Assembly (NCBI GenBank): GCA_013416795.1 | Contig: RQSC01000032.1 | Location: forward strand, 63,866-127,865 | Reading direction: 5' to 3' | From: Prasinococcaceae sp. CCMP 1430 | Taxonomy: Eukaryota; Prasinodermophyta; Palmophyllophyceae; Prasinococcales; Prasinococcaceae | Length of the DNA stretch: 64,000 nucleotides | Shown here: positions 1 to 64,000 of the stretch, one piece after another | Layout: every line of letters begins with the position of its first letter | Position numbering within the stretch: position 1 is the stretch's first letter | Program-made: the position numbers and the translations under genes | The notes under the pieces: model-generated | What the model was told of the DNA's origin: nothing | The model's database searches: none | What the model saw: only the letters and a program-made list of their open reading frames with translations

Positions 1-612
1 GTGCGCCGCCCCGGCGGTGGCCCGGGCCGCACGAGCTTGTCGACAGCCGTGGGCTCTAGGTGCACGAGCACGTCCGTCATGGCCGCCGCCGTCTCTCCCG
101 TCTCCGCTTCCTTGGCCCCCTCCCCGTGCCCGGGCCAGCGCCGGCGCGTCCACGCGGGCCACTGGGGAACCGAAAGGGAAAAAGGGTGAGCCCAGGCACG
201 CTCGCGCGCGCGCGCGGCCCGGACGCCCCCAACCGGCTCCCCGAGCCGCGCCGCGCCGCGCGTGTGGCGCCTGCGTGCCAAGCCCCCACCTAACCCTTTG
301 TCTCAACCCCTCGGGACGCCCAAGCCGCGCGCGCGCGCGCGCGCATCCTTTGCCACCCCCACCACCTCACCCACCCCGGCCTTGGCGCGCGCGCGCGCCC
401 CGACCTCCGAGCTCTGTGCCCAAACCGGGGGGGGGGGAACACCCCGTGATTCATGGTTCAGGTTAGGCTTGGATTATTTTAGGTTTTAGGGTTTCAAATA
501 TGGCGCGGGCTGCATGAGCTCGTTGGGGCTCGGTCCTAGCTAGACTCTACAAGGCTCTTCCTATTGCGTACGTGCGAGAGATGCCACGCGCTCGCTCTGC
601 GATGGACAAGAG
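1..612. other. Intergenic, GC-rich, no gene seen
   Basis: This stretch is dominated by GC and CG dinucleotide runs (for example around 205-220 and 330-350) and a G run near 428. Open frames are present in several phases at once, as expected from GC-rich non-coding DNA, and none shows a recognisable domain. It is the 3' flank of the transporter gene that ends at 613. Confidence 0.5.
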
Positions 613-2148
613 CTACAGCGCACCGGTGACGTCCGCGGGCGCACGTGCACTTGCGGCGATTCCCTCACGCTCGTTTGCACCTGCTGCGCCCTTGGTGCTC
701 GTCGCCGTCGCCTCAGCCTGGCTTTCGCGTCCCGGTGCTGCCCCCTTCGAAAACACGCGCATTTCTATCAACGAATGTGTCGCCAACGTCAAGAGAATTG
801 CACAGCCAGCACCCAGCCCAACGTCGGAGGGCCTCTCGAACCCCGCCGCCCACACAAGGAGGGGCGACACAGCAAGCTCGAAGAGCATGATGAGGCTCAC
901 CTCGGCGCCGGGTATGAGCACGGCCGCGTAGGAGAGCAAGGTGAAGCTCGCAGGGATGACGACGAGTCCCACAGCGAGCACTGCACACAGCGCACCCGCG
1001 CTGTCGGGCGCCAACGCGCCAAACGTCTCCCCCCGCTCGCCGTGCAGCGCGATGACAGCCATAAGCGCGGCCAGCAAGTTGCCCAAGATGACGACCATCA
1101 CCGGCGTGTCGTCTGACTCGGAGTGCCTGTCGATGCCGCACTTATCGCTCTCGCCCGCCGTGGGCACGCCGACCACCGTCAAGGCGTGCGTGTGCGCGTG
1201 CGGCACTTCTAATGCATGCGGATGAGAGGGCTGACTTCCCAGTGCCTGCTTCTGGACCTTTGACGAGCCGTTCTTGGCAGGTTCCTTCATCGCGCAGAAG
1301 TACAACCCCATGGCGAGCGGCACCGTGAGCGCGATGAGGTCGCCCTCGAGGGCGGCAGACGTTTCGCCCTGGCGCATGTACGAGTCTGTGATGACTGCGG
1401 CGACAAAGACGACGCATATGCCACACGCGATCCAGGTGTGCCGTTGAAGCGCCATGCCCAACAGCACATGTTCCCAAACAGCGCCACAGAGCGGCATGAG
1501 AGCAACGATGATGAGAACGTTGGCAATCGACGTCAAATTGGCGGCCAGTTGGAATCCGATGCTCTGCGCGGCGTACAGAATTGAGCCGCCCAGCAGGCGG
1601 CGGCCGCGGGCTGCGCGCACGCGATGCGAGTTCATGCGCCGGAGCAGCGCCTTCGGGTCGGCCCGAGCTCGTACCACCATGAGCAGGAAAAGCACCGCGG
1701 CGCTGCACACGCCACGCCACTCAAGCTGAGCCCATCCGTTCAAATTCTAGGGGCGACCATCGTGGCAGGGGCAGTAGCGATGCCCGGACGAGAAGACAAG
1801 CCGGGGGGGGCGCCGTCGAGGCACGCGTGCGCGAGCATGGCGAGTGGGCTTAGCGTCAGTGTTTCATCGCTAGACTAAAAAAAGGCTACAGCGCGGATGG
1901 CGCGCGAAGGCACACACGCCTAGCACGCGCTGGCAGCTGTGGAAGTGCCGAGTGCGCACGCTGTTGGCGCGCCTTGATCCGCGTTGGACAAACAAGCGCG
2001 CACGCGCGCAGGTAGCGCGTGTACGCACCTGCCTAGTGCTGAGCTGCCCGTATCGGATGAGAAGGCCGTCAGGCGTGAGGACCAGGATGCCCAACGCTGC
2101 CAGGAGGCGCCCTCGCCCCTTGTCGGACTTGGCAATGTCGCTTATCAT
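613..2148 (-). CDS. EamA/DMT-family transporter, two exons
   Basis: Putative drug/metabolite-superfamily membrane transporter; the substrate cannot be told from sequence. Exon 1 is 2148-2029 (begins MISDIAKSDKGRGRLLAALG) and exon 2 is 1746-613. The intron 1747-2028 starts GTGCGTAC and ends CTAG, and joining is phase 0. Exon 1 carries the family-like segment LLAALGILVLTPDGLLIR, and exon 2 continues with an aromatic WRG motif (WAQLEWRG) where EamA proteins usually have FWRG. Several hydrophobic helices follow, with a polar His/Ser-rich loop mid-protein (coding about 1270-1100) and a second set of helices ending in PSDVGLGAGCAILLTLATHS. Product about 417 residues. The frame cannot be read upstream of 1746 because a TAG lies there, which supports the intron. 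The long central loop is longer than usual for the family. Confidence 0.72.
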
Positions 2149-3058
2149 CCGCTCTCCCCACTCTCTCGCGCGCTCTCACTCTTTCTTGTGCACGCGCCCT
2201 ACAACCGCACCGGCCGCGGCCGCGGCCGCACTAGTCTCGGCCGCAGCCGCGGCCGCGGCCACGGACGCGAGCGCGCGCCGTGCGCTCCCTGGCCGAGCTC
2301 TGCCGCCAGGCTTCGAGCACGAGTCTCCCCCCTTTCCCCGCCCCGGGCCGAATCACTCCTTGCACCCTTGTCCTCCCCACTGCCCTTGCCACAAACAACT
2401 TCTCCCGCTAGCTAGCTCGAGAGCGAGAGACACAGGATGCGAAGGAGGGAGGGAGGGAGGAAGGGAGGGAGGGAGACGCCGTGCCGTGCGGCGCCGCGCT
2501 CCCTCAACCGCAGTGCCGCCGCGCGCGCGCGCCGCGCGCGCAATTTCTGCCCGCATGCGTTTTGATGGCGCACCCGTTCCCCTCGCGGGCGCGCGGCCCG
2601 GCGGCTCTCGCGCTGCGAAGGTTCGGCTCGGCGCATGCCTTTTTGATGGGAAGATTGGGCATGGATGTAGGCGAGGAGCTCGGATTTGTGCTAAACGTCG
2701 CCCGACGCTGGCTTTCGAACGGGTCTTTTCATCGCATCAAACTGGCAGAGGCGTTGCGTTGCCTTCATGCCTGACGCGTCGTTAGAGGGGAAGCACGGGG
2801 TGTGCCGCACATCATGTAGTACCATCTGATGGTCGAATGAGTGCCTTTCGAGCTTGAATCATGCACCAACCAAGAGGACATGCTCCTGGTCGGGCTTCCA
2901 CATGCGGACGGGCGACGGGAGGGTGTCGCCACACCGCCCTGGCTCCGAGGGCCGGGGGCGCCGCGCCGCGCCTCGAGGCGTGAGGGTCGAGGGAGAAGCA
3001 ATTGCCGCGCGAGATCGACGACAACTACTGCACAGCTTCTTACAACATTCTGCCAAGC
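2149..3058. other. Intergenic region with repeated short motifs
   Basis: About 900 bases separate the transporter start from the PIG-A stop. Contents: a GGCCGC-repeat block (about 2213-2265), a purine-rich GGGA/GGAA tract (about 2443-2475), two copies of a GCATGC-TTTTGATGG element (2553-2571 and 2633-2650), and the small palindrome ACCATCTGATGGT at 2821-2833. No frame has convincing protein content. The motifs recur elsewhere in the window and are listed separately. Confidence 0.5.
2553..2571. repeat. 19-bp element GCATGCGTTTTGATGGCGC
   Basis: First copy of the intergenic element. A variant GCATGCCTTTTTGATGGG follows at 2633-2650. Confidence 0.85.
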
Positions 3059-4998
3059 TCACATGTGTTCCTCCACGGCGAGCTCAGTGGCGGCCCAGCG
3101 CATGTAGCGCTGCGCCTGGAACGGCCTCGCCTTCTGCACGCGCTTTGCGGGCTGAAAGAACTCGTAGGCGCCCATGAACAGATGCAGGTAGGCAGCGGCC
3201 GCGGCAAAGCCAACGCCCATGAACCCGCCGACGCTGGCGTAGCACGCAAGCCGCTCGCGCAGCGAACGTCGCGGTTGTCCGAGTGCGTCCTGGTACACGA
3301 CTTCTGTGCGCTTGGCCACGTCGGGCCACGAGTACATTGCGGCAACGCGCGCGTGCACTGACGCACGCGCGGTCTCGGGATGGGCGCGCTCTATGCCCTC
3401 CAACACTGCCGCAGCGAGGGCGCCTGCCTCGGGTTCTGCCAGCAGCATCAGGTCCGGCGGCAGAACCTGCGCGCGGCACGGGAACACCGACAGAAACGAT
3501 GTCGCCATCCGAGTCCGCACGCGCTCGCGCTGGCGTCAGTGCAGGCATGGGATGTGCCCGCGCCCACCGAGCGGGTGGGGAGGCAGCAGACGATGCAGCA
3601 GATGGCGCTCTGTGTGTTCGTGCACGCGCGCAAATTCGCACCTCCGGCACCCCCCCGACGCGTGTGCTGACTACCATGAGCCCGGCGGCAGCCGCCTCCA
3701 CTACTGCCATGCAGAAGGCTTCGGTGAGCGAACAGCTGAGAAACACGCGTCCGCGGTTGAGCACACTGCACACGTCGTCGTGGCGCACGCCCCCCAGCAG
3801 CTCAACTCGACGCTGCAGGCCATGAAGCTCTACCATCTGTTCGAGCTGCCCACGGCGTGGGCCATCGCCACCGATCACGAATCGCACGCCTGGGTGAGAC
3901 GCGCACACTGCAGGCACCACCTGCACCAGCAGGTCAACGCCCTTACGGTAAGTCAGACGGTTCATCACCACCACCGTCAGGTAAGGGTCGGCGGAAGACA
4001 CATCTGTACCAGTGCCTCCAGCGTCATCAATCGCGCTGGACGCGACTTCGCCACTGCTGCTGACGTCGGCTTGGCCGTCGCTCTCATGTCCGTGGCACGA
4101 ATCAGGTCTCTCGCCAGAGTGCGACGCCTCGCGGGGCGCAAATTGCTCGGCATCCACGGCATTGGGAATGACGTACACCAGCTCTGGCCGCACGCCACTG
4201 CGCAGCACTGAGTTCTCCTTCGAGACGTGGGATACACACACCACCGCCTGAATTTCCGCCAGAGTCCACCTGCGGTCGGCGCGGGCCATTGGCGTGCAGG
4301 ACAGGCACAGAAGCGCGCCAGCAGCAACATGCGCCGGTCAATCACACACCCTGTATCGGTCAACGATCGCCAGCGCGCGTCGTTGCACCCGCGCTGGAGT
4401 GCGCGCATGCCCACGCACCTTAGGAGTTGGTTGGTGAGTATGCTGGCGGTATCCGCGAACCCGAAGAGCGAGTGATCGGTGAAGACGCACGGGATACCCA
4501 GAGCACGAGCGGCGTGCACGGCCTCGTGGGCGAGCGCCGAGCAGTTCTGGTGCGCGTGAACGACGTCAATCGCTTCGCGCAGTGCGACGGCACGCACGAG
4601 CGCCGCGCTGCCGAAGGCAGTTGGCAGCGACGTGCCCCAAGGCATCTCGAGCCTCGGCGCGTAGTACACCTGCGCATGTAAGGGTTGCAACACATTTGCA
4701 CGAGCAGGCGAGGGTGTGAGCGGTGTGCACGTTGGAGCGTTGCCATGCGCGCGCGCACGAGCGCCTGCAAGTGTGAGCCCGTGCGTGTGCGCGATTGCAA
4801 GATCCCCTCCCGCACCTTGAGCCCGTTTGTCATCCACCTCACACCCCTGCGTGCGCCGCGCGAGCGCGTGAGAACACACACGGCGTGCCCGCGTGCGATG
4901 AGCCCCTGCGCGAGCGAGTACACGTGGCACTCGACGCCACCGGCATCAGGGTAGAAGAAGTCGGTCGACATCATGATGCGCAGGGGCCGGGCCGCCAT
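3059..4998 (-). CDS. PIGA: PIG-A, GPI-GlcNAc transferase catalytic subunit
   Basis: Catalytic subunit that transfers GlcNAc from UDP-GlcNAc to phosphatidylinositol, the first step of GPI-anchor synthesis at the ER. Four exons: 4998-4816, 4669-4419, 4269-3642, 3466-3059; all introns are GT-AG (146, 149, 175 bp) and phases add up to 489 codons plus stop, close to human PIG-A. Start at [20 protein letters not shown] matches the family N-terminus. Visible landmarks: [67 protein letters not shown], and the GT4 signature [14 protein letters not shown] followed by [10 protein letters not shown] hydrophobic C-terminal segment ([19 protein letters not shown]) would anchor it in the ER membrane. It is head-to-head with NAR1, with 263 bp between start codons. 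Confidence 0.95.
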
Positions 4999-5261
4999 CT
5001 CGGCGTGCGCGCCGCGGGCGCTCGCGCTAGCGCCTGAGCGCGTGCACGGCGCGGCCCAGCATGCAGCGCGCGCGCGGGCGCGCAGCAGCGCCTGCCCACG
5101 CGGGCGCGCCTCTCCACACGCGTGGCGCAGGAGCGCTCCTCGGGGGCGGGCGCGCGCCGGCCGGCGCCGCGCAGGCCGGCGCTGCAACGCACCTTGCCGC
5201 GTTGCTCCGGGCTTGCCACAGTCCCCACCCCACCCCGTCGCCGGCCATCTTGGCGACCGCG
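4999..5261. promoter_or_regulatory. Shared divergent promoter region, PIG-A / NAR1
   Basis: Only 263 bases separate the two divergent start codons, so this region must hold both 5' UTRs and core promoters. It is almost pure GC with CGCG runs; I see no TATA box. A shared, GC-rich divergent promoter is inferred from geometry only. Confidence 0.5.
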
Positions 5262-6833
5262 ATGGCATTTTCTTCCGCTGTGCGCATCGCCGACGTCAAC
5301 GACTTCATCGCGCCCTCGCAGGCATGCGTCGTGGGCATCAATGGTGGTAGCAAAGACGCCAAGGCGGCGTACGCGCTCGAGACAGCAGCTGTAGTGGGCG
5401 ACGCGGGCGCCGTGCAGATTCACGGCCGCGACGACGACCTGAGCATGGCGCCCACACCGTCGCCGGGCGGATTTGGGTTTGCGCAGGCGGGGGTGGATGG
5501 AGGCACGACTGCAGTCAAGGTGACGCTCAACGACTGCCTCGCGTGCAGCGGCTGCGTGACGAGCGCGGAGACGGTGCTCATGGAGGCACAGAGCGGCGAG
5601 CAGCTGCTCACGGCGCTAGACGCCGCGGCACAAGGGGCGGCGGGCGCCGCGCGGGTAGTGGTGTCGCTCGCGCCGCAGACTATCGCGAGCGTGGCAGCTG
5701 CTGCTGGCCTGAGCGTGGCCGTTACGCGGCGACGACTCTGTGCGGCGCTCAAGCGCGGCCTCGGCGCAGCGGCGGTGTACGACGTGGCGGAGGGCCGTGA
5801 CCTCGCCCTGGCGGAGGCGTGCCTGGAGTTCGTCCAGCGCTACCGTGGCCGGGCAGCAGGCGCGCCGCTGCCGCTGCTCGCATCGTCATGCCCGGGCTGG
5901 GTGTGCTACGCAGAGAAAACGGCCGGTAGCTACGTGCTGCCACACATCTCGACCGTGAAGAGCCCGCAGGCAGTTGCCGGGGCGCTCATCAAACGGGCAG
6001 CTTCGGGTGCAGGCGCGAGGGTATTGCACGCCGCAGTGATGCCATGCGCCGACAAGAAGCTGGAGGCCAGCCGTGACGAACTCACACTCGGCGGTGAGCC
6101 CGAGTGCGATCTGGTGCTTACTACAATCGAGCTGCAGGACATGCTGCGCACCCGAGGCATTGATATTGCTGCTGGAGGGGGCCCAGAGGATGACGTTGAT
6201 GCGCTCATCGAGCTGGTCGCTCCACGCGCCGCGGCGGACGGCGGTACGGAGACGATGGACATTGACGGTCTCGCGGGGGACGCGCAGCGGGCATCGGCAC
6301 CACTCGGAGGCTCGGGCGGGTGGGTGGAAACAGTCGCGCGCTTTGCATGCACGGAACTCTTTGGCACCCCGCCACCGCCAGGGCCGCTGCCGCTCGCGCC
6401 GCTGCGCAAGCGCTCAGGGGCTGACTTCCAAGTGTGCGAGCTGCCACCTCCACCAGGGGTCGACATGCCGCCGCTTCGATTCGCCACCGTGTACGGGTTC
6501 AAGTCCATCCAAGGTCTGCTGCGCAAATTGAAGACCAAGACCTGCGACTACGATTACGTGGAAGTGATGGCCTGCCCGGGTGGCTGCCTGAATGGCGGCG
6601 GCCAGTTGCGCCCGCCCGAGGGCGTCACGGCACGAGAGAGGCTCGCCGAGGTGGACAGCGCGTACCACTCGGCAGCAGAGCAGGACCAGATGCCATGGCG
6701 CGCGCCGCTGGTGCGCGCTACCCACGGCGCGCTCGGCGGCGATGGCGGCGCGTCCACAGCCGCGAGGGAGGCGTTGCGCACCAGCTACAAGCTCCGAGAG
6801 AAGCCAGCCGCGCTGCAGGCGACCAACTGGTGA
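5262..6833 (+). CDS. NAR1: NAR1/CIAO3-type cytosolic Fe-S assembly factor
   Basis: Iron-only-hydrogenase-like protein of the cytosolic iron-sulfur assembly (CIA) machinery. It passes Fe-S clusters to the CIA targeting complex and is not itself a hydrogenase. Single exon, 523 residues. The N-terminal cluster ligands are visible: Cys22, then Cys92, Cys95 and Cys98 in CLACSGC. The hydrogenase-like core shows the expected motifs [32 protein letters not shown] and the C-terminal [11 protein letters not shown]. The ATG at 5262 is chosen because family similarity begins at [14 protein letters not shown]; the open frame runs further upstream but into the PIG-A promoter. A Gly/Pro-rich linker (about residues 340-400) is longer than in yeast or human. 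It is convergent with the ARM/BTB gene, 89 bp apart. Confidence 0.95.
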
Positions 6834-6922
6834 CGCGGCTGCTCGCGCGCGGGGCAATGCTCCTGGTGGCCGGCGGTAATGAATTAATATGATACATACG
6901 TAGGCAGCAGACGACGCGCTGA

Positions 6923-9349
6923 CTAGGAAACTGACAGGAGCTCCATTCGCAGCCGAAGGACATCGTTCCGAAGCTGCTCGTCGAGGAGATCCTCTCTTAG
7001 CTCGGCATCTAGCTCGGACCACTTCTTCGCGAGATAGCATAGGGCCTTGTCGCGAGCAGCGCTGAAGGCAAGCAAAGGGTACATACCTGAAGCGACACGC
7101 GCAGCCGCGGCCGCGGCCTCGGCTTTGACGTCACATTCGGAGGCGGGCCGCACGTGAGCCCCGCTACAGCCATCATCAAGGGCTTCCAACAACGCGCGCT
7201 CGATGGCGCTGGCTGCGTCATCCTCTTTGCTAGCACCTCCGTTGTTGCCAATGCCGACGAGACTGGGGCCAATCATCCACAAGTCGGCAAGTGTAGCCGC
7301 GTTGGCGAGGGCAGGCAGCGAAGTAGCCCCGCGCGGCAGCGTGCGCGTGCACATCCACATCCACAGAGCATGAGCACCCGACGTACTCACTCCCTGCTCT
7401 GCTGGCGACCGCGTCCAGCGTTCAGCAGCGAACGCATCGCGGATGCGGGGGCTGAAGAGTGGGCTGTGCGCTGCAAGGACCGCCAAGCTCATGCGCACGC
7501 ACGCGCGCGTGTGAGCAGGCCCTTCCGAGTCTGCGACACTGGAGGTGCTTGAAGCATCGCCGTCGTTGCACCTTCCTTCCATCATTTCATCGCAGCACTG
7601 CACCATAAAATCACAGTAGCTGGCCCGGTCCTCCGCTGACGGCTGTGATTCAGTGCATCCTCTCTCGCGAGCAGCCCCAGCGTTCTGTGCACTCTCGTCG
7701 ACGCATTCTTTGGGCGCGAGCACGACGGGCGACCAGAGTGCTTCGATCCCAACCGCGAGAGGCAGGCGTACCCTCAGCGCGCTCGCCAGCTTGTGAAGGC
7801 CCAGAGCCTTTGAGAGTGCGAGCAAGTTGGCGGCTTGTTCGGGCGCGTCGTCGAGCGTCGCCTCTCCGCAATAGATGTGCTCGAGTGCCGCATCGAGCGC
7901 CGCCGCACCCGCCGCCCTCGTGGCGTCGAGCACTTTCTCGTCTCTTCCTTCAGCAGCCGCGAGGAGTGGTGGGCACCGTGCACTCAGCACTATGCCATGT
8001 GCTCGTCGCGAGTGTGGCAGCTGGACGTCGGCGTACGCGCCCTGGAGTGGGGCGCCGCGCAACAATATGCGTAGGCGCGCTCCAAGCGCGCATGGCAGCC
8101 CCACATGTAGCCGCCCGGTGAGGCGCGCGGCAGCGGCACGCGCGGCGGAGGCCCACTTGCGCGAGTTAGGCGCACGGCGCTCTGCGCAGAGAGCACTGAG
8201 CGCAGGCTCAGCACACACCGCTAGCCACGCTAGCTCGTCGTTGGAGATGAAAGCCGCGCCAGCCTCGATGAGTACCGCCAGCAGCCGGCAGCGCGCCTCC
8301 ACGGTGGCCTCGTTCAACGCGCCCCCTTCTACCGCCGACGCCGTCTCCGGCATCGCCCGCAGCAGCGCCTCTGGTACCCCACGTCCGATCATGGCCTCGC
8401 ATGTGGACGGCAGGCCACACAACGCGCTCGCCAGAAGTGCCTGCTCGGCGGCCATGGTAAACCTCTTACCTGGTTCGGTCCATCCGCCGATCAGCGACAG
8501 CAACGAGTCGCTGGGCTTGCCATCCAGCACATCCACGGGCTCGCCTGCCAACGGCAAGCTCCAATCGCCGACCGCAACGACCAGCCCCGCGGCAAGCGCG
8601 CCACGCGCGAGTGCGTCGGTCGCGGCCCTAGCATGGCCAAGCGCTATCCCATCGTGTCGTTGGTGGTGGGTCATCAACGTGATGACGTCCGCAGCGCATG
8701 CCGCCGCAGCCAGTGATGGCGGTGGGCGCGCAGGCGTGCCGAGCGAGCACGTCGCCGCTGCGAGCGAGCGCACGGCCACCTCGACAACGCGGAAGAGCTC
8801 CTCGTGCAGACAACGCGTGTCCTTCGCACGCGTGTGCGCAAGGGTCGCTGCGCAGCGCCTCGCGACTCGCCACACGCGCTCGCCATCGCGCACGTTCCAC
8901 AGCGAGAGATTCGGGTCCATGGCCGCCAAGGCCGCGCGCGCGCAGAAAGCCGAGCGTGCCAGCGCCTCGGCAGTCATGCGACCGGTTGTCCCGCTTCCGA
9001 AGGCGAGCGCCTCAGCTACTCGCAGTGCGCTCACTGCAGAGGACTTTGGCGCCACGCGCGCGCACGCCTCGGCGACGGCCTCCGCTGCAGAGTGCAGTGC
9101 TGTCAGCGCAGTACACGTGCGCTCGCGCCAACACTGCCTGGCGCGCAGCCTGGTAGCGAGGGTCGAGCGCGCGCACGTACCCGCCGCGTCGGCGACTTCT
9201 CGCAGGACGTCATCGCCTCCACGGGCCGCCGCGGCACTGGCCGCCTGCGCGCTCACCGCCCCGAGCGCAGCGCGCCGCACAGCCGCATGTGGGGAGCGCA
9301 GCAAGCGTGCCGTCTCGAAGAGGCTCTCCTCCTCTGCCGCCGCCGGCAT
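6923..9349 (-). CDS. ARM-like repeat protein with C-terminal BTB region
   Basis: Large single-exon protein, about 808 residues from the ATG at 9349; the open frame extends to 9442 only with a GTG. The N-terminal half is Ala/Leu-rich helical repeat (for example RLLRSPHAAVRRAALGAV), resembling ARM/HEAT. Around residues 420-540 a BTB/POZ-like segment is seen (YADVQLPHSRRAHGIVLSAR, ... LEHIYCGEATLDDAPE), followed by a second possible BTB-like stretch (SLAVLAAHSPLFSPRIRDAF). Architecture resembles plant ARM-BTB proteins such as the At1g04390 type, probably a CUL3 substrate adaptor, but this is inference from pattern. The gene shares a 365-bp divergent region with the ORF starting at 9715. An antisense frame of 667 codons overlaps it and is a codon-composition shadow. 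Confidence 0.75.
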   Translation of the reverse strand: MPAAAEEESLFETARLLRSPHAAVRRAALGAVSAQAASAAAARGGDDVLREVADAAGTCARSTLATRLRARQCWRERTCTALTALHSAAEAVAEACARVAPKSSAVSALRVAEALAFGSGTTGRMTAEALARSAFCARAALAAMDPNLSLWNVRDGERVWRVARRCAATLAHTRAKDTRCLHEELFRVVEVAVRSLAAATCSLGTPARPPPSLAAAACAADVITLMTHHQRHDGIALGHARAATDALARGALAAGLVVAVGDWSLPLAGEPVDVLDGKPSDSLLSLIGGWTEPGKRFTMAAEQALLASALCGLPSTCEAMIGRGVPEALLRAMPETASAVEGGALNEATVEARCRLLAVLIEAGAAFISNDELAWLAVCAEPALSALCAERRAPNSRKWASAARAAAARLTGRLHVGLPCALGARLRILLRGAPLQGAYADVQLPHSRRAHGIVLSARCPPLLAAAEGRDEKVLDATRAAGAAALDAALEHIYCGEATLDDAPEQAANLLALSKALGLHKLASALRVRLPLAVGIEALWSPVVLAPKECVDESAQNAGAARERGCTESQPSAEDRASYCDFMVQCCDEMMEGRCNDGDASSTSSVADSEGPAHTRACVRMSLAVLAAHSPLFSPRIRDAFAAERWTRSPAEQGVSTSGAHALWMWMCTRTLPRGATSLPALANAATLADLWMIGPSLVGIGNNGGASKEDDAASAIERALLEALDDGCSGAHVRPASECDVKAEAAAAAARVASGMYPLLAFSAARDKALCYLAKKWSELDAELREDLLDEQLRNDVLRLRMELLSVS

Positions 9350-9714
9350 CCTGGCGTGGCACGACGGCACGGCGCTGGCCAGCGCAGGCCCGCCGAGCGG
9401 CTGCGGGACGCGCGCCCGTCCTTCCTTCGCGGCCGCGGCCACGCGGCCGCGGCCGCAGCCGCGTCACCCGCGCTGTCGAATTCTTCCTCCGGGTAGGTGT
9501 CCCGCAGCCGCGTCCCACGCGGCCGCTCACCACACGGTCGCGCAGCCTTGCCGGCGCAACTTGTGGCGCTCGCGCGCGGCGCGAAACGTGTGGGCAGTGG
9601 AGGGAGCGGACCCCCGCGACGCGCCGCCACAGTCCGCGCGCGCAGACGGCGGCGCGGGCGGCGCCCGTCGGGCAGGCCGCGGTACGGGCTGGGGCGGGGC
9701 GTGCGCGGCAGTGG

Positions 9715-11382
9715 ATGCCAGTGCTGCAGGTCCCTGTGCTAAGCGCGGAGGGGCGCATCCTGGGCCGCACCCATCCGCAGCCCATGGCGCTCTCCAGTCA
9801 GCCCCTCGTCAGCTCGCGCCGCTCGTGGCTTGGTGCGCGCGGTCGGGGCATACGCCTGCGGCCTCGCTCCCAGGGTGATAGCAGCGGTGGGGGGCGGAGC
9901 GGCGGGGGCGGTGACGACGCCGGAGGTGGTGGTAGCGGCAGGTACCGCCTTCGCGCGAGCGCGCGCCGGCGGCGCCGACGCGCACCAGGAGCGCCGCCGC
10001 AGGCTCCGCCGCCGGCGGGAGATGGCGGGGTGCAGCGTGCCGAGGAGCAGACCGCACAAGCAGTGCAGGCTCGCGAGCGCCTGCGCGCGAGCGGCTGGGC
10101 GGAGGCACCGGCGGCGGTTGGGGGCTGGGCTGACGATGCGCGCTCGCACCAGGGTGCGGGCGCCCGCATGTCGGAGGTGCAGCAGATGGGGCGTTGGGAG
10201 GATGACCAGGAGGAGGAGGCGATTCCGCCGCGGCAGCCACGCGACAGGGTGGGCGAAGGGCGAGGGCGCAGACGCGTGCTGTACGCAGACGGCGCGCTGG
10301 GCACTGCACAGCGCGCCGGCGACTGGCTCGACGCCGCCGCAGAGCGCATCGCGCTCGCAGCGGCGCCAAACGCAACACAGCGCACCGCGCGAGCCACGCG
10401 CGCTCTCGTGAAAGGCGGCCTGGTGCTTGGCGCGCTCACGCTGCTCAAGGGCGTCGCAAGTGCCGCGTATGGTGCCGTGGCGCTCGCTGTCGCGTGCGGC
10501 GTTGCCCTGAACGCATGGCTCGCCGTCAGTGCCCGCGACGGCGCCGCGCGGGCACCGCCCCCCGCTGCCGACTTGCGCGGACGCCGAACGCCACCGCCCG
10601 CGCGGGAGGCTCAGGGCTACGACTACGTTCCTCAGCCGCAACGTGCGCGATCACAGTCGCGAGCGCCGTCCGCCGCGGAGGCCTGGACGTACGCAGAGGG
10701 TCCGCGAGGCGCGCAATCGGCCGGGGCTGCGCCCGCCGCAGCCGCTGCTGGGTTGTCGTACGCCACGTGGCTGAGTGAAAGCGACGAGGGCGACGCCATC
10801 AGCGAACATGAAGGAGCCGGCGTAGGCGACGGGACAAGCTGGAGTGACGTAGGTGGCAGCGACCTCGGCACTCGTTCTCGCAGCGAGGGGGGTGGATGGA
10901 CGAGCAGCGACAATGGCAACGAAGGTGGCCGAGACCTCTTCGACGGGATCGGCGATGGGGAGGGGTATGGTGACGGCGGCGATGGTAGCTCGGTGGCCGA
11001 GGAGCTGCGCTCGACCTCGGCATCCGCGGCCAATGCACTGCGTTCAGCTCTTGAGGACGGCCGTGATGCAGCTGAGACGGCGGTCTCGGCGGCCGAGTCT
11101 GCCGCAAAATCAGCGGCTGCTGCGGCCACGGCTGCCGCCGACGCGGCCCTGGACGCCGACACGGTGGTGCGAGACGCCACTAGCGCCGTGAGCGCAACCG
11201 TCGAGTTCTGGAAGGGCCGATTTGCCGAGCGCTTCGACGGACTCGGTGGCGGTGCCGACGTTAGTGGCGCGGGCGGTGACCTCGATTTTGACTACCGCGC
11301 CGATGACTGGGCGCCTGGCGAGGGCGACAAGCGCGGCGGCCAAAGCGGCGCGGAGGGCAGCAGCGGCAAAGCTGGGCGCTGA
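9715..11382 (+). CDS. Hypothetical Ala/Gly-rich protein with one membrane segment
   Basis: Not recognised. From the ATG at 9715 the frame gives 555 residues; a start at 9784 (MALSSQPLVSSRRSWLGARG) is equally possible and looks like a plastid or mitochondrial targeting peptide. A Gly-rich and basic stretch follows, then an acidic patch (WEDDQEEEAIPPRQ), then one strong hydrophobic hairpin around residues 240-280 (VLGALTLLKGVASAAYGAVA). After that come a Pro/Arg region, an acidic Ser/Gly region (about 10770-11000) and an Ala-rich helix (about 11000-11200) likely to form a coiled coil, ending near VEFWKGRFAERFDGL. An overlapping open frame at 9830-10411 is also hydrophobic at its start, so an undetected intron in the first 400 bases cannot be excluded. 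Confidence 0.45.
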   Translation: MPVLQVPVLSAEGRILGRTHPQPMALSSQPLVSSRRSWLGARGRGIRLRPRSQGDSSGGGRSGGGGDDAGGGGSGRYRLRASARRRRRRAPGAPPQAPPPAGDGGVQRAEEQTAQAVQARERLRASGWAEAPAAVGGWADDARSHQGAGARMSEVQQMGRWEDDQEEEAIPPRQPRDRVGEGRGRRRVLYADGALGTAQRAGDWLDAAAERIALAAAPNATQRTARATRALVKGGLVLGALTLLKGVASAAYGAVALAVACGVALNAWLAVSARDGAARAPPPAADLRGRRTPPPAREAQGYDYVPQPQRARSQSRAPSAAEAWTYAEGPRGAQSAGAAPAAAAAGLSYATWLSESDEGDAISEHEGAGVGDGTSWSDVGGSDLGTRSRSEGGGWTSSDNGNEGGRDLFDGIGDGEGYGDGGDGSSVAEELRSTSASAANALRSALEDGRDAAETAVSAAESAAKSAAAAATAAADAALDADTVVRDATSAVSATVEFWKGRFAERFDGLGGGADVSGAGGDLDFDYRADDWAPGEGDKRGGQSGAEGSSGKAGR

Positions 11383-11539
11383 GGAGGCCATGGCCTTGAG
11401 CAAGCTCTCAGACAAAACATAATACCCAACCGTGCGGAAGGATCCCTGCGCGCGTGCGATGTCGCGGCGACTGAAGCGCGCGTGCGGAATATGATGCATG
11501 TACGAGCATTACAGCTGCTACGCGCTCGCGCGCGCGTTA

Positions 11540-12345
11540 TCAGCGGCCGAGATGGAACTCATCCACCAGCTCCAGCCAAGTCTTGAGGATGGCCTTGCCC
11601 TCGGGAGTGATTATCGACTCTGTGTGCCGCAGCGAACATGGGGTATCAGCTTCGCGCGTCAGCGAGCTAGGAGTGAGGGTGCGGCGTGGGACACGCGCGA
11701 TCGCGGCGACGCAGCCACAGCAAGGGACACGAGGGAAGGGGGGGGAGGGGGCAACGCCCGTTCTGGAGCACACTCACGGGCACTTTCCCCGCCGCGCTCG
11801 CGTGCGCTCTCACGCACCTGGGTGAAACTGCACTCCATGTATCGGTAGCGTCCTGTGGCGCAGCGCCATGACCATCCCGTCATCTGACCACGCGGTGGGC
11901 TCCAGATCCTCGGGAAAGGTCTCCTTGTCGACCACAAGGGAGTGGTAGCGCGCAGCCATGAAGGGCTGCGGCATGTCGCGCAGCACGCCGAGGCCCTCGT
12001 GGTTTACCATGCTGGTCTTCCCGTGCATCACCCCCACTGGCGCGCGCGTCACCTTGCCGCCGTACGCCTGCCCGATGCATTGGTGCCCCATGCAAATCCC
12101 CATCACCGGTGTGTGCTTGCCCACTTGCGTGCACACGCCCAGGCTGATGCCGCTGTCCTCGGGCGCGCCCGGGCCGGGCGAGATCAGCACGGCCCGGGGC
12201 TGCAGGGACGCCGCACGGTAGGAGCGCGGTGGGGCGCGTGCGGGATGTGGGGGCAGGGGGCGGGGGGCGGTTGGGGTCGAGGGAGGGGTCGGAGGCGAGA
12301 CAAGGGTGTCAGAGGCAGCACGCGTGATCGAGGCGCGCCAGAACG

Positions 12346-12379
<34 letters not shown>

Positions 12380-12573
12380 CGAGAGCGCAGCGCGCCCCCG
12401 CACTCGCTCGCCTCTCTCCGTTGTGTGCGCACCTTGGCGGCCTCCAGCTCCTCGAGCGTGATTTCGTCGTTTCGGACGACGTCGAAGTCGCAACCGAGGT
12501 CACCCAGGTACTGGCACACGTTGTACGTGAAGCTGTCGTAGTTGTCCACCACCACGACCACGCCTTCGCGCAC
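11540..12573 (-). CDS. trpG: Anthranilate synthase component II (glutamine amidotransferase)
   Basis: Glutaminase subunit that feeds ammonia to anthranilate synthase in tryptophan synthesis; probably plastid-targeted. Exons: 12573-12433 (5' end not fixed), 12199-11818, 11619-11540; joins are in frame and give [16 protein letters not shown] and [12 protein letters not shown]. Class I amidotransferase motifs are present: [14 protein letters not shown], the P-loop-like [12 protein letters not shown], nucleophile Cys in GICMGHQ, and the His/Glu pair in GVQFHPE-S. Position 12573 is a GTG at the edge of similarity; an alanine-rich frame continues upstream without an ATG, so the true start or a transit-peptide exon lies upstream, overlapping the divergent DUF1244 gene. 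Intron 1 contains a 31-base G run (12349-12379) when read on the plus strand. Confidence 0.9.
12349..12379. repeat. 31-base poly-G tract in trpG intron 1
   Basis: An uninterrupted run of 31 G on the plus strand (C on the transcribed trpG strand), inside the first trpG intron. Seen directly. Such runs are unstable and prone to assembly length error. Confidence 0.9.
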
Positions 12574-12653
12574 CGGCGGCGCGGCCGCCGCGGCCGCCGC
12601 GCACCTCGCAGCGCGCCACAGCGCGGCGGGGGGTGGGGTGTACCGGGCTCGCG

Positions 12654-13436
12654 ATGGACGCGGCGCAGCGGCAGGCCGCCGAGGCGGCGGCCTTCCGGTC
12701 GCTGGTGGCGCACCTGGACGCGTGCGGCGGCGCGGTGCAGAACATCGACCTCATGAACCTGGCGGGCTTCTGCCGCAACTGCCTGTCGAAGTGGTACCTC
12801 GCGGGCGCGCGCGCGGCCGGCGCGGCGGGCCTCACGTACGACGACGCGTGCGTGGCCGTCTACGGCGAGCCGTACGCCGACTGGAAGAAGAAGCACCAGA
12901 AGAAGGCCACCGCCGAGCAGCTGGAGCTCTTCGAGCGGATGAAGGCCATGCACGCCCAGCACGACCCCGCGCTCACCGCGCCCCCCCCGCCGCCCGCCGC
13001 CGCGCCTTGTGACCCCCGGGTCCTCGCGCGCCGCACGGCCAGCGCGCCGACGCGCGCGTACTCTGTGCAGGCTGTAGACCCTCCTCCCCCCCAAAAATGC
13101 ACGCGTTCTCAGCCTCGCGCTTCGACGTCCAAAGTGCCGACGCGAAGCTCGCGGAGCGCTTCCGCACACGTGCACAACGAGCCTGCGTCCCTCCCTCGCA
13201 ATCAAAAGCTGGCCAGAGGCTTGCGCACCGGAGTCGAATGGGACGAGAGGATGCGTTTAGCCGATCGGACCGCGGCCAAACGTACCATCCGGATGGTACA
13301 GTACAGGACCGTCCGGGATGGTATGCACAGTATGTATTGTACCATCGATGGTAGACTTCCGGAGGAGACTTCCGGAGGGTTCAGGTTCGCTGGCGTAGAC
13401 CCGGTCATTCCCAACGACGGACCGGGTTCAAAGTAG
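12654..13436 (+). CDS. DUF1244-domain protein
   Basis: Member of the small DUF1244 family, otherwise known mainly from proteobacteria and of unknown function. The domain spans about residues 1-105 from the ATG at 12654 ([20 protein letters not shown]) with the diagnostic core [19 protein letters not shown] and then [20 protein letters not shown]. Bacterial members are about 100 residues, so the natural end should be near 12960. The frame nevertheless stays open to 13436, through a Pro-rich stretch and then through the palindromic repeat at 13282-13353. I suspect an unrecognised splice donor near 13007 (CTTGTGACC) or a disordered tail; the 3' end is therefore uncertain. Its ATG is only 81 bases from the first recognisable trpG codon on the other strand, so the two 5' regions overlap. 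Confidence 0.75.
13282..13353. repeat. Two adjacent TACCATC palindromes
   Basis: GTACCATCCGGATGGTAC at 13282-13299 is a perfect 18-bp palindrome. TACCATCGATGGTA at 13340-13353 is a perfect 14-bp palindrome with the same core. Between them lies GGATGGTA at 13316-13323. Near-identical copies occur at 25738-25755, and half-copies at 2821-2833 and 25877-25889. Confidence 0.85.
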
Positions 13437-14094
13437 GCACACCGCGCTCTCCTTACCACGCCCCCACCAAACATCAAAGCCTCCTTCCTTGGCTGGGGTG
13501 TGCGCGAGCGGTGTTGTGATGGCCCGGCTGCGTGTCGTCCGGCTGGGCTCCCTTTCCGTTCAGCCCACGCGCGGATCCGGATCTCCAGCGGCGCGGCCCT
13601 GGCTGGCGGCGCGCGCCCCGCCCCGGGAGAGAGTGGTCAGACCGGGGTGATCCGATCGGATCGAACCGGGTGTTCGCGCGAAGACCGGGTGTAAACGGTG
13701 AACTTTCTGTAGTCCCATGAGCGCGCGGCGCGCGGTGTCAGGCGGCCGGCCGGGGCCACAGCGCAATCTTATCCGCTGTCGGTCCGGCGGACGGCCGTGG
13801 CGCGCGCAGCAGCCGCCGCGCCCGGGGCAGCGCACCTCAGTCTGCTGGGAGTGGCGGGGGCGGGCGAGCGCCTTCCTCGCGAGAGAGATGGGCAAGTTCA
13901 ACGGGGGTCCCCAACCCCAAGTGTCCCTTGAGCCTAGCGAGGGAAGGGCAAAGGGGAAGGCCCAGCGGGGCCCGGTGCGCATGTGTGAACGGTAGCGCGC
14001 GCGCGCGCGCACGCGTGGCGCGGCGCACGGGCGACGGCGCGACGACGTGCAGCGCCGTGCCGGCGCCGCGCCGCGCCGCGCGGGCGCGCGCTGC
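13437..14094. other. Intergenic, no gene seen
   Basis: About 660 GC-rich bases between the DUF1244 frame and the small two-exon gene. It includes a GCGC run at 13996-14010. Several frames are open together but none shows a domain. The 5' UTR of the small gene must lie at the right end. Confidence 0.45.
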
Positions 14095-14616
14095 ATGGCT
14101 GGCAAGAAGGAGAAGCAGAGCTTCATGGACTGTGCGTTGGCGCGCCGCTGCGGCTGACTGGCGCGTGGTACTCCGCAGAGCGCGCGTGCGGCGGAGTGTG
14201 CGGCGCTGTGGGCGTGCGAGCGGGAGGGCAGCGCGCACAAATGCGGCGCCCACCGCCCGGCACCTGGCCCGTTGTGGGCACCTGGCCCGGCCCAGGAGGG
14301 CCCGGCCCAGGCGCCGGTGGAAACGCGGCCTCGGGCTTGCGCGCTCGTTTTTGTCGCGCTTGCGCGCGACGCGTAGCCATAGCTGACCTGTACATGCGCC
14401 CGCTGGCTCACTCGCTCCGCAGGGTTCATGGAGGCTGCCGTGAAGGACTCGAGCGCGTACGCCGGCTACGAGAGCGAGCTCAAGAGCAAGGAGTCTATCG
14501 CGCAGTTTGGCAAGTTCAAGGCTGACGCCGCTAAGGCCAAGGCCGCGCAGAAGGGCAAGTCCCCCTCTATCCTGAGCGGACTGTTCTCCTCGGGTGGCGT
14601 TGTATTCAAGAAGTGA
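14095..14616 (+). CDS. Small two-exon lysine-rich protein, 76 residues
   Basis: Not recognised. Exon 1 is 14095-14131 (MAGKKEKQSFMD plus one base) and exon 2 is 14423-14616. The intron begins GTGCGTTGG and ends CTCCGCAG, and the split codon T|GG makes Trp13. The joined product reads SFMDWFMEAAVKDSSAYAGY, then a Lys/Ala helix, and ends SILSGLFSSGGVVFKK. It is 76 residues, basic, with no membrane segment and with the strong G/C third-position bias of neighbouring genes. Good splice signals and exact phase make a real gene likely. No function is proposed. Confidence 0.65.
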
Positions 14617-14861
14617 GCGGCGCGCACGGCGGCAGCGGATGCGCGACCGGCGCAGCACTGTCTGAGTTGAGCCCATGCATTGCGTGGCGCGGGCGCTCCC
14701 GACGGCACACTGAGACTACGTGTACACGATACGAGTATTTCAGAAATAAATCGTTGCGGCCGACCGTCTGCGCCCGGCGCTGCGAGCGTCCACGTCCGTG
14801 GCGCGGCCGCGCTGCGAGCGCGCGCCGCGACTTTCCCTCGCCTCGACCGAGCCTCGCTGGA

Positions 14862-16583
14862 TCACTTCGTCCGCGGCTGGCGACCCTCGATAGCCAGCAG
14901 CTTGTCAATGGCGCCGTCTTTGTTGTACTCAGCGACCACGCGCTTGGCGGTCTCGGGTATGTGTGCCTCGGCGTGCTTCGGGGAGAAGTGCCTCTTGACG
15001 TAGAGATAGTTGCGGATGGTGTGGTAGTCGAGCGAGTACCTGCCGAACTCAAGACCCTTCGGACCGATCTTCTCGAGCGCCCATGCAAGTACGCGTCCGG
15101 CGACGATGGGCATGGGCTTCTCCGGGCCCATTCCGAAAGCCGCGTCGTCGTCCGCCTCCACTGTCTGCATCACGAACGCACGGCGATCGCCGCTGCTCAC
15201 CGTCGGCAAACTTCGCGCGCGCACGTGTCAGGGGCGACGGTGGCGGGGGGGCGCGTGCGCACGACAGGCGGCATCGCACACCGGCAAGCTGGCGCACGCT
15301 CACATGTACATGTCCTTGGCCACCATGTCGAACATTTCACGTCCGCGCCTGTTGCGAATTGTCACGTACTGCGGATGCTCGGTCATATCCACGCCGTACC
15401 ATGGGACGCCCACTGCGGGCGCGGGCGCCAGCGAGCGAGCGGGCGCGCCAGGCGTGTGCGGGTTGTGCGGCAGGGAGAGACGTCGAGAGTGGCGCACGCC
15501 GTCAGCGTATGAGCGGCGGGCGGTCTGCCGCGGGGCACTTGTCTAGTGCGCAGGCAGCGCATGCAACGCACTGTATCCGACCACCATGTCAGCCAGGTTG
15601 TTGGGATAGTCAAAGCACGAGTAGCACGAGGGCGCGATGACATCCCTCAGATCGTTCGCTGGGAGGCTGAAGTACGGGACCTTCTCCGTGCGGCCGTCCT
15701 CGTGCTTGAGGTGCACGTTGTAATCCTGCATGAACTCGTAGTGCTTGACTGTCGCCGGATCGTCCGAGGCCGCGTTAAGGAACGTGTCCAGCGCTCCGGG
15801 CGGGCCGTTGTCTGTGCAGTTGGTGCCCAGCACGTAGAGCTCGTCGAGCTGCAGGTACTTCTCGACCGACCGAAGCGCCTGCACGGCGCAGCCCACGCCT
15901 ATGAAGAGCAGCTTCTTTATGCCTCGGGCCTCTACCTCTGCCAGTACGCTCAAGTTCGGGGAAATCGAGGGCTTGACGCCCCTCGAAGCCATGATGTCCT
16001 CCTCTGTGAGCGCCAGCACGGGCTTGGGCGCGCGCGGGTCGTCGTCCTGCCCCTGGACGCACACGACGCCCTCGACCTTCCCGCTGCGGAGCATCTCCAG
16101 CGCGACGCTGGTCACGATGCCCGTCCATTGCGCCCCCTCCACCGCGCGCCGCCGCCGCGCGTAGAGCAGCTCCTCGTGAACCCCAAAGTGCTTCGTGTCC
16201 TCGCACGCCACGTCGCGTGCCTTGCCGTGCACGCGCTCCTCCATGGCCTCGATTCGGCTCATGCCGTCGCCAATGAAAGGGCACGACTCCTTGACGTGTG
16301 CGATGTAGTACGTGTCGCACACGCCACAGCGCGAGCAGTGCTCCCGGGCGGGGTAGACACCGCCCGGCTTGATCGGCCTTGCTCGCGACCGCCAGTCCCT
16401 TTCTCCCGCGCCCTTGCTGCTCCCACCGACCGCCTCCCCGCCAGTCGTCACCGCCGCTGCGCGCCGCCGCGCCGTCCCCCAACCCCAAGTCTGCCGCCCC
16501 AAGCAATGACCGCCACGCTGCGGCGCCGCGCGCACCGCCGTGCACGCCGCCGCAGCCGGGAGGGACGCCACGCTCGTAGCCAT
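14862..16583 (-). CDS. HCAR / F-DVR (BciB) family chlorophyll reductase
   Basis: Plastid Fe-S flavoprotein of the FrhB family that includes 7-hydroxymethyl chlorophyll a reductase and the ferredoxin-dependent 8-vinyl reductase of (proto)chlorophyllide. Exons: 16583-15572, 15412-15304, 15210-14862; all GT-AG, with a start-like ATG codon rebuilt as A|TG at the first junction (VVGY-MGVPWYG) and I at the second (KDMY-I-LPTVSSGDRR). Product 489 residues. The N-terminus MATSVASLPAAAACTAVRAA is a good transit peptide. Cluster-binding CSRCGVC and the following DTYYIAHVKESCPFIGDGMS, plus PSCYSCFDY and GPKGLEFGRYSLDYHTIRNY, fit the family. In an alga without chlorophyll b the 8-vinyl reductase role is the likelier of the two; sequence alone does not decide. 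Confidence 0.88.
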
Positions 16584-16903
16584 CCTCGCCCTGCCTTGAG
16601 CCCTCCCGCTGCCCCCCTGGCGAGGCCCGCCCCGCTGGCGCCGCGCTGCGCGCCTGGAGTGACCGCGCGCCCGCCGGTGCATTTGGGTTGGCACGTCCCT
16701 TTTTTTTCCCTCGTCAGGCACAGGGCACAGCCCGCGTCCCGCGACGTACGCTGTGGCGGACGCTGATGACTGATGATCAAATGAGGTTGACGTGTCTCAA
16801 CGTGACGAAATCCGTTAAAACTGTGCGCGCTGTGCGCGTTTCGTGGCGGCGCGCAGGGCGAGCGGCACTCTCCTAACTAATATGGTGCTGCTCTCGCCTG
16901 GGC
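16584..16903. other. Intergenic with CTCATTTGAT-type motif
   Basis: About 320 bases between the reductase start and the end of the 2OG oxygenase gene. The stretch TGATCAAATGAGGTTGAC (16774-16791) is the reverse complement of a motif found twice at 25.5-25.9 kb. The rest is unremarkable; the frame upstream of 16583 stays open to 16721 but looks like UTR. Confidence 0.5.
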
Positions 16904-18271
16904 TCACAGCGTCTTGGGCAGCACGCTGCCACTGGCGCCACCGTTGCCACCCCAGCAGCTGGATGGCGCCAGCAGCGTCACGGCTAGCAGGGCCACGCCT
17001 GCGATGACGAGGCCGCCGCCGAGCCAGCGCTGCCAGCCTGAGGTGGCTCCCCTCCCGAGCACCCCCACCGCCGAGGTGGAGGTCTCGCGCACGTTGCGGC
17101 GGCTAATGAGCTCATGGGCGACGTCTGTGGCCTGAGCGCTTTCCTCGGCTGCCGCATGGGCCTGCCTGAGGCGCTGGGCGCCCTCGCGGAGCCGCGCGGC
17201 GGCCTCGTCAGACTCTCGGGTGGGGTCGAGCAGCGGGTCGTGCGGCCAGCCTCGGCGGTCGCGCTGGCGACGCATTGTGTCAGCGATCATCTGCTCGCGC
17301 TCCGGCGTTCCGATCTTCGTCCCGTTGAGCAGCGACAAGTCCACAGTCGACTCGTCCTCAAAGCCGGGAAGGCCGAGTTTATAATACGGCGGAACTGCCG
17401 CGATCGCCGCATCGAGCGTGATGTTCCACGGGACCGGGGAGAAGTGCAGAAAGGCGTTGGCGTACCAAGCACCCCTGAGCACGGTGGGGCGGGCGTGCAC
17501 GAGCTTGCCGCCCTCGTAGTGGAGCATCTCGCCTGCGTCCAAATTCACGGCGTGGTACCGGCCAAAGTGATCCCTGAGCACGAGCGGCCATGGTTCGAGG
17601 ATGTCGTGGGCGATGTGCAAGACAGAGCTGATGATGTGCGTCTCCTTTTTGTCGAGGTGCTGGGCTAGCACGGTCTGGTCGAAGTAGACCCTCACGCCGT
17701 ACAGCGCGTTGAACTGGAGCTTGCACTTGCACCAGCGCTCGTGGATGGGCTGCAGCGTCTCGATGATCTCCTTCTGCAGCTCCTTTGGCAGCCAGATCAT
17801 GGCAGGGAGGGCTGCGCGCGAGGTGATTGCCGAGGACGGATCCGTCACTCCCTCCTCAATCTTCATCTTGTCCACGTTGTCGTGCACAAACTTGTAGAGC
17901 TTGTTGTAGAGAGGCCTCGGCATCTCTTCCACCTGCAAGCCTTTGGCCGTCATATTTGGTATGAAGAGCTCCTGTCCGAACACGCGCCAGTTATCGAAGC
18001 GCTTGTTGGGATCCATCTCCTTCATGAGCTCGGCCTCGCGCTGGGCGAGTTCGCGCGGGTCGCGGAAGTTGTACGGCGAGTCCAGTGGCCACTCGTGCCC
18101 CCAGTTCCGGTAGTACTTCGCATCTCGCTCCGTGCTGTCCCAGCCCGCCGAGTGCGCCTTGGGTGCGCTCGTGACGAGCAGGAGGAAGGCGAAGAGCAGC
18201 GCCCCGGTCGCGGCAGCCGCCCGTTGACAAGCACCGCCTCGTCGCGCTCGACGCGCTGGCAGCGCGGCCAT
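16904..18271 (-). CDS. Prolyl 4-hydroxylase-like 2OG-Fe(II) dioxygenase, secretory
   Basis: Probable 2-oxoglutarate/Fe(II) dioxygenase acting in the ER/Golgi lumen, 455 residues from the ATG at 18271. The N-terminus has a basic stretch then a signal sequence (GALLFAFLLLVTSAPKAHSA). The core (about residues 190-280) has VYFDQTVLAQHLDKKETHII, with His-Leu-Asp as the HxD metal pair, then MLHYEGGKLVHARPTVLRGA, where the second His and the following Arg fit the distal His and 2-oxoglutarate-binding base. A C-terminal membrane helix (GGGLVIAGVALLAVTLLAPS) would tether it. The substrate is unknown; hydroxylation of secreted proline-rich proteins is only a guess. The start is about 330 bases from a sequence gap, so the promoter is partly missing. 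Confidence 0.75.
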   Translation of the reverse strand: MAALPARRARRGGACQRAAAATGALLFAFLLLVTSAPKAHSAGWDSTERDAKYYRNWGHEWPLDSPYNFRDPRELAQREAELMKEMDPNKRFDNWRVFGQELFIPNMTAKGLQVEEMPRPLYNKLYKFVHDNVDKMKIEEGVTDPSSAITSRAALPAMIWLPKELQKEIIETLQPIHERWCKCKLQFNALYGVRVYFDQTVLAQHLDKKETHIISSVLHIAHDILEPWPLVLRDHFGRYHAVNLDAGEMLHYEGGKLVHARPTVLRGAWYANAFLHFSPVPWNITLDAAIAAVPPYYKLGLPGFEDESTVDLSLLNGTKIGTPEREQMIADTMRRQRDRRGWPHDPLLDPTRESDEAAARLREGAQRLRQAHAAAEESAQATDVAHELISRRNVRETSTSAVGVLGRGATSGWQRWLGGGLVIAGVALLAVTLLAPSSCWGGNGGASGSVLPKTL

Positions 18272-18414
18272 CGCGGACTCTGCCGGCACGCCCCCGCGAC
18301 AGCTGGAGTCGAGTCCCGATGCGCACTCAACACCCCTCTCGCAGCGATCGGGCGGGGGCGCCGCCACTCGCGCTGGGCCGCCGCGCCGCTCCTCGCCCGC
18401 CCGCGCGCCCGCCC

Positions 18415-18938
18415 NNNNNNNNNNNNNNNNNNNNNNNNNNNNNNNNNNNNNNNNNNNNNNNNNNNNNNNNNNNNNNNNNNNNNNNNNNNNNNNNNNNNNN
18501 NNNNNNNNNNNNNNNNNNNNNNNNNNNNNNNNNNNNNNNNNNNNNNNNNNNNNNNNNNNNNNNNNNNNNNNNNNNNNNNNNNNNNNNNNNNNNNNNNNNN
18601 NNNNNNNNNNNNNNNNNNNNNNNNNNNNNNNNNNNNNNNNNNNNNNNNNNNNNNNNNNNNNNNNNNNNNNNNNNNNNNNNNNNNNNNNNNNNNNNNNNNN
18701 NNNNNNNNNNNNNNNNNNNNNNNNNNNNNNNNNNNNNNNNNNNNNNNNNNNNNNNNNNNNNNNNNNNNNNNNNNNNNNNNNNNNNNNNNNNNNNNNNNNN
18801 NNNNNNNNNNNNNNNNNNNNNNNNNNNNNNNNNNNNNNNNNNNNNNNNNNNNNNNNNNNNNNNNNNNNNNNNNNNNNNNNNNNNNNNNNNNNNNNNNNNN
18901 NNNNNNNNNNNNNNNNNNNNNNNNNNNNNNNNNNNNNN
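18415..18938. other. Assembly gap (524 N)
   Basis: An unbroken run of N. It separates the 5' flank of the 2OG oxygenase gene from the 5' end of the CAF-1 gene and probably hides the CAF-1 start codon and promoter. The flanks are extremely GC-rich, which is a plausible reason for failed assembly. Confidence 0.99.
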
Positions 18939-19010
18939 GCGGCCGCCAAGGCGGTGGCGGTGGGGGGTGGCGATGCAGCGGGCGACGGCGGCGCGGAGAG
19001 CGCGGACGCG

Positions 19011-22000
19011 ATGGGCGGCGCGGAGGAGGCGACGCCCTCGCCTGCTCCAGGCTCTGGCGAACGCGAGGGCGGCGGCGCTCAAAGCGCGCCCGCCGACGCG
19101 TCCGGTGGCGGCGAGTCGCCCGACGCCACAGGGAAGCGCAAACGCGTCGTCAAGGCCAAGACCCAGGAGCAGAGCGACAAGCTCAACGCTCTCTGGGAGC
19201 TCACCGAGGATCCCACACAAGAGGAGAGGGAAGCGCTCGCGAAGGAGCTCGGCTTGGAGCGCAAGGTCGTCACCAAGTGGTTCAACTCGAAGCGCCTCCG
19301 GAAGAAGCGTAAGGGCGCGGGGGGCGATTGGGGCGCCACGCCCGCACCGCGCGCCGCCTCGGGCGCCTCGGGCGAAGAGGGCACGCCGACTGGCCAGGGA
19401 TTCGCGACTCCGGGCGCGGCCGGCTCCAGCCCGATGGGCGCGCTCGATACCAGGGAGCAGCGCGCGGCGGGCGCCGAGGCATGCGCGGCCGAAATTCTCG
19501 AGTTGGACGCAATGCTCGATTGCTCTGCCGATGCGGCCAAGGAGGCCGCCCAGGAAGCCGCAGCGGCAGCCGCCGCCATCGAGGGAGCGACCCTGCAATC
19601 GATTGCGGCGGGGGCCGCCGAGGGCTCGCCGCTGCCGCTCATGGGCCTCGCCACCATCGTGCTCAACGCGGCCAAGGCGTCTGGCCTCGAGGGCGTAGGG
19701 CCCATGCAGGTGATGCCCGCGATCGTCGGCGTGGCGGACCGGACTGCCGTGGGTGCTCAGCCAGCTGTCGGCACGGACGCGATGGCAGACACGTCGTCAT
19801 CGTGCGTGTGGCGCTGGCACTGCAAGGACCTCAGCCAGCTGTGCGACGCCAGCCGGAAAGCCCAGGCCGCGGGCGCCCGCATCGTGTGCGCGCAGGCGGC
19901 CGCGCGGCGCGCGGCGCTCGCCGAGATGGCGGAGGCGCTCGCGCTGGTCATGCAGGCCCAGGCGGAGAGCCAGGAGAGCCAGAGCCTGGAGGCCGCGGCT
20001 GCTGTGTACTCCGCGGAGGCGCGCCTGGCCAAGGCGCAGAACATGCTCAAGGGCACGAAGACCGCCGCGAGCATCGCCGCGAAGACCGAGCAGGTCATGC
20101 AGTCCGCGGCACAGAAGCAGGCGAGGCTAGAGGAGCTCGAGGCTGAGAAGGCCCGCAAGGCCGCGGAACGCGCCGCCAAGAAGGCCGAGCTCGACGCAGA
20201 GAGGGCAGCCAAAAAGGCCGCGCTGGATGCGGAGCGGGAGGCCAAGCGGGCCAAGGAGGAAGCGGAGAAGGCCAAGCGCGAAGAGGAGCGGCTTCGCAAG
20301 CTGAAGGAGCGCGAGGAGAAAGAGGCCGAGAGGCGCGCGCTCCGCGAGGCCAAGGAAGCGGAAAAGGCTGCCGCCGACCAGGCCAAGCGCGCGGAGGAGG
20401 ATAGACTGGCCAAGGCCAAGGCCAAGCAGCGCAACCTGATGTCGAGCTTCTTCAAGAAGCCCGCCGCAGCCGCTGTGGGCAAGGATTCTACCCCTGAGGG
20501 GCGCGGGCCTGCCGGCCCGGCCGGGGTGGCGAGCCCAAGCCCCAAAGGCGAGCGGCCGCTCTTCGTGAAGCCAAACGAGTACATGTACACGACCTTCAGG
20601 CCGCCACCGCTCGCGTCTGAGGCAGACGCCTCGACCCCCGTGGTGCTGCCAATCCGAAACGGCAGGCGCACGCCTGCCACCCAGTGGTACAAGCGCCGCG
20701 CCGCGCCTGGGTGGCAGAAGATCGTGGCACCCGCGCGCGAGCTGCTGCTGTACAGCGCCACAGGCTCGGGTCTGGAGGAGACGCGCCAGGAGCGTCGCCG
20801 CCTGGATTCTGCGCTTCCCAAGGACGCAAGTGCGCCGGCGCCGCACGCCGACGGCAACGAGGACGATGACTGCATGATGATGGATGCTGCCCAGCCCGCC
20901 GGTGCCGGCATGGAGTCGCACAGGCAAGCCGAGGGCCCGCGCGCTCCCGGCGTGTTCAAATACCTAAACTTTCATATGGTGCTTGACGAGGATGGCGAGT
21001 GGGTCAACACCAATCGGCCGGCCTACCACGGAAACAGGGTGCAGTGGGAGACACATGGCGCCAGACTGAGCTCGACCGCTGGCGGCGGGCCGAGCGCCCG
21101 CAACCCTTTCAGAAAGCACGATGAGGTTGACTACGAGGACTACTCGGACTTCGAATGGGAGGACGAGGGGGAGGGTGAAGAGATCGGGAGCGATAATGAG
21201 ATGGATGCGGACCCGGCCGACAACTCCCCAGCTGGCAGCGAGGTTGACTCTTTCATCGTCGGAGACGACTGCCTGTCTGAAGGCGCTGTTGATGACGATG
21301 AAGACATGCACGACTGCGCCGAGTCACAGGAAACCGTCGCGGGGCCAGGCGACGTACCAGCGGACGCGCTGCGGCTGCTGCAGCGCTACAACAGCGCGCT
21401 TGCGCGTGCAAAGGCAAACGGCCGTGCGGTGGTGGTGCAGTCTGGCACCGAAAATGCTCACTTCCTGTCGGCGTTCGCGCCGCGCATGATGAGCCCGGAC
21501 GTGTCAATCGCCACTGGGGTGGACCAGGAGCGGGAGGTCGAGGAGGCCGAGGCCGTTGCTGAGGCTGCAAAGGCGGCCGCGAAGGCCGCTGAGGCAGCGG
21601 TGAAGGCTGCGGCCGCGCCGCCCAAAGCTCCCAAGGAGGCTGCCAAGTTCAGCGCGGAACAGCTTGCCATGCTCAAGGCATTCGTCCAGGAGCAGCGCGA
21701 CGCCGGCAATGTGACCATGACCAAGAAGAAGTACGAGCAGGAATTCGCCGCGATGAGTGGCCTGCCCAAGGTGACCGTGCAGAGGAAGCTCATGGAGGTA
21801 TTGGAAAATCGCCCCGGCGAGAAAGGCTTCTTCTTCAAGGAGTCGATCGTCATCGGCGACGAGGGCCTCGCCCCTGCCGCGGGCAGCGAAGATGGTTCGG
21901 CCGCTGCCGCAGCGACGCCGGACGCCACGCCGGACGCCACGCCGAAGGCCACGCCGAGTCCCGCTGCGAAGCTCGCCGCGAAGGGGACGCCAGGGCAGGG

Positions 22001-23222
22001 GGCGACGCCTGAGCGGACCCCGCCATCTGGCCACCGGTCCATCGCCGCCATGTTCGCTCAGGCCGCGAGTCCCAAGCCCAGCCCCAAGACTCCAGCCTCT
22101 GCCGTAGCCCCGGTACGATTCGACCTCCTGCAGACCAGCGCCCCGGAGGACGCCAACGGCAGCTCTGTTGTGGACTTCGACGAGGTCATCTCACGGGCCG
22201 ATGAGGCAGCAAGGACGAGCGACGAACCGCACGTTGATGAGCACTTTGGGGTCTTCGCCGCGGAAACGCTCGGCGGCGAGGCCGGCGCGATCAAGGCCCT
22301 GCGCGCGCGCACCGTGCGCAGCATGGTAGGGCGCATGGGTGATCCGGAGTGCCCCACCAACCTACGCGCGTCGCTCTGCCAGGCCCTCTACTGCGTCACT
22401 GTGTGCCTCGGGGACGTCTCATCCAAGACACACGGGACGGCCGACGATGTGAAGGGCCAGGCGCAGGACGCGGATGCCGCCATCACCGCCTCGGATCTCG
22501 TCGACACTCCCGGGCTCTTTGATGCCATGCGCACCTGCGCCGAGGCGAACGACGTGCTATCCGCACGCAGGTGCCTGATGCTGATCGGTGCTCTCGCGCG
22601 CAGGAGCCCAGGGAAGGCTGCCACCCGGGTGCTGATGGCTCTGGCGGAGCCCCACTGGCTTCGTGCCTTGACCGCCGCTGCCGAAAAGCACAACGACGGT
22701 GACTTTCCAACCGCGAACAAGGGCGCCTACGTAGCTAGCGCGCTGCTCACCGACGAGGATGCTGCTGGCGCAGCCGTCACGTCGGGTGGCAGCCGCTGCC
22801 TACTTGATGCGCTCATTGCCGCGCTCTGCAGCGTCGGCACCGCCGCTGCTGCCAAGGCTGAATCGGCGGCCGCTCGAAAGAAGAATGTGCCCAAGAGCAC
22901 GCGCACCGTGGCGAAGCTCGCGATGAATGCGCTCTGTGGCGCGATGGTGCACGTGGGAATCCCGGACGTCAGGCCCGCAGTGGAGTGCGCTCGAAGGCTC
23001 CTTTCCGCACATGGCCTGCTTGGGGCCCCGGCGGCCGAGCAGGCCCTCACATTCGCCAACGAGCTCGCCGCTGCAGACGCGGAGGCGCGATTGGCTGCTG
23101 ACACAGATGGGTTGCTGGCCGCGCTGCGCGCTCTCGAGGCAGATGAGGCACTTGGCGCGCGCGCGACGCACGCGGCGCGCGCGCTTGAGAAGGCCGCGGT
23201 GCCTGCAGCGGCGTGCACGTGA
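19011..23222 (+). CDS. CAF-1 large subunit with N-terminal homeodomain-like segment
   Basis: Large subunit (p150/FAS1 type) of chromatin assembly factor 1, the histone H3-H4 chaperone working behind replication forks. 1403 residues from the ATG at 19011, but the frame is open back to the gap edge (18939), so the start may be missing. In order: a homeodomain-like segment at about 42-101 (KRKRVV ... LGLERKVVTKWFNSKRLRKK); a KER coiled coil at about 370-475; a PIP-type box QRNLMSSFF at about 474; a block LFVKPNEYMYTTFRPPP; the acidic ED region at about 650-770 (DEVDYEDYSDFEWEDE ... DSFIVGDDCLSEG); a winged-helix-like domain at about 880-947 (MTKKKYEQEFAAMSGLPKVT); and a C-terminal helical-repeat region. 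KER, PIP and ED together make the call firm; the homeodomain and long C-terminus are unusual. Confidence 0.88.
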   Translation: MGGAEEATPSPAPGSGEREGGGAQSAPADASGGGESPDATGKRKRVVKAKTQEQSDKLNALWELTEDPTQEEREALAKELGLERKVVTKWFNSKRLRKKRKGAGGDWGATPAPRAASGASGEEGTPTGQGFATPGAAGSSPMGALDTREQRAAGAEACAAEILELDAMLDCSADAAKEAAQEAAAAAAAIEGATLQSIAAGAAEGSPLPLMGLATIVLNAAKASGLEGVGPMQVMPAIVGVADRTAVGAQPAVGTDAMADTSSSCVWRWHCKDLSQLCDASRKAQAAGARIVCAQAAARRAALAEMAEALALVMQAQAESQESQSLEAAAAVYSAEARLAKAQNMLKGTKTAASIAAKTEQVMQSAAQKQARLEELEAEKARKAAERAAKKAELDAERAAKKAALDAEREAKRAKEEAEKAKREEERLRKLKEREEKEAERRALREAKEAEKAAADQAKRAEEDRLAKAKAKQRNLMSSFFKKPAAAAVGKDSTPEGRGPAGPAGVASPSPKGERPLFVKPNEYMYTTFRPPPLASEADASTPVVLPIRNGRRTPATQWYKRRAAPGWQKIVAPARELLLYSATGSGLEETRQERRRLDSALPKDASAPAPHADGNEDDDCMMMDAAQPAGAGMESHRQAEGPRAPGVFKYLNFHMVLDEDGEWVNTNRPAYHGNRVQWETHGARLSSTAGGGPSARNPFRKHDEVDYEDYSDFEWEDEGEGEEIGSDNEMDADPADNSPAGSEVDSFIVGDDCLSEGAVDDDEDMHDCAESQETVAGPGDVPADALRLLQRYNSALARAKANGRAVVVQSGTENAHFLSAFAPRMMSPDVSIATGVDQEREVEEAEAVAEAAKAAAKAAEAAVKAAAAPPKAPKEAAKFSAEQLAMLKAFVQEQRDAGNVTMTKKKYEQEFAAMSGLPKVTVQRKLMEVLENRPGEKGFFFKESIVIGDEGLAPAAGSEDGSAAAAATPDATPDATPKATPSPAAKLAAKGTPGQGATPERTPPSGHRSIAAMFAQAASPKPSPKTPASAVAPVRFDLLQTSAPEDANGSSVVDFDEVISRADEAARTSDEPHVDEHFGVFAAETLGGEAGAIKALRARTVRSMVGRMGDPECPTNLRASLCQALYCVTVCLGDVSSKTHGTADDVKGQAQDADAAITASDLVDTPGLFDAMRTCAEANDVLSARRCLMLIGALARRSPGKAATRVLMALAEPHWLRALTAAAEKHNDGDFPTANKGAYVASALLTDEDAAGAAVTSGGSRCLLDALIAALCSVGTAAAAKAESAAARKKNVPKSTRTVAKLAMNALCGAMVHVGIPDVRPAVECARRLLSAHGLLGAPAAEQALTFANELAAADAEARLAADTDGLLAALRALEADEALGARATHAARALEKAAVPAAACT

Positions 23223-23462
23223 GGCCGACAGCGACTGCAAGCGATAAAGATATTCATCGGCGCGTGGATAATTGTCAAATTGGGATCAGTCGCACCCACC
23301 AGATCGTGCGTTCAGCGCGCCTCGACCTGCCGCAGCGAACTCGCGCCAGTGCCAGAGCGTCCGTACGTGGCATGCAAGTGTTACAAGATAGCAGAGTGGC
23401 ATGGCGCCCGTAGGGCACGGCCAATACGATGTACATCTCTGTGTGCGAGCGGCACGCCTCAC

Positions 23463-24973
23463 TTAGACGCCCTCCTGTCCGAACTCGGCGGTGAACCTGT
23501 CATGGACCTCTAGGTCGTCCTTGGACACTGTCGGGCGCGCGCGCTCGAGCACCGTTTCGAAGTCCGCACGGCTGATGAGTGGGACCTGGACGCGATCAGC
23601 AAACCCCTTGGCGGCCAAGTCCATCAGAGTGGCCGAAAAGGCACCCTTGGCCCGCGGCGCGCAAGGGGCGTAGTACACACCCGGCCCAGCTGGACCGTCG
23701 GCCTGCACCTGCCTAAAGTGCGTGGCCTCTTGCGTCTTGCGGACAGGCTGCATGAGCACGTCCTTCACCGCCACGGACACGTCGCTGCCGGAGAAGCCTT
23801 CAGTCATGTCTCCAAGGTCACGGAAGTCGTCTTCCGTGAGCGAGCTCGGAGTGTCGCCGAGGTGCACCTTGAACATGTGCGCGCGCGCGTGCGGGTCCGG
23901 CAGCGGGATGTAGATGCGCTTGTCGAAGCGCCTGCGCAGCGCCTGGTCGAGGTTGTATGGCAGGTTGGTCGCCGCTAGCACCAACACATTGTCCGTGCCC
24001 CCTCCTACGCCCTGCATCTGCACCATGAACTCAGTTTTGATTCGCCGCGCCGCCTCAGACTCCCCCTCTCCACGCGCGGAGCACAGTGAGTCGATCTCGT
24101 CGATGAAGATAATCGAGGGCGCCTTCTCACGCGCCATCTCAAAGAGCTGCGCCACGAGCTTTTCACTCTCACCCATCCACTTCGACACCAGGTCCGATGA
24201 GCTGACGCTGAAGAAGGTCGAGTCGGCCTCGGTGGCCACGGCTTTGGCCAAGTAGGACTTGCCCGTGCCCGGTGGGCCGTAGAGGAGGAAGCCCTTCCAC
24301 GGCTTGCGCTTGCCCGTGAAGAACTGCGGGAATTTCACGGGCAGGATGACCGCCTCCTTGAGCGCGTCCTTTGCCGCGTCCAGGCCGGCCACGTCATCCC
24401 ACTTGATGTTGGGCTTCTCGCTCACGATGGCACCAGACATGGCCTCGCGGAGCTTTTCCGTCTCCTTGTCAGCGCCCTTCGCGTTGCCCCCACCTCCTCC
24501 AGCCCCCCCATTTGCGCCGGCGCCGCGCGACAGCTGCGCGTTCGCTCCGCCACCAGCGCTGTCGCCCCCGGCCGCCGCTGGTTGTCTGCCGTCGAGCACC
24601 CCCTTGAGAGCTTCGGCCCTGTCAAGGTACTCCTTGAACTTCTCGGTGAGCGTCTTCTTGATGGCGGGATTCTTCTCGTACTTGAGCGCGGTCTTGAAGT
24701 ACTCGAGTGCGGTCACGTACAGCTGCGCGGGAGCGGCGGGGGGCGCGGCACGCGCGGGGCAAAAGCGCGCGTGAAACGCGCGCGTCAGCACGGAGGCGCG
24801 CATGTCGCAAGGAGTCCGCACGATGGTGACTCGACGATCGCGCGTCACGCCGCATCTGGAGGCCCCGCGCGACAGCACACCTTGTACGCCGACTCGTAGT
24901 AGCCCGCGGTGTCCTCAGCGACGGCCTTCTTCACATACTCGATGGCCGTCTCCTTGAAGTTGCTGAAGGACAT
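23463..24973 (-). CDS. VPS4: VPS4, ESCRT-III disassembly AAA ATPase
   Basis: AAA ATPase that disassembles ESCRT-III in multivesicular-body sorting and membrane scission. Exon 1 is 24973-24881 ([20 protein letters not shown]) and exon 2 is 24722-23463, joined phase 0 through a GTGTGC...GCAG intron; 450 residues. The N-terminal MIT domain continues across the junction ([22 protein letters not shown]). A Gly/Ala linker follows, then [19 protein letters not shown], Walker [16 protein letters not shown], Walker [11 protein letters not shown], and the second region of homology [20 protein letters not shown]. The C-terminal helix with [20 protein letters not shown] is typical of VPS4 and separates it from katanin and spastin. 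The linker is longer than in yeast. Confidence 0.96.
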
Positions 24974-25874
24974 GGCGACAGATCCCGCCCTCACCCACCG
25001 CTGCCTTCAACCCCTGCCCCACCGAGAGGCCGCTGCTCGTACGCGTCGGCGCCCGCCTTGGCGCCTGCGTCCGCCCGCCCGCCCGCGCGTGTGGCGCCCG
25101 CAGCCCAACGCCACGACGGTGCCGAAGCACAGATTGTAGTGCACGGTGAAGCGCACCCAGAAGACGCCCGCAGCCCAACGCCCGGCGCCCAGCGCTGCGC
25201 CGCGCCCGCGCGAGGGCGCCACGCGCACGTGGACAGAGAGGTGCCCGTGCCACCCCTCCGTCGCCGCGAGGGTCTTCACAATCCGCCGCTCCGCCCCCTC
25301 CCCTTCGCGCCCCCCCACACCCACCCGCGCGCAACCAGTGGCGCGCGGCGTGGGGGCGATGGGGGGGCTGCTCGCGCTCGCGCCTCGTGTCGCGAGCGCG
25401 CACGCGGTGCTGCTGCGCGCGCGCCCACGTCAAAAACGAATCCCACCCCCAACTCCTTCTCGCCACCCAGACCCGAAGTCAAAATACATGAAGATCTCGA
25501 ACCACAGACCCTCATTTGATGTCGATACCCAATTGGCGCGCGCGGCCGCGCCCGCGCGCCAGGTGGAAAAAACGGAAACAGGAGGGCGCCGGAGGCGCGC
25601 TCGCTCGACTTCCCCACGGGAGAGTTCGATCCCATCGCAGCTGCAGACCCACGGACGGTCCCATGCACTGCGCGTCTGATGGCAAATGAGCATCCTGCGG
25701 GCGCCCATGCTCCGTCCCGGTGCGCTTTTGGTACGCTGTACCATCAGGATGGTACGTGTGCATGCCACCCCCAACCCCCCATCGCCCACCCACGTCGAAG
25801 TCAGAGCAAAATGCGCCAGGTTCCCTCGACACAGACCCTCATTTGACATCCAGTCTCACAAGATACTGTGTCCC
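24974..25874. other. Intergenic with duplicated 21-bp block and palindrome
   Basis: About 900 bases between divergent VPS4 and UQCC1 genes. The left two thirds are GC-rich and featureless. The right part is less GC-rich and carries CACAGACCCTCATTTGATGTC-like blocks at 25503-25523 and 25830-25850 (19 of 21 bases alike) flanking the palindrome GTACCATCAGGATGGTAC (25738-25755). This is compatible with a small decayed mobile element. Confidence 0.6.
25738..25755. repeat. Palindrome GTACCATCAGGATGGTAC
   Basis: Differs by one base from the perfect palindrome at 13282-13299. A half copy, GATGGTACTGTAC, follows at 25877-25889. Confidence 0.85.
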
Positions 25875-26918
25875 ATGATGGTACTGTACCTCAAAGGCGC
25901 GCCGGCCGGACGGCCCAGACGATGGGATCGCGCCACGCGGCCGCACCCACCGCCGCGGGCTGTGCAATCGGCTGGACGGCGGGAGCGGGATCCGCCCCTG
26001 CTGCGGCGGGGCGGCGGGCGCGCGCGCCATAGCACCGAGGAGGCAGCGGTTGGCTGTGGCGCCCGCGGCGCCGTCGGTGCGGCGTGGCGACCGTCCGCGT
26101 TCGCCGGCGCACCGGGCGGCGCGCCGACGCGCGGCATCTTTCGTGGCGCTGTGCTGAGCGGGGTGGGGTCAAAACAGGAGAAGGAGGCCGCGGACGCGTG
26201 GTACGCGTCGCGCTTCCTGACGCCTACTGCGCCGCCAACGCTCGCGTGGCCACCGGGGCTCGCCGCGCCGCCCGAAGAGTGGAACAAGCCCGGGCCGACG
26301 CAGGAGCTCAGCCGCGAGATGCTGCCCGACTGGAAGTACTGGATCCTGTACTGGGGCGGGTACTACAGTTACACCACGAGCTGCGCTCGCTCGGCGCGAC
26401 GGCTGCACGAGCTCGCCGTCGCCCCCGCCGCGCGGCAATGCGTGGCCGAGGGCAACCCGTTTGGCCTGCGCGAGTCTTTCGCGCACGAGTACACCATGCT
26501 CGCGCTGCATGCGTGGGTGCTGCACAAGCGGCTGCGCAGGGTGTTCGGCCGGCCCGGGCAGGACCTCTCGCAGGAGCTGCACGGCTTCATGAACGAGGAC
26601 GTCGAGATGCGCGTGTACAAAATGGGCGTGCGCCTGCGCGCCTCGCACTGGAACAAGCAGATGGAGAATCAGTTCTACCTCTTGTGCACAGAGCTCGACC
26701 TCGCGGCGGGGGACAAGGGCGCGGTTGTGGACGTGCTCCGGAATCGCGTGTACCTTTTCGATGTTGAAATGGACGACGACGACATTGGCGAGGCCGGCGT
26801 GGAGCGACTCGCGGACTATCTCGAAGAGACGCACGCTGCGCTAGCAAACACAGAGGAGGAGGCGCTGCTGTCTGGCGAGATCCGATTCCGCGTGCCCGCG
26901 AACGGCTCAGGCACATGA
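25875..26918 (+). CDS. Ubiquinol-cytochrome c chaperone (CBP3/UQCC1-like)
   Basis: Mitochondrial assembly factor for cytochrome b and complex III. The chaperone domain (about residues 190-320) is recognisable by FAHEYTMLALHAWVLHKRLR, followed by GQDLSQELHGFMNEDVEMRV and MGVRLRASHWNKQMENQFY, matching the CBP3 pattern of an aromatic/His helix, then an acidic D-x-x-MR helix, then a conserved basic helix. From the ATG at 25875 the product is 347 residues; the Arg-rich, low-acid N-terminus suits a mitochondrial presequence. This ATG lies inside a half copy of the TACCATC repeat, so the start is less sure than the domain. An earlier ATG at 25686 in frame would add repeat-derived sequence and is not favoured. 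Confidence 0.8.
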   Translation: MMVLYLKGAPAGRPRRWDRATRPHPPPRAVQSAGRRERDPPLLRRGGGRARHSTEEAAVGCGARGAVGAAWRPSAFAGAPGGAPTRGIFRGAVLSGVGSKQEKEAADAWYASRFLTPTAPPTLAWPPGLAAPPEEWNKPGPTQELSREMLPDWKYWILYWGGYYSYTTSCARSARRLHELAVAPAARQCVAEGNPFGLRESFAHEYTMLALHAWVLHKRLRRVFGRPGQDLSQELHGFMNEDVEMRVYKMGVRLRASHWNKQMENQFYLLCTELDLAAGDKGAVVDVLRNRVYLFDVEMDDDDIGEAGVERLADYLEETHAALANTEEEALLSGEIRFRVPANGSGT

Positions 26919-27588
26919 ACGCGTCGCGCACGCGCGGCCACTCGCTGCGACGCGCTCTGCGCGATGGTCGGTGCACGCCATCGATAGCGCGCGTGGAGCG
27001 CCGCGCTCGACGCTAGTTCACATCCGCGAAATCAGGCATTCATTCGAAGCTGCGTCTCCTGCAGTCGGTCGCGCGTTCGTGCGCGCGTGGTGTGCACCGC
27101 CGGGGCGCCCGTGCTTGCTAGCCCGCACATCACCCAGTGCGAGGGCGCGCGTGAGAGCACGTCCTGCCGTAGAGCTTGAAACCGCCGCCTCGGGTCCGAT
27201 GGCCTTCTGCGTGCGCACGCCTGCGCAGGACGGCGTCCAGGGACGATGCCCGTCCTTGAGCTCGCTCCACTGCTTGATGCGTCTCCGCGCTCTTTCCCAC
27301 CTACAAACCCTCAAATTAACCCTTACTGGTCGATCAGTGCATGCTGGCACCGTGGGGAATGTTTGCGGTTGGTACAGTAGGTGGGTCGTGAGGTAACCCT
27401 AACCTCAGGCGCTCAATGCGCGAAAGGTGCTTGGGACAGCCTGGCATGAAGGGGTACATGTACGGCGCTGGGGGGGAGGGGGGGGGGGGAGTGTGTACGG
27501 GGGAGGGCGTCGGCGGTGGCCACAGCGCCCGCGGTGGCGAGTGTGTGACGGCAGCGATAGCGTGCAGGGACCTTGGAGCTGCAAGTGG
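26919..27588. other. Intergenic, no gene seen
   Basis: About 670 bases between two plus-strand genes. The G-rich run at 27468-27490 and a relatively AT-rich patch around 27297-27360 stand out. Frames on either strand lack domains. Presumably it holds the 3' UTR of the UQCC1-like gene and the promoter of the next gene. Confidence 0.45.
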
Positions 27589-28356
27589 ATGGCGGATGGG
27601 GCGCGGACTGTGGGCGGCGATCGCGCGAGCGGCAGCGGAGCCGATGTGGCCGCGTGGCTGCGGACGGCGACGCGGGCCGTGCCCCGCGCTCTACGCGGCG
27701 CGCCCACGGCGACTCTGCGCCGCGCCATGCGGCCGGCAAGGCGGCTCGTGGCGAGCAGGAGCGAAGGCGCCGCATCGCCGATGCCCCGGGTGAGGCTTTT
27801 CGACGAGGCGAGAGCAGCTGCGGCTGAGCGCCTGCCAGACAAGTCCGACACTACCGTCACCGCGCCCTCCGCTCGCGACAAAGAGGCACTCGAGAGGGCG
27901 GGCGCCACCTCCGCGCTCGCAGGCACACAGCGCGCAGCGGTGCGCCGGCGCGCGCCTCGCCAGAGGCAGCGCAAGAGAACCAGGACGAGCTACACCGGTG
28001 CGACGGTCGAGCGTGCACGGAAGGTATCGCGACGCGCTGCCTCGAGCGAGGCTGCGCCTGCACGCGACTCTAGAGTTCCAGCTGGTGCGTATGAGGTCGG
28101 ACGCAAAGGCGTGCTTCCTCCCGCGGCAGGCAAAGAATTTGCGGGGAGGAGCTATGAGGTTGCCGAATTCAGCACTCGTGGCCCGCACGCAGGCAAGCAC
28201 CGCGTCGTGATTGAGCACGGGAAGGCGCTCTGGCTGCGCCTGCGGACGACACACTCGAGAGCGTCCGGTGTAGCGAGCCCCAAGGACAACGACAGACATA
28301 TCCTCAGCGTCGCCTCTGCCGACAGCACGCTGCAGAGTGAACGCTCGCGCTTATGA
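27589..28356 (+). CDS. Hypothetical basic protein with Tudor-like C-terminus
   Basis: Not firmly recognised. 255 residues from the ATG at 27589. The N-terminal two thirds are Arg/Ala-rich and low in complexity, with nuclear-signal-like clusters (RRRAPRQRQRKRTRT, ARKVSRR). The C-terminal part is ordered: YEVGRKGVLPPAAGKEF, GRSYEVAEFSTRGPHAGKHR, then VVIEHGKALWLRLR. The last block has the G-K-H-x-V-x-hydrophobic ... G ... W-L-x-L pattern of Tudor/Agenet-like strands, so a chromatin-binding role is a reasonable guess and no more. Its stop is 120 bases from the convergent 2OG oxygenase stop. Confidence 0.5.
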   Translation: MADGARTVGGDRASGSGADVAAWLRTATRAVPRALRGAPTATLRRAMRPARRLVASRSEGAASPMPRVRLFDEARAAAAERLPDKSDTTVTAPSARDKEALERAGATSALAGTQRAAVRRRAPRQRQRKRTRTSYTGATVERARKVSRRAASSEAAPARDSRVPAGAYEVGRKGVLPPAAGKEFAGRSYEVAEFSTRGPHAGKHRVVIEHGKALWLRLRTTHSRASGVASPKDNDRHILSVASADSTLQSERSRL

Positions 28357-28475
28357 ATCGACAAGTCGCCTTCGCGCACAAATGGGCTCCTTCGCCACGC
28401 AGGATGCGGCCGCGGGTGCGCGCGCGCACAGATTGCGCACTGAACGCGCGCGGAAGTGACGCGAGATGTGGATAC

Positions 28476-29616
28476 TCACTCTGTAACGTTGAGGGTGCAG
28501 AAGGCCACGACGGAAGTCCGCCCGCCCGCGTCCTTGCTCGTTGCCACCCTGTGCGGCGCCGCCCGAAAGCCCACCTTTTCCTCGCCCTGCACGCCAGCAA
28601 GCACAGCCACGGCATCCTCTGCAGCGTCCATTCTGACCCATCCATCGCACTCGTCGAGCACCTCGAGCCCAGGCGAGCCGCCCTGCCATACGAGCGTGAT
28701 GCACGATAGGTCTCGATGCGCACCGTACAGCAGCCGCACGGCCTCTCCACCGCTTCGGCCATCACTCTTTGAGAGCGAGCGAGAAATGCTCTCCTCTGTG
28801 CCCTCCTGCGCCTCGATCGCCTCAGCACCGGGCCTGTAGCTCGTGACGCGCAGGGTGACCTGCAGCGCTTCGCTCTCTCGGCCGGCGTCGACGCCGAGTG
28901 CACCGGCAGCGAGAGCAGCCGCAGCCGCGTGGGCGTCGCGTAGTGACGGCTCTAGCGAAGCCGGCTCCCCCGGAACCGCATCGGAGCCATCCATGCGCAC
29001 CTGAGCGAAGCGTCCAGGCGCGTTCGGCGAAGCGGGAGCCGCGCAACGCGTGCGTCAGCAAATGCAAACTGCAACGTACTACCCACGGGATGGGCGGAAG
29101 CGTGCACGAGCGTACCTGGAGCGACTCTACGCCACGCCCGCGCTTTGTCCAACACCATCGCTTCGATTCGCTGCCGGTCGCACTCGAGGACGCCAGCGCT
29201 GCGTGCGCAAGCGCGACCATGGCGCCTCGCTGGCGCGCTTCCTCGCCGCCGCAGAAGAGCTCGTCAGCCGCCACGCGCACCTCCGCGGCCGCAGCGACGA
29301 AGGCGCCGACAAGGTCGTCGTCAGCGTTCCGTCTGCTCGACCGCAGCGTGGCCGCGCCGAGGCGCCGCATGCGCATTAGCGGCAAGGCCACCTCGCTCGC
29401 TCTCCTCCCACCGTCACCGTGTGCTGCACCTCCCACGCATCCCGCGAGACCGCACCGGCACAGCGCGCGTGTGAGCTCGCCCACATCCGCGCCACCAGGC
29501 GCCCCCTCGGCGGCAGGCGCCGTGCCCCACTCCCCCTCTGCGTAAAATCCGACCGGTGCCTCCTGGCGAAGCCGCCTGCGCCGCGGCGCGCGGCGCGACG
29601 ACGCCGGCCCACCCAT
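28476..29616 (-). CDS. IPNS-like 2OG-Fe(II) oxygenase
   Basis: Soluble 2-oxoglutarate/Fe(II) oxygenase of the isopenicillin-N-synthase-like fold; substrate unknown. At least two exons: 29616-29116 and 29000-28476, joined phase 0 over a 115-bp GTACGC...TCAG intron (VESLQ-VRMDGSD). In exon 2 the core reads LLYGAHRDLSCITLVWQGGS, giving His-Arg-Asp as the HxD pair, then PGLEVLDECDGWVRMDAAED, and a later FRAAPHRVATSKDAGGRTSV with the distal His and the Arg-x-Ser 2-oxoglutarate motif. This order is characteristic. The frame stops at 28476, but GAGTGAGT at the very end is also a good splice donor, so a short extra C-terminal exon is possible. The N-terminal exon is poorly conserved and may begin further upstream (open to 29922). 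Confidence 0.68.
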
Positions 29617-30517
29617 GCTCGGGGGCGCGGCGGCGCGCGCCGGTGCAGCCTGAGCTCTGACACCGTGCTTGGCCGCGCCGCGCGGGCCGCGCCGCGCGGA
29701 GCGCCCATGCCCTGGCGCATGCTGCGCCCCCCCCCCCCAGTTGGCATGCGCCAGCTTTGGCGGTGGCCCGCAGCCGTCGTCTGTCAACCGATTGACGCAT
29801 GCGAACCGGTCGCAGTCGTCCTCGGAAGGCGCTGCGACCCCTCGAAGAATCCATCTCCGCGCAGGCAAGCAGTCGCGCGCCAGCAGCGCCGTGCGCGCGA
29901 ACCCACGATCCGATCTGCGCATCTTCAGTCAGTGCGTGGGGCGACCGTCGCGTGGGGCGACCGTCGCGTGGGGCGGCCGTCGCGTGGGGCGACCGGTGCG
30001 CCGCGAAACCTGATCGAATCCTGGCCTCGGTCGGTTCGCGCCAGCGACGCGGCGGCGGGCTGCGCGTCGCGCAGAACGAGCGAGAGAGGGAGCGAACAGG
30101 GCACACCTTGATCAAAACGCAGGCGTTGGGCGCCGTTCGAGAACGGCGCGGCGAGGCGAGGAAGCGAGGCCTGCGCGCTTTGCGCACGCGCTGCGGTTGA
30201 AGGGGGGTGAGGGGGCGGGGGGGGCGGGCCACTGCGCGGGCGCTCTGCGGAGGTGGCGGACGGAGGCTCACAGAGGTGAGGGTTTCTTGTGGAGGGCGTG
30301 GCCCGTCCGGCGCGCGGCGAGTGTGTTCGCGCGAGGGGTGGGCGCAGGGTGCACCGCCGCCCTCCCCCCTCACGTCGCCGTTTCTTTTCTCGTTTTCGAG
30401 GCACACACGTCCCCCCGGCGGGAGGGGGGGGGTCGAGGGAGCGAAAGAAGGAGTGGCGCGGCTCTCGGCGACGGCCGCAGGGGCCTCAGGGGTGACGGGC
30501 GCGCACACGCCGGCGCC
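29617..30517. other. Intergenic / divergent promoter with minisatellite
   Basis: About 900 bases between the divergent 2OG oxygenase and PROPPIN genes. It contains four tandem copies of a 16-bp unit (29934-29997) and one GATCAAAACGC motif (30110-30120), which is the reverse complement of the core of the element repeated elsewhere. The right end (30200-30517) is the G-rich 5' region of the PROPPIN gene. Confidence 0.55.
29934..29997. repeat. 16-bp minisatellite, four copies
   Basis: Units GCGTGGGGCGACCGTC at 29934, 29950 and 29982, with one A-to-G change in the unit at 29966 and a divergent end in the last unit. Read directly from sequence. Confidence 0.95.
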
Positions 30518-31897
30518 ATGACTTCGGGGGCGTCGGATGGCGTGGGCACGCCGGGCACACCGCTCGTCTCAGGCCCGCGCCTGCTGTCCGCTTCGTTCAA
30601 CCAGAACTTCGAGTGCGTCGCGTGCGGCGCCCAGAAGGGCTTCCGCGTGTACAACGTCACGCCGTTCGGCAAGACGCTGCAGCGCGACTTCGGCGGTGGC
30701 ATCGCACGCGTCGAGATGCTCTTCCGCTCGAACATCCTGGCGCTGGTGGGCGGCGGGCGCTCTGCGGCGTACCCTCCGAACAAGGTCATGATATGGGACG
30801 ACCACCAGAGCCGCTGCATTGGCGAGCTCTCCTTCAGGAAGGAGGTGCGCGCGGTGCGGCTGCGCAGGGACAGGGTGGTCGTCGCGCTCGAGCACAAGGT
30901 GTACGTGTACAACTTCAGCGACCTCAAGCTGCTACATCAGATTGAGACGGCCTCCAACACCATCGGGCTGGTCGCCCTCTCGCCTGGCAGCGCATCCACC
31001 GTGCTCGCGTGCCCCGGTATTCACTCGGGCCAAGTCCGCGTCGAGCTGTACGACTTGCGCCGCACCAAGTTCATCAACGCCCACGATGGAGCGCTCGCGT
31101 GCCTCTCCCTGTCCCTGGACGGTAGCACGCTTGCCACCGCCAGCGAGCGCGGCACGCTCGTGCGCGTGTGGAACGCTGCGGAGGGCACGATGCTGCACGA
31201 GCTGCGCCGCGGCGCGGACAGGGCGCACATATACTCCATCGCGTTCGCTCCCGAGGCGCCCCTGCTAGCGGTGAGCTCCGAGAGGGGAACGGTGCACCTT
31301 TTCTCGCTGGCAGATAAAGGCGGTGGCTCCGACGGAAGCGCGCACAACTTACCGGGCGCAGGCGGTGGCGCCCAGGTGCAGCAGGTTGGTGGCAGCGGAG
31401 GCGGCGATGAGGCGTCCACGGCGAGGGCGAACAAAAAGAGCACCTTTGGCTGGCTGGGCGGAGTGCTTCCAAAGTATTTTAAGGTGCGACCGCGTGCGGT
31501 GCGACCGCGCCACCAGTGCGGCCTCGCCGCGTGGGCGCGCGCTGAGACTCCGGGTGTGTCCCAGGCTAGGAGTGCGCGTCGCCCGACAAGCAGCCACGCG
31601 CGTCGTGTCCCTGAAGCTGACCGCCCGAACTCTCCCTGCACTCTGCGTGTGCCCGCGCACCCTGCGCTGCGCCAACAGTCGGAGTGGTCCTTCATGCAAT
31701 TCAAGCTCACAGAGGGCGTACCCTCGTCTGTGGCGTTTGCCGGGCCCAACGAGCTTGTCGCTGCGCTGGTGGATGGCACTTTCTATCGCTTCGAATTCAA
31801 CGCTGCCAGCGGCGAGGGGAAGCAGGTCGCGGTCGAGAGGCTCATCACCGACGAGGAATCAGAGGCAGCGGGTGAAACCGTAGGGGGGAGCGTTTAA
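30518..31897 (+). CDS. PROPPIN (ATG18/WIPI) autophagy WD40 protein
   Basis: Seven-bladed beta-propeller that binds PI3P/PI(3,5)P2 in autophagosome formation. Exons 30518-31483 and 31679-31897; the intron starts GTGCGACC and ends CAACAG. Product 394 residues. Landmarks: SASFNQNFECVACGAQKGFR at the start, RSNILALVGGG with PPNKVMIWDDHQSRC, the phosphoinositide-binding motif LRRG (in ELRRGADRAHIYSIAF, in place of the usual F/LRRG), and ERGTVHLFSL. Closest in layout to the WIPI3/4 (WDR45) group. A Gly/Ser insert sits before the intron (about residues 270-310). The intron is 195 bp, a multiple of three, with no stop in frame, so a retained form would add 65 residues and still read through. Confidence 0.93.
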   Translation: MTSGASDGVGTPGTPLVSGPRLLSASFNQNFECVACGAQKGFRVYNVTPFGKTLQRDFGGGIARVEMLFRSNILALVGGGRSAAYPPNKVMIWDDHQSRCIGELSFRKEVRAVRLRRDRVVVALEHKVYVYNFSDLKLLHQIETASNTIGLVALSPGSASTVLACPGIHSGQVRVELYDLRRTKFINAHDGALACLSLSLDGSTLATASERGTLVRVWNAAEGTMLHELRRGADRAHIYSIAFAPEAPLLAVSSERGTVHLFSLADKGGGSDGSAHNLPGAGGGAQVQQVGGSGGGDEASTARANKKSTFGWLGGVLPKYFKVRPRAVRPRHQCGLAAWARAETPGVSQARSARRPTSSHARRVPEADRPNSPCTLRVPAHPALRQQSEWSFMQFKLTEGVPSSVAFAGPNELVAALVDGTFYRFEFNAASGEGKQVAVERLITDEESEAAGETVGGSV

Positions 31898-32071
31898 ACA
31901 CAGAGGGCGACGCAGGAGCATTGAGTAAGTATGCACTTGCCGGCGCGGCGCGAGAGCAGCTCCAAGGGGTGCCTGTAGGCCCACTCGGGCTGTTTTGAAA
32001 TTCGCATTGTTGTCTGCCTCGCGGTGCGTGTCCGTGGTTGCACTCGCGCGTGCGAGAGCTCTGCGCACTAG
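31898..32071. other. Short convergent intergenic spacer
   Basis: 174 bases between two convergent genes, the less GC-rich part (GTTTTGAAATTCGCATTGTT, near 31990-32010) presumably carrying the 3' ends of both transcripts. Confidence 0.4.
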
Positions 32072-32818
32072 CTAGCTTGAGTCACCACCAAAGCCAAATG
32101 GCAATCCGAACCCGCCGCCGTCCGGCTTCTTGCCCTTGCCCTCCTGCTCTTTCCACGTTTGAAGCAGCTCCTGTGCGTGCGTGCGCGCGCGCGCGTACAT
32201 GTGCGCGTGTCAGCGTGCATTTGTGCATGTGTGCGTGCGTGCGGGCGGGCGGGCGGGCGTGCAGGCGTGCGTGCCTCGATCATCTCGTCCTGTTCATCGA
32301 AGCCGAAATCATCGCGCACGCCGCGCTTTCGCAGCGCGAAGTAGTCCTCGTAGTTGCGCCTGTAGTAGCTGTCGAGCCTCTCCTTATCGTACTTCTCCTT
32401 GTTGGCCTTGGAGCGCTCGAGGAGCTCGGCGATGAGCGGCGACGTCTCGGCTGTCGCCTCATACGCTGGAGGCGGCGCCTGCGGTGGCATTCGAGGCGAG
32501 CGCGCGCTCCCCGCGTCAGCGCGCCGCACATGCATGCGCGAGCTCCGTCACTCGCCGACATCTTGCTTGCAGCGCCCATCCCTCGCGCCGCACCTTGGCC
32601 TGAGCGCTCCCCTGTGCCAGCGCGGCCGCCCCGAGCGCCACACCGGCGAGTGCGCCACGGCGCCCCGTGCCGCGCGCCGCCGCCGCCGCTGGCCAGTCCC
32701 GCTGCAGCGACGCGCCGCCGGTCGCCGCTGCCGCGCGCGCCCAGCCGCCGCCGCGGCCGTTTGCGCCGATGACGACGCTCCCACCGCTGCTCCCATCGCC
32801 TCCCTCTCCGACCCCCAC
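32072..32818 (-). CDS. Putative thylakoid-lumen protein, GC-AG intron, 5' end open
   Basis: Not assigned to a named family. Exons 32818-32594 (5' incomplete), 32478-32275 and 32170-32072. Exon 1 ends in a twin-arginine-type lumen signal, GRRGALAGVALGAAALAQGS followed by AQAK, so the mature protein would begin near the exon 1/2 junction. The mature part is short and charged: APPPAYEATAETSPLIAELL, ERSKANKEKYDKERLDSYYR, then GVRDDFGFDEQDEMIE and a C-terminus ELLQTWKEQEGKGKKPDGGG plus FGLPFGFGGDSS. The second intron needs a GC donor (GAG|GCACGC) because no in-phase GT exists before a microsatellite of GCGTGC/GGGC repeats. No ATG occurs in exon 1 and an in-frame stop lies just upstream, so an earlier exon is missing. 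Confidence 0.6.
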
Positions 32819-33055
32819 TCGCGCGCCCTACGCCCCCTCTGTGCCACACTGTCGGCCGCGGCCAGCCCTCGCGCGCGCCCCTGCTGCGCATGCCACGAGC
32901 GCGCCAGCGCCAGCCCCAGCCCGGGACCACCAATTCCGCCTCCCAGCGAGGTCTCATCACACGCGTGGGAACCGGTCCCGGATGGGCGATGGTCTTTCAG
33001 CGCCCGCCGGCGTCGTTTTTTCAAACGGTGGCCGGGTGCGGGTGTTGTGGCCACA
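32819..33055. other. Divergent 5' region, unresolved first exons
   Basis: The lumen-protein gene and the Deg protease gene diverge from here. Both lack an identifiable ATG in their first recognised exon, so this 237-base stretch and its edges must hold 5' exons or UTRs of both. It contains several possible short coding exons in overlapping frames that I cannot rank. Confidence 0.4.
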
Positions 33056-34428
33056 GTGACGCACGCGAGCGCCCTGGGGCGGCGGCGAGGGCGAGGGGTC
33101 GCCGCCTCGCTCGCGCGCGGGCGCTCGCTCCCAGCGGCGCTTGGCCTGGCGCTGGCCGCGGTGGGGGCATCGCCCGCGCCTGCGCACGGCCGTGCGGCCA
33201 ACGCGGCCATCCCGGAGGTCGCGCGCCGCTGCAAGGGCAACTCGTTCGTGAAGAGCTCGTCGGAGCGCGTCGGTCCTTCCGTCGTCCGGCTCGACACGGA
33301 GCGCGGTGGGCACCTGCGCGGAGGGGTGGGCGACCTCGACACGGGCGGCGCGGACGATCCGCTGCGTGCCGAGAAGGAGGCGCGCAACCAGCTGCGCAAC
33401 TTCTTCGCGCCGGACGAGGCGCTCGTGCTCGGCATGCCTGCTGCGCGACCGCGCTACCATCAAGGGCAGGGTTCGGGGCTGGTGCTCAGCAAGGAGGGCC
33501 TAATCCTCACCAACGCGCACGTCGTCCAGGGTGCCGACACGGTGCGCGTCACATTCACTGACGGCCGCACCCTCGAAGGCGTCGTGGCGGGCGCCGACGA
33601 GCTGACGGACCTGGCCGTTGTGCGCATCACCGAGCCCCTGCATGGCACGGAGCTCAAAGTCGCCGCACTTGGCGACAGCAGCGACCTGGACATCGGCGAC
33701 TGGGTGATAGCGGTGGGCAATCCGTTCGGCCTCGACAATACCGTCACGCTTGGCATTATCTCCAACCTGCACCGCACAAGCGCTGAGGTTGGTATCCCCG
33801 ACAAGCGACTCGACTTCATACAGACTGACTGCAGCATCAATCCGGGAAACAGCGGCGGTCCGCTCGTGAATGAGTTCGGCGAGTGAGTAGCTGCGTGCCT
33901 GCATGCCTGCCTGGGTTCCCCACCCACCCTCCCACCCATCCACCCGCGTGCGCCAGCACACGCACCGTCGTGCTGACTTCGCGCGCTCGCAGGGTCGTCG
34001 GTATCAACACGGCCATCCATGCGGACGGGGAGGGCATTGGCTTTGCCATACCTATAAACACGGCCAAGCGAGTGGCTGCAGCGCTCGGAGAAGGCAAGCG
34101 CGCGCGCCACTCGTACATCGGCATACAGATGGCTAACACTGCGAGCGAGGCGGCGCGTCGTTTCGTCGTCGAGAGTGGCAGCGGCAGCAGGGCTGATCTA
34201 CCGTCGGGGGTGCTCGTGCTGGGCGTTGGGGCGGGTAGCCCCGCGGAACAGGGTGGCCTTCGTGCCGGCGACGTGGTCACGCGCGTGGGTCGCAGGCCTG
34301 TGACGACCACATCCGACCTGCAGGCACAGGTTGAAGCAGCGGACGTGGGGCAAGATATCAAACTGCGCGTCCTCCGCGGCGGCAAGGCCACCACCGTGCT
34401 GGTGAAGGTTGGCGACTTCAGGCGCTAA
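33056..34428 (+). CDS. Deg/HtrA-type serine protease, probably thylakoid
   Basis: Trypsin-fold ATP-independent protease/chaperone with one PDZ domain, probably in the thylakoid lumen. Exons 33056-33882 (5' end open) and 33993-34428; the intron begins GTGAGTAG and ends TCGCAG, rebuilding GAG Val-Val-Gly. The first recognised exon starts after a good acceptor (CCACAG|TG), and its N-terminus LPAALGLALAAVGASPAPAH looks like a lumen-transfer signal after an Arg-rich stretch. Catalytic triad: His in LTNAHVV, Asp in ELTDLAVVRI, Ser in INPGNSGGPLV. The C-terminus holds the PDZ core SGVLVLGVGAGSPAEQGGLR, then AGDVVTRVGRRPV. A single PDZ fits Deg1/Deg5/Deg8 or HhoA types. The initiator exon is not located. 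Confidence 0.9.
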
Positions 34429-34573
34429 CAGTTCGAGCGGGCTTGCGCGAGCGTGCGGCCTCCTGCCGAGCTACATATGTGGCTCGGGAGTGTACTAAAT
34501 GTATGTACGATTCATTCGCTCCCACGTTCCGCTCCGGTCAAGCTCGGCGCGGGTCGCCGCGGGGCCAGTCCTG

Positions 34574-35776
34574 TCACAGACCTGGAAGGTCGGGCATCTC
34601 CAGCATGTCAGACTCGGCCTCGAACTCATCCGAGTCGTCTGTCTCGGCGTCTACGCTTTCGATGAAGTCGGCGTCGTCGATCTCCCCCGAGCGGTCGCTG
34701 GCGCTCATGTGCGAGCCCACCATGTCCATCGATAGCGCGCCCATGCCGCCGGACATGCCCTCTGAGTCCCCGCTGTACGACTCCTGAGAGAAGTCTTCTT
34801 CGATGATTGACTCGCTTTGCACTTCGTCAGCGGCCGCTGCACTGTCGAACCCAATGGCGACCTCATCGCTGCCCTCGCCTTCCTCTGCGTCGCCACTCCC
34901 GTCGCCCACTCCCCCGCCGCTCGGGAGCGCGGCCTGCGCGTCGACATCAGCTGCCTCGCCGGTGGGCCCCTCTGCGGGACTTTGGGGCCCACCTGCAGGC
35001 GCTGAGCTGCCGAGGGAGGGTGCGTCAAGCGGTTTGCCGCCGAGCGGCGTCACCCCGAGCGGCGCCAGTGGTGCGGGCTTGCCACCCAGGGGCGCGAGTG
35101 ACGTGAGCGGCGCAAGGCCTCCCTTTGACGCACGCCCCTTGACATCAGGAAGCGCGCCAAGCAAGTCCGCACTGGTTTTCGGTGCTCGCCCGTCGCTTGC
35201 GTCCTGCGCCGGCCCTCTAGCAGCCTCTTGCTGCAGCGCCTGCTCCTGTTCCTGCTGCTGGTCGTCGTCTGCCGAATCGCTGAATGGCTCCTCGACTGTG
35301 TCCTCAAACTCGTCTTCGATGGAATCGTCGGTCGCGTCGTCTGCGCTGACAGCGGGGCCAGCAGTCCGCCTGGGGACGTCTGCGTCGAGCAGAGCGCCGA
35401 GCACCGTCACGAGTATCGGCTGGGCCTCATCGCTGCCGTCGATGCCGCATTCTGAGGCGATGCCTGCGCGCGTGAGTTGCGCCTCGCCCTCGGGCAGCTG
35501 CGCCTCGGCCGCGAGCACTTCCGCCGTGTGGCCGAGCCCCCCCCACGTGAGAAACTCGCGCACGATTGCCGCCGCGAGCGCCCCCCGCGGCGTCTCCACC
35601 GCCGCGGCCAGCCTGCGCGCCGCGGGCGACTTGCGTGTCGCGCCTTTGAAACCGGCCTTAGCGCGCTCCTCGACGGCGAGGAAGACGTTGGCGCGCACCG
35701 ACGCTCGCAGCTCGGCGAGCACGCCGCGCCTCTCGAGCGCGGCCGCCACGAGCTCCTTCAACTCGCCGGTCTCCAT
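34574..35776 (-). CDS. FOP/TOF-type LisH protein (basal body/centriole)
   Basis: LisH-containing protein of the FGFR1OP/FOPNL (FOP/OFD1-type) group, which dimerises at centriolar satellites and basal bodies. 400 residues, single exon from ATG 35776. The N-terminus has METGELKELVAAALERRGVL then AELRASVRANVFLAVEE, the usual start of FOP N-terminal dimerisation domains; the LisH itself is REFLTWGGLGHTAEVLAAEA. The rest is acidic and disordered, with Asp/Glu/Gln tracts, a Leu-Gly-Gly-Lys-Pro repeat-like region (about 35000-35100) and an acidic tail ending EMPDLPGL. This implies a flagellate stage. It is divergent from the DNAJC9-like gene. Confidence 0.75.
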   Translation of the reverse strand: METGELKELVAAALERRGVLAELRASVRANVFLAVEERAKAGFKGATRKSPAARRLAAAVETPRGALAAAIVREFLTWGGLGHTAEVLAAEAQLPEGEAQLTRAGIASECGIDGSDEAQPILVTVLGALLDADVPRRTAGPAVSADDATDDSIEDEFEDTVEEPFSDSADDDQQQEQEQALQQEAARGPAQDASDGRAPKTSADLLGALPDVKGRASKGGLAPLTSLAPLGGKPAPLAPLGVTPLGGKPLDAPSLGSSAPAGGPQSPAEGPTGEAADVDAQAALPSGGGVGDGSGDAEEGEGSDEVAIGFDSAAAADEVQSESIIEEDFSQESYSGDSEGMSGGMGALSMDMVGSHMSASDRSGEIDDADFIESVDAETDDSDEFEAESDMLEMPDLPGL

Positions 35777-36388
35777 GCCCGCCGTCTCCCTCCGGCCACC
35801 CCGCACCCGCCACCCCGCACCCAACGCCCTCGCCTCTCCCTCCAGCGCTCTCTGCCCCTCGCCCCCACCACAGGTCACCCCATCCCACCCCCAGCGGCGC
35901 GCGCGCGCACGCTCTGCGCTGTGCCGCGGCGGCCGCTGCCGCGCGCCCCCCGCCCGGCCGCGCGCGCGCTCGGGGAACCAACCGGCGCCGATTTGAAATT
36001 TGGCACAACCGCAACCGCAACCAACCGCCCTTGCCCGCCGCCACCAAAGTTCACCAAAACGAAGCCAGCGCTCAAAACATTCGAAGTCACATCAATTTAA
36101 CCGACGGGATAGCCATCTCACCCTGACCCCGCCGCCTCGGATGGGCCCCACCACGTCGCACGAGCGGCACGTTTGAAATGGGGTTCGAAACGTTGCGGCG
36201 ATGCGCGTGCGCCTCTGCGCCGTGTGTGGGCCAGTGCGCGCGCGGTGGGCGGGCAGTGGCTGGGCGGGCGGGCGAACGGGCTCGTTCGCGGTCGGGAGGG
36301 CCCGCACATTGTAAGGCGGGGTTGGCTCCTGTGCGTTCGACGCGCTGGCTTGGCGGCCACGGGCAGGTCGCGGCGACGGCCGCGCGAG
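35777..36388. promoter_or_regulatory. Divergent promoter, FOP-like / DNAJC9-like
   Basis: 612 bases between divergent start codons. The middle (about 35985-36110) is markedly less GC-rich than its surroundings (AATTTGAAATTT, ACCAAAACG, CATCAATTTAA), suggesting a nucleosome-poor core promoter. No specific element identified. Confidence 0.45.
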
Positions 36389-37195
36389 ATGGCGCCGCCG
36401 CGCTTCACTGCGCTCTACGAGCTGCTCGGCGTGCCGCCCGACGCGTCGGCGAGCGCGATCAAGAAGGCGTACCACAAGCTGGCGGTCGCAACGCACCCGG
36501 ACAGATGCGCGGACGCGGACGCGACGGAACGCTTCCAGAAACTGCAGGCCGTCTACGAGGTACTACGCGACGCGGAGCGCCGTGCGCTCTACGACGAGAC
36601 GGGCGCGACTGGCGAGGACGACGCGGGCATCCCGGGCGCAAACTGTGCGGACTTCGACGAGCTCAAGGCCTTCTGGAAGAGCATGCACGAGGAGGTGACG
36701 GAGGAGAAGATCGCCGAGTTCGCCGCGAGCTATCGCGGCAGCGAGGAGGAGGAGGCTGACTTGCTCGCCAACTACGAACGCTTCGGTGGCGACATGCGGC
36801 GAGTGTACGAGGTGTCGATGTGCTCGGAGGAGGGCGAGGACGACGGGCGCCTCAAGGATTTCTTCGACGCCAAGATCGGGGCGGGGGACATTGAGGCGAC
36901 GGCGGCGTACAAGAAATGGGCGAAGAAGGTCGCCAGCGCAAAGCCCAGGAGGCGGAAGGGCGCCAAGGCCAAGCAGCAGGAGCAGGCGAGCATGAGCGCG
37001 CTCATCGCGCAGATATCTGGCCGCAGCGCGGCGCGAGCAGCCGGCGGCTCGTGGGCGGACCGCTTCGGCGTCAACATGGACGACGACCCGCTGGCCTCGG
37101 ACGACGCCTTCCTTGCGGCGCAGGCCAGGCTAGGCGTGAGCAGGGGAGGCGTCGAGAAACCCAGGAAGGGCAAGGGCAGGGCGAAGGCGCGGTGA
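36389..37195 (+). CDS. DNAJC9-like J-domain protein
   Basis: J protein that stimulates Hsp70; human DNAJC9 also chaperones histone H3-H4. 268 residues, one exon from ATG 36389. The J domain occupies residues 7-75 with the HPD tripeptide at 36-38 (VATHPDRC) and [20 protein letters not shown] at its start. A conserved region follows ([40 protein letters not shown]), then [20 protein letters not shown], characteristic of DNAJC9. The C-terminus is Lys/Arg-rich ([15 protein letters not shown]) and ends [11 protein letters not shown], a probable nuclear signal. Co-occurrence with a CAF-1 subunit in the window is likely coincidence. Confidence 0.88.
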
Positions 37196-37476
37196 GCGCC
37201 AGCGCGCTCCGCACCTCTCGCGCTCGCCGCTGGCGGTCATGTATCCCCTCGCTAGCTGGCACGCCCCGGCCCGCGGCACATGTACTCTACACCGTCTCTC
37301 GCACGCGACGCCAGCCTCCGCGCCGCCGCTCTGCGCCGCGCTACCCACGACGCCGACCTGAGCTGAAGGTGGTGTTGTCGTCGAGTTTGCTTTCGATTTG
37401 CCCTGATTTTTTAGCGAGCGAGTGCGCGAACGCGACCGCCGCCGCACACTGCGCGCCCATCGCGGGGCGCGCAGGC

Positions 37477-39297
37477 ATGGCGGCCATGGCGGAGACGCAG
37501 GCGCCGGCTCCGGCGCGCTGGCGCACGGCCGAGTTCGGGGCGTACTACGTGGTCGTCGCAAGCGCGCTCGCGTGGATGGTCGTGATGGGTGCGCGCGTGT
37601 CGGATTCGCTCGCAGCGCGGACGGGGCCTGAGGCGCTGCGCGGCGTGATGCTGCACGGCGCGTGGATCCCGGGGCGGCGTGTCGACGCGTCTGACGGGCA
37701 GTGGCGCGACATGCGCGCGGGCCTGCCGGCGCTCGTGACGCTGCTTGGCGCGCACGCGGCGATCTCGCGCGCCGCGCACGCGGCGGGCGGGCCGCGCGTG
37801 CAATTTGCTGTCCGCTCGGCGTTGAGCGCGGCGTTCGTGTTCCACCTACACGGCGCGCTCGCGCTGGCGCCTGTTGCGCTCGCGGTTGGCAACTACGCGC
37901 TCGCGAAGGGGCTGCACGCTCTCCACGCTCCGAGGGCCATCGCGATTAGCGCGCTTTGGGGCGTCAATGTGGCGATGATGTTGCACGTGTATGTGCACAG
38001 GGGGTACGGCGTGCAGGTCGCGGGAGTGCTCGCGTCGCTGTGGGGCGGCACACAAGCTGGGGCCGGAGCACAGGCCGGCCACCTGCGCGCGTGGCAAGCG
38101 CGCATCACCGGCGTGCGCGACTGGCACGGGACGTGCTTCAATTTTCAGGTGCTGCGTATGGTGAGCTTCGCCCTCGACTACTGGGATGCGCGCCGTGGCG
38201 TGCGCGCTCGCGCCTGCCTCGAGGCGGGCTCTTACGCTGCCGCCGTCGAGGAGAGCCTCCCGGTGGAGGCGTATGGCCTCTCGACGTACCTGCTGTATAT
38301 CTTCTACACGCCGCTGTACCTCGCTGGTCCGATTGCTACATTCAACGCGTGGGCCGCGCAGGCGTGGCCTGGTAGCGCGGGCACTCAGCCTAGCACCGTT
38401 GGCAGGAGCGGCGCTAGTGGCAGCACGGATGGCGGGGGGGGCGATGGCGGGGGCCGTGCTCTGGCGGATGGCCAGGACGCTTCCAGCCCGCGCGTGCGGT
38501 CCGCATGCTCCGCGCGGGCTGTTCTCACCTACGGCGCGCGCTGGGGCATGCTGCTGCTCCTGTTGGAGACAATGACCCACTACCTGTATTTTAATGCGAT
38601 CGCTACCAGCCCGAGCGCGTGGGACAGGGCGCGCAATCTGGTTGGCGCGGCCCCCGCGAGTGTGTTGTGCGCCTACTGGGTGCTCAACTTCATGTGGCTC
38701 AAGTTCGCAACTATCTGGCGGCTTTTCCGTCTGGGCGCGCTCGCCGATGGCGTGGAGTGCCCTGAGAACATGACGAGGAATGTGAACGAATCGCTCGACA
38801 TTCAGGGCTTCTGGAAGGGGTGGCATGCCAGCTACAACAAATGGCTGGTTCGGTACATGTACCTGCCACTGGGTGGCAGCAGGTGGAAGTTGCTCAATAT
38901 GTGGCCCATCTTCACGTTTGTGGCGCTGTGGCACGATCTCGAGATGAAACTGTTTGCGTGGGCTTGGGCAATGGCACTCTTTGGCGCGCCAGAGGTCATT
39001 GCAAAGACCCTCAGCGCGAGGCTACTGAGCGAGCAGGCTCGGGCATCCGACAGCTTCCGCTGGCTCACGGCCTTTGGCGCCTCGTGGTACATCGTGTTCT
39101 TGATGGCCGCCAACCTGGCGGGCTTCGTCGCAGGCCCGGAAGGCGCCGTTCGAGCGCTCAGGGATGTTTTTGTCGACGGCGGTCTGCAAGCCAAGCGCGT
39201 CGCTGTGGGTGCGATGCTCTTCTTGTTCAGCCTCGCGCATCTCAACCTCGAGAAGCGCGCAGGGGAGGACAGGCGCAAAAAGTCCAAGTCGACGTAA
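37477..39297 (+). CDS. GUP1/HHAT-like MBOAT acyltransferase
   Basis: Multi-pass membrane-bound O-acyltransferase of the GUP1 group; in yeast GUP1 remodels GPI-anchor lipids at the ER. 606 residues, one exon from ATG 37477 ([20 protein letters not shown]). Around 10 hydrophobic segments can be seen. MBOAT motifs: [40 protein letters not shown], the Asn-bearing [20 protein letters not shown], and the active-site His486 in [20 protein letters not shown] Gly/Ser/Ala-rich loop (about residues 295-350) interrupts the usual GUP1 spacing. The C-terminus ends in a Lys-rich tail KKSKST, which could serve as a KK-type ER retrieval signal though the spacing is not canonical. Confidence 0.88.
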
Positions 39298-39700
39298 TAT
39301 TAGTGGTAGTGGTAGTGGTAGTGGCACTAGACCAAATCCTTTCTCCCTCCAGTAGCAATGCTTCTCCGCGTCGGAGCGCAGTAGAGCCGCAATCGCCTCG
39401 TCGAGCGTCGCCGGGCTAGGGGGGAGCGTCGCGGAGCTACTCCAGCGCGCTCGCATGACGGGCGACCATGCTGGCGCGCCCTTCCCCGCCACGGGCCGCG
39501 GGCTCTGCCCGGGCGGCACCATCCGCGCCGCTCGCGCGCACAACACGCGCCTGCCGCATGTGCGGATTCTGGCGCGCATCCGTTCACGAATCGGAGGAAT
39601 GACTGGGGGTCTGCCCCGCTCGCCACAGCGGCAGCTCGCCACGCGGGTGTGCCCGGGGAGGGGGGGGGGGGAGGGGAGGTGCCCGCCCCGCCCCGCAGCG
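39298..39700. other. Intergenic with GTAGTG microsatellite
   Basis: The start of this 403-base spacer is a (GTAGTG)n microsatellite (about 39301-39325). The remainder is GC-rich with a G run near 39660-39673. No gene seen; the BTB gene's promoter lies at the right end. Confidence 0.5.
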
Positions 39701-41443
39701 ATGGGCGATGCAGGGGCGGGGCGCGCGACGCGCGCGGCGCAGCGCGCGCTCCTCGAAGGGGGCTTCTGCAGCGACGTGGTGCTCCGCGTGGCCCGTGGCG
39801 GTTGGAGCGCGCCCGCTGGGGCTGCGAGGGCGAGCAGGTGGCCGCCCCCCACCAGCGAGGAGCCCACGGACGGCGGCGAGGGCGGCGCGCTCGACGCGGA
39901 TGCGCGCGCAGCGCTGGATGAGCTCTTTGCTCGCGACGCGTGGCCGCTGCACAAGCTCCAGCTCGCGCTCAACGGCGACAGCGAGTACTTCCGCACCGCC
40001 TTCCAGGGCGAGCGCTGGAGCGAGAGCAGTGGTGAGGTGGCGCTTCCCGCAGACGTTCCGGGCGGGCGCGAGGGCGTCTGGCTGTGCATCATGCACTGCT
40101 ATCAATACGACGCCGTCGCGGAGGCGCGCTCGAAGGGTCTCCTCTTGCATCTGCTCGCGGCAGCGGAATACCTCCAGTTTGCCAATGGCGAGCATACACT
40201 CGTACGCTGCGCGCAGGCAGCCGTGCGGGAGGAGCTCGGGGCGCACGGCGCTGAAGGCGCGGCTGCGGCCCTGCTGGCGAGCATGCAGCCGGAAGCATTC
40301 GGGGCGAAGGTCGACGGCGACGTCGATGCTGTCGAGGCCTGTTGTGTCAACCTCGCCGAATCGCTGGTAGAGCTCGGTGGGACGGACAAGGAAATCGCGG
40401 TGCGCGGGGTGGTCGAGATCATCAAGGACCTGCCTACGGATCTTTGGCGCGAAGTGTTGGACGCAGACGCGATGGCCGTTGCGACGCCAGAGGCGGTGGG
40501 GACCCGCGCAAACCTTGCGTGCTCTCTGCTGGCGGCTCGAGTCGACCTGGTGCGCGATGCGAACGCAGCTGATCTGCAATACTTCGTCGAGGTCATACGG
40601 GCGGTGGAAGACTCGGACGACTTGTGCTGGGATGTGGAGGACGCCAAATACATCGCGGCAATCGGCGTCGCGATGGCGCGTCGCGGGAGTACTGCGGATG
40701 CCAAGCTCGTTGAGGTTCACCTCAGGGTGGGAGATGATGTCCGCGTGTCCGTCAGGACCGCTGATGCAGAACACAACGTCGAGATGGCCTGCTCGATGCT
40801 GTCGGCCAACCTCGAGCTGCTGGTCGAAGACTGCGAGGCCTTCCACTTGCTTACGGCGCTGCCAGTCGCTCTGCTCGCCCGGCTCGCCCCTAAGGTTGCA
40901 GACCTGGATCTAGCGGCAAGCGCCGCATCGTTTGCCGTTGACCAGCTGCTGTACCGCGCACAGGAAGAAGACACTTCGGCTCATCCAACCGCACTGGACA
41001 TCCTGGCCACGTGCCAGGCGTACGACCTTGGTGCCCTGACTCCGCAAGGCCACGAGTCTCTCTTCGACCTCGTTGACGTGGCGGCTCGAAAGCTGAGCGC
41101 CGCGGGGCGGCCGGGTCCTGCCGCGGCAGAGCTGGGCGCGAAGCTTGGCGCGTTGGTGCAGTTTGAGCTCTTGTCCGACGACGCTATCGAGCGCGCGTTG
41201 CAAACGCCGCTACTTCCTGCGGCGAACATCGTGAGGTCGCTACTGCGTGGCAGACGGCAAAGCAATTTTGAGGGGGAGAGCAAGATAGCGAAAGAGCGGA
41301 CCAATCTTCTGAGGGAAAACAAGATGCTAATCGAGAGGATTGGCAAGCTCGAGCGGGAGAACACAGCGCTGAGGGCGAAAGGGGGGCGGCGCACACCGCG
41401 CGTGCGCAGCTCGTACAACGGCGCGCGATTCTACCAGTACTGA
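39701..41443 (+). CDS. BTB/POZ-domain protein
   Basis: Probable CUL3-type substrate adaptor, 580 residues, one exon from ATG 39701. The N-terminal half carries a BTB fold: LLEGGFCSDVVLRVARGGW, a long Pro/Gly/Glu insert, then PLHKLQLALNGDSEYFRTAF and VWLCIMHCYQYDAVAEARSK. After it come helical BACK/NPH3-like segments (about residues 190-510), and a C-terminal coiled coil (KIAKERTNLLRENKMLIERI, then GKLERENTALRAKGG). The end, RVRSSYNGARFYQY, is basic. Overall like plant BTB proteins of the NPH3 or BTB-BACK kind, but family membership is not certain. A 420-codon frame on the opposite strand is a composition shadow. Confidence 0.75.
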   Translation: MGDAGAGRATRAAQRALLEGGFCSDVVLRVARGGWSAPAGAARASRWPPPTSEEPTDGGEGGALDADARAALDELFARDAWPLHKLQLALNGDSEYFRTAFQGERWSESSGEVALPADVPGGREGVWLCIMHCYQYDAVAEARSKGLLLHLLAAAEYLQFANGEHTLVRCAQAAVREELGAHGAEGAAAALLASMQPEAFGAKVDGDVDAVEACCVNLAESLVELGGTDKEIAVRGVVEIIKDLPTDLWREVLDADAMAVATPEAVGTRANLACSLLAARVDLVRDANAADLQYFVEVIRAVEDSDDLCWDVEDAKYIAAIGVAMARRGSTADAKLVEVHLRVGDDVRVSVRTADAEHNVEMACSMLSANLELLVEDCEAFHLLTALPVALLARLAPKVADLDLAASAASFAVDQLLYRAQEEDTSAHPTALDILATCQAYDLGALTPQGHESLFDLVDVAARKLSAAGRPGPAAAELGAKLGALVQFELLSDDAIERALQTPLLPAANIVRSLLRGRRQSNFEGESKIAKERTNLLRENKMLIERIGKLERENTALRAKGGRRTPRVRSSYNGARFYQY

Positions 41444-41696
41444 GCGGCAGCTCGCGCCATCCTGGCGGTGCGTATCCTCGTCACAGGCGCGCGCGCCGGA
41501 AGTAGTAGACTTCGAGTTGGACCACTGGTGCATTAGAGAGGGCTTAATACTGTAGCTGTTGCGTAGCACGCGCTGGGGACCTGGCATGCCGCACTGTTGC
41601 CGCGCCGAGAGCTCGCGCCACGTCGACGCGGCGCCGAACGTTCCTCTTCTTTGCCATTTGGGTCAGACCCTGTTTCGGCGTCGCGTCGTCGAGGGC

Positions 41697-41730
41697 GGAT
41701 GCGTTTTGATGGCGGATGCGTTTTGATGGG
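41697..41730. repeat. Tandem pair of GATGCGTTTTGATGG elements
   Basis: Two head-to-tail copies with an 18-base period (TGCGTTTTGATGG at 41700 and 41718). An inverted relative, CCATCAAAATGAGTGCGT, follows at 41803-41820. Confidence 0.85.
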
Positions 41731-43341
41731 AATGCGCCGCGTTCTGGACGGGCGGGAGTGCACGGCGGCCGTCCCAGCCGCCGGGCAGCCGTCGGCGCAC
41801 TGCCATCAAAATGAGTGCGTGCGAGCAGGCGTGGTTAGGGCGCAAGGTCGCGGCCGCCACAGGGTGGGCAGCGCGCGCCGCGGCGACGCGGCGACGCCGG
41901 CGCAGGAGGAGGAAGAGCGAGAGGGTCGCGGGTGGCGGCCTGGAGGGTGGAGAGGGAAAGCTGCACGCGCCCGACGCCGTTATTGCCGCCGATGCCGCCA
42001 CCTCGGGGACGGCGCGGTCCGGGCGCGCGTCCGGCGGGTGGCGGCAGAACCCTGTGCGGGCGCTGGCCGGCTCGGCGCGGGGCGGTGTAGGCCCGCGCGC
42101 GGGTGGGTGCCTCGGACGGCGACGAGGTACGCTCGAGCGCGTACAGCCACCAGCTGACGCGAACCGCGCTCCTGGCCGTGCTGATCATAAACTCTAATCG
42201 TCCAGCTCACTACTAGAAGCGCCTCACTGCCCGGGCACAACATTTGCTTTCGTGCTCGGGCGCCGGGGAAAAGCTCAATGACGAGACTTATGCGTTCCAC
42301 GTTTACACGTCCTATTCTGAACGGCCCTTTCTGTCGCCTGAGTGGCGCACGACTGCCCCCGCCGTGGTTGCGGCGCGGTGCCTGCCCTCCTCTTCCGGAG
42401 GCATGCCGCGCCGCACCGCGCGCGTGGTGCATGCGTCGCCAGCGCGACGAAAGTTTTTGGCGCGAGCGCCCCATGCCCAGCCAGCCTCAGCGAGTGCTGA
42501 CCCCGGGCCGCCGTTCCCACGCGACCGCAGGCTGCTTGGCATGCAGGAAGCTAGCGCGCGCGCCGCCATGGGCCCGCCTCCCAAGCACAGCTGGAGGTAC
42601 GCCGCACGAAGTGCGCCCGCAGTCGTCCGTGGCACCCTGGATGTGACGAACGTGCCAAAATATTTCTGACACCTCTTGTACGAGGCGCATGTGGGCGACC
42701 CTTGCGCTGATGAACGGAGTATGCACCCAATCCGATCCTCGCTGCGCGGAACGCGCGCCAGATGTGCAGTCAGCGGGCGAGTGGGCTGACCCCAAGGGCT
42801 GTGCGCTCTGCATCGCAGGATGTCGGCGTGGAGCGCATGCGCGACGGCCTCGACGGCCGCAGGCTTCTTGACGCATTGCGGCAGCCTCGTCTGAGGGTAC
42901 GTGTTGCCACGCTGTTACGCGACACGCACTGCGCTGCCTGCCGCGATGTGCCCGGGCAATGATGAAAACCTCTTGAGGCTGTTTGTTAGAAGTGGCTTGC
43001 CACTGTGCGCATACCAATCACCAAATCGACTTCTTCTTCCACTGCCAGCCCTTGGGCGCACTTCGCGCGTACTTTGGACGAAGCGAGCACGCGCATCGTG
43101 CTGACATGCAGCTCGGCCTGTGATGCGCGTGGTTGCTCCTCTCAGGTTGGTCCCTGGCGTGCCTCCTCCGCTCTCTCGCCCTCACCAGGACCGCAATGGC
43201 ACCGGGCAACGCCCTGGCAAAGGTGTGTTTCCCCTTCGCCACGGTGCTTTGCACCGCTGAGCGTGCGACACCTTGGCCTCTAGGTATCTAGTACTGTGAT
43301 CCCTGATCAGATGCTTCAGAAAATTGGCCGACAGTGAAACG

Positions 43342-43830
43342 ATGCCTTCTTGCGACGCGCGGGCGGCCACACCATGCTGCTACGTGCTACTATCCGGCGC
43401 GGACATTGCCGCACTTGCGTGCATGCTCAATGCGTGCATCCGTGCACGCCCCGCTGCCGTCGCTGACGTCGGCCTCTGCCACATTTGCCACGTACTCAGG
43501 CATAGCCAAGACCTACGTGCCGACGCGGCACGGGTGTCGCTGACAAACACCTCAATTCGAGGGGCAAGCGAGGAGAAGGACCACGCTACGAATGGTGTCT
43601 TCCTGACACCGGCACTTTGGACTGGTCCGGGCCATCACCCTTCGCACCTGCGTTCCGATGCCTGCTCGCGCTGGTGTCGCCTCGTGTGTCGCGTGCTCGC
43701 GTGGCGATTGGCATCTTGTGGTGCATGGGTGCCATGGAGTGGGGGACGCGCGACACCGCGCGCGGTGGAGCAGCACATGGAGTGTGTGGCCTATGTTTAC
43801 AAGGGGACGTTGCTCGTCTCTGCGCGGTAG
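43342..43830 (+). CDS. Doubtful Cys-rich ORF
   Basis: An open frame of about 162 codons from the ATG at 43342, Cys- and His-rich (ATPCCYVLLSGADIAALACM ... DVGLCHICHVLRHSQ). Third positions are mostly G or C but less strictly than in neighbouring real genes, and there is no known domain. Its stop touches the coatomer zeta stop, so it may simply be the 3' UTR of that gene read backwards. Confidence 0.2.
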   Translation: MPSCDARAATPCCYVLLSGADIAALACMLNACIRARPAAVADVGLCHICHVLRHSQDLRADAARVSLTNTSIRGASEEKDHATNGVFLTPALWTGPGHHPSHLRSDACSRWCRLVCRVLAWRLASCGAWVPWSGGRATPRAVEQHMECVAYVYKGTLLVSAR

Positions 43831-43831
43831 A

Positions 43832-44647
43832 TCACTTGAGCAGCGCGCGGGCGAGCTGTTCGCGCGCCGAACCAAGCGCCTGTGAGAAGGACTGCTCGCC
43901 GATGGGCGTGTCCTCAGCCCCCCGCATAGCCACACGGCTCGCGACGATGCCCGGGTCGGTCTCGAGCACGTTGCCCCCGTCGACGATCTCGTCGAGCACC
44001 AGCAGCACCAGGTCGAGATTCTCCAGCAGCGTGCGACGCTCCACCCCCGAGCGAACCAAGATCCCGATGGCCTCTGTGAGCGCCGTCAGCACGATGTTAA
44101 GGACCAGCTCGTTGTCCTCAGCATCGCCAACAACGAAGAACATGAGGTCACCGATGAACTTGTACACAACAATCACGTTGTCAAACATGATGATCTCAGC
44201 TGTGCAGGAGTGCGCGAGACGGCAGGTGCATGCGTCAGCCGAGTGCGCGCGAAGGGCGTCGTGCATTGTGCGTGTGGGTGGGGGCGGGAGACGGGGTGAA
44301 AAGGGAAGGGGGGGGGGGTGAAGAGGGGGGGGCAAACGGCGTCGGCGAACCGGACAAGAGACAATACCGGGCGGGATTGGACTGCCACGGCATCAACCCT
44401 AAGAAGAGTTCGTACGCTATGAAGGCATGGCCTGGGGCGTCACGCCAGCTCGCGCCTGCCGCGCACGTGCGCGCTGACGCACCCTCCCCACGCGCATTCG
44501 TTCGGCTGGTCTTCGCATAGAGACTTTTCTCGAAGGCCAGCTGCTCGCTCAGCTCCTGTGACTCCGCGTCATAGTACTTGACCGCAACTCGCTTGCCGTC
44601 CGAGTCGAGCACAAGCATCGACTTCACAGCCGGCGTCGATGCGCGCA
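43832..44647 (-). CDS. COPZ: Coatomer subunit zeta, 5' exon not located
   Basis: Small subunit of the COPI F-subcomplex, Golgi-to-ER transport. Recognised exons: 44647-44483 and 44199-43832. The join G|CT gives TNARGE-AEIIMFDNVIVVYK, matching the zeta pattern [20 protein letters not shown] of animals. Landmarks: TPAVKSMLVLDSDGKRVAVK, YYDAESQELSEQLAFEKSLY, DNELVLNIVLTALTEAIGIL, then DEIVDGGNVLETDPGIVASR. The first recognised exon begins after TTGCAG with TG, so a preceding exon ending in A would recreate ATG; whether that is the initiator or an internal Met is unknown. The intron 44200-44482 contains a long G run on the plus strand (about 44308-44332). Confidence 0.92.
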
Positions 44648-45152
44648 CTGCAACGCAGGCGCGGACGTGGAGAGAACGGCGCGGAGGACGACAGGAGTAG
44701 AGGGGTCAGTTGAGGGTCGCGTTGCAGGAGGTACACGCCTGCCGCGCGCTGCGCATGCGCTGCACGCGTGCTGGCGCTCGCGCTGATCGGATGTGCGGAG
44801 CGAACGCAGAACCGCACCCTCAACGCGCGCTCTCCCCGCGGGCGCGGGAGACGCCGCGAGGCGCCGCCGCTCGGCGCGCAGCGCGCTCTGGCCGGCGCCC
44901 CCGGCGTGCGCCTTCGCGTGCGGCGCGGCCCCGCCGCCAGCTCCCAACACCCCCTCTTTCCCAACCCGTGCGCTTTGATCTGCGCCCAAATTTCATCATC
45001 GAAGTTCCTGAAAGTCGTCTCGTTTTTCATCGTTCTTTATGGACGAAAATGCGGGAAGTGTGTGAATCCGCAGCCCGGCGTCCCCGGCCGCGCCACTCTC
45101 ACCCCCTCCAGCGCGCGGGCGCGAGCAGCACGCGCGCGGCTCGCGTTCCTTG
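44648..45152. other. Divergent region, COPZ / lipase
   Basis: 505 bases that must hold the missing 5' exon of coatomer zeta and the lipase promoter. A GCGCTTTGATCTGCGC stretch (about 44970-44985) resembles the core of the TTTTGATGG element. The segment 44990-45060 is less GC-rich (TTTCATCATCGAAGTTCCTG) and may be the core promoter. Confidence 0.4.
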
Positions 45153-47246
45153 ATGCGGACAACTCATTATCAAGCATGCTCGGGCGCCGGGCGGCGCGCG
45201 TGGGGGGTCGCGGGCGTGTGCTTCGCGCGCTTCGCGTGGGGGATCACCGTCGCTGCGCTGCAGAGGGCGGCCGCGCGGCGGGTCGTCGCGCAGCCGCACG
45301 CGGACACGCAGGCTGTGAAGCGCATCTACGACGCGCTCGACGCACTGTCAGTGGCGGGGAGCGCACTGTCTGTCGGCGAGGCGGTCGCCGCTGCGCTTTT
45401 GACAGCGGCGGCCGCGACATGTTCGGGTGCGAGGGGGCTGTCTTGGGCGGCCGTCGCACTCGCATGGGTGGCCTTCGCAGCCTGGGCTGGCCGAGGCGCG
45501 CTCTCGTGGCGCAGGCTGCTGCGCGGCGGAGGAGAGGACGCGTGGTCGGCACACATGCACCAGAGCATTCGCGCATTTCATCGCCGCACGCTGTGGGCTG
45601 CCGCGTTGTTCGCGTGCGATGGTCCGCTCCCCGTTGACGTTGGCGCGGCGGCCTCGAAGGCCGCTGATGCGCCTGCCGCACTGCTCGTGCCGGTCCGGTC
45701 TACCGGTCTAAACGTGCGTTGGCTAGTGTGGGCGATGGCAAAGAATGAGCGCGCGGCGCGCGGGAACTGTGGCGATGAGATGTGCGGCGATCACGCTGGC
45801 AGCACGCGTGGCCAGCGACCCGGTGCCGACGAGCTGCGACGCATCGCGCGCGCCCTGCACTTCTCCGTAGCCGCGTACACGGGACCGACGCTCGACTTCG
45901 GCAGGGCCGCAGCGTGCCTGCCGCCGATCGGCCCAATGGCCCTATGGGCGTACCGACAGGGTGCGTGCACTCCATGGCGGTGGGGCCGCACGCAGGCCGT
46001 CCGTGGGGACAACATGATCGGCGGGCATGGCACTGCATGGCGCGCGTACCTGTCTCGCGGCGGAGTCGGAGGGGAGCTGCTCCACGCACGCTTGCCGCAG
46101 CGGGGGGCGCCAGCGAGCGAGCACTCGCACTTCTTTCTTCATGCCGATGACGAAAAGCGCGAGCTCGTGCTCGCTGTGCGCGGCACGAGCCGCGTGCTCG
46201 ACTGCGTCATGGACGCCAGCATGCGCCCCGTCAAATGGAGCGATGGCATGTACACGCACGGATGGGCAGCCGCTCTCGCCGACGGAATCCTGAAGGAGCT
46301 ACGCGGTGGGGAGATGCTCGACGTTATGCTGCGCGAGGGAGGGCGCTGCCCCGGCTACGCCCTGACCCTCACTGGTCACTCCCTCGGTGCCGCTGTTGCC
46401 ACGCTCCTGACCCTCAAGCTGCGCGCGTATCTTGGCGAATCTGTTCGTGTGCTGTGCGTGGCCATCAGCCCGATGCCATGCCTGAACGCTTCGGCGGCGC
46501 GCACGGCAGGCGTGGACTGCATGGTGACATCCGTCGTCTACAACAATGAAGTGGTGCCGTACCTTAGTATGGCACACTGTGCGCGCCTAATTGCAGCAGC
46601 CTCGAGCGGCGCAGCGGAGGGGGATGGCACGCCACCGGCAGACTGCCCAGGTGTCGCGCGAGGGCAGTGCTTCAGTACCTGCGCAGGCCTCGGTCTTCAG
46701 TGCGCGTGCGGTTCATGCCGTGGCTCGGGTGCTGCATGGGCGAGGCACGACGCGTGGGCGGGCACGACTTCCGACGTCCTCGTGCAGGCGCAAAGCACCA
46801 GTGGTCAATCGCAGGCGAGCACGGCGCCGATGGGCTCTGATGAGGGCGAAGGCTTGGGTGCCGAGGACGACGCTCCGCGCGAACTCGTTGCGCCGCAGGC
46901 ACCGCCCGCCCCTCGTGAGCCTGAGCTCTCTCAGATTTCGGTCGGCGCCGGTGAGGCCATCATCGCGATAGACGTGGATGTGCCCCCAGCGACACGCGCC
47001 GATCGGTGTGCCGCTGGCGCGAGCGCCGTGTGCGAGCTCGTGGAGGACCTCTATATCCCGGGGCGCGTGGTGCACGTGCGCCGCGATGGAGCGAGGTGGG
47101 GTGGCAAGCACATTGCTGAGGTGGTCGAGCTGGGCGGTTTGGACCAACGCTGGCGTGAGTTGCGGCCGCTCAGGCCTCGTGCTCTCGTGGACCACGTCCC
47201 GATGCGGCTCGAGGCCGCTTGTAGGGAACTGCTCGCCGAGCTCTGA
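45153..47246 (+). CDS. Membrane lipase class 3 (DAG lipase-like)
   Basis: Alpha/beta-hydrolase of the lipase class 3 family, resembling sn-1 diacylglycerol lipases. 697 residues, one exon from ATG 45153. Three or so hydrophobic N-terminal segments (GVAGVCFARFAWGITVAALQ; VAAALLTAAAATCSG; LSWAAVALAWVAFAAWAG) suggest membrane anchoring as in DAGL. The catalytic core shows VLAVRGTSRVLDCVMDASMR (oxyanion-side G-T), then the nucleophile elbow LTGHSLGAAVATLLTLKLRA with Ser410, and SVVYNNEVVPYLSM, where Asn/Asp-Glu-Val-Val-Pro is the usual second block. The distal His is probably in VVHVRRDG or DHVPMR near the C-terminus. A disordered Ser/Pro insert spans about 46610-46900. Confidence 0.85.
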   Translation: MRTTHYQACSGAGRRAWGVAGVCFARFAWGITVAALQRAAARRVVAQPHADTQAVKRIYDALDALSVAGSALSVGEAVAAALLTAAAATCSGARGLSWAAVALAWVAFAAWAGRGALSWRRLLRGGGEDAWSAHMHQSIRAFHRRTLWAAALFACDGPLPVDVGAAASKAADAPAALLVPVRSTGLNVRWLVWAMAKNERAARGNCGDEMCGDHAGSTRGQRPGADELRRIARALHFSVAAYTGPTLDFGRAAACLPPIGPMALWAYRQGACTPWRWGRTQAVRGDNMIGGHGTAWRAYLSRGGVGGELLHARLPQRGAPASEHSHFFLHADDEKRELVLAVRGTSRVLDCVMDASMRPVKWSDGMYTHGWAAALADGILKELRGGEMLDVMLREGGRCPGYALTLTGHSLGAAVATLLTLKLRAYLGESVRVLCVAISPMPCLNASAARTAGVDCMVTSVVYNNEVVPYLSMAHCARLIAAASSGAAEGDGTPPADCPGVARGQCFSTCAGLGLQCACGSCRGSGAAWARHDAWAGTTSDVLVQAQSTSGQSQASTAPMGSDEGEGLGAEDDAPRELVAPQAPPAPREPELSQISVGAGEAIIAIDVDVPPATRADRCAAGASAVCELVEDLYIPGRVVHVRRDGARWGGKHIAEVVELGGLDQRWRELRPLRPRALVDHVPMRLEAACRELLAEL

Positions 47247-47411
47247 GCTACGGAGCGCCAAGTGCGCGCGTCGCCCTTGTAATCTGAAACGAATTGTATA
47301 TGTACACACGATGATACAGGTGGGTTGGATGGCGCGCAGGTGCGCCAGTGTCGAGATCCTCAGCGCGTCGCCGTGCCATGGATTCCATAGCATGCGGGCT
47401 GAGTGCATGCC

Positions 47412-48209
47412 TCAGCTGGTGCCAGTCACGTGCGCATGCAGCGGCGACGATGGGTCGACGAGTGCAACATTCCGGGCGACACTTGAGCTCGGCATTGCTG
47501 GCCCCGCGGCGGCCGCTGCTTGGCCCGTAGCGCTGCTGCCGCTCACGTCTTCAGCTTCCCCTTCCACAGTAAGTGCCACGGGTACAAGAGTCGCATACGC
47601 ATTCGCCTGCACCGCCTGAAGGTGCGCGTTGAAGATGTCAGCGAACGCGCGCGCGTCTGCGTTGCCACCGAGAAAGCTCAATGTGAATTGGCCGGCGCCG
47701 ACGAGCCCACTGCAATACTCGGTCGGCTCGACGACGCCGCTCAGTTCCCATCCGCCGAACATCTTCTTGCGGCCCTGTGTGCACGCATGTTGTGCCGTCG
47801 AGCGTGACCATCGGGTCAGCAGGCGTACGCAGGCGGAGGCGACACGGCGAGGGGTGGCAGCCCACAGCGGTGCAGGTGAGCGCGGCGCCGCGCGGCAGCA
47901 GTGCGTAGAGACGAATACCGCCATTCGCACACAGCGCGCACACACCTTGGCCCCTTGGCGCACATTCAGGTGAGGCATCTCAAACCCCACGAAGTGCATC
48001 GCCGATGGCGATGTCACGAAGACAGTACGCTGATTCGACACGAACGCTCGGCCCTGGCCGTAGTGCGAGCCGCCGAGCCCAGGGTGCCCGCCGCCAGACT
48101 CGATCGCAAAGCGCACGTTTGGGTGGAAGGCGAGCATCTGCTCGTGCTCGCGCAGCGCGGGGGCGCGCTCGCCGGACTCGAGCAGGTCTTCATCGTAGAT
48201 GCACGACAT
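47412..48209 (-). CDS. WBP2/GRAM-like protein
   Basis: Small protein with a GRAM/PH-like fold of the WBP2 type, in animals a WW-domain-binding co-activator; role in algae unknown. Exon 1 is 48209-47946 (MSCIYDEDLLESGERAPALR) and exon 2 is 47774-47412; 208 residues. Fold landmarks: GRAFVSNQRTVFVTSPSAMH then FVGFEMPHLNVRQGAK, joined to GRKKMFGGWELSGVVEPTEY and FTLSFLGGNADARAFADIFN, aligned with the WBP2 sequence of a T-x-x-R-V-I-F-L strand, a PF-x-x-x-x-D loop and a final helix. The C-terminal tail is Ala/Ser-rich and lacks obvious PPxY motifs. The intron (171 bp, GTGTGC...CACAG) is a multiple of three and stop-free, so retention would keep the frame. Confidence 0.75.
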   Translation of the reverse strand: MSCIYDEDLLESGERAPALREHEQMLAFHPNVRFAIESGGGHPGLGGSHYGQGRAFVSNQRTVFVTSPSAMHFVGFEMPHLNVRQGAKVCARCVRMAVFVSTHCCRAAPRSPAPLWAATPRRVASACVRLLTRWSRSTAQHACTQGRKKMFGGWELSGVVEPTEYCSGLVGAGQFTLSFLGGNADARAFADIFNAHLQAVQANAYATLVPVALTVEGEAEDVSGSSATGQAAAAAGPAMPSSSVARNVALVDPSSPLHAHVTGTS

Positions 48210-48603
48210 CGCGGAGCCTTTGCCAGGATTGGCACCGGGCGACGACGCCACTCGTGGCGGTGCCGCCGCCGCCGCCTCTGACGCGCGAGTGTGCCGAGCT
48301 CACCGTGGCACCGCCCACCCTCGCTCCACCTGTCTCCGCCTCCCGCGGCCGCGCCCCGGCACCAGGTGACACGAGGACCTCCTTCTCCCTCCCGTCCACC
48401 GCCGCGGTCCGCCTTGCCACCACGCGGCGGGCGCCGCACGCGCATGGTGTGGCGAGTGACATCAGACACCTGGCTGTCACCTGCCGTAGAACGAGCAGTT
48501 TCGTTTTGCGTACCGCTGTCGCCCGGGGGTGCTGCCACACCGCGAGCGCAGCGCGCTGGTGGCGACGCAGGTGGGCCGGTGTGGGTATGTGTCGGGGGTG
48601 CGA
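48210..48603. other. Divergent promoter, WBP2-like / DMFase-like
   Basis: 394 bases between divergent start codons, GC-rich, no recognisable element. Confidence 0.4.
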
Positions 48604-50919
48604 ATGGCCAGGCGCGTGCTAGGGCGAGTGATGCGGGCTAGGGGGCGAGCGGCGCTGGTGGCGCTCGCGACGGTGCTGGCATGCGCTGCGCCACATGCGC
48701 TGGTGGCGCGAGGCGTCCCGGCGTCAGTTACGGAGAACGCGCTGCCTGGTGCGCCGCGCACCGAGTGGGACGTGAACGCCGCGGGCGACCCGTCGCTGCA
48801 GGGCTTCGCGCGTGCGCAGTCATACGCGCAGGGTGAGGTCGCGCGCATTGCCGCACGGGCGCTCGGTGACTTCGAGTGGCGCGCCGATGTGTACCGTCTC
48901 GGGTACTACTCGGGGGAGGGCGCGCGCCACGTCCTCACGCTGCGGCCCACTGCTGCGCAGGCAGAGGCATCACGCGCGCAGCCTGAATGCGTGCTCGTGG
49001 AACCCGCCACGCTGCTCTTCGACTGTGCCAATTGGGCGACCTCGCTTGAGTTCGTCGTGCCGAACGATGCTACATCGGGTTTGTACGTTGCGCGCCTCGT
49101 GCGGACTGGCAGCGGTGACGACAACGGTGGCTGGCGGGCGGACGACGTCGGGCTCGACACATCCGCCACGCCGCAATTCGCCAAGGCGGGCGCCGCGGCA
49201 GGGACAGATCCCCGACCGGCGAACAGCACGCATTCGTACGGGGCGGCCGGCCATGGCGACCTTCGCGACAAGCTCCGCGAGCCGCGCGCATCGCACGTGT
49301 GGTTCGTGGTCAGAGCAGCGGACGCCGACCCGGATTCAGCCGGACGTGGCACGGAGCGCGCTGCTGAGCGCAAGCGCAATGGCGTGCTTGTGCAGACGGC
49401 CGATACGACCTGGCAAGCGTACAATCGCTGGGGGGGATCGGGCCTCTACGGCGGAGTCGGCGTGGGCCACGGCCCGAAGGACTACGGTGGTGGCGGCCTC
49501 GACCCTGACGCACCCGCGCGACGCTCATTCAAAGTCTCGTACAATAGGCCGCTCGTCACGCGCGACTATCGCTCCATCAATATGCCGCTCGGCGCTGAGC
49601 TGCCCGGCATCATGTGGCTCGAGAGAAATGGCTATGATGTCGAGTACGTGTCAGCCGGAGATGTCGACCGACTGGGAGCGGCTTTGCTGGGGCAGTATGC
49701 GGTCTTTCTCTCTCTGGGCCACGACGAGTACAGCACGCAGCGTCAGTTCGAGGCGCTGCAGCGAGCTCGCGCGCACAACGCCACCAGTCTCTTTTTCTGG
49801 TCCGCAAATGAGTATTTCTGGCGCGTGCGCTGGGAGGCCGACCCCGCTGGCGAGGCCAGGCGCGTCATGGTGTGCTACAAGGATACGCAGGCCGACGTCA
49901 AGCTCGACCCGCTGCCGGGCGAGTGGACGGGCACGTTCCGCGACGCACGTCCGCAGAATCCGCTGGGTAGCCAGCCCGAGAATATCTTATCGGGCACTAT
50001 CTTCACGGTAAACGCATGGCGCAACGACGCGCTGGAGGTGCCCAGCGAGATGGCGGCGCTGCGCTTCTGGCGACACTCGGATATGTTTGAGAGGGCTCGC
50101 GGCAGTGGCGCTGCCTATTTACCTCGAGGCGTGCTCGGGCATGAATGGGACGAGGACGTGTGCAACGGCGCTCGTCCCGCGTGTATCGCTCACCTCAGTC
50201 GCACCCAAGTGGACGGCGTCATGTACGTCCAGGACCATGGTTCTGTGTATGACACCGGCAGTGCAACCCACCGAATGGTGGCGTTCAGGCATCCGACGTC
50301 GGGCGCTCTGACATGGGGCACTGGTACCGTGCAGTGGAGCTGGGGGCTTTCGCCGCTACACGACGGCGGCGCCGAGGGGGGGGTGCCGCCCGAGAGGGCC
50401 AATCCGTTCAACACGCGCGTGCGTCGAGATGTTGTGGGCACCGACGTGTCCGCGCAGCAGCTGAGTGTCAACATGTTTGTGGACGCGGGCGTGACCGCGC
50501 ACACGCTGCAGCGCGAACTCACGCCGCCCGCGCGCTCCACGGACACAAGCCCACCGCGCTCGCGCGTTTCCTCGCAGAGCCACGATGCCATTTACGTGTT
50601 GGCGCGGGACGTCGGTGGTGGGCGCGTGGCTGGTGTCGAGTTGAGCTTCGACGGTGGTAGCTCGTGGCACTTCGCAGAAAGAGCGGCACACGCGTACGCA
50701 GGCGAGACTGGCGGTGGCGAAGGTGCTGCTCATTCGCAGAGAGCGGCTGCGTCTGCAGCCTCGGGGGCCGACGAGCTCTTCGTGCTGCGGCGTCGTGTGG
50801 GCACCCGTTGGCACCCTGGCGCGCCGCTGCTCGTGCGCGCCGTCGACGACTCGCTGAACTGCGAGACCGCGCACGCTGGCAGCGATGAGATGCGGGTTCG
50901 GGACGCCTCTGAGCTCTAG
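48604..50919 (+). CDS. Secreted N,N-dimethylformamidase-like protein
   Basis: Resembles the large (beta) subunit C-terminal domain family of bacterial N,N-dimethylformamidases, metal-dependent amidohydrolases; actual substrate unknown. 771 residues, one exon from ATG 48604, starting with a signal peptide (MARRVLGRVM ... AALVALATVLACAAPHALVA). The N-terminal part is beta-rich (FEWRADVYRLGYYSGEGARH). Family signatures: TTWQAYNRWGGSGLYGG, FKVSYNRPLV, ELPGIMWLERNGYDVEYVSA, then AVFLSLGHDEYSTQRQFEAL, LFFWSANEYFWRVRW, VMVCYKDTQAD and GEWTGTFRD. The C-terminal part is a beta-sandwich-like domain (VAGVELSFDGGSSWHFAERA), reminiscent of sulfite-oxidase-type Ig-like domains. Such genes are mainly bacterial, so ancient transfer is possible; base usage matches its neighbours. 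Confidence 0.82.
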   Translation: MARRVLGRVMRARGRAALVALATVLACAAPHALVARGVPASVTENALPGAPRTEWDVNAAGDPSLQGFARAQSYAQGEVARIAARALGDFEWRADVYRLGYYSGEGARHVLTLRPTAAQAEASRAQPECVLVEPATLLFDCANWATSLEFVVPNDATSGLYVARLVRTGSGDDNGGWRADDVGLDTSATPQFAKAGAAAGTDPRPANSTHSYGAAGHGDLRDKLREPRASHVWFVVRAADADPDSAGRGTERAAERKRNGVLVQTADTTWQAYNRWGGSGLYGGVGVGHGPKDYGGGGLDPDAPARRSFKVSYNRPLVTRDYRSINMPLGAELPGIMWLERNGYDVEYVSAGDVDRLGAALLGQYAVFLSLGHDEYSTQRQFEALQRARAHNATSLFFWSANEYFWRVRWEADPAGEARRVMVCYKDTQADVKLDPLPGEWTGTFRDARPQNPLGSQPENILSGTIFTVNAWRNDALEVPSEMAALRFWRHSDMFERARGSGAAYLPRGVLGHEWDEDVCNGARPACIAHLSRTQVDGVMYVQDHGSVYDTGSATHRMVAFRHPTSGALTWGTGTVQWSWGLSPLHDGGAEGGVPPERANPFNTRVRRDVVGTDVSAQQLSVNMFVDAGVTAHTLQRELTPPARSTDTSPPRSRVSSQSHDAIYVLARDVGGGRVAGVELSFDGGSSWHFAERAAHAYAGETGGGEGAAHSQRAAASAASGADELFVLRRRVGTRWHPGAPLLVRAVDDSLNCETAHAGSDEMRVRDASEL

Positions 50920-51056
50920 GTCTAAGTGAAAGCCGTGCTACACCGCTTCGGCCTGAGCACACTCTCGGCGCCGAGCGAGAATCCTTGTGTGATGCCAATC
51001 AATACCGCGACATTACTCGAGCCATTGCCAGCCGGCGACAGTAGCTGACAAGACAA

Positions 51057-53033
51057 CTATACAGAGCCTTCGCTGTCAGTCGCGGCGTCCGTTCCCGCCC
51101 GTCCCGGGTCGGACATTGCGCTCTCCGACAGCGCCCGTGAAGCGCAAGTCTCGCGCGCCTCGGCAAATGCCACAGAGCAGTCCGCAGCGCTGGGTCGTTC
51201 GGCTGGATTCGTCGCCATGGCCATGCGCAGGAGCCTGCATAGAGACTCCGACCCCCCGCGCGGTGGGGTGAACTCTCCGGTCGCAGAAAACTTGACAGTG
51301 CCAAAGGCTACCTGCGCAACGATGAGTCCAGCCATCCAGACGTCGATCGCCGCGCCGGGCGCTGCTGGCGCGCGGGTAGTGAAGTCGATCGCGCCGCCCC
51401 CGCGGAGGAGCTCCGGCGGCCGCGTGGTCAGGCAGCACGCATCGAGCGCAACGCGAGCGAGCTTCCAAAGAGGCGTCTCGCTCTGTTGAGCCTGCGATAG
51501 CTCAGGGGCGTGCATGTGCTGCTGCCTGACGTTGGGACCTGCATCGCCGAGGTCGCTCCCCGCCGCATTCGCGACGTCCGTGCGGTTGCTACGTGCAGCA
51601 GAGCTTGCAGGTCGGCTTACGCTCGGCTGAGGAGGCTGCCACGTCGGCATTTCGGCCTCTGAACCCGCGCTGCTCGCTCTGCTACTCGCCTTCGAGGACC
51701 TTCCGGCGTCTGCGCCTGCAGTCGTCAGATCGCGCACGCAGTGTGCGAAGCGAGCGATTTTCCAGAGCCCGTCCTCCCCGAGTTCGATGTCCTCGGGACT
51801 GAGGGTGAGCACGGCGTGCCCAGCAGCGTGCACGGCGGCGAGGCCACCCATGATGTCCTCGCCGATTGCGTAAATTTCAAGTTCGACCTCTGTTAGGTCG
51901 AGACTGTGTTGCGACCTGCGGTGAGCAGTAAGAGTCAACGTCGGGGCTGCCCGCGTGGCTGACTCGGCACCCGGGGGGGGTGGAAGCGGTTGCAGCGGCA
52001 GCAACAGCGGTGGCTGGCTCCGCATCCAGGACGCAAGCGTGCCCCCGGGACAGAACTCTGTGAGGAGAAGCACCTCCGCGCAGCCTGCACTCCCAACCGC
52101 GGATCGCCTCGAGTCCCGCGCCACGAGTCGTGCTACGTTCGCCGACGACGCACACGCCAGCTGCAGCGCGGCCTCGCGCTCCACCGCTGCGGCCTCCTGC
52201 GGTGCACTGTCGGGTAACAACCGCCGCCAGAGCGCCATGAGCCGTCCCTCGCCCCCAACCTCGACGCATTGAAAGCCCGCCGTGAGGTCAGGCAGGGCTG
52301 GCTTTGTCTGCTCGTCTGCGGGCTCGGTGTCGCCAACGACAGCGGCGCGAGCCTGCTGCTGCCAGCGCGGCCGCGAGGCGGACGAAGATTCGATCTTGCG
52401 CAGCACCTGCACGGTGATGCCACCTACGACTAACGTGCTGCCAACGTCGGGCGGGCCCGATTGCTTGTGTTCGTCCTCGGGCTGGTGGTGAAGCGCCACG
52501 GGCACGCGGGTGCGCGCCTCTTCGACGGCGCGACGCGCCTCTGGGCTGTCGTCAAAGCCGCTACCGCTCGGCGGAGTGTTTCGTTGGGGAGAGAGAGGCT
52601 CCCGCAGCGCGCGATCGCGCGCGCGCCAGCCTTGGCGCGACGGCGAGCCCACGAGTTCCGGGTCCATTTCCTCAAGCATGACGGTGTATGCGGACCGAGC
52701 ACTCTTTTTCTTTCGCCCCGGTAGTAGGAAGCTACCAGTGCGGCTCGGTGACTGTGGGGCCGTGCTCCCGCTCGGGCGTTCCCCAGCATCGCCAGTACCC
52801 CTCGCCCCGCCAGTTGCCCCCCTCTTCGTACCGTCGTTGGGGCCGAGCCCTGCCCCGCCGCCGTCACGCTCCAGCAGCGTGCGCACGAAGCGGGCATGCA
52901 CGCGTCGCCGCCGGGCGAAGCGCGCAAAGCACCAGATGAGCAAACCTAGCAACGCTAGGCCGCCGACGCCCGCGCCGACGCCTATGCCTACAGCCGCGCC
53001 CGTGCTCAGGCCTAAGAGCTTTCGGCCCGGCAT
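51057..53033 (-). CDS. Transmembrane pseudokinase
   Basis: Single-pass membrane protein with a cytosolic kinase-like fold, 658 residues from ATG 53033. N-terminus: a Gly/Ala-rich transmembrane helix (GIGVGAGVGGLALLGLLIWC) followed by a stop-transfer ARFARRRRVHARF. After a disordered Ser/Pro linker, the kinase-like part (about residues 260-650) has VLLLTEFCPGGTLASWMRSQ (hinge), IMGGLAAVHAAGHAVLTLSP (where HRD would be), GLWKIARFAHCV (where DFG would be) and DVWMAGLIVAQVAFGTVKFS plus ATNPAERPSAADC (subdomains IX-XI). The HRD Asp, DFG Asp and an obvious VAIK Lys are all absent, so catalysis is unlikely. The frame is open upstream to 53249 but a start there would bury the signal-anchor. Confidence 0.78.
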   Translation of the reverse strand: MPGRKLLGLSTGAAVGIGVGAGVGGLALLGLLIWCFARFARRRRVHARFVRTLLERDGGGAGLGPNDGTKRGATGGARGTGDAGERPSGSTAPQSPSRTGSFLLPGRKKKSARSAYTVMLEEMDPELVGSPSRQGWRARDRALREPLSPQRNTPPSGSGFDDSPEARRAVEEARTRVPVALHHQPEDEHKQSGPPDVGSTLVVGGITVQVLRKIESSSASRPRWQQQARAAVVGDTEPADEQTKPALPDLTAGFQCVEVGGEGRLMALWRRLLPDSAPQEAAAVEREAALQLACASSANVARLVARDSRRSAVGSAGCAEVLLLTEFCPGGTLASWMRSQPPLLLPLQPLPPPPGAESATRAAPTLTLTAHRRSQHSLDLTEVELEIYAIGEDIMGGLAAVHAAGHAVLTLSPEDIELGEDGLWKIARFAHCVRDLTTAGADAGRSSKASSRASSAGSEAEMPTWQPPQPSVSRPASSAARSNRTDVANAAGSDLGDAGPNVRQQHMHAPELSQAQQSETPLWKLARVALDACCLTTRPPELLRGGGAIDFTTRAPAAPGAAIDVWMAGLIVAQVAFGTVKFSATGEFTPPRGGSESLCRLLRMAMATNPAERPSAADCSVAFAEARETCASRALSESAMSDPGRAGTDAATDSEGSV

Positions 53034-53508
53034 TGCCACAGCGGCACGCACCACACTGCCTCCCTTGCTGGCAGCGTGGAGGGTCTGCAATGCCAGTGAC
53101 AATGTTTCGCAGCCCCAGCTGCCTCGCGCTCTTAAGGAGCGACTGGTCACGCGCACGTTCACCACGGCCGCGGCCGCGGCTCGGCCGCCGCGGACCTTCG
53201 CGCAGGCCCAGGGTTTCGCGGGGCTCGCGCCCGTGCGGGCTGGGGCCAAGGGCGGCGCTGCACGCCGCGCGTGCGCGGTGTGGTGGCGCGGTGGTACCAG
53301 GTACCACGACTCGTTGCTTCAAAGTACGAAGGCAGTACACGTGGAGGTGCGCGAATCGAGCTGCGCGCGCATTTTTTGAATGTCAACGACTCGTCGTGGA
53401 CTTGGTTGTGGAGGTTCTTGAGCAATTTTACAAAATCATTTGGGAGAGGTGTGTGGCACCATTTAGTGCTACATGGGACGTGTCGTTTCTCGTTGACCCG
53501 CAAAAAAT
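53034..53508. other. Intergenic with perfect palindrome GTGGTACCAGGTACCAC
   Basis: 475 bases between the pseudokinase start and the gamma-glutamyl hydrolase stop. The palindrome GTGGTACCAGGTACCAC at 53291-53307 (8-bp arms, 1-base centre) is exact. The right part is less GC-rich (for example TTTTACAAAATCATTTGGGA), consistent with a 3' UTR. Confidence 0.6.
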
Positions 53509-54728
53509 CTAGTCCGCGACGCACTGCCATCGGCCGCTCGCGCATCTCGACTGATTGAAGAAGTACATGGCGTCGTAGAGGCTCGGGTCGTCGCTGGCGG
53601 TCGTGTTCCAGTCGGCAGTGAACTGCGGCGCGTAATTGGTAATGACGAGGTCCATCTCAACGTCGCCGCCGGGCGGAGCTGCGCGTGCGTCGTAAGAGCG
53701 CCGCGCGGCGTCGAGGAATGAGTTGCTGACAGCCTGCGCGAGCGCAATCGCCTCGCGCGTGTGCGGCACGGCAAAGCTCGGCGACCACTCAAACGCAGGC
53801 TTCTCTGGATGGAATTGCGTGCCGGAGATCGGTAGCCCCACCGCCTCGAAGGACGACACGTAAAGAGAGCCGTTGCGGTCGGGCGAGGTCGTGATGAGCG
53901 TGTAGGCAGACTCGTTCCCGAGGTATGCGTTTCCACGGAACGCTTCGGGGCTCACGCCGCGGCTGTGATCCTCGAAGACGATGGGGGGCAGCACGTCGGT
54001 CGCCGCGCGCTCGAGGAGCTCTGGCGAGGCGCGCGAGTATAGCTGGGTCGCCTCGGGCTTCATGAGGTTCGCGCTGGCAAATTGAAGTGGCGAAGTGGAG
54101 TTCAGCGCATCAAACTCGCTGATGATTGACCCCGTCTGGTTCTCCAACGTGCTGTTGTCTTTGCCCAGTTGTAGGAGCAGCATCTCATGTCCGAGGCAGG
54201 TGCCATGTAGGGGGAAATAGCGCCCGCGCGCGTTCTCCTCCAGCACGAGATTGAGGAGGATGTCACCTGGACCTCTCGCGCGGGTTTGCGCGCATGAGCA
54301 TGCCGCGGGCGCGCGTTAGAATGGATGGGTGCGCCCAGGGGCGTGCGCGACACTGCATGCGCGAGAGAGCGCCCTTGCGCACCTGCCTCGCGCAGGGGCT
54401 GCCCGGCGAAGACATAGTTTGCGCCGCCGGGGAAGACGAGGCCGTCCAGCGCCGTCACGAGCGCGGCGAGCTGCTCGTGCGTGGCGTCGTATGGCACGGG
54501 CACCGCGCGCCCGCCGCCACTCTCAATCCACTTCACATAGGAGGCCGCGAGGTAAGGCACGGTGTCGTTGGCCGTCTGCGCGCCAGGCGGCCACCACGGC
54601 TGCGTGAGCACCCCGACTAAGGGTCGTGCGGACGAGCCCCCGACGGTCGCCGCGAGGCTCTTCGCGGCCGCTGACAGCGCCATCGCCGCAGCGGTAAACA
54701 AGCGCGTTGCGAGGGAAGGCGCCAGCAT
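53509..54728 (-). CDS. GGH: Gamma-glutamyl hydrolase (peptidase C26)
   Basis: Removes gamma-linked glutamates from folylpolyglutamates; vacuolar or secreted in other eukaryotes. Exons 54728-54383 and 54266-53509, joined G|GT over a 116-bp intron (LREAG-DILLNLVLEENARG); 367 residues. The start MLAPSLATRLFTAAAMALSA resembles a signal peptide. Class I amidotransferase-like motifs: PLVGVLTQPWWPPG, YVKWIESGGGRAVPVPYDAT, ALDGLVFPGGANYVFAGQPL, nucleophile Cys139 in LHGTCLGHEMLLLQ, and the His in VGLPISGTQFHPEKPAFEW. Several N-glycosylation sites (NSTLENQT, NGSL, NTTAS) fit passage through the ER. The frame upstream to 54773 begins with GTG and is not used. Confidence 0.95.
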
Positions 54729-55314
54729 GGCGGGCGCGGGCGGGCGCGTGGTGAGGACTGACGGCGTCTCCACGCATTCTACGCGAGCCTCTCTCCGAGT
54801 GCGCGCCCTTCCAATTTATGCGTTTTTGGCGCAGGCACGAGCTTGGCGCAGGCTTTTCCGGCGCGGCCAAAAAAAAAAAAAAAAAGGAATGACATGACAG
54901 GGGGCGCTGCAGGGGCCGCCAGGGGGAGCGACCGGCGACCGTCCCGCCGGCGAGTGCCGCTGCCAGACCGCGGGCGGCAGGGAGGGCGTTCCCTTCCGAG
55001 GCGCAGAGGTGCTCTCAGACGCCGTGCCGTCCGGCTCCCGCGCACGGGGCGGTGCTGGGCACGACGCCGGGCCACTGGACCCCGCGAGCGCAGTTGCGCG
55101 TCCGCGGGCGGCCGCACGCTAGTATCGCTGGCGTTTCGTGCGCGCGGGCGCGTTCTGGGGGCGAACAGCCACATTAGCACGTGAGGGCTGGGGCCTGTGC
55201 AGGTCCGACTGCAAGAGCAACAGCCACGCGGCAGACGCCCGCGCTGGCCGGTGGGTCGACGACGGGGGTGGAGGACACCGCGCGTGTTTCGGCGCGTTTG
55301 GAGAAGCCGGAGGC
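54729..55314. other. Divergent region with poly-A, no gene seen
   Basis: 586 bases between the divergent GGH and WD40 genes. It contains an A run at about 54869-54884 and otherwise GC-rich sequence. The WD40 frame stays open leftwards to 55138, so its 5' exon or UTR may extend here. Confidence 0.45.
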
Positions 55315-58300
55315 ATGCTGCCCAGGCTGTTTCGCGTGAACTCACCCGAGTTTGAGCCAGCCCCTGAGCCCGGCGATCCGGACAATGAGTCCAATCAAAG
55401 TGGCGCCAACGATGAGGAGGTCTCCCAGCAAGCGCCCGGAGGGGACGCTCGGGATGTGGAACAGCGAAGAACTCCCCGGGTCACTGCTGCGGCCATGCTG
55501 CCGAGGCTGTTCCGCGTAGATTCCCCTGAATTCACACCCAGGCCTGAGCCCGGTGACCCGGACTACGAGACTGCTGACGGAGCCGGCGGCTCAGACGTCA
55601 CACAGCAGCCCCCCGGTGATGAGCAGTGGGAGCATGTCTTCTTCCCCGGAGCCACCTCAGCCGCTGGCGACGGCAGTCCCACCTTACCCTCCGCGCCTGT
55701 TGCGGCCGCTGCGGGCACCGCAACATCTCTGCAAGAGCAACCGCCGATTGATGCCTTCTTCGACGATCACGCATTCGGCGGCAAGGCATTCGCTGCTGAT
55801 GGGGAGGCGACGGGTCACTCCGAGTTTGAAAGTGATCCGCTGCAGAGCCTCTCGATAGGCCGTTCTGAGCAGGAGGAGGCGCACGCGACGCAACAGCACA
55901 CCACGACGCCGTCGGTGGATACGTGGTCAAGCAGCGACAATGACGACACCCCGGCGCGTGCCGCCGAGCGACTTGAGGTGACCGAGGTCGACCACTCGTC
56001 GGCGTCGGAGGACATTAGCAAAGATCGACGCCTGCACTTCGAAGAGGTGGGAGTGTTGCGCGTTTCTCTGCCGGACGCGAATGCCGACGATGGCTCTTAC
56101 GCTGGCAGCGTTGACGACGCCGGCGGGTGCGAATGGGAGGTTCAAGCGGTCGCCTTCCATCCGTTCGAAGAGTCGATTGCCGTTTCCATTGTTGCCTGTG
56201 CCCCGAGCTCCAGCGTGTGCGCTCGCGACGCTGGCTCGCACACGCGGGCGAGCGTGCGGCTCGTGGATGTGCCCACTGGGGCGACCATGGCGCTGGGGAG
56301 AGTGCCCGAGAGCTTTAATGCAGCTCTAACGGCGCTTGACTTTGCGCCCGGTCCACCGCTGACGCTGGTGGGTGTAGCTGCGGGTGACAACCTGCCAGAT
56401 TCCCTCGGCGGGTCGCAAAGATGCCATGCGAGTCACGCCGTTCTTGTATGGCGGGCGGCGCCAGGTGACGGGCTGCGCCTGCTCTGCACAGTTTCACTGG
56501 ATGACATGCATACTCTGCTGACGCCGACGGTCGGCCAGCTTCAGAACAAGAGCCTGCTTAGCGGGAGCACGCGCGCACCCGTACGGCCTCCGACGGCGCT
56601 CCTGTCTGTCGCGAAGAAGTCAACGTGTAGCGCGGGCTCCTCGTGCCGTGCCTTCGTCGCATTCGCTGGCGAGTCTGCGCAGCCCGCGGCAGTGCGAGTC
56701 AACGTGCCCCTGCCCTCAAAACCGCAGCGGGGCCGCATCGACCGCGCCCCGGACGCTTTCATGCTCAGCGAGCTGCCAGCGGCGGAACGCAGCGCGACCA
56801 ACTCATGCACGCTTGGGACGGGAGGGAGCAGGGAAGAAGAAGCCGCGTGGCAGAGTGGAAGAGAAAGCAGAAGCTCGGCAACCTCTGCCTCTTCGACCGC
56901 CGCCTCAACGTCACTGAGCACCGTGGCTGGCCTCGGCACCGCAGCTGTGTCTATGGTTGGATCAGCAGCGAGGTCAGTTCAGTCGGTGTCGGCGATGTCA
57001 GCTGCCGTCGGCGGACAGATGGCTGCGGCATCCGTCGCAAGCAAATCGCCACCTGTCGTTTCCATGGACATGCACCCCTCACAGCCTATGCTTATGGTGG
57101 GAAAGGCCAACGGCACGCTACTCTTCTATCGCGTCTCCTGCGACCATCCTGCCAGAAGTGATACGCGCGACAGTGTGTCCCCGCTCGCGCAAATCGACAC
57201 TGGAGCGCACGCTCTGCGGTGGGCATCGTTCTGCGCCAGCAGTACACGGAGCGGCAATGCGGGCTCGGGTGGCTGCGCGCTGGTCATGTGCGAAGGGCGA
57301 GCTCTGTGTGTGGATGTTATGGACGCTCTCCAGCGCGTCGCAAACAGGCTGCACCACGGCGCGGGGCCCGTTATGCCCTTCACGCCAAGCGTCGTGGCGT
57401 CCACCATGCTACCGAGCGACTCGCATGTGCATGGCCAAGCAAGAAAGGGAAGCACTGGACGCCCCCTACCGAGGCAGCTCGTCCATGGCGGGCTATGCTA
57501 CTCGCCTGCGCTTGAAAGCAAAGGGTCGAATGGCGTCCTTCCTGCTGAAACGCTCTTCGTATGGGACGGCGCCGGGCGTATGCGCGCCCTGGTGCTAATG
57601 GCATCGACAACACCCTCACACGGCACCGCGGCGCGCGCTGGTACGGCAGGTGCTCAACTGCACACGACTGCCAGCACGCAGATACCAGTCCAGTCGCTTT
57701 CGGCGTCGGCTCCACGCTGCCTCGCGTTGCATCCAGACAAGCCCTTGTTGTGCACACCTATTCCCGGGCTGCCCGACGAAGGAGCGGGGAACGGCTGCGT
57801 CCTCAAGTTCTACTCGGCAAGCGCCTACTTTGATTCCGTCAGCGCGAGCGCCACGGACGCTGCTACGCCGACCGCCGCGACCACGACGCAGTGGCTCGGG
57901 GCCAGCAGAAGCGGTGAGTCTGCGATGAGCCAGATGCACTCCGCACATCGAGGAGTCGGAGCAGAAACACAGTCCTCTTCAAAAAGGATGCCGTTCATCA
58001 GAGTTGGATCATCCGCGCGCGCTCGTGCCGTCGCCGCGTGTGCAGCGGCGCACGCCCCCTCGCTGTACGCACTTCTCCCGGTGGCGACAGACACGGGCGT
58101 AGCTCCCTATGGAGACACGGGCGGGGCAGAACCGACCGCCAGCCCCCCGGATAGCCGTGCCGCGACGTCACCACTGGAGCAGGAGGGTGACTGGGCTAGT
58201 GTGTCCGTCCCTGCCACAGTTCCTTTCGTCGACGGCGACAAAATCTGGTGTCTGAATCTAGCGGACACTCACAGTAGCGCGAGGAGCGGCGACGGCGCGT

Positions 58301-60915
58301 TCGAGCTCGTCGGCACACTCCCTGCGGGGTTCGAGGCAACGGCTCGCTTGATTTTCAGCCGACCCACTGGGGTGATGGTGGCGTTCGGAGAGAACAGCTC
58401 GAGCGGCGACGCGGCGGGAGCGTATGTCATCCGCCACTCGGCGAGTGCAGGCTCCGAGAGCGTCGTAGCGGTCACGCCTTTGGCAGCGAGCAGCGCGGCT
58501 ACGTGGACTCCCGAGTACGTCAGTGGTGGGAGACATGGCGCCTTTTTTGGTGAAGACAAGGGCCATCTCGTGTTGCTATGCAAGGGAGACGAACATGGTC
58601 GTGTCCCGACAGGGCCCGTCGACACCGCGGAGCTAAAGGAGGATGGGGTCACAGGACTATGGCACTATGTCGTTGGTGAGCGAGGGCTAGAGCCTTTTGA
58701 GGATGCATTCGCGTCAGCACTGCTGCCCTTACCTGCAACAGCTATGTTTGCCATGCCACACTTGGGCTCGCGTGCTGCACTTCTTGTCTGCTTCAGCGAC
58801 CGCGCACAACCACGCCGCCGCGTGCTAGCGCTCGTGAGTGATATTGCCTCGGTGCCGTCGGACGATTCGCTCATCACGAGCGGGTCGTTCGAATTGGGTT
58901 TGTCAGAGAGGGTACTCGACGCCGTCTCAACGACCTTCCCCGTAGACGACCTGGTGGCGCGTACCGAAGATGTGGTGGCCGTGGTCGTTCTCACCGATTC
59001 GCGTGTCATCGTGCTTCTGGCATCATCGACGGAGCAAGGCGGCCCGGCGCTGCGACTCGTCACGTCGACCGGGGCGCACGCGTCCAGCACTTGCTCTGCC
59101 CACGCGGCGTCGAGTGCGCGCTATACCTCAATGGTGCTCGGTGGCCCGTGCGTATTCTTGCTCGATAGCCTGGGCATGTTATCATGGATGACATTCAGTG
59201 GTCGTACGGGCCCGATGAGAGCCCTGCCGGTCCCTACCGGATTGGGCGTGTCATACGACGTCGGCGGGCTGTCCCTGGCTGCCGTGCTGCCCGACAGGGT
59301 CGTCTACACGGCATCCGGGGACAACGGCGGTCAAGTGCGCGCGTACGAGATCGCCGTTGGGCTGTTGGAGCCACTGGCGATAGGATTCCTTGACCTTGCG
59401 AGCGTCGCCAGGCACGCGGCCCCGCACGGAATCAGCAGCAAACTCCCGGACGACTTCACTATCACCTGGCTGCGCTGCGCGCTGGGTGTGTACAGCGCAG
59501 CAAACGCAACACCCAGGCTCGTGCGCGCTCTTCTGCGGGAAGGGTACGCCACACTCGCATCGGCTGTCGCCGATGTCGCGCACGTGGCCGGGCGGGTCTC
59601 AGCCGCGCAGACGCGTGCGGTGAAGCTTCACACTCTCGACGACGCGCAGCTGTCTCAGTGCGCGGCAGATTTGAGGCGCGAATTCGAGCGCAATCCGGCG
59701 TTCCCGGGTCTATTGGCCGAACAAGCCACGCTCGACGGGACTGCGTGCGGACAGACGAAGTCTCTCCGGATGCAGATACGCGACCTGGCCGCCGCGAGCA
59801 GACGCGCGGGGGACCTCACGACCTCCGCGATAGCTGCTGACATGCTTGGCAACCCGTGGGGAGCATTGCAGTCGCTGCTTGCGACGCGCTCCGTGGACGG
59901 GGTAGTTCGCATGGCTGCGAACGCGGCCGCTGCTGCTTACGAGCTAAAGCAGCGGCGGGTCCTGCGGCAGCGTGGCTCTGTGCCCGCCGCGGGTCGCTAC
60001 GACCTCTTGACGCTCGGATGCGTGCACGCCACGTGCATGGCATGGCTAAGGATGCAAGAGACAGCCATGAGCGACGAGACCACCACAGCTGCCACAGCCG
60101 TCGCTGGTGCCTCTGCCACTTTCAAGAGAGGTAGCCAATCATCGCCCTCAGGACGACCGCGTGCGCTGCTCCTCGACGACAAGGGCCTCATCTCGTCCGA
60201 GTCTGGCGACGGGACTGGTCAGCTGACGCTGGCACCTGACAAAGCACAGGTTACGATAGCAGATTGCGTGGATCTCGTGAGTGCCCGAGCGGAGCCTGAC
60301 GTGACCATGCGCGCCGACGCAGACGGCGCGAGGACGCCACACATGCGGACGCGAGCGACCCTGTGGGACGCTTGCCAGCCACTGTCTGCGCAAGACAATG
60401 CATCGGCGAGAGGGGCGCAGGATCGCGCCCAGGAAGGCTCGGTCGCCAGCTTCAGCTGGCCATCACGCTCGCCGTCCCGTCCCAGCGGAATCGGCTCGAC
60501 TGCATCTGGTGCACCTTCCCCTCACGCCACCGCCGGTACCCTCGACCTCGAGGATCTGATGGCCTTCTCGCCCCGCGGGGAGGACGACTCGACAGAGGTC
60601 AGCTCCGCGGTGCCTGGCCAGGACCTCTTCGGAGCAGATCCGTTTGGAGTGGGTGCAAGCATACCTGGTCCTGGCGCACGCGCGGTGCAAGACTCAGACT
60701 CTGACGACGATCCGTTCACTTTCGGCGCGAAGAAGAGCAAGTTCCGCGTGCACATCCGTGGCAAGGACGAGGCGATCGCACCAGCGGCCGCCGTGCCAAA
60801 GTTGGATATCAGACTTGGCGGCGGGGAGGTGGTGGGGACCGGCGAACCCTCCGGGAAGCAGTTCGCGTTCCGCATGTCCTCCAAGCAGCGCGGCTCGGAC
60901 TCCGACTCCGACTGA
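55315..60915 (+). CDS. Giant WD40/solenoid protein, possible TSET-type subunit
   Basis: 1866 residues in one uninterrupted exon of 5.6 kb from ATG 55315. The N-terminus has the block MLPRLFRV-SPEF-P-PEPGDPD twice, 60 residues apart. Then come propeller-like strands: CEWEVQAVAFHPFEESIAVS, VSMDMHPSQPMLMVGKANGT (then LLFYRV), APRCLALHPDKPLLCTPIPG, and more to about residue 1400. A helical solenoid-like region follows (LRCALGVYSAANATPRLVRA, DLAAASRRAGDLTTSAIAAD), then an acidic tail ending in DDDPFTFGAKKSKFRVHIRG. Two propellers plus solenoid recall coat-type proteins; resemblance to plant TWD40-2 of the TPLATE/TSET complex is a guess from architecture. Ser/Thr/Ala-rich linkers interrupt the blades. 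Confidence 0.7.
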   Translation: MLPRLFRVNSPEFEPAPEPGDPDNESNQSGANDEEVSQQAPGGDARDVEQRRTPRVTAAAMLPRLFRVDSPEFTPRPEPGDPDYETADGAGGSDVTQQPPGDEQWEHVFFPGATSAAGDGSPTLPSAPVAAAAGTATSLQEQPPIDAFFDDHAFGGKAFAADGEATGHSEFESDPLQSLSIGRSEQEEAHATQQHTTTPSVDTWSSSDNDDTPARAAERLEVTEVDHSSASEDISKDRRLHFEEVGVLRVSLPDANADDGSYAGSVDDAGGCEWEVQAVAFHPFEESIAVSIVACAPSSSVCARDAGSHTRASVRLVDVPTGATMALGRVPESFNAALTALDFAPGPPLTLVGVAAGDNLPDSLGGSQRCHASHAVLVWRAAPGDGLRLLCTVSLDDMHTLLTPTVGQLQNKSLLSGSTRAPVRPPTALLSVAKKSTCSAGSSCRAFVAFAGESAQPAAVRVNVPLPSKPQRGRIDRAPDAFMLSELPAAERSATNSCTLGTGGSREEEAAWQSGRESRSSATSASSTAASTSLSTVAGLGTAAVSMVGSAARSVQSVSAMSAAVGGQMAAASVASKSPPVVSMDMHPSQPMLMVGKANGTLLFYRVSCDHPARSDTRDSVSPLAQIDTGAHALRWASFCASSTRSGNAGSGGCALVMCEGRALCVDVMDALQRVANRLHHGAGPVMPFTPSVVASTMLPSDSHVHGQARKGSTGRPLPRQLVHGGLCYSPALESKGSNGVLPAETLFVWDGAGRMRALVLMASTTPSHGTAARAGTAGAQLHTTASTQIPVQSLSASAPRCLALHPDKPLLCTPIPGLPDEGAGNGCVLKFYSASAYFDSVSASATDAATPTAATTTQWLGASRSGESAMSQMHSAHRGVGAETQSSSKRMPFIRVGSSARARAVAACAAAHAPSLYALLPVATDTGVAPYGDTGGAEPTASPPDSRAATSPLEQEGDWASVSVPATVPFVDGDKIWCLNLADTHSSARSGDGAFELVGTLPAGFEATARLIFSRPTGVMVAFGENSSSGDAAGAYVIRHSASAGSESVVAVTPLAASSAATWTPEYVSGGRHGAFFGEDKGHLVLLCKGDEHGRVPTGPVDTAELKEDGVTGLWHYVVGERGLEPFEDAFASALLPLPATAMFAMPHLGSRAALLVCFSDRAQPRRRVLALVSDIASVPSDDSLITSGSFELGLSERVLDAVSTTFPVDDLVARTEDVVAVVVLTDSRVIVLLASSTEQGGPALRLVTSTGAHASSTCSAHAASSARYTSMVLGGPCVFLLDSLGMLSWMTFSGRTGPMRALPVPTGLGVSYDVGGLSLAAVLPDRVVYTASGDNGGQVRAYEIAVGLLEPLAIGFLDLASVARHAAPHGISSKLPDDFTITWLRCALGVYSAANATPRLVRALLREGYATLASAVADVAHVAGRVSAAQTRAVKLHTLDDAQLSQCAADLRREFERNPAFPGLLAEQATLDGTACGQTKSLRMQIRDLAAASRRAGDLTTSAIAADMLGNPWGALQSLLATRSVDGVVRMAANAAAAAYELKQRRVLRQRGSVPAAGRYDLLTLGCVHATCMAWLRMQETAMSDETTTAATAVAGASATFKRGSQSSPSGRPRALLLDDKGLISSESGDGTGQLTLAPDKAQVTIADCVDLVSARAEPDVTMRADADGARTPHMRTRATLWDACQPLSAQDNASARGAQDRAQEGSVASFSWPSRSPSRPSGIGSTASGAPSPHATAGTLDLEDLMAFSPRGEDDSTEVSSAVPGQDLFGADPFGVGASIPGPGARAVQDSDSDDDPFTFGAKKSKFRVHIRGKDEAIAPAAAVPKLDIRLGGGEVVGTGEPSGKQFAFRMSSKQRGSDSDSD

Positions 60916-61100
60916 AGAGCCCTGCGCGTGACAGATACGGCCTGAGCCCTGGCCCACCGGTGGCGCGCCCGCGCCGGCACGAGCGCCGTCTCAGCACGCG
61001 TCACCCTCAGCCCCCGCCCCCTTTCCTCCTCTCCTTCCCATCATCTACCACCCACAAGCGCTCCGCGCCGCCGCCTTGCCTCCCCCGTGGCCGCCGCAGA

Positions 61101-61101
<1 letters not shown>

Positions 61102-61146
<45 letters not shown>
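61102..61146. repeat. 45-base poly-C tract
   Basis: Uninterrupted C run read directly. Length may be an assembly approximation. Confidence 0.9.
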
Positions 61147-61147
<1 letters not shown>

Positions 61148-61306
61148 CCCGCAGCCCCGAGCTCCGCCCCTGCAGAAGGCGGGGCCGGGGCCAGGCGCGG
61201 CGGCAGTAACGGCTCTTGGCGGCGTGCTGAAGGGGCACCTACGTACTCCGCGCGCGGTGCGCGCGCGCACGCGCCGCGAAGGGGCAGCGCGCCGGCAATG
61301 CATCTC

Positions 61307-61323
61307 TAGAAGGTTCCAGAGAA
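61307..61323 (+). promoter_or_regulatory. Possible heat-shock element before ClpB
   Basis: AGAAGGTTCCAGAGAAC has the units aGAAg, gTTCc and aGAAc, inverted GAA pentamers with roughly correct spacing except for one extra base between the last two. It lies about 140 bases before the ClpB ATG. HSF binding to nGAAn repeats is established; activity here is inference. Confidence 0.4.
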
Positions 61324-61460
61324 CCCCGGCGCTTTTTCCCGCGGCGCAGGCGCGCGTGCGGGCAGCGGCGGCGGCGCCACAGGGCGCGCGGTGGACGCCC
61401 CCGCAAGCCGCTCACCCCCGTGCCTCTTCCCCCATCCCCCCCCCCCAAAAGGGGGGCGCC

Positions 61461-62058
61461 ATGGCGCCGGCCCCGATGCAGTTCACTGAGGTGGCGCAAA
61501 AGGCGCTGGAGAACGCGCGGGCGGCGGCGCAGCGCGCGGGCCACGCGCAGAGGAGGGGGGGGGGGGAAGGAGGCCAGACCGCGCCGCCACGGCGCGCGCG
61601 CGCGGTGTGCGCGGGGCATCGCGCCATCAAAACGCATGCGCGCGCGACCGCACGAGCAACAAACAACACACACGGGGCGCCAATGAAAAAAAGGGGGGAA
61701 AAAGATAAAAAAAGGCATTTGACCTGCACGTATCGTACTTTGAAAAACGGGCCTAAAAGTTATTTTTCCCCAAAAAAATAAAAAAAAGGCTCGGAACCCT
61801 TCGTACGCCAGGCGGACACTGCTGTATTTTTTGTTTTTTTTTTTGTACCTGGGTACTGTAGTCACTACTGTACAGAGGTCTCCAAAAAAATCGTACGCCT
61901 CGCCAGGCGGATGTACGCCCGCCCAAAAATCGTTCCAGCGCGCGCCGCTTGGCCAGGGCGCCCAGTTTTACCCGCGCTACTCATAGAGACTTTCCGCACC
62001 CCCGCCGGTGCAGCGAGGCGCCGTCATGCGGGGCGAAATGCCCCCGCGCGCGCGCCTC

Positions 62059-62114
<56 letters not shown>

Positions 62115-62688
62115 AATCGCGGAGCGGAGCGCGCGGCACCCAAAAAAAGTGGAGAAGCCGGGTATCGATCCCGGTGCCTCGTCAATGCTAATGACGCGCT
62201 CTGCCATTTGAGCTACTCCCCCAGAAATTTCGATTTTCGCAAAATCTGGCGTTTACAAATGTGACTGCTGTGGCAGGCGCACGCGCGCGCCGCCAGCCTG
62301 CCCGCCTGCGCGCAGCGCCCGCCGCCGCCCGACGACCCGGACTTCAGCGTGCAGTCGCGCGCCGCGCTGCGGCGGGCGCGAGAGGCATCGCGCGGCGCCT
62401 TCGTGCCCGTCGACGCGCTGCTGGATGCGTTCGCCACCGAGTGCGCCGACGAGTTCCGCCGCGCCGGCGACGACGCGGCAGGCAAGCTGCGCAAGGCGAT
62501 GGACGACGCAGGCGCGGGCGCTGAGGCCAACAGCGCGACCGCAGATCAGAGCCTCCAGGCGCTCCTGCAGTACGGGACCGACCTCACGGCCGCCGCCAGC
62601 CGTCTAGACCCAGTGATTGGGAGGGACGACGAGATCAAGCGCACAATCAGGGTCTTGGCGAGGAAGAAGAAGAACAACGCGGTGCTCG

Positions 62689-62721
<33 letters not shown>

Positions 62722-64000
62722 CAGAGGGCCTCGCGCAGCGGATTGCCGCGGGAGACGTGCCGCAGTCTTTGAAGGGCACACGGCTGGTTGCACTGGACTT
62801 GGCCAGTCTCGTCGCGGGTGCCAAGTACCGCGGCGAGTTCGAGGAGCGCCTCAAGGCAGTCCTCGACGAGGTGAAGGGCGCCGAGGGGCGCGTCATCCTA
62901 TTCATCGACGAAATCCACTCGGTCGTCGGCGCCGGCGGCAGCGAGGGCTCCATGGACGCCGCGCAAATCCTCAAGCCTGCGCTCGCGCGCGGCGAGCTCC
63001 GCTGCATAGGCGCGACCACCCTGGGCGAGCACAAGAAATACATCCAGGGCGACGCGGCGCTCGAGCGCCGCTTCCAGCCCGTCTACGTGGCCGAACCCTC
63101 GGTGGACGACACCATCGCCATCTTGCGTGGCCTGCGCGACCGCTACGAGGCGCACCACGGCGTTCGCATCCAGGACGCTGCGCTCATCGCCGCCGCGCAG
63201 CTCAGCAAGCGGTACGTGCAGGGACGATTCCTGCCCGACAAGGCCGTCGACCTCGTCGACGAAGCGTGTGCGGACGTACGCGTCGTTTTGGACAGCCAGC
63301 CTGAGGAGGTGGAGCGCATCCAGCGTGCGGTGATGCGCTTGTCCATCGAGCGCGAGGCGCTCAAGAAGGACGAGGAAGCCGGCCGTGGAGTCGCCGGCAC
63401 GGGGCTGTTCGCCGGCAAGGAGGCCAAGGCCGCGGCCGCCTCCGCCAAGGAGCGCGCCAAGGAGGTCGAGGACGCCCTCGCGCAGCTCAACGAGAAGCTT
63501 GTGCCTCTCAAGGCGCAGATCGATGGCGAGAAGGCCGCGCTCGAGCGCATCAACGTGCTCACGCAGAAGCGCGAGGACCTCAAGGTGCGCATCGCCGAGG
63601 CCGAGGCGCGCTATGACCTGCCGACCGCCGCCGACCTCAAGTATGGCGCGCTCGTGGAGACCGAGGAGGCGCTGGCCAAGGCGGTGCAGGAGCAGGAGCA
63701 GACGAGCAAGGACGGCCGCCTGCTCACCGAGGTCGTGGACAAGGCGCGGATCGCCACCATCGTGAGCCGCTGGACGGGCGTGCCTGTGAGCAAGCTGAGC
63801 GAGGGCGAGTCGGACAAGCTCCTCCGCCTCGAAGAGCGACTGAACCGCCGCGTCGTGGGCCAGAAGGTAGCGGTCAAGGCCGTCGCCGACGCCGTGCTGC
63901 GCTCGCGCGCGGGCATGAGCGCGATGGGAAGGCCCGCGAGTTTCCTATTCCTAGGGCCGACGGGCACGGGCAAGACCGAGCTCTCGAAGGCTCTCGCGCG
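61461..64000 (+). CDS. clpB: ClpB/Hsp101 disaggregase, N-domain interrupted, 3' end cut
   Basis: AAA+ disaggregase working with Hsp70. Exon 1 (61461 to about 61550) encodes [20 protein letters not shown] then [10 protein letters not shown], the first helices of the Clp N-domain, with no transit peptide, so probably cytosolic. The frame resumes about 62316 (after CGCGCAG; an alternative acceptor is 62275-62276): [20 protein letters not shown], then [31 protein letters not shown], Walker A1 GEPGVGKT (about 62691), Walker B1 [16 protein letters not shown], the coiled-coil M domain (about 63300-63640), and NBD2 Walker A2 GPTGTGKTE before the window ends. About 45-50 N-domain residues (usual start TPLHLA) are not found between the exons, and no good GT donor follows GHAQ. 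The intervening 765 bases carry a G run, AT-rich DNA, a tRNA and poly-A. Confidence 0.88.
61621..61639. repeat. 19-bp element, exact inverted copy of 2553-2571
   Basis: GCGCCATCAAAACGCATGC is the exact reverse complement of GCATGCGTTTTGATGGCGC at 2553-2571. Other copies or part copies: 2633-2650, 30110-30120, 41697-41730 (two), 41803-41820. Confidence 0.9.
62063..62112. repeat. 50-base poly-A tract
   Basis: Run of A on the plus strand within the AT-rich part of the ClpB interruption, 38 bases from the 3' end of the tRNA-Ala gene on the other strand. Confidence 0.9.
62142..62148 (-). terminator. Pol III oligo-T terminator of tRNA-Ala
   Basis: Seven T on the minus strand, beginning two bases after the mature 3' end of the tRNA. 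Confidence 0.85.
62150..62222 (-). tRNA. tRNA-Ala (AGC)
   Basis: A 73-nt cloverleaf on the minus strand. The acceptor stem GGGGGAG pairs with CTTCTCC (two G-U), the D-stem GCTC with GAGC, the anticodon stem CGTCA with TGACG around loop TTAGCAT, and the T stem CCGGG with CCCGG. Anticodon AGC reads Ala. The ATCGATA T-loop is typical of eukaryotic cytosolic tRNA-Ala. CCA is not encoded. Internal A box (TAGCTCAAATGG) and B box (GGGATCGATACCC) are present, and a T7 run directly downstream (A7 at 62142-62148 on plus) is a Pol III terminator. No intron. It lies opposite the ClpB gene. Confidence 0.96.

Follow-up and report, generated by a model that had tools for sequence, protein, structure and literature searches.

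A CAF-1 large subunit with a predicted N-terminal homeodomain fold lacking Asn51 in Prasinococcaceae sp. CCMP 1430

The window analyzed here, a 64,000-nucleotide stretch of one Prasinococcaceae sp. CCMP 1430 contig, carries on its forward strand an uninterrupted frame (positions 19011-23222; 1403 amino acids counted from the ATG at 19011) for a large subunit of CAF-1, the chaperone that packages freshly replicated DNA with histones and acts at replication forks with no sequence preference. Behind an N-terminal homeodomain, the encoded protein has a KER region, a PIP-like motif, a CAF1A/ED region and a winged-helix-like segment, which is the domain order of CAF-1 p150. Convergent with this gene is a reverse-strand gene (23463-24842) for a VPS4-type AAA ATPase with AAA, Vps4_C and MIT domains. 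Directly upstream of the CAF-1 gene lies a run of N (18415-18938), either an assembly gap or withheld sequence, and the CAF-1 frame stays open in the 5' direction through this run as far as 18228. Since the 24 codons between the gap and the ATG (18939-19010) score as coding in the CAF-1 frame (0.41), the true start codon or 5' end of the gene may lie within the gap.

Homeodomains are usually a hallmark of transcription factors, and their presence on a CAF-1 subunit could reflect a gene-model artefact in which a different gene, lying upstream, contributes the homeodomain and merely happens to be in frame with CAF-1. The gap just upstream would fit such an artefact, as would the tendency of GC-rich DNA to yield long open frames by chance, of which an antisense frame overlapping the CAF-1 gene (19757-20971) is an example. 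Because of this tendency, codons were scored with a model whose training set consisted of nine other long coding frames from the window (eight with Pfam matches). From the gap edge to the 420-bp interval that spans the stop codon, the CAF-1 frame was the best of the six in every such interval (0.05-0.35 per codon), and the coding signal was lost, as expected, in the interval from 23142, which lies mostly beyond the stop. The linker between the homeodomain and KER behaved in the same way, with the CAF-1 frame best in every 150-bp interval tested, and third-position GC was 0.85-0.87 in both the homeodomain and the linker. The single unbroken frame claimed in the initial annotation therefore holds, with no in-frame stop over 1403 codons and a continuous coding score, and given this unbroken signal in one frame a two-gene origin of the apparent fusion appears very improbable.

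A mostly helical, Ala-rich linker (residues 104-359; 19320-20087), delineated by its coding score and by low-confidence modelled helices, leads from the homeodomain into the KER region, a long charged helix (residues 360-475; 20088-20435). The composition of residues 356-475 (31% Lys plus Arg, 25% Asp plus Glu) is supportive of KER as annotated, and the CAF1A_acidic/KER profile (PF11600) aligned with residues 370-493 just short of its cut-off (E = 9.7e-6; 25.9 bits against 26.4). KER is closed by RNLMSSFF (20430-20453; RNLMSSFFKKP when extended), which by inspection is a non-canonical PIP-like motif. The PIP-type box that had been proposed is thus present in its FF and in its place at the end of KER, but it lacks the first Gln of the canonical motif and begins instead with a basic residue. 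Human p150 likewise has a basic first residue in KAEITRFF (KAEITRFFQKP) at the end of its KER, where yeast has QSRIGNFF (PMC9570017).

The CAF1A dimerization/ED region (residues 667-735; 21009-21215) matched CAF1A_dimeriz (PF12253) well above its cut-off (E = 1e-7; 32.5 bits against 25), and an acidic tract and DSFIVGDDCLSEG come next, in agreement with the acidic ED block of the earlier reading. Against the PDB, the ED block gave a weak alignment to human CHAF1A (E about 8), and the ED segment searched alone matched no chain. A winged-helix-like domain (about residues 878-950; 21642-21860) follows ED as it does in CAF-1, and in a model of residues 874-1403 it shows the H-E-H-H-E-E order with pLDDT mostly about 65-71; residues 882-947 carry this winged-helix order at moderate confidence. 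By topology and position the segment is a candidate winged helix; a comparison with solved CAF-1 WHDs gave no sequence match. In p150, DNA binding by the winged helix shows no sequence specificity (PMC8874411). A search of NCBIfam returned no match.

Across the small genome (24.5 Mb assembled in 145 contigs), PF12253 matches only the gene at 19011-23222, and it is on this one profile that the single-copy status of the CAF-1 large subunit rests. Elsewhere in the genome are a p60/FAS2-like frame (L016), a HIRA-like frame (L015) and an MSI1-like frame (L012), candidates named from domain matches and from reading of their translations. The p60 candidate matched the propeller Pfam model, and the p60 C-terminal Pfam model gave none. 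The protein thus shares with human p150 (CHAF1A), Arabidopsis FAS1 and yeast Cac1 both the order of KER, PIP-like FF, ED and winged-helix-like segments and the company of candidate p60 and MSI1 partners. Given that p60- and MSI1-like frames are present, the homeodomain-bearing large subunit could take its place in an ordinary CAF-1 complex. The LHC proteins of the genome are of the green type (chlorophyll a/b), an assignment that rests on single-domain LHCII matches ranked after 9vfj, whose top-ranking chains run to about 1050 residues and may have inflated summed scores. Green-type LHC proteins point to a probable green alga and not to a haptophyte, and the "other haptophytes" that had been suggested as a comparison group are therefore probably the wrong one.

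The homeodomain itself (residues 43-102; 19137-19316) is flanked by the basic stretches KRKR and KRLRKKRK. Residues 49-100 matched the Homeodomain profile (PF00046) above its cut-off in the whole protein (E = 2e-8) and more strongly when the segment was searched alone (E = 3e-11). Prediction from the single sequence gave three helices (residues 52-64, 70-80 and 84-103) with pLDDT of about 90-93, and the best Foldseek matches to the model were homeodomains, many of them at about 1 Å over about 50 residues, with modest E-values; most of the searched model is disordered or of low confidence. Engrailed, LMX1A and BARHL2 superposed with an rmsd of about 1 Å. Both profile searches and structure prediction, which the initial annotation had put forward as checks, thus came out in its favor, with the Homeodomain and CAF1A_dimeriz profiles above their cut-offs, CAF1A_acidic just below and a three-helix fold predicted. 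The segment shares this fold with non-TALE, 60-residue homeodomains and keeps Leu16, the aromatic Trp20, Leu34, Leu40, Trp48, Phe49 and Arg53, whereas its partner is a histone chaperone rather than the domains of a transcription factor. Lys and Arg make up 30% of residues 41-103, and helix 3 and both ends are strongly basic.

In homeodomains at large, Asn51 is a near-invariant adenine contact and Arg5 reads the minor groove. The present homeodomain differs from the superfamily in having Ser at position 51 (codon TCG, 19287-19289), Val in place of Arg at position 5 and Lys rather than the usual hydrophobic residue at position 47; position 50 is Asn. Ungapped alignments with PF00046 and with helix 3 of ATBF1 and DUX4 fix the register as W48 F49 N50 S51 K52 R53. 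The segment had been described as ending in WF-N-x-R, and it does align with homeodomain helix 3, but that motif was one residue out: its Asn is residue 50, and the protein reads WFNSKR where the homeodomain signature WFxNxR requires Asn51. Asn51 was reported to be invariant in a set of 346 homeodomains (PMC2211742), and in Bicoid N51A served as a homeodomain mutant for altering Bicoid dynamics (PMC10911119). All three other homeodomains found in this genome keep Asn51. Among homeodomain frames elsewhere in the genome, one (L001; G000:C3:302976-303146, reverse strand) has the homeodomain followed by a leucine-zipper-like stretch, an HD-ZIP-like arrangement, and another (L003; G000:C51:60540-60674, forward strand) comes after a run of N of more than 1 kb and has partner domains that are unreadable.

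These substitutions bear directly on what the homeodomain might do. One of the two roles offered in the initial annotation was a sequence-guided histone chaperone, in which the homeodomain would read sequence and steer CAF-1 to defined loci (origins, rDNA or promoters, for instance). The high-confidence fold, the Lys/Arg-rich helix 3 and the retention of Arg53 and Trp48-Phe49 speak for such a reader; the residues now at positions 5, 47, 50 and 51 argue against it, however, and general replication-coupled deposition requires no sequence preference, so that we consider site guidance quite unlikely. A fuller version, with the homeodomain directing replication-coupled nucleosome assembly to chosen sequences and an ARM-like C-terminal solenoid recruiting partners, strikes us as decidedly improbable. 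Some sequence specificity may come from Asn50, Lys47 or a partner, and helix 3 is still very basic.

Given the loss of Asn51 and Arg5, the homeodomain could instead have given up DNA binding for protein-protein contact or autoregulation, with ED, histones or other chromatin proteins as possible partners. Vertebrate HOPX is a precedent for a homeodomain that does not bind DNA (PMC2211742). In human p150 the basic winged helix is masked by ED (PMC8874411), which might likewise restrain a basic homeodomain. The strongly basic helix 3 and ends speak against such a module, since they favor contact with nucleic acid, and we regard a HOPX-like role as unlikely. With the base-reading residue Asn51 missing, the homeodomain is more likely a general holder of DNA than a picker of sites, and from its sequence we infer a module with general DNA affinity or protein contact rather than a sequence reader. 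The second role initially suggested, a DNA-binding replacement for another targeting module, lies closer to the evidence than sequence guidance does. The overall interpretation offered in the initial annotation thus finds support in part, for the fusion and for the homeodomain fold but not for sequence guidance.

At the other end of the protein, about 340 C-terminal residues have no Pfam match, consistent with the claim that this part is unlike textbook CAF-1. A low-confidence model folds about residues 1056-1394 (22176-23192) into an ARM/HEAT-like helical solenoid, which among solved structures comes closest in shape to ARM proteins (VIA Z of about 15-16 to the ARM region of importin-alpha). 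Helical repeats often give matches of this sort and the model is a weak one, so we do not take this likeness as homology to ARM proteins. The modelled solenoid is probably a second lineage-specific extension, used for protein contacts.

To our knowledge, Asn51 is absent from homeodomains of the DDT class. The plant DDT and SAWADEE classes resemble the present case in that a homeodomain is joined to a chromatin-regulation protein (PMC4901127). The partners differ, since the DDT domain binds ISWI remodellers and SAWADEE probes the H3 tail (PMC4901127), whereas here the homeodomain is followed by CAF-1 domains. Accounts of human p150 and yeast Cac1 (PMC9570017, PMC8874411) describe neither an N-terminal homeodomain nor an ARM-like C-terminal region of about 340 residues. 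Yeast Cac1 itself lacks both terminal parts of human p150 (PMC8874411), and variable ends therefore appear usual for the CAF-1 large subunit. We found no description of a homeodomain within CAF-1 in the open-access literature. Searches of viral and prokaryotic contig collections with the whole protein and with a CAF-1 ED peptide, a consensus-like query composed from general knowledge, returned no relatives, a result that says nothing about other algae.

Taken together, we consider it reasonably probable that this gene encodes a CAF-1 large subunit (p150/FAS1/Cac1) whose N-terminal homeodomain-fold module serves general DNA or chromatin contact. What the parts bind and what each extension does would most likely be as follows. 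The PIP-like motif that closes KER would dock on PCNA and the ED region would bind H3-H4. KER and the winged helix would hold DNA without sequence preference during H3-H4 deposition behind the fork, in which p60 and MSI1 would take part. To these activities the homeodomain would add a third, largely sequence-independent contact with DNA (or with protein), as well as a nuclear-import signal. In position it would occupy the place of the lineage-specific N-terminal targeting region of human p150, and the C-terminal ARM-like solenoid would make protein contacts.

With a homeodomain in its CAF-1 large subunit, this lineage would be evidence that a transcription-factor fold can be joined to a core replication chaperone, and the lost Asn51 offers a direct test of whether the homeodomain fold can be reused as a general grip on DNA. 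Of the 11 plant homeodomain classes listed in one review, none is described with CAF-1 domains (PMC4901127). Should transcripts confirm the fusion and orthologues share it, it would therefore constitute a new homeodomain class and an evolutionary marker for chromatin replication in green algae.

Three further forward-strand frames were observed in the window. The first (5031-6833) encodes 600 amino acids with an iron-only hydrogenase large-subunit C-terminal domain (PF02906, E = 2.5e-57) and could be either an algal HydA or a NARF/Nar1-type protein. A second (48490-50919; 809 amino acids) has an N,N-dimethylformamidase beta-subunit-like C-terminal domain (PF20254, E = 1e-79). The enzyme behind this profile name is known from bacteria, and horizontal transfer is a possible origin of the frame. 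The third, at 55123-60915, is an open frame of 1930 codons.
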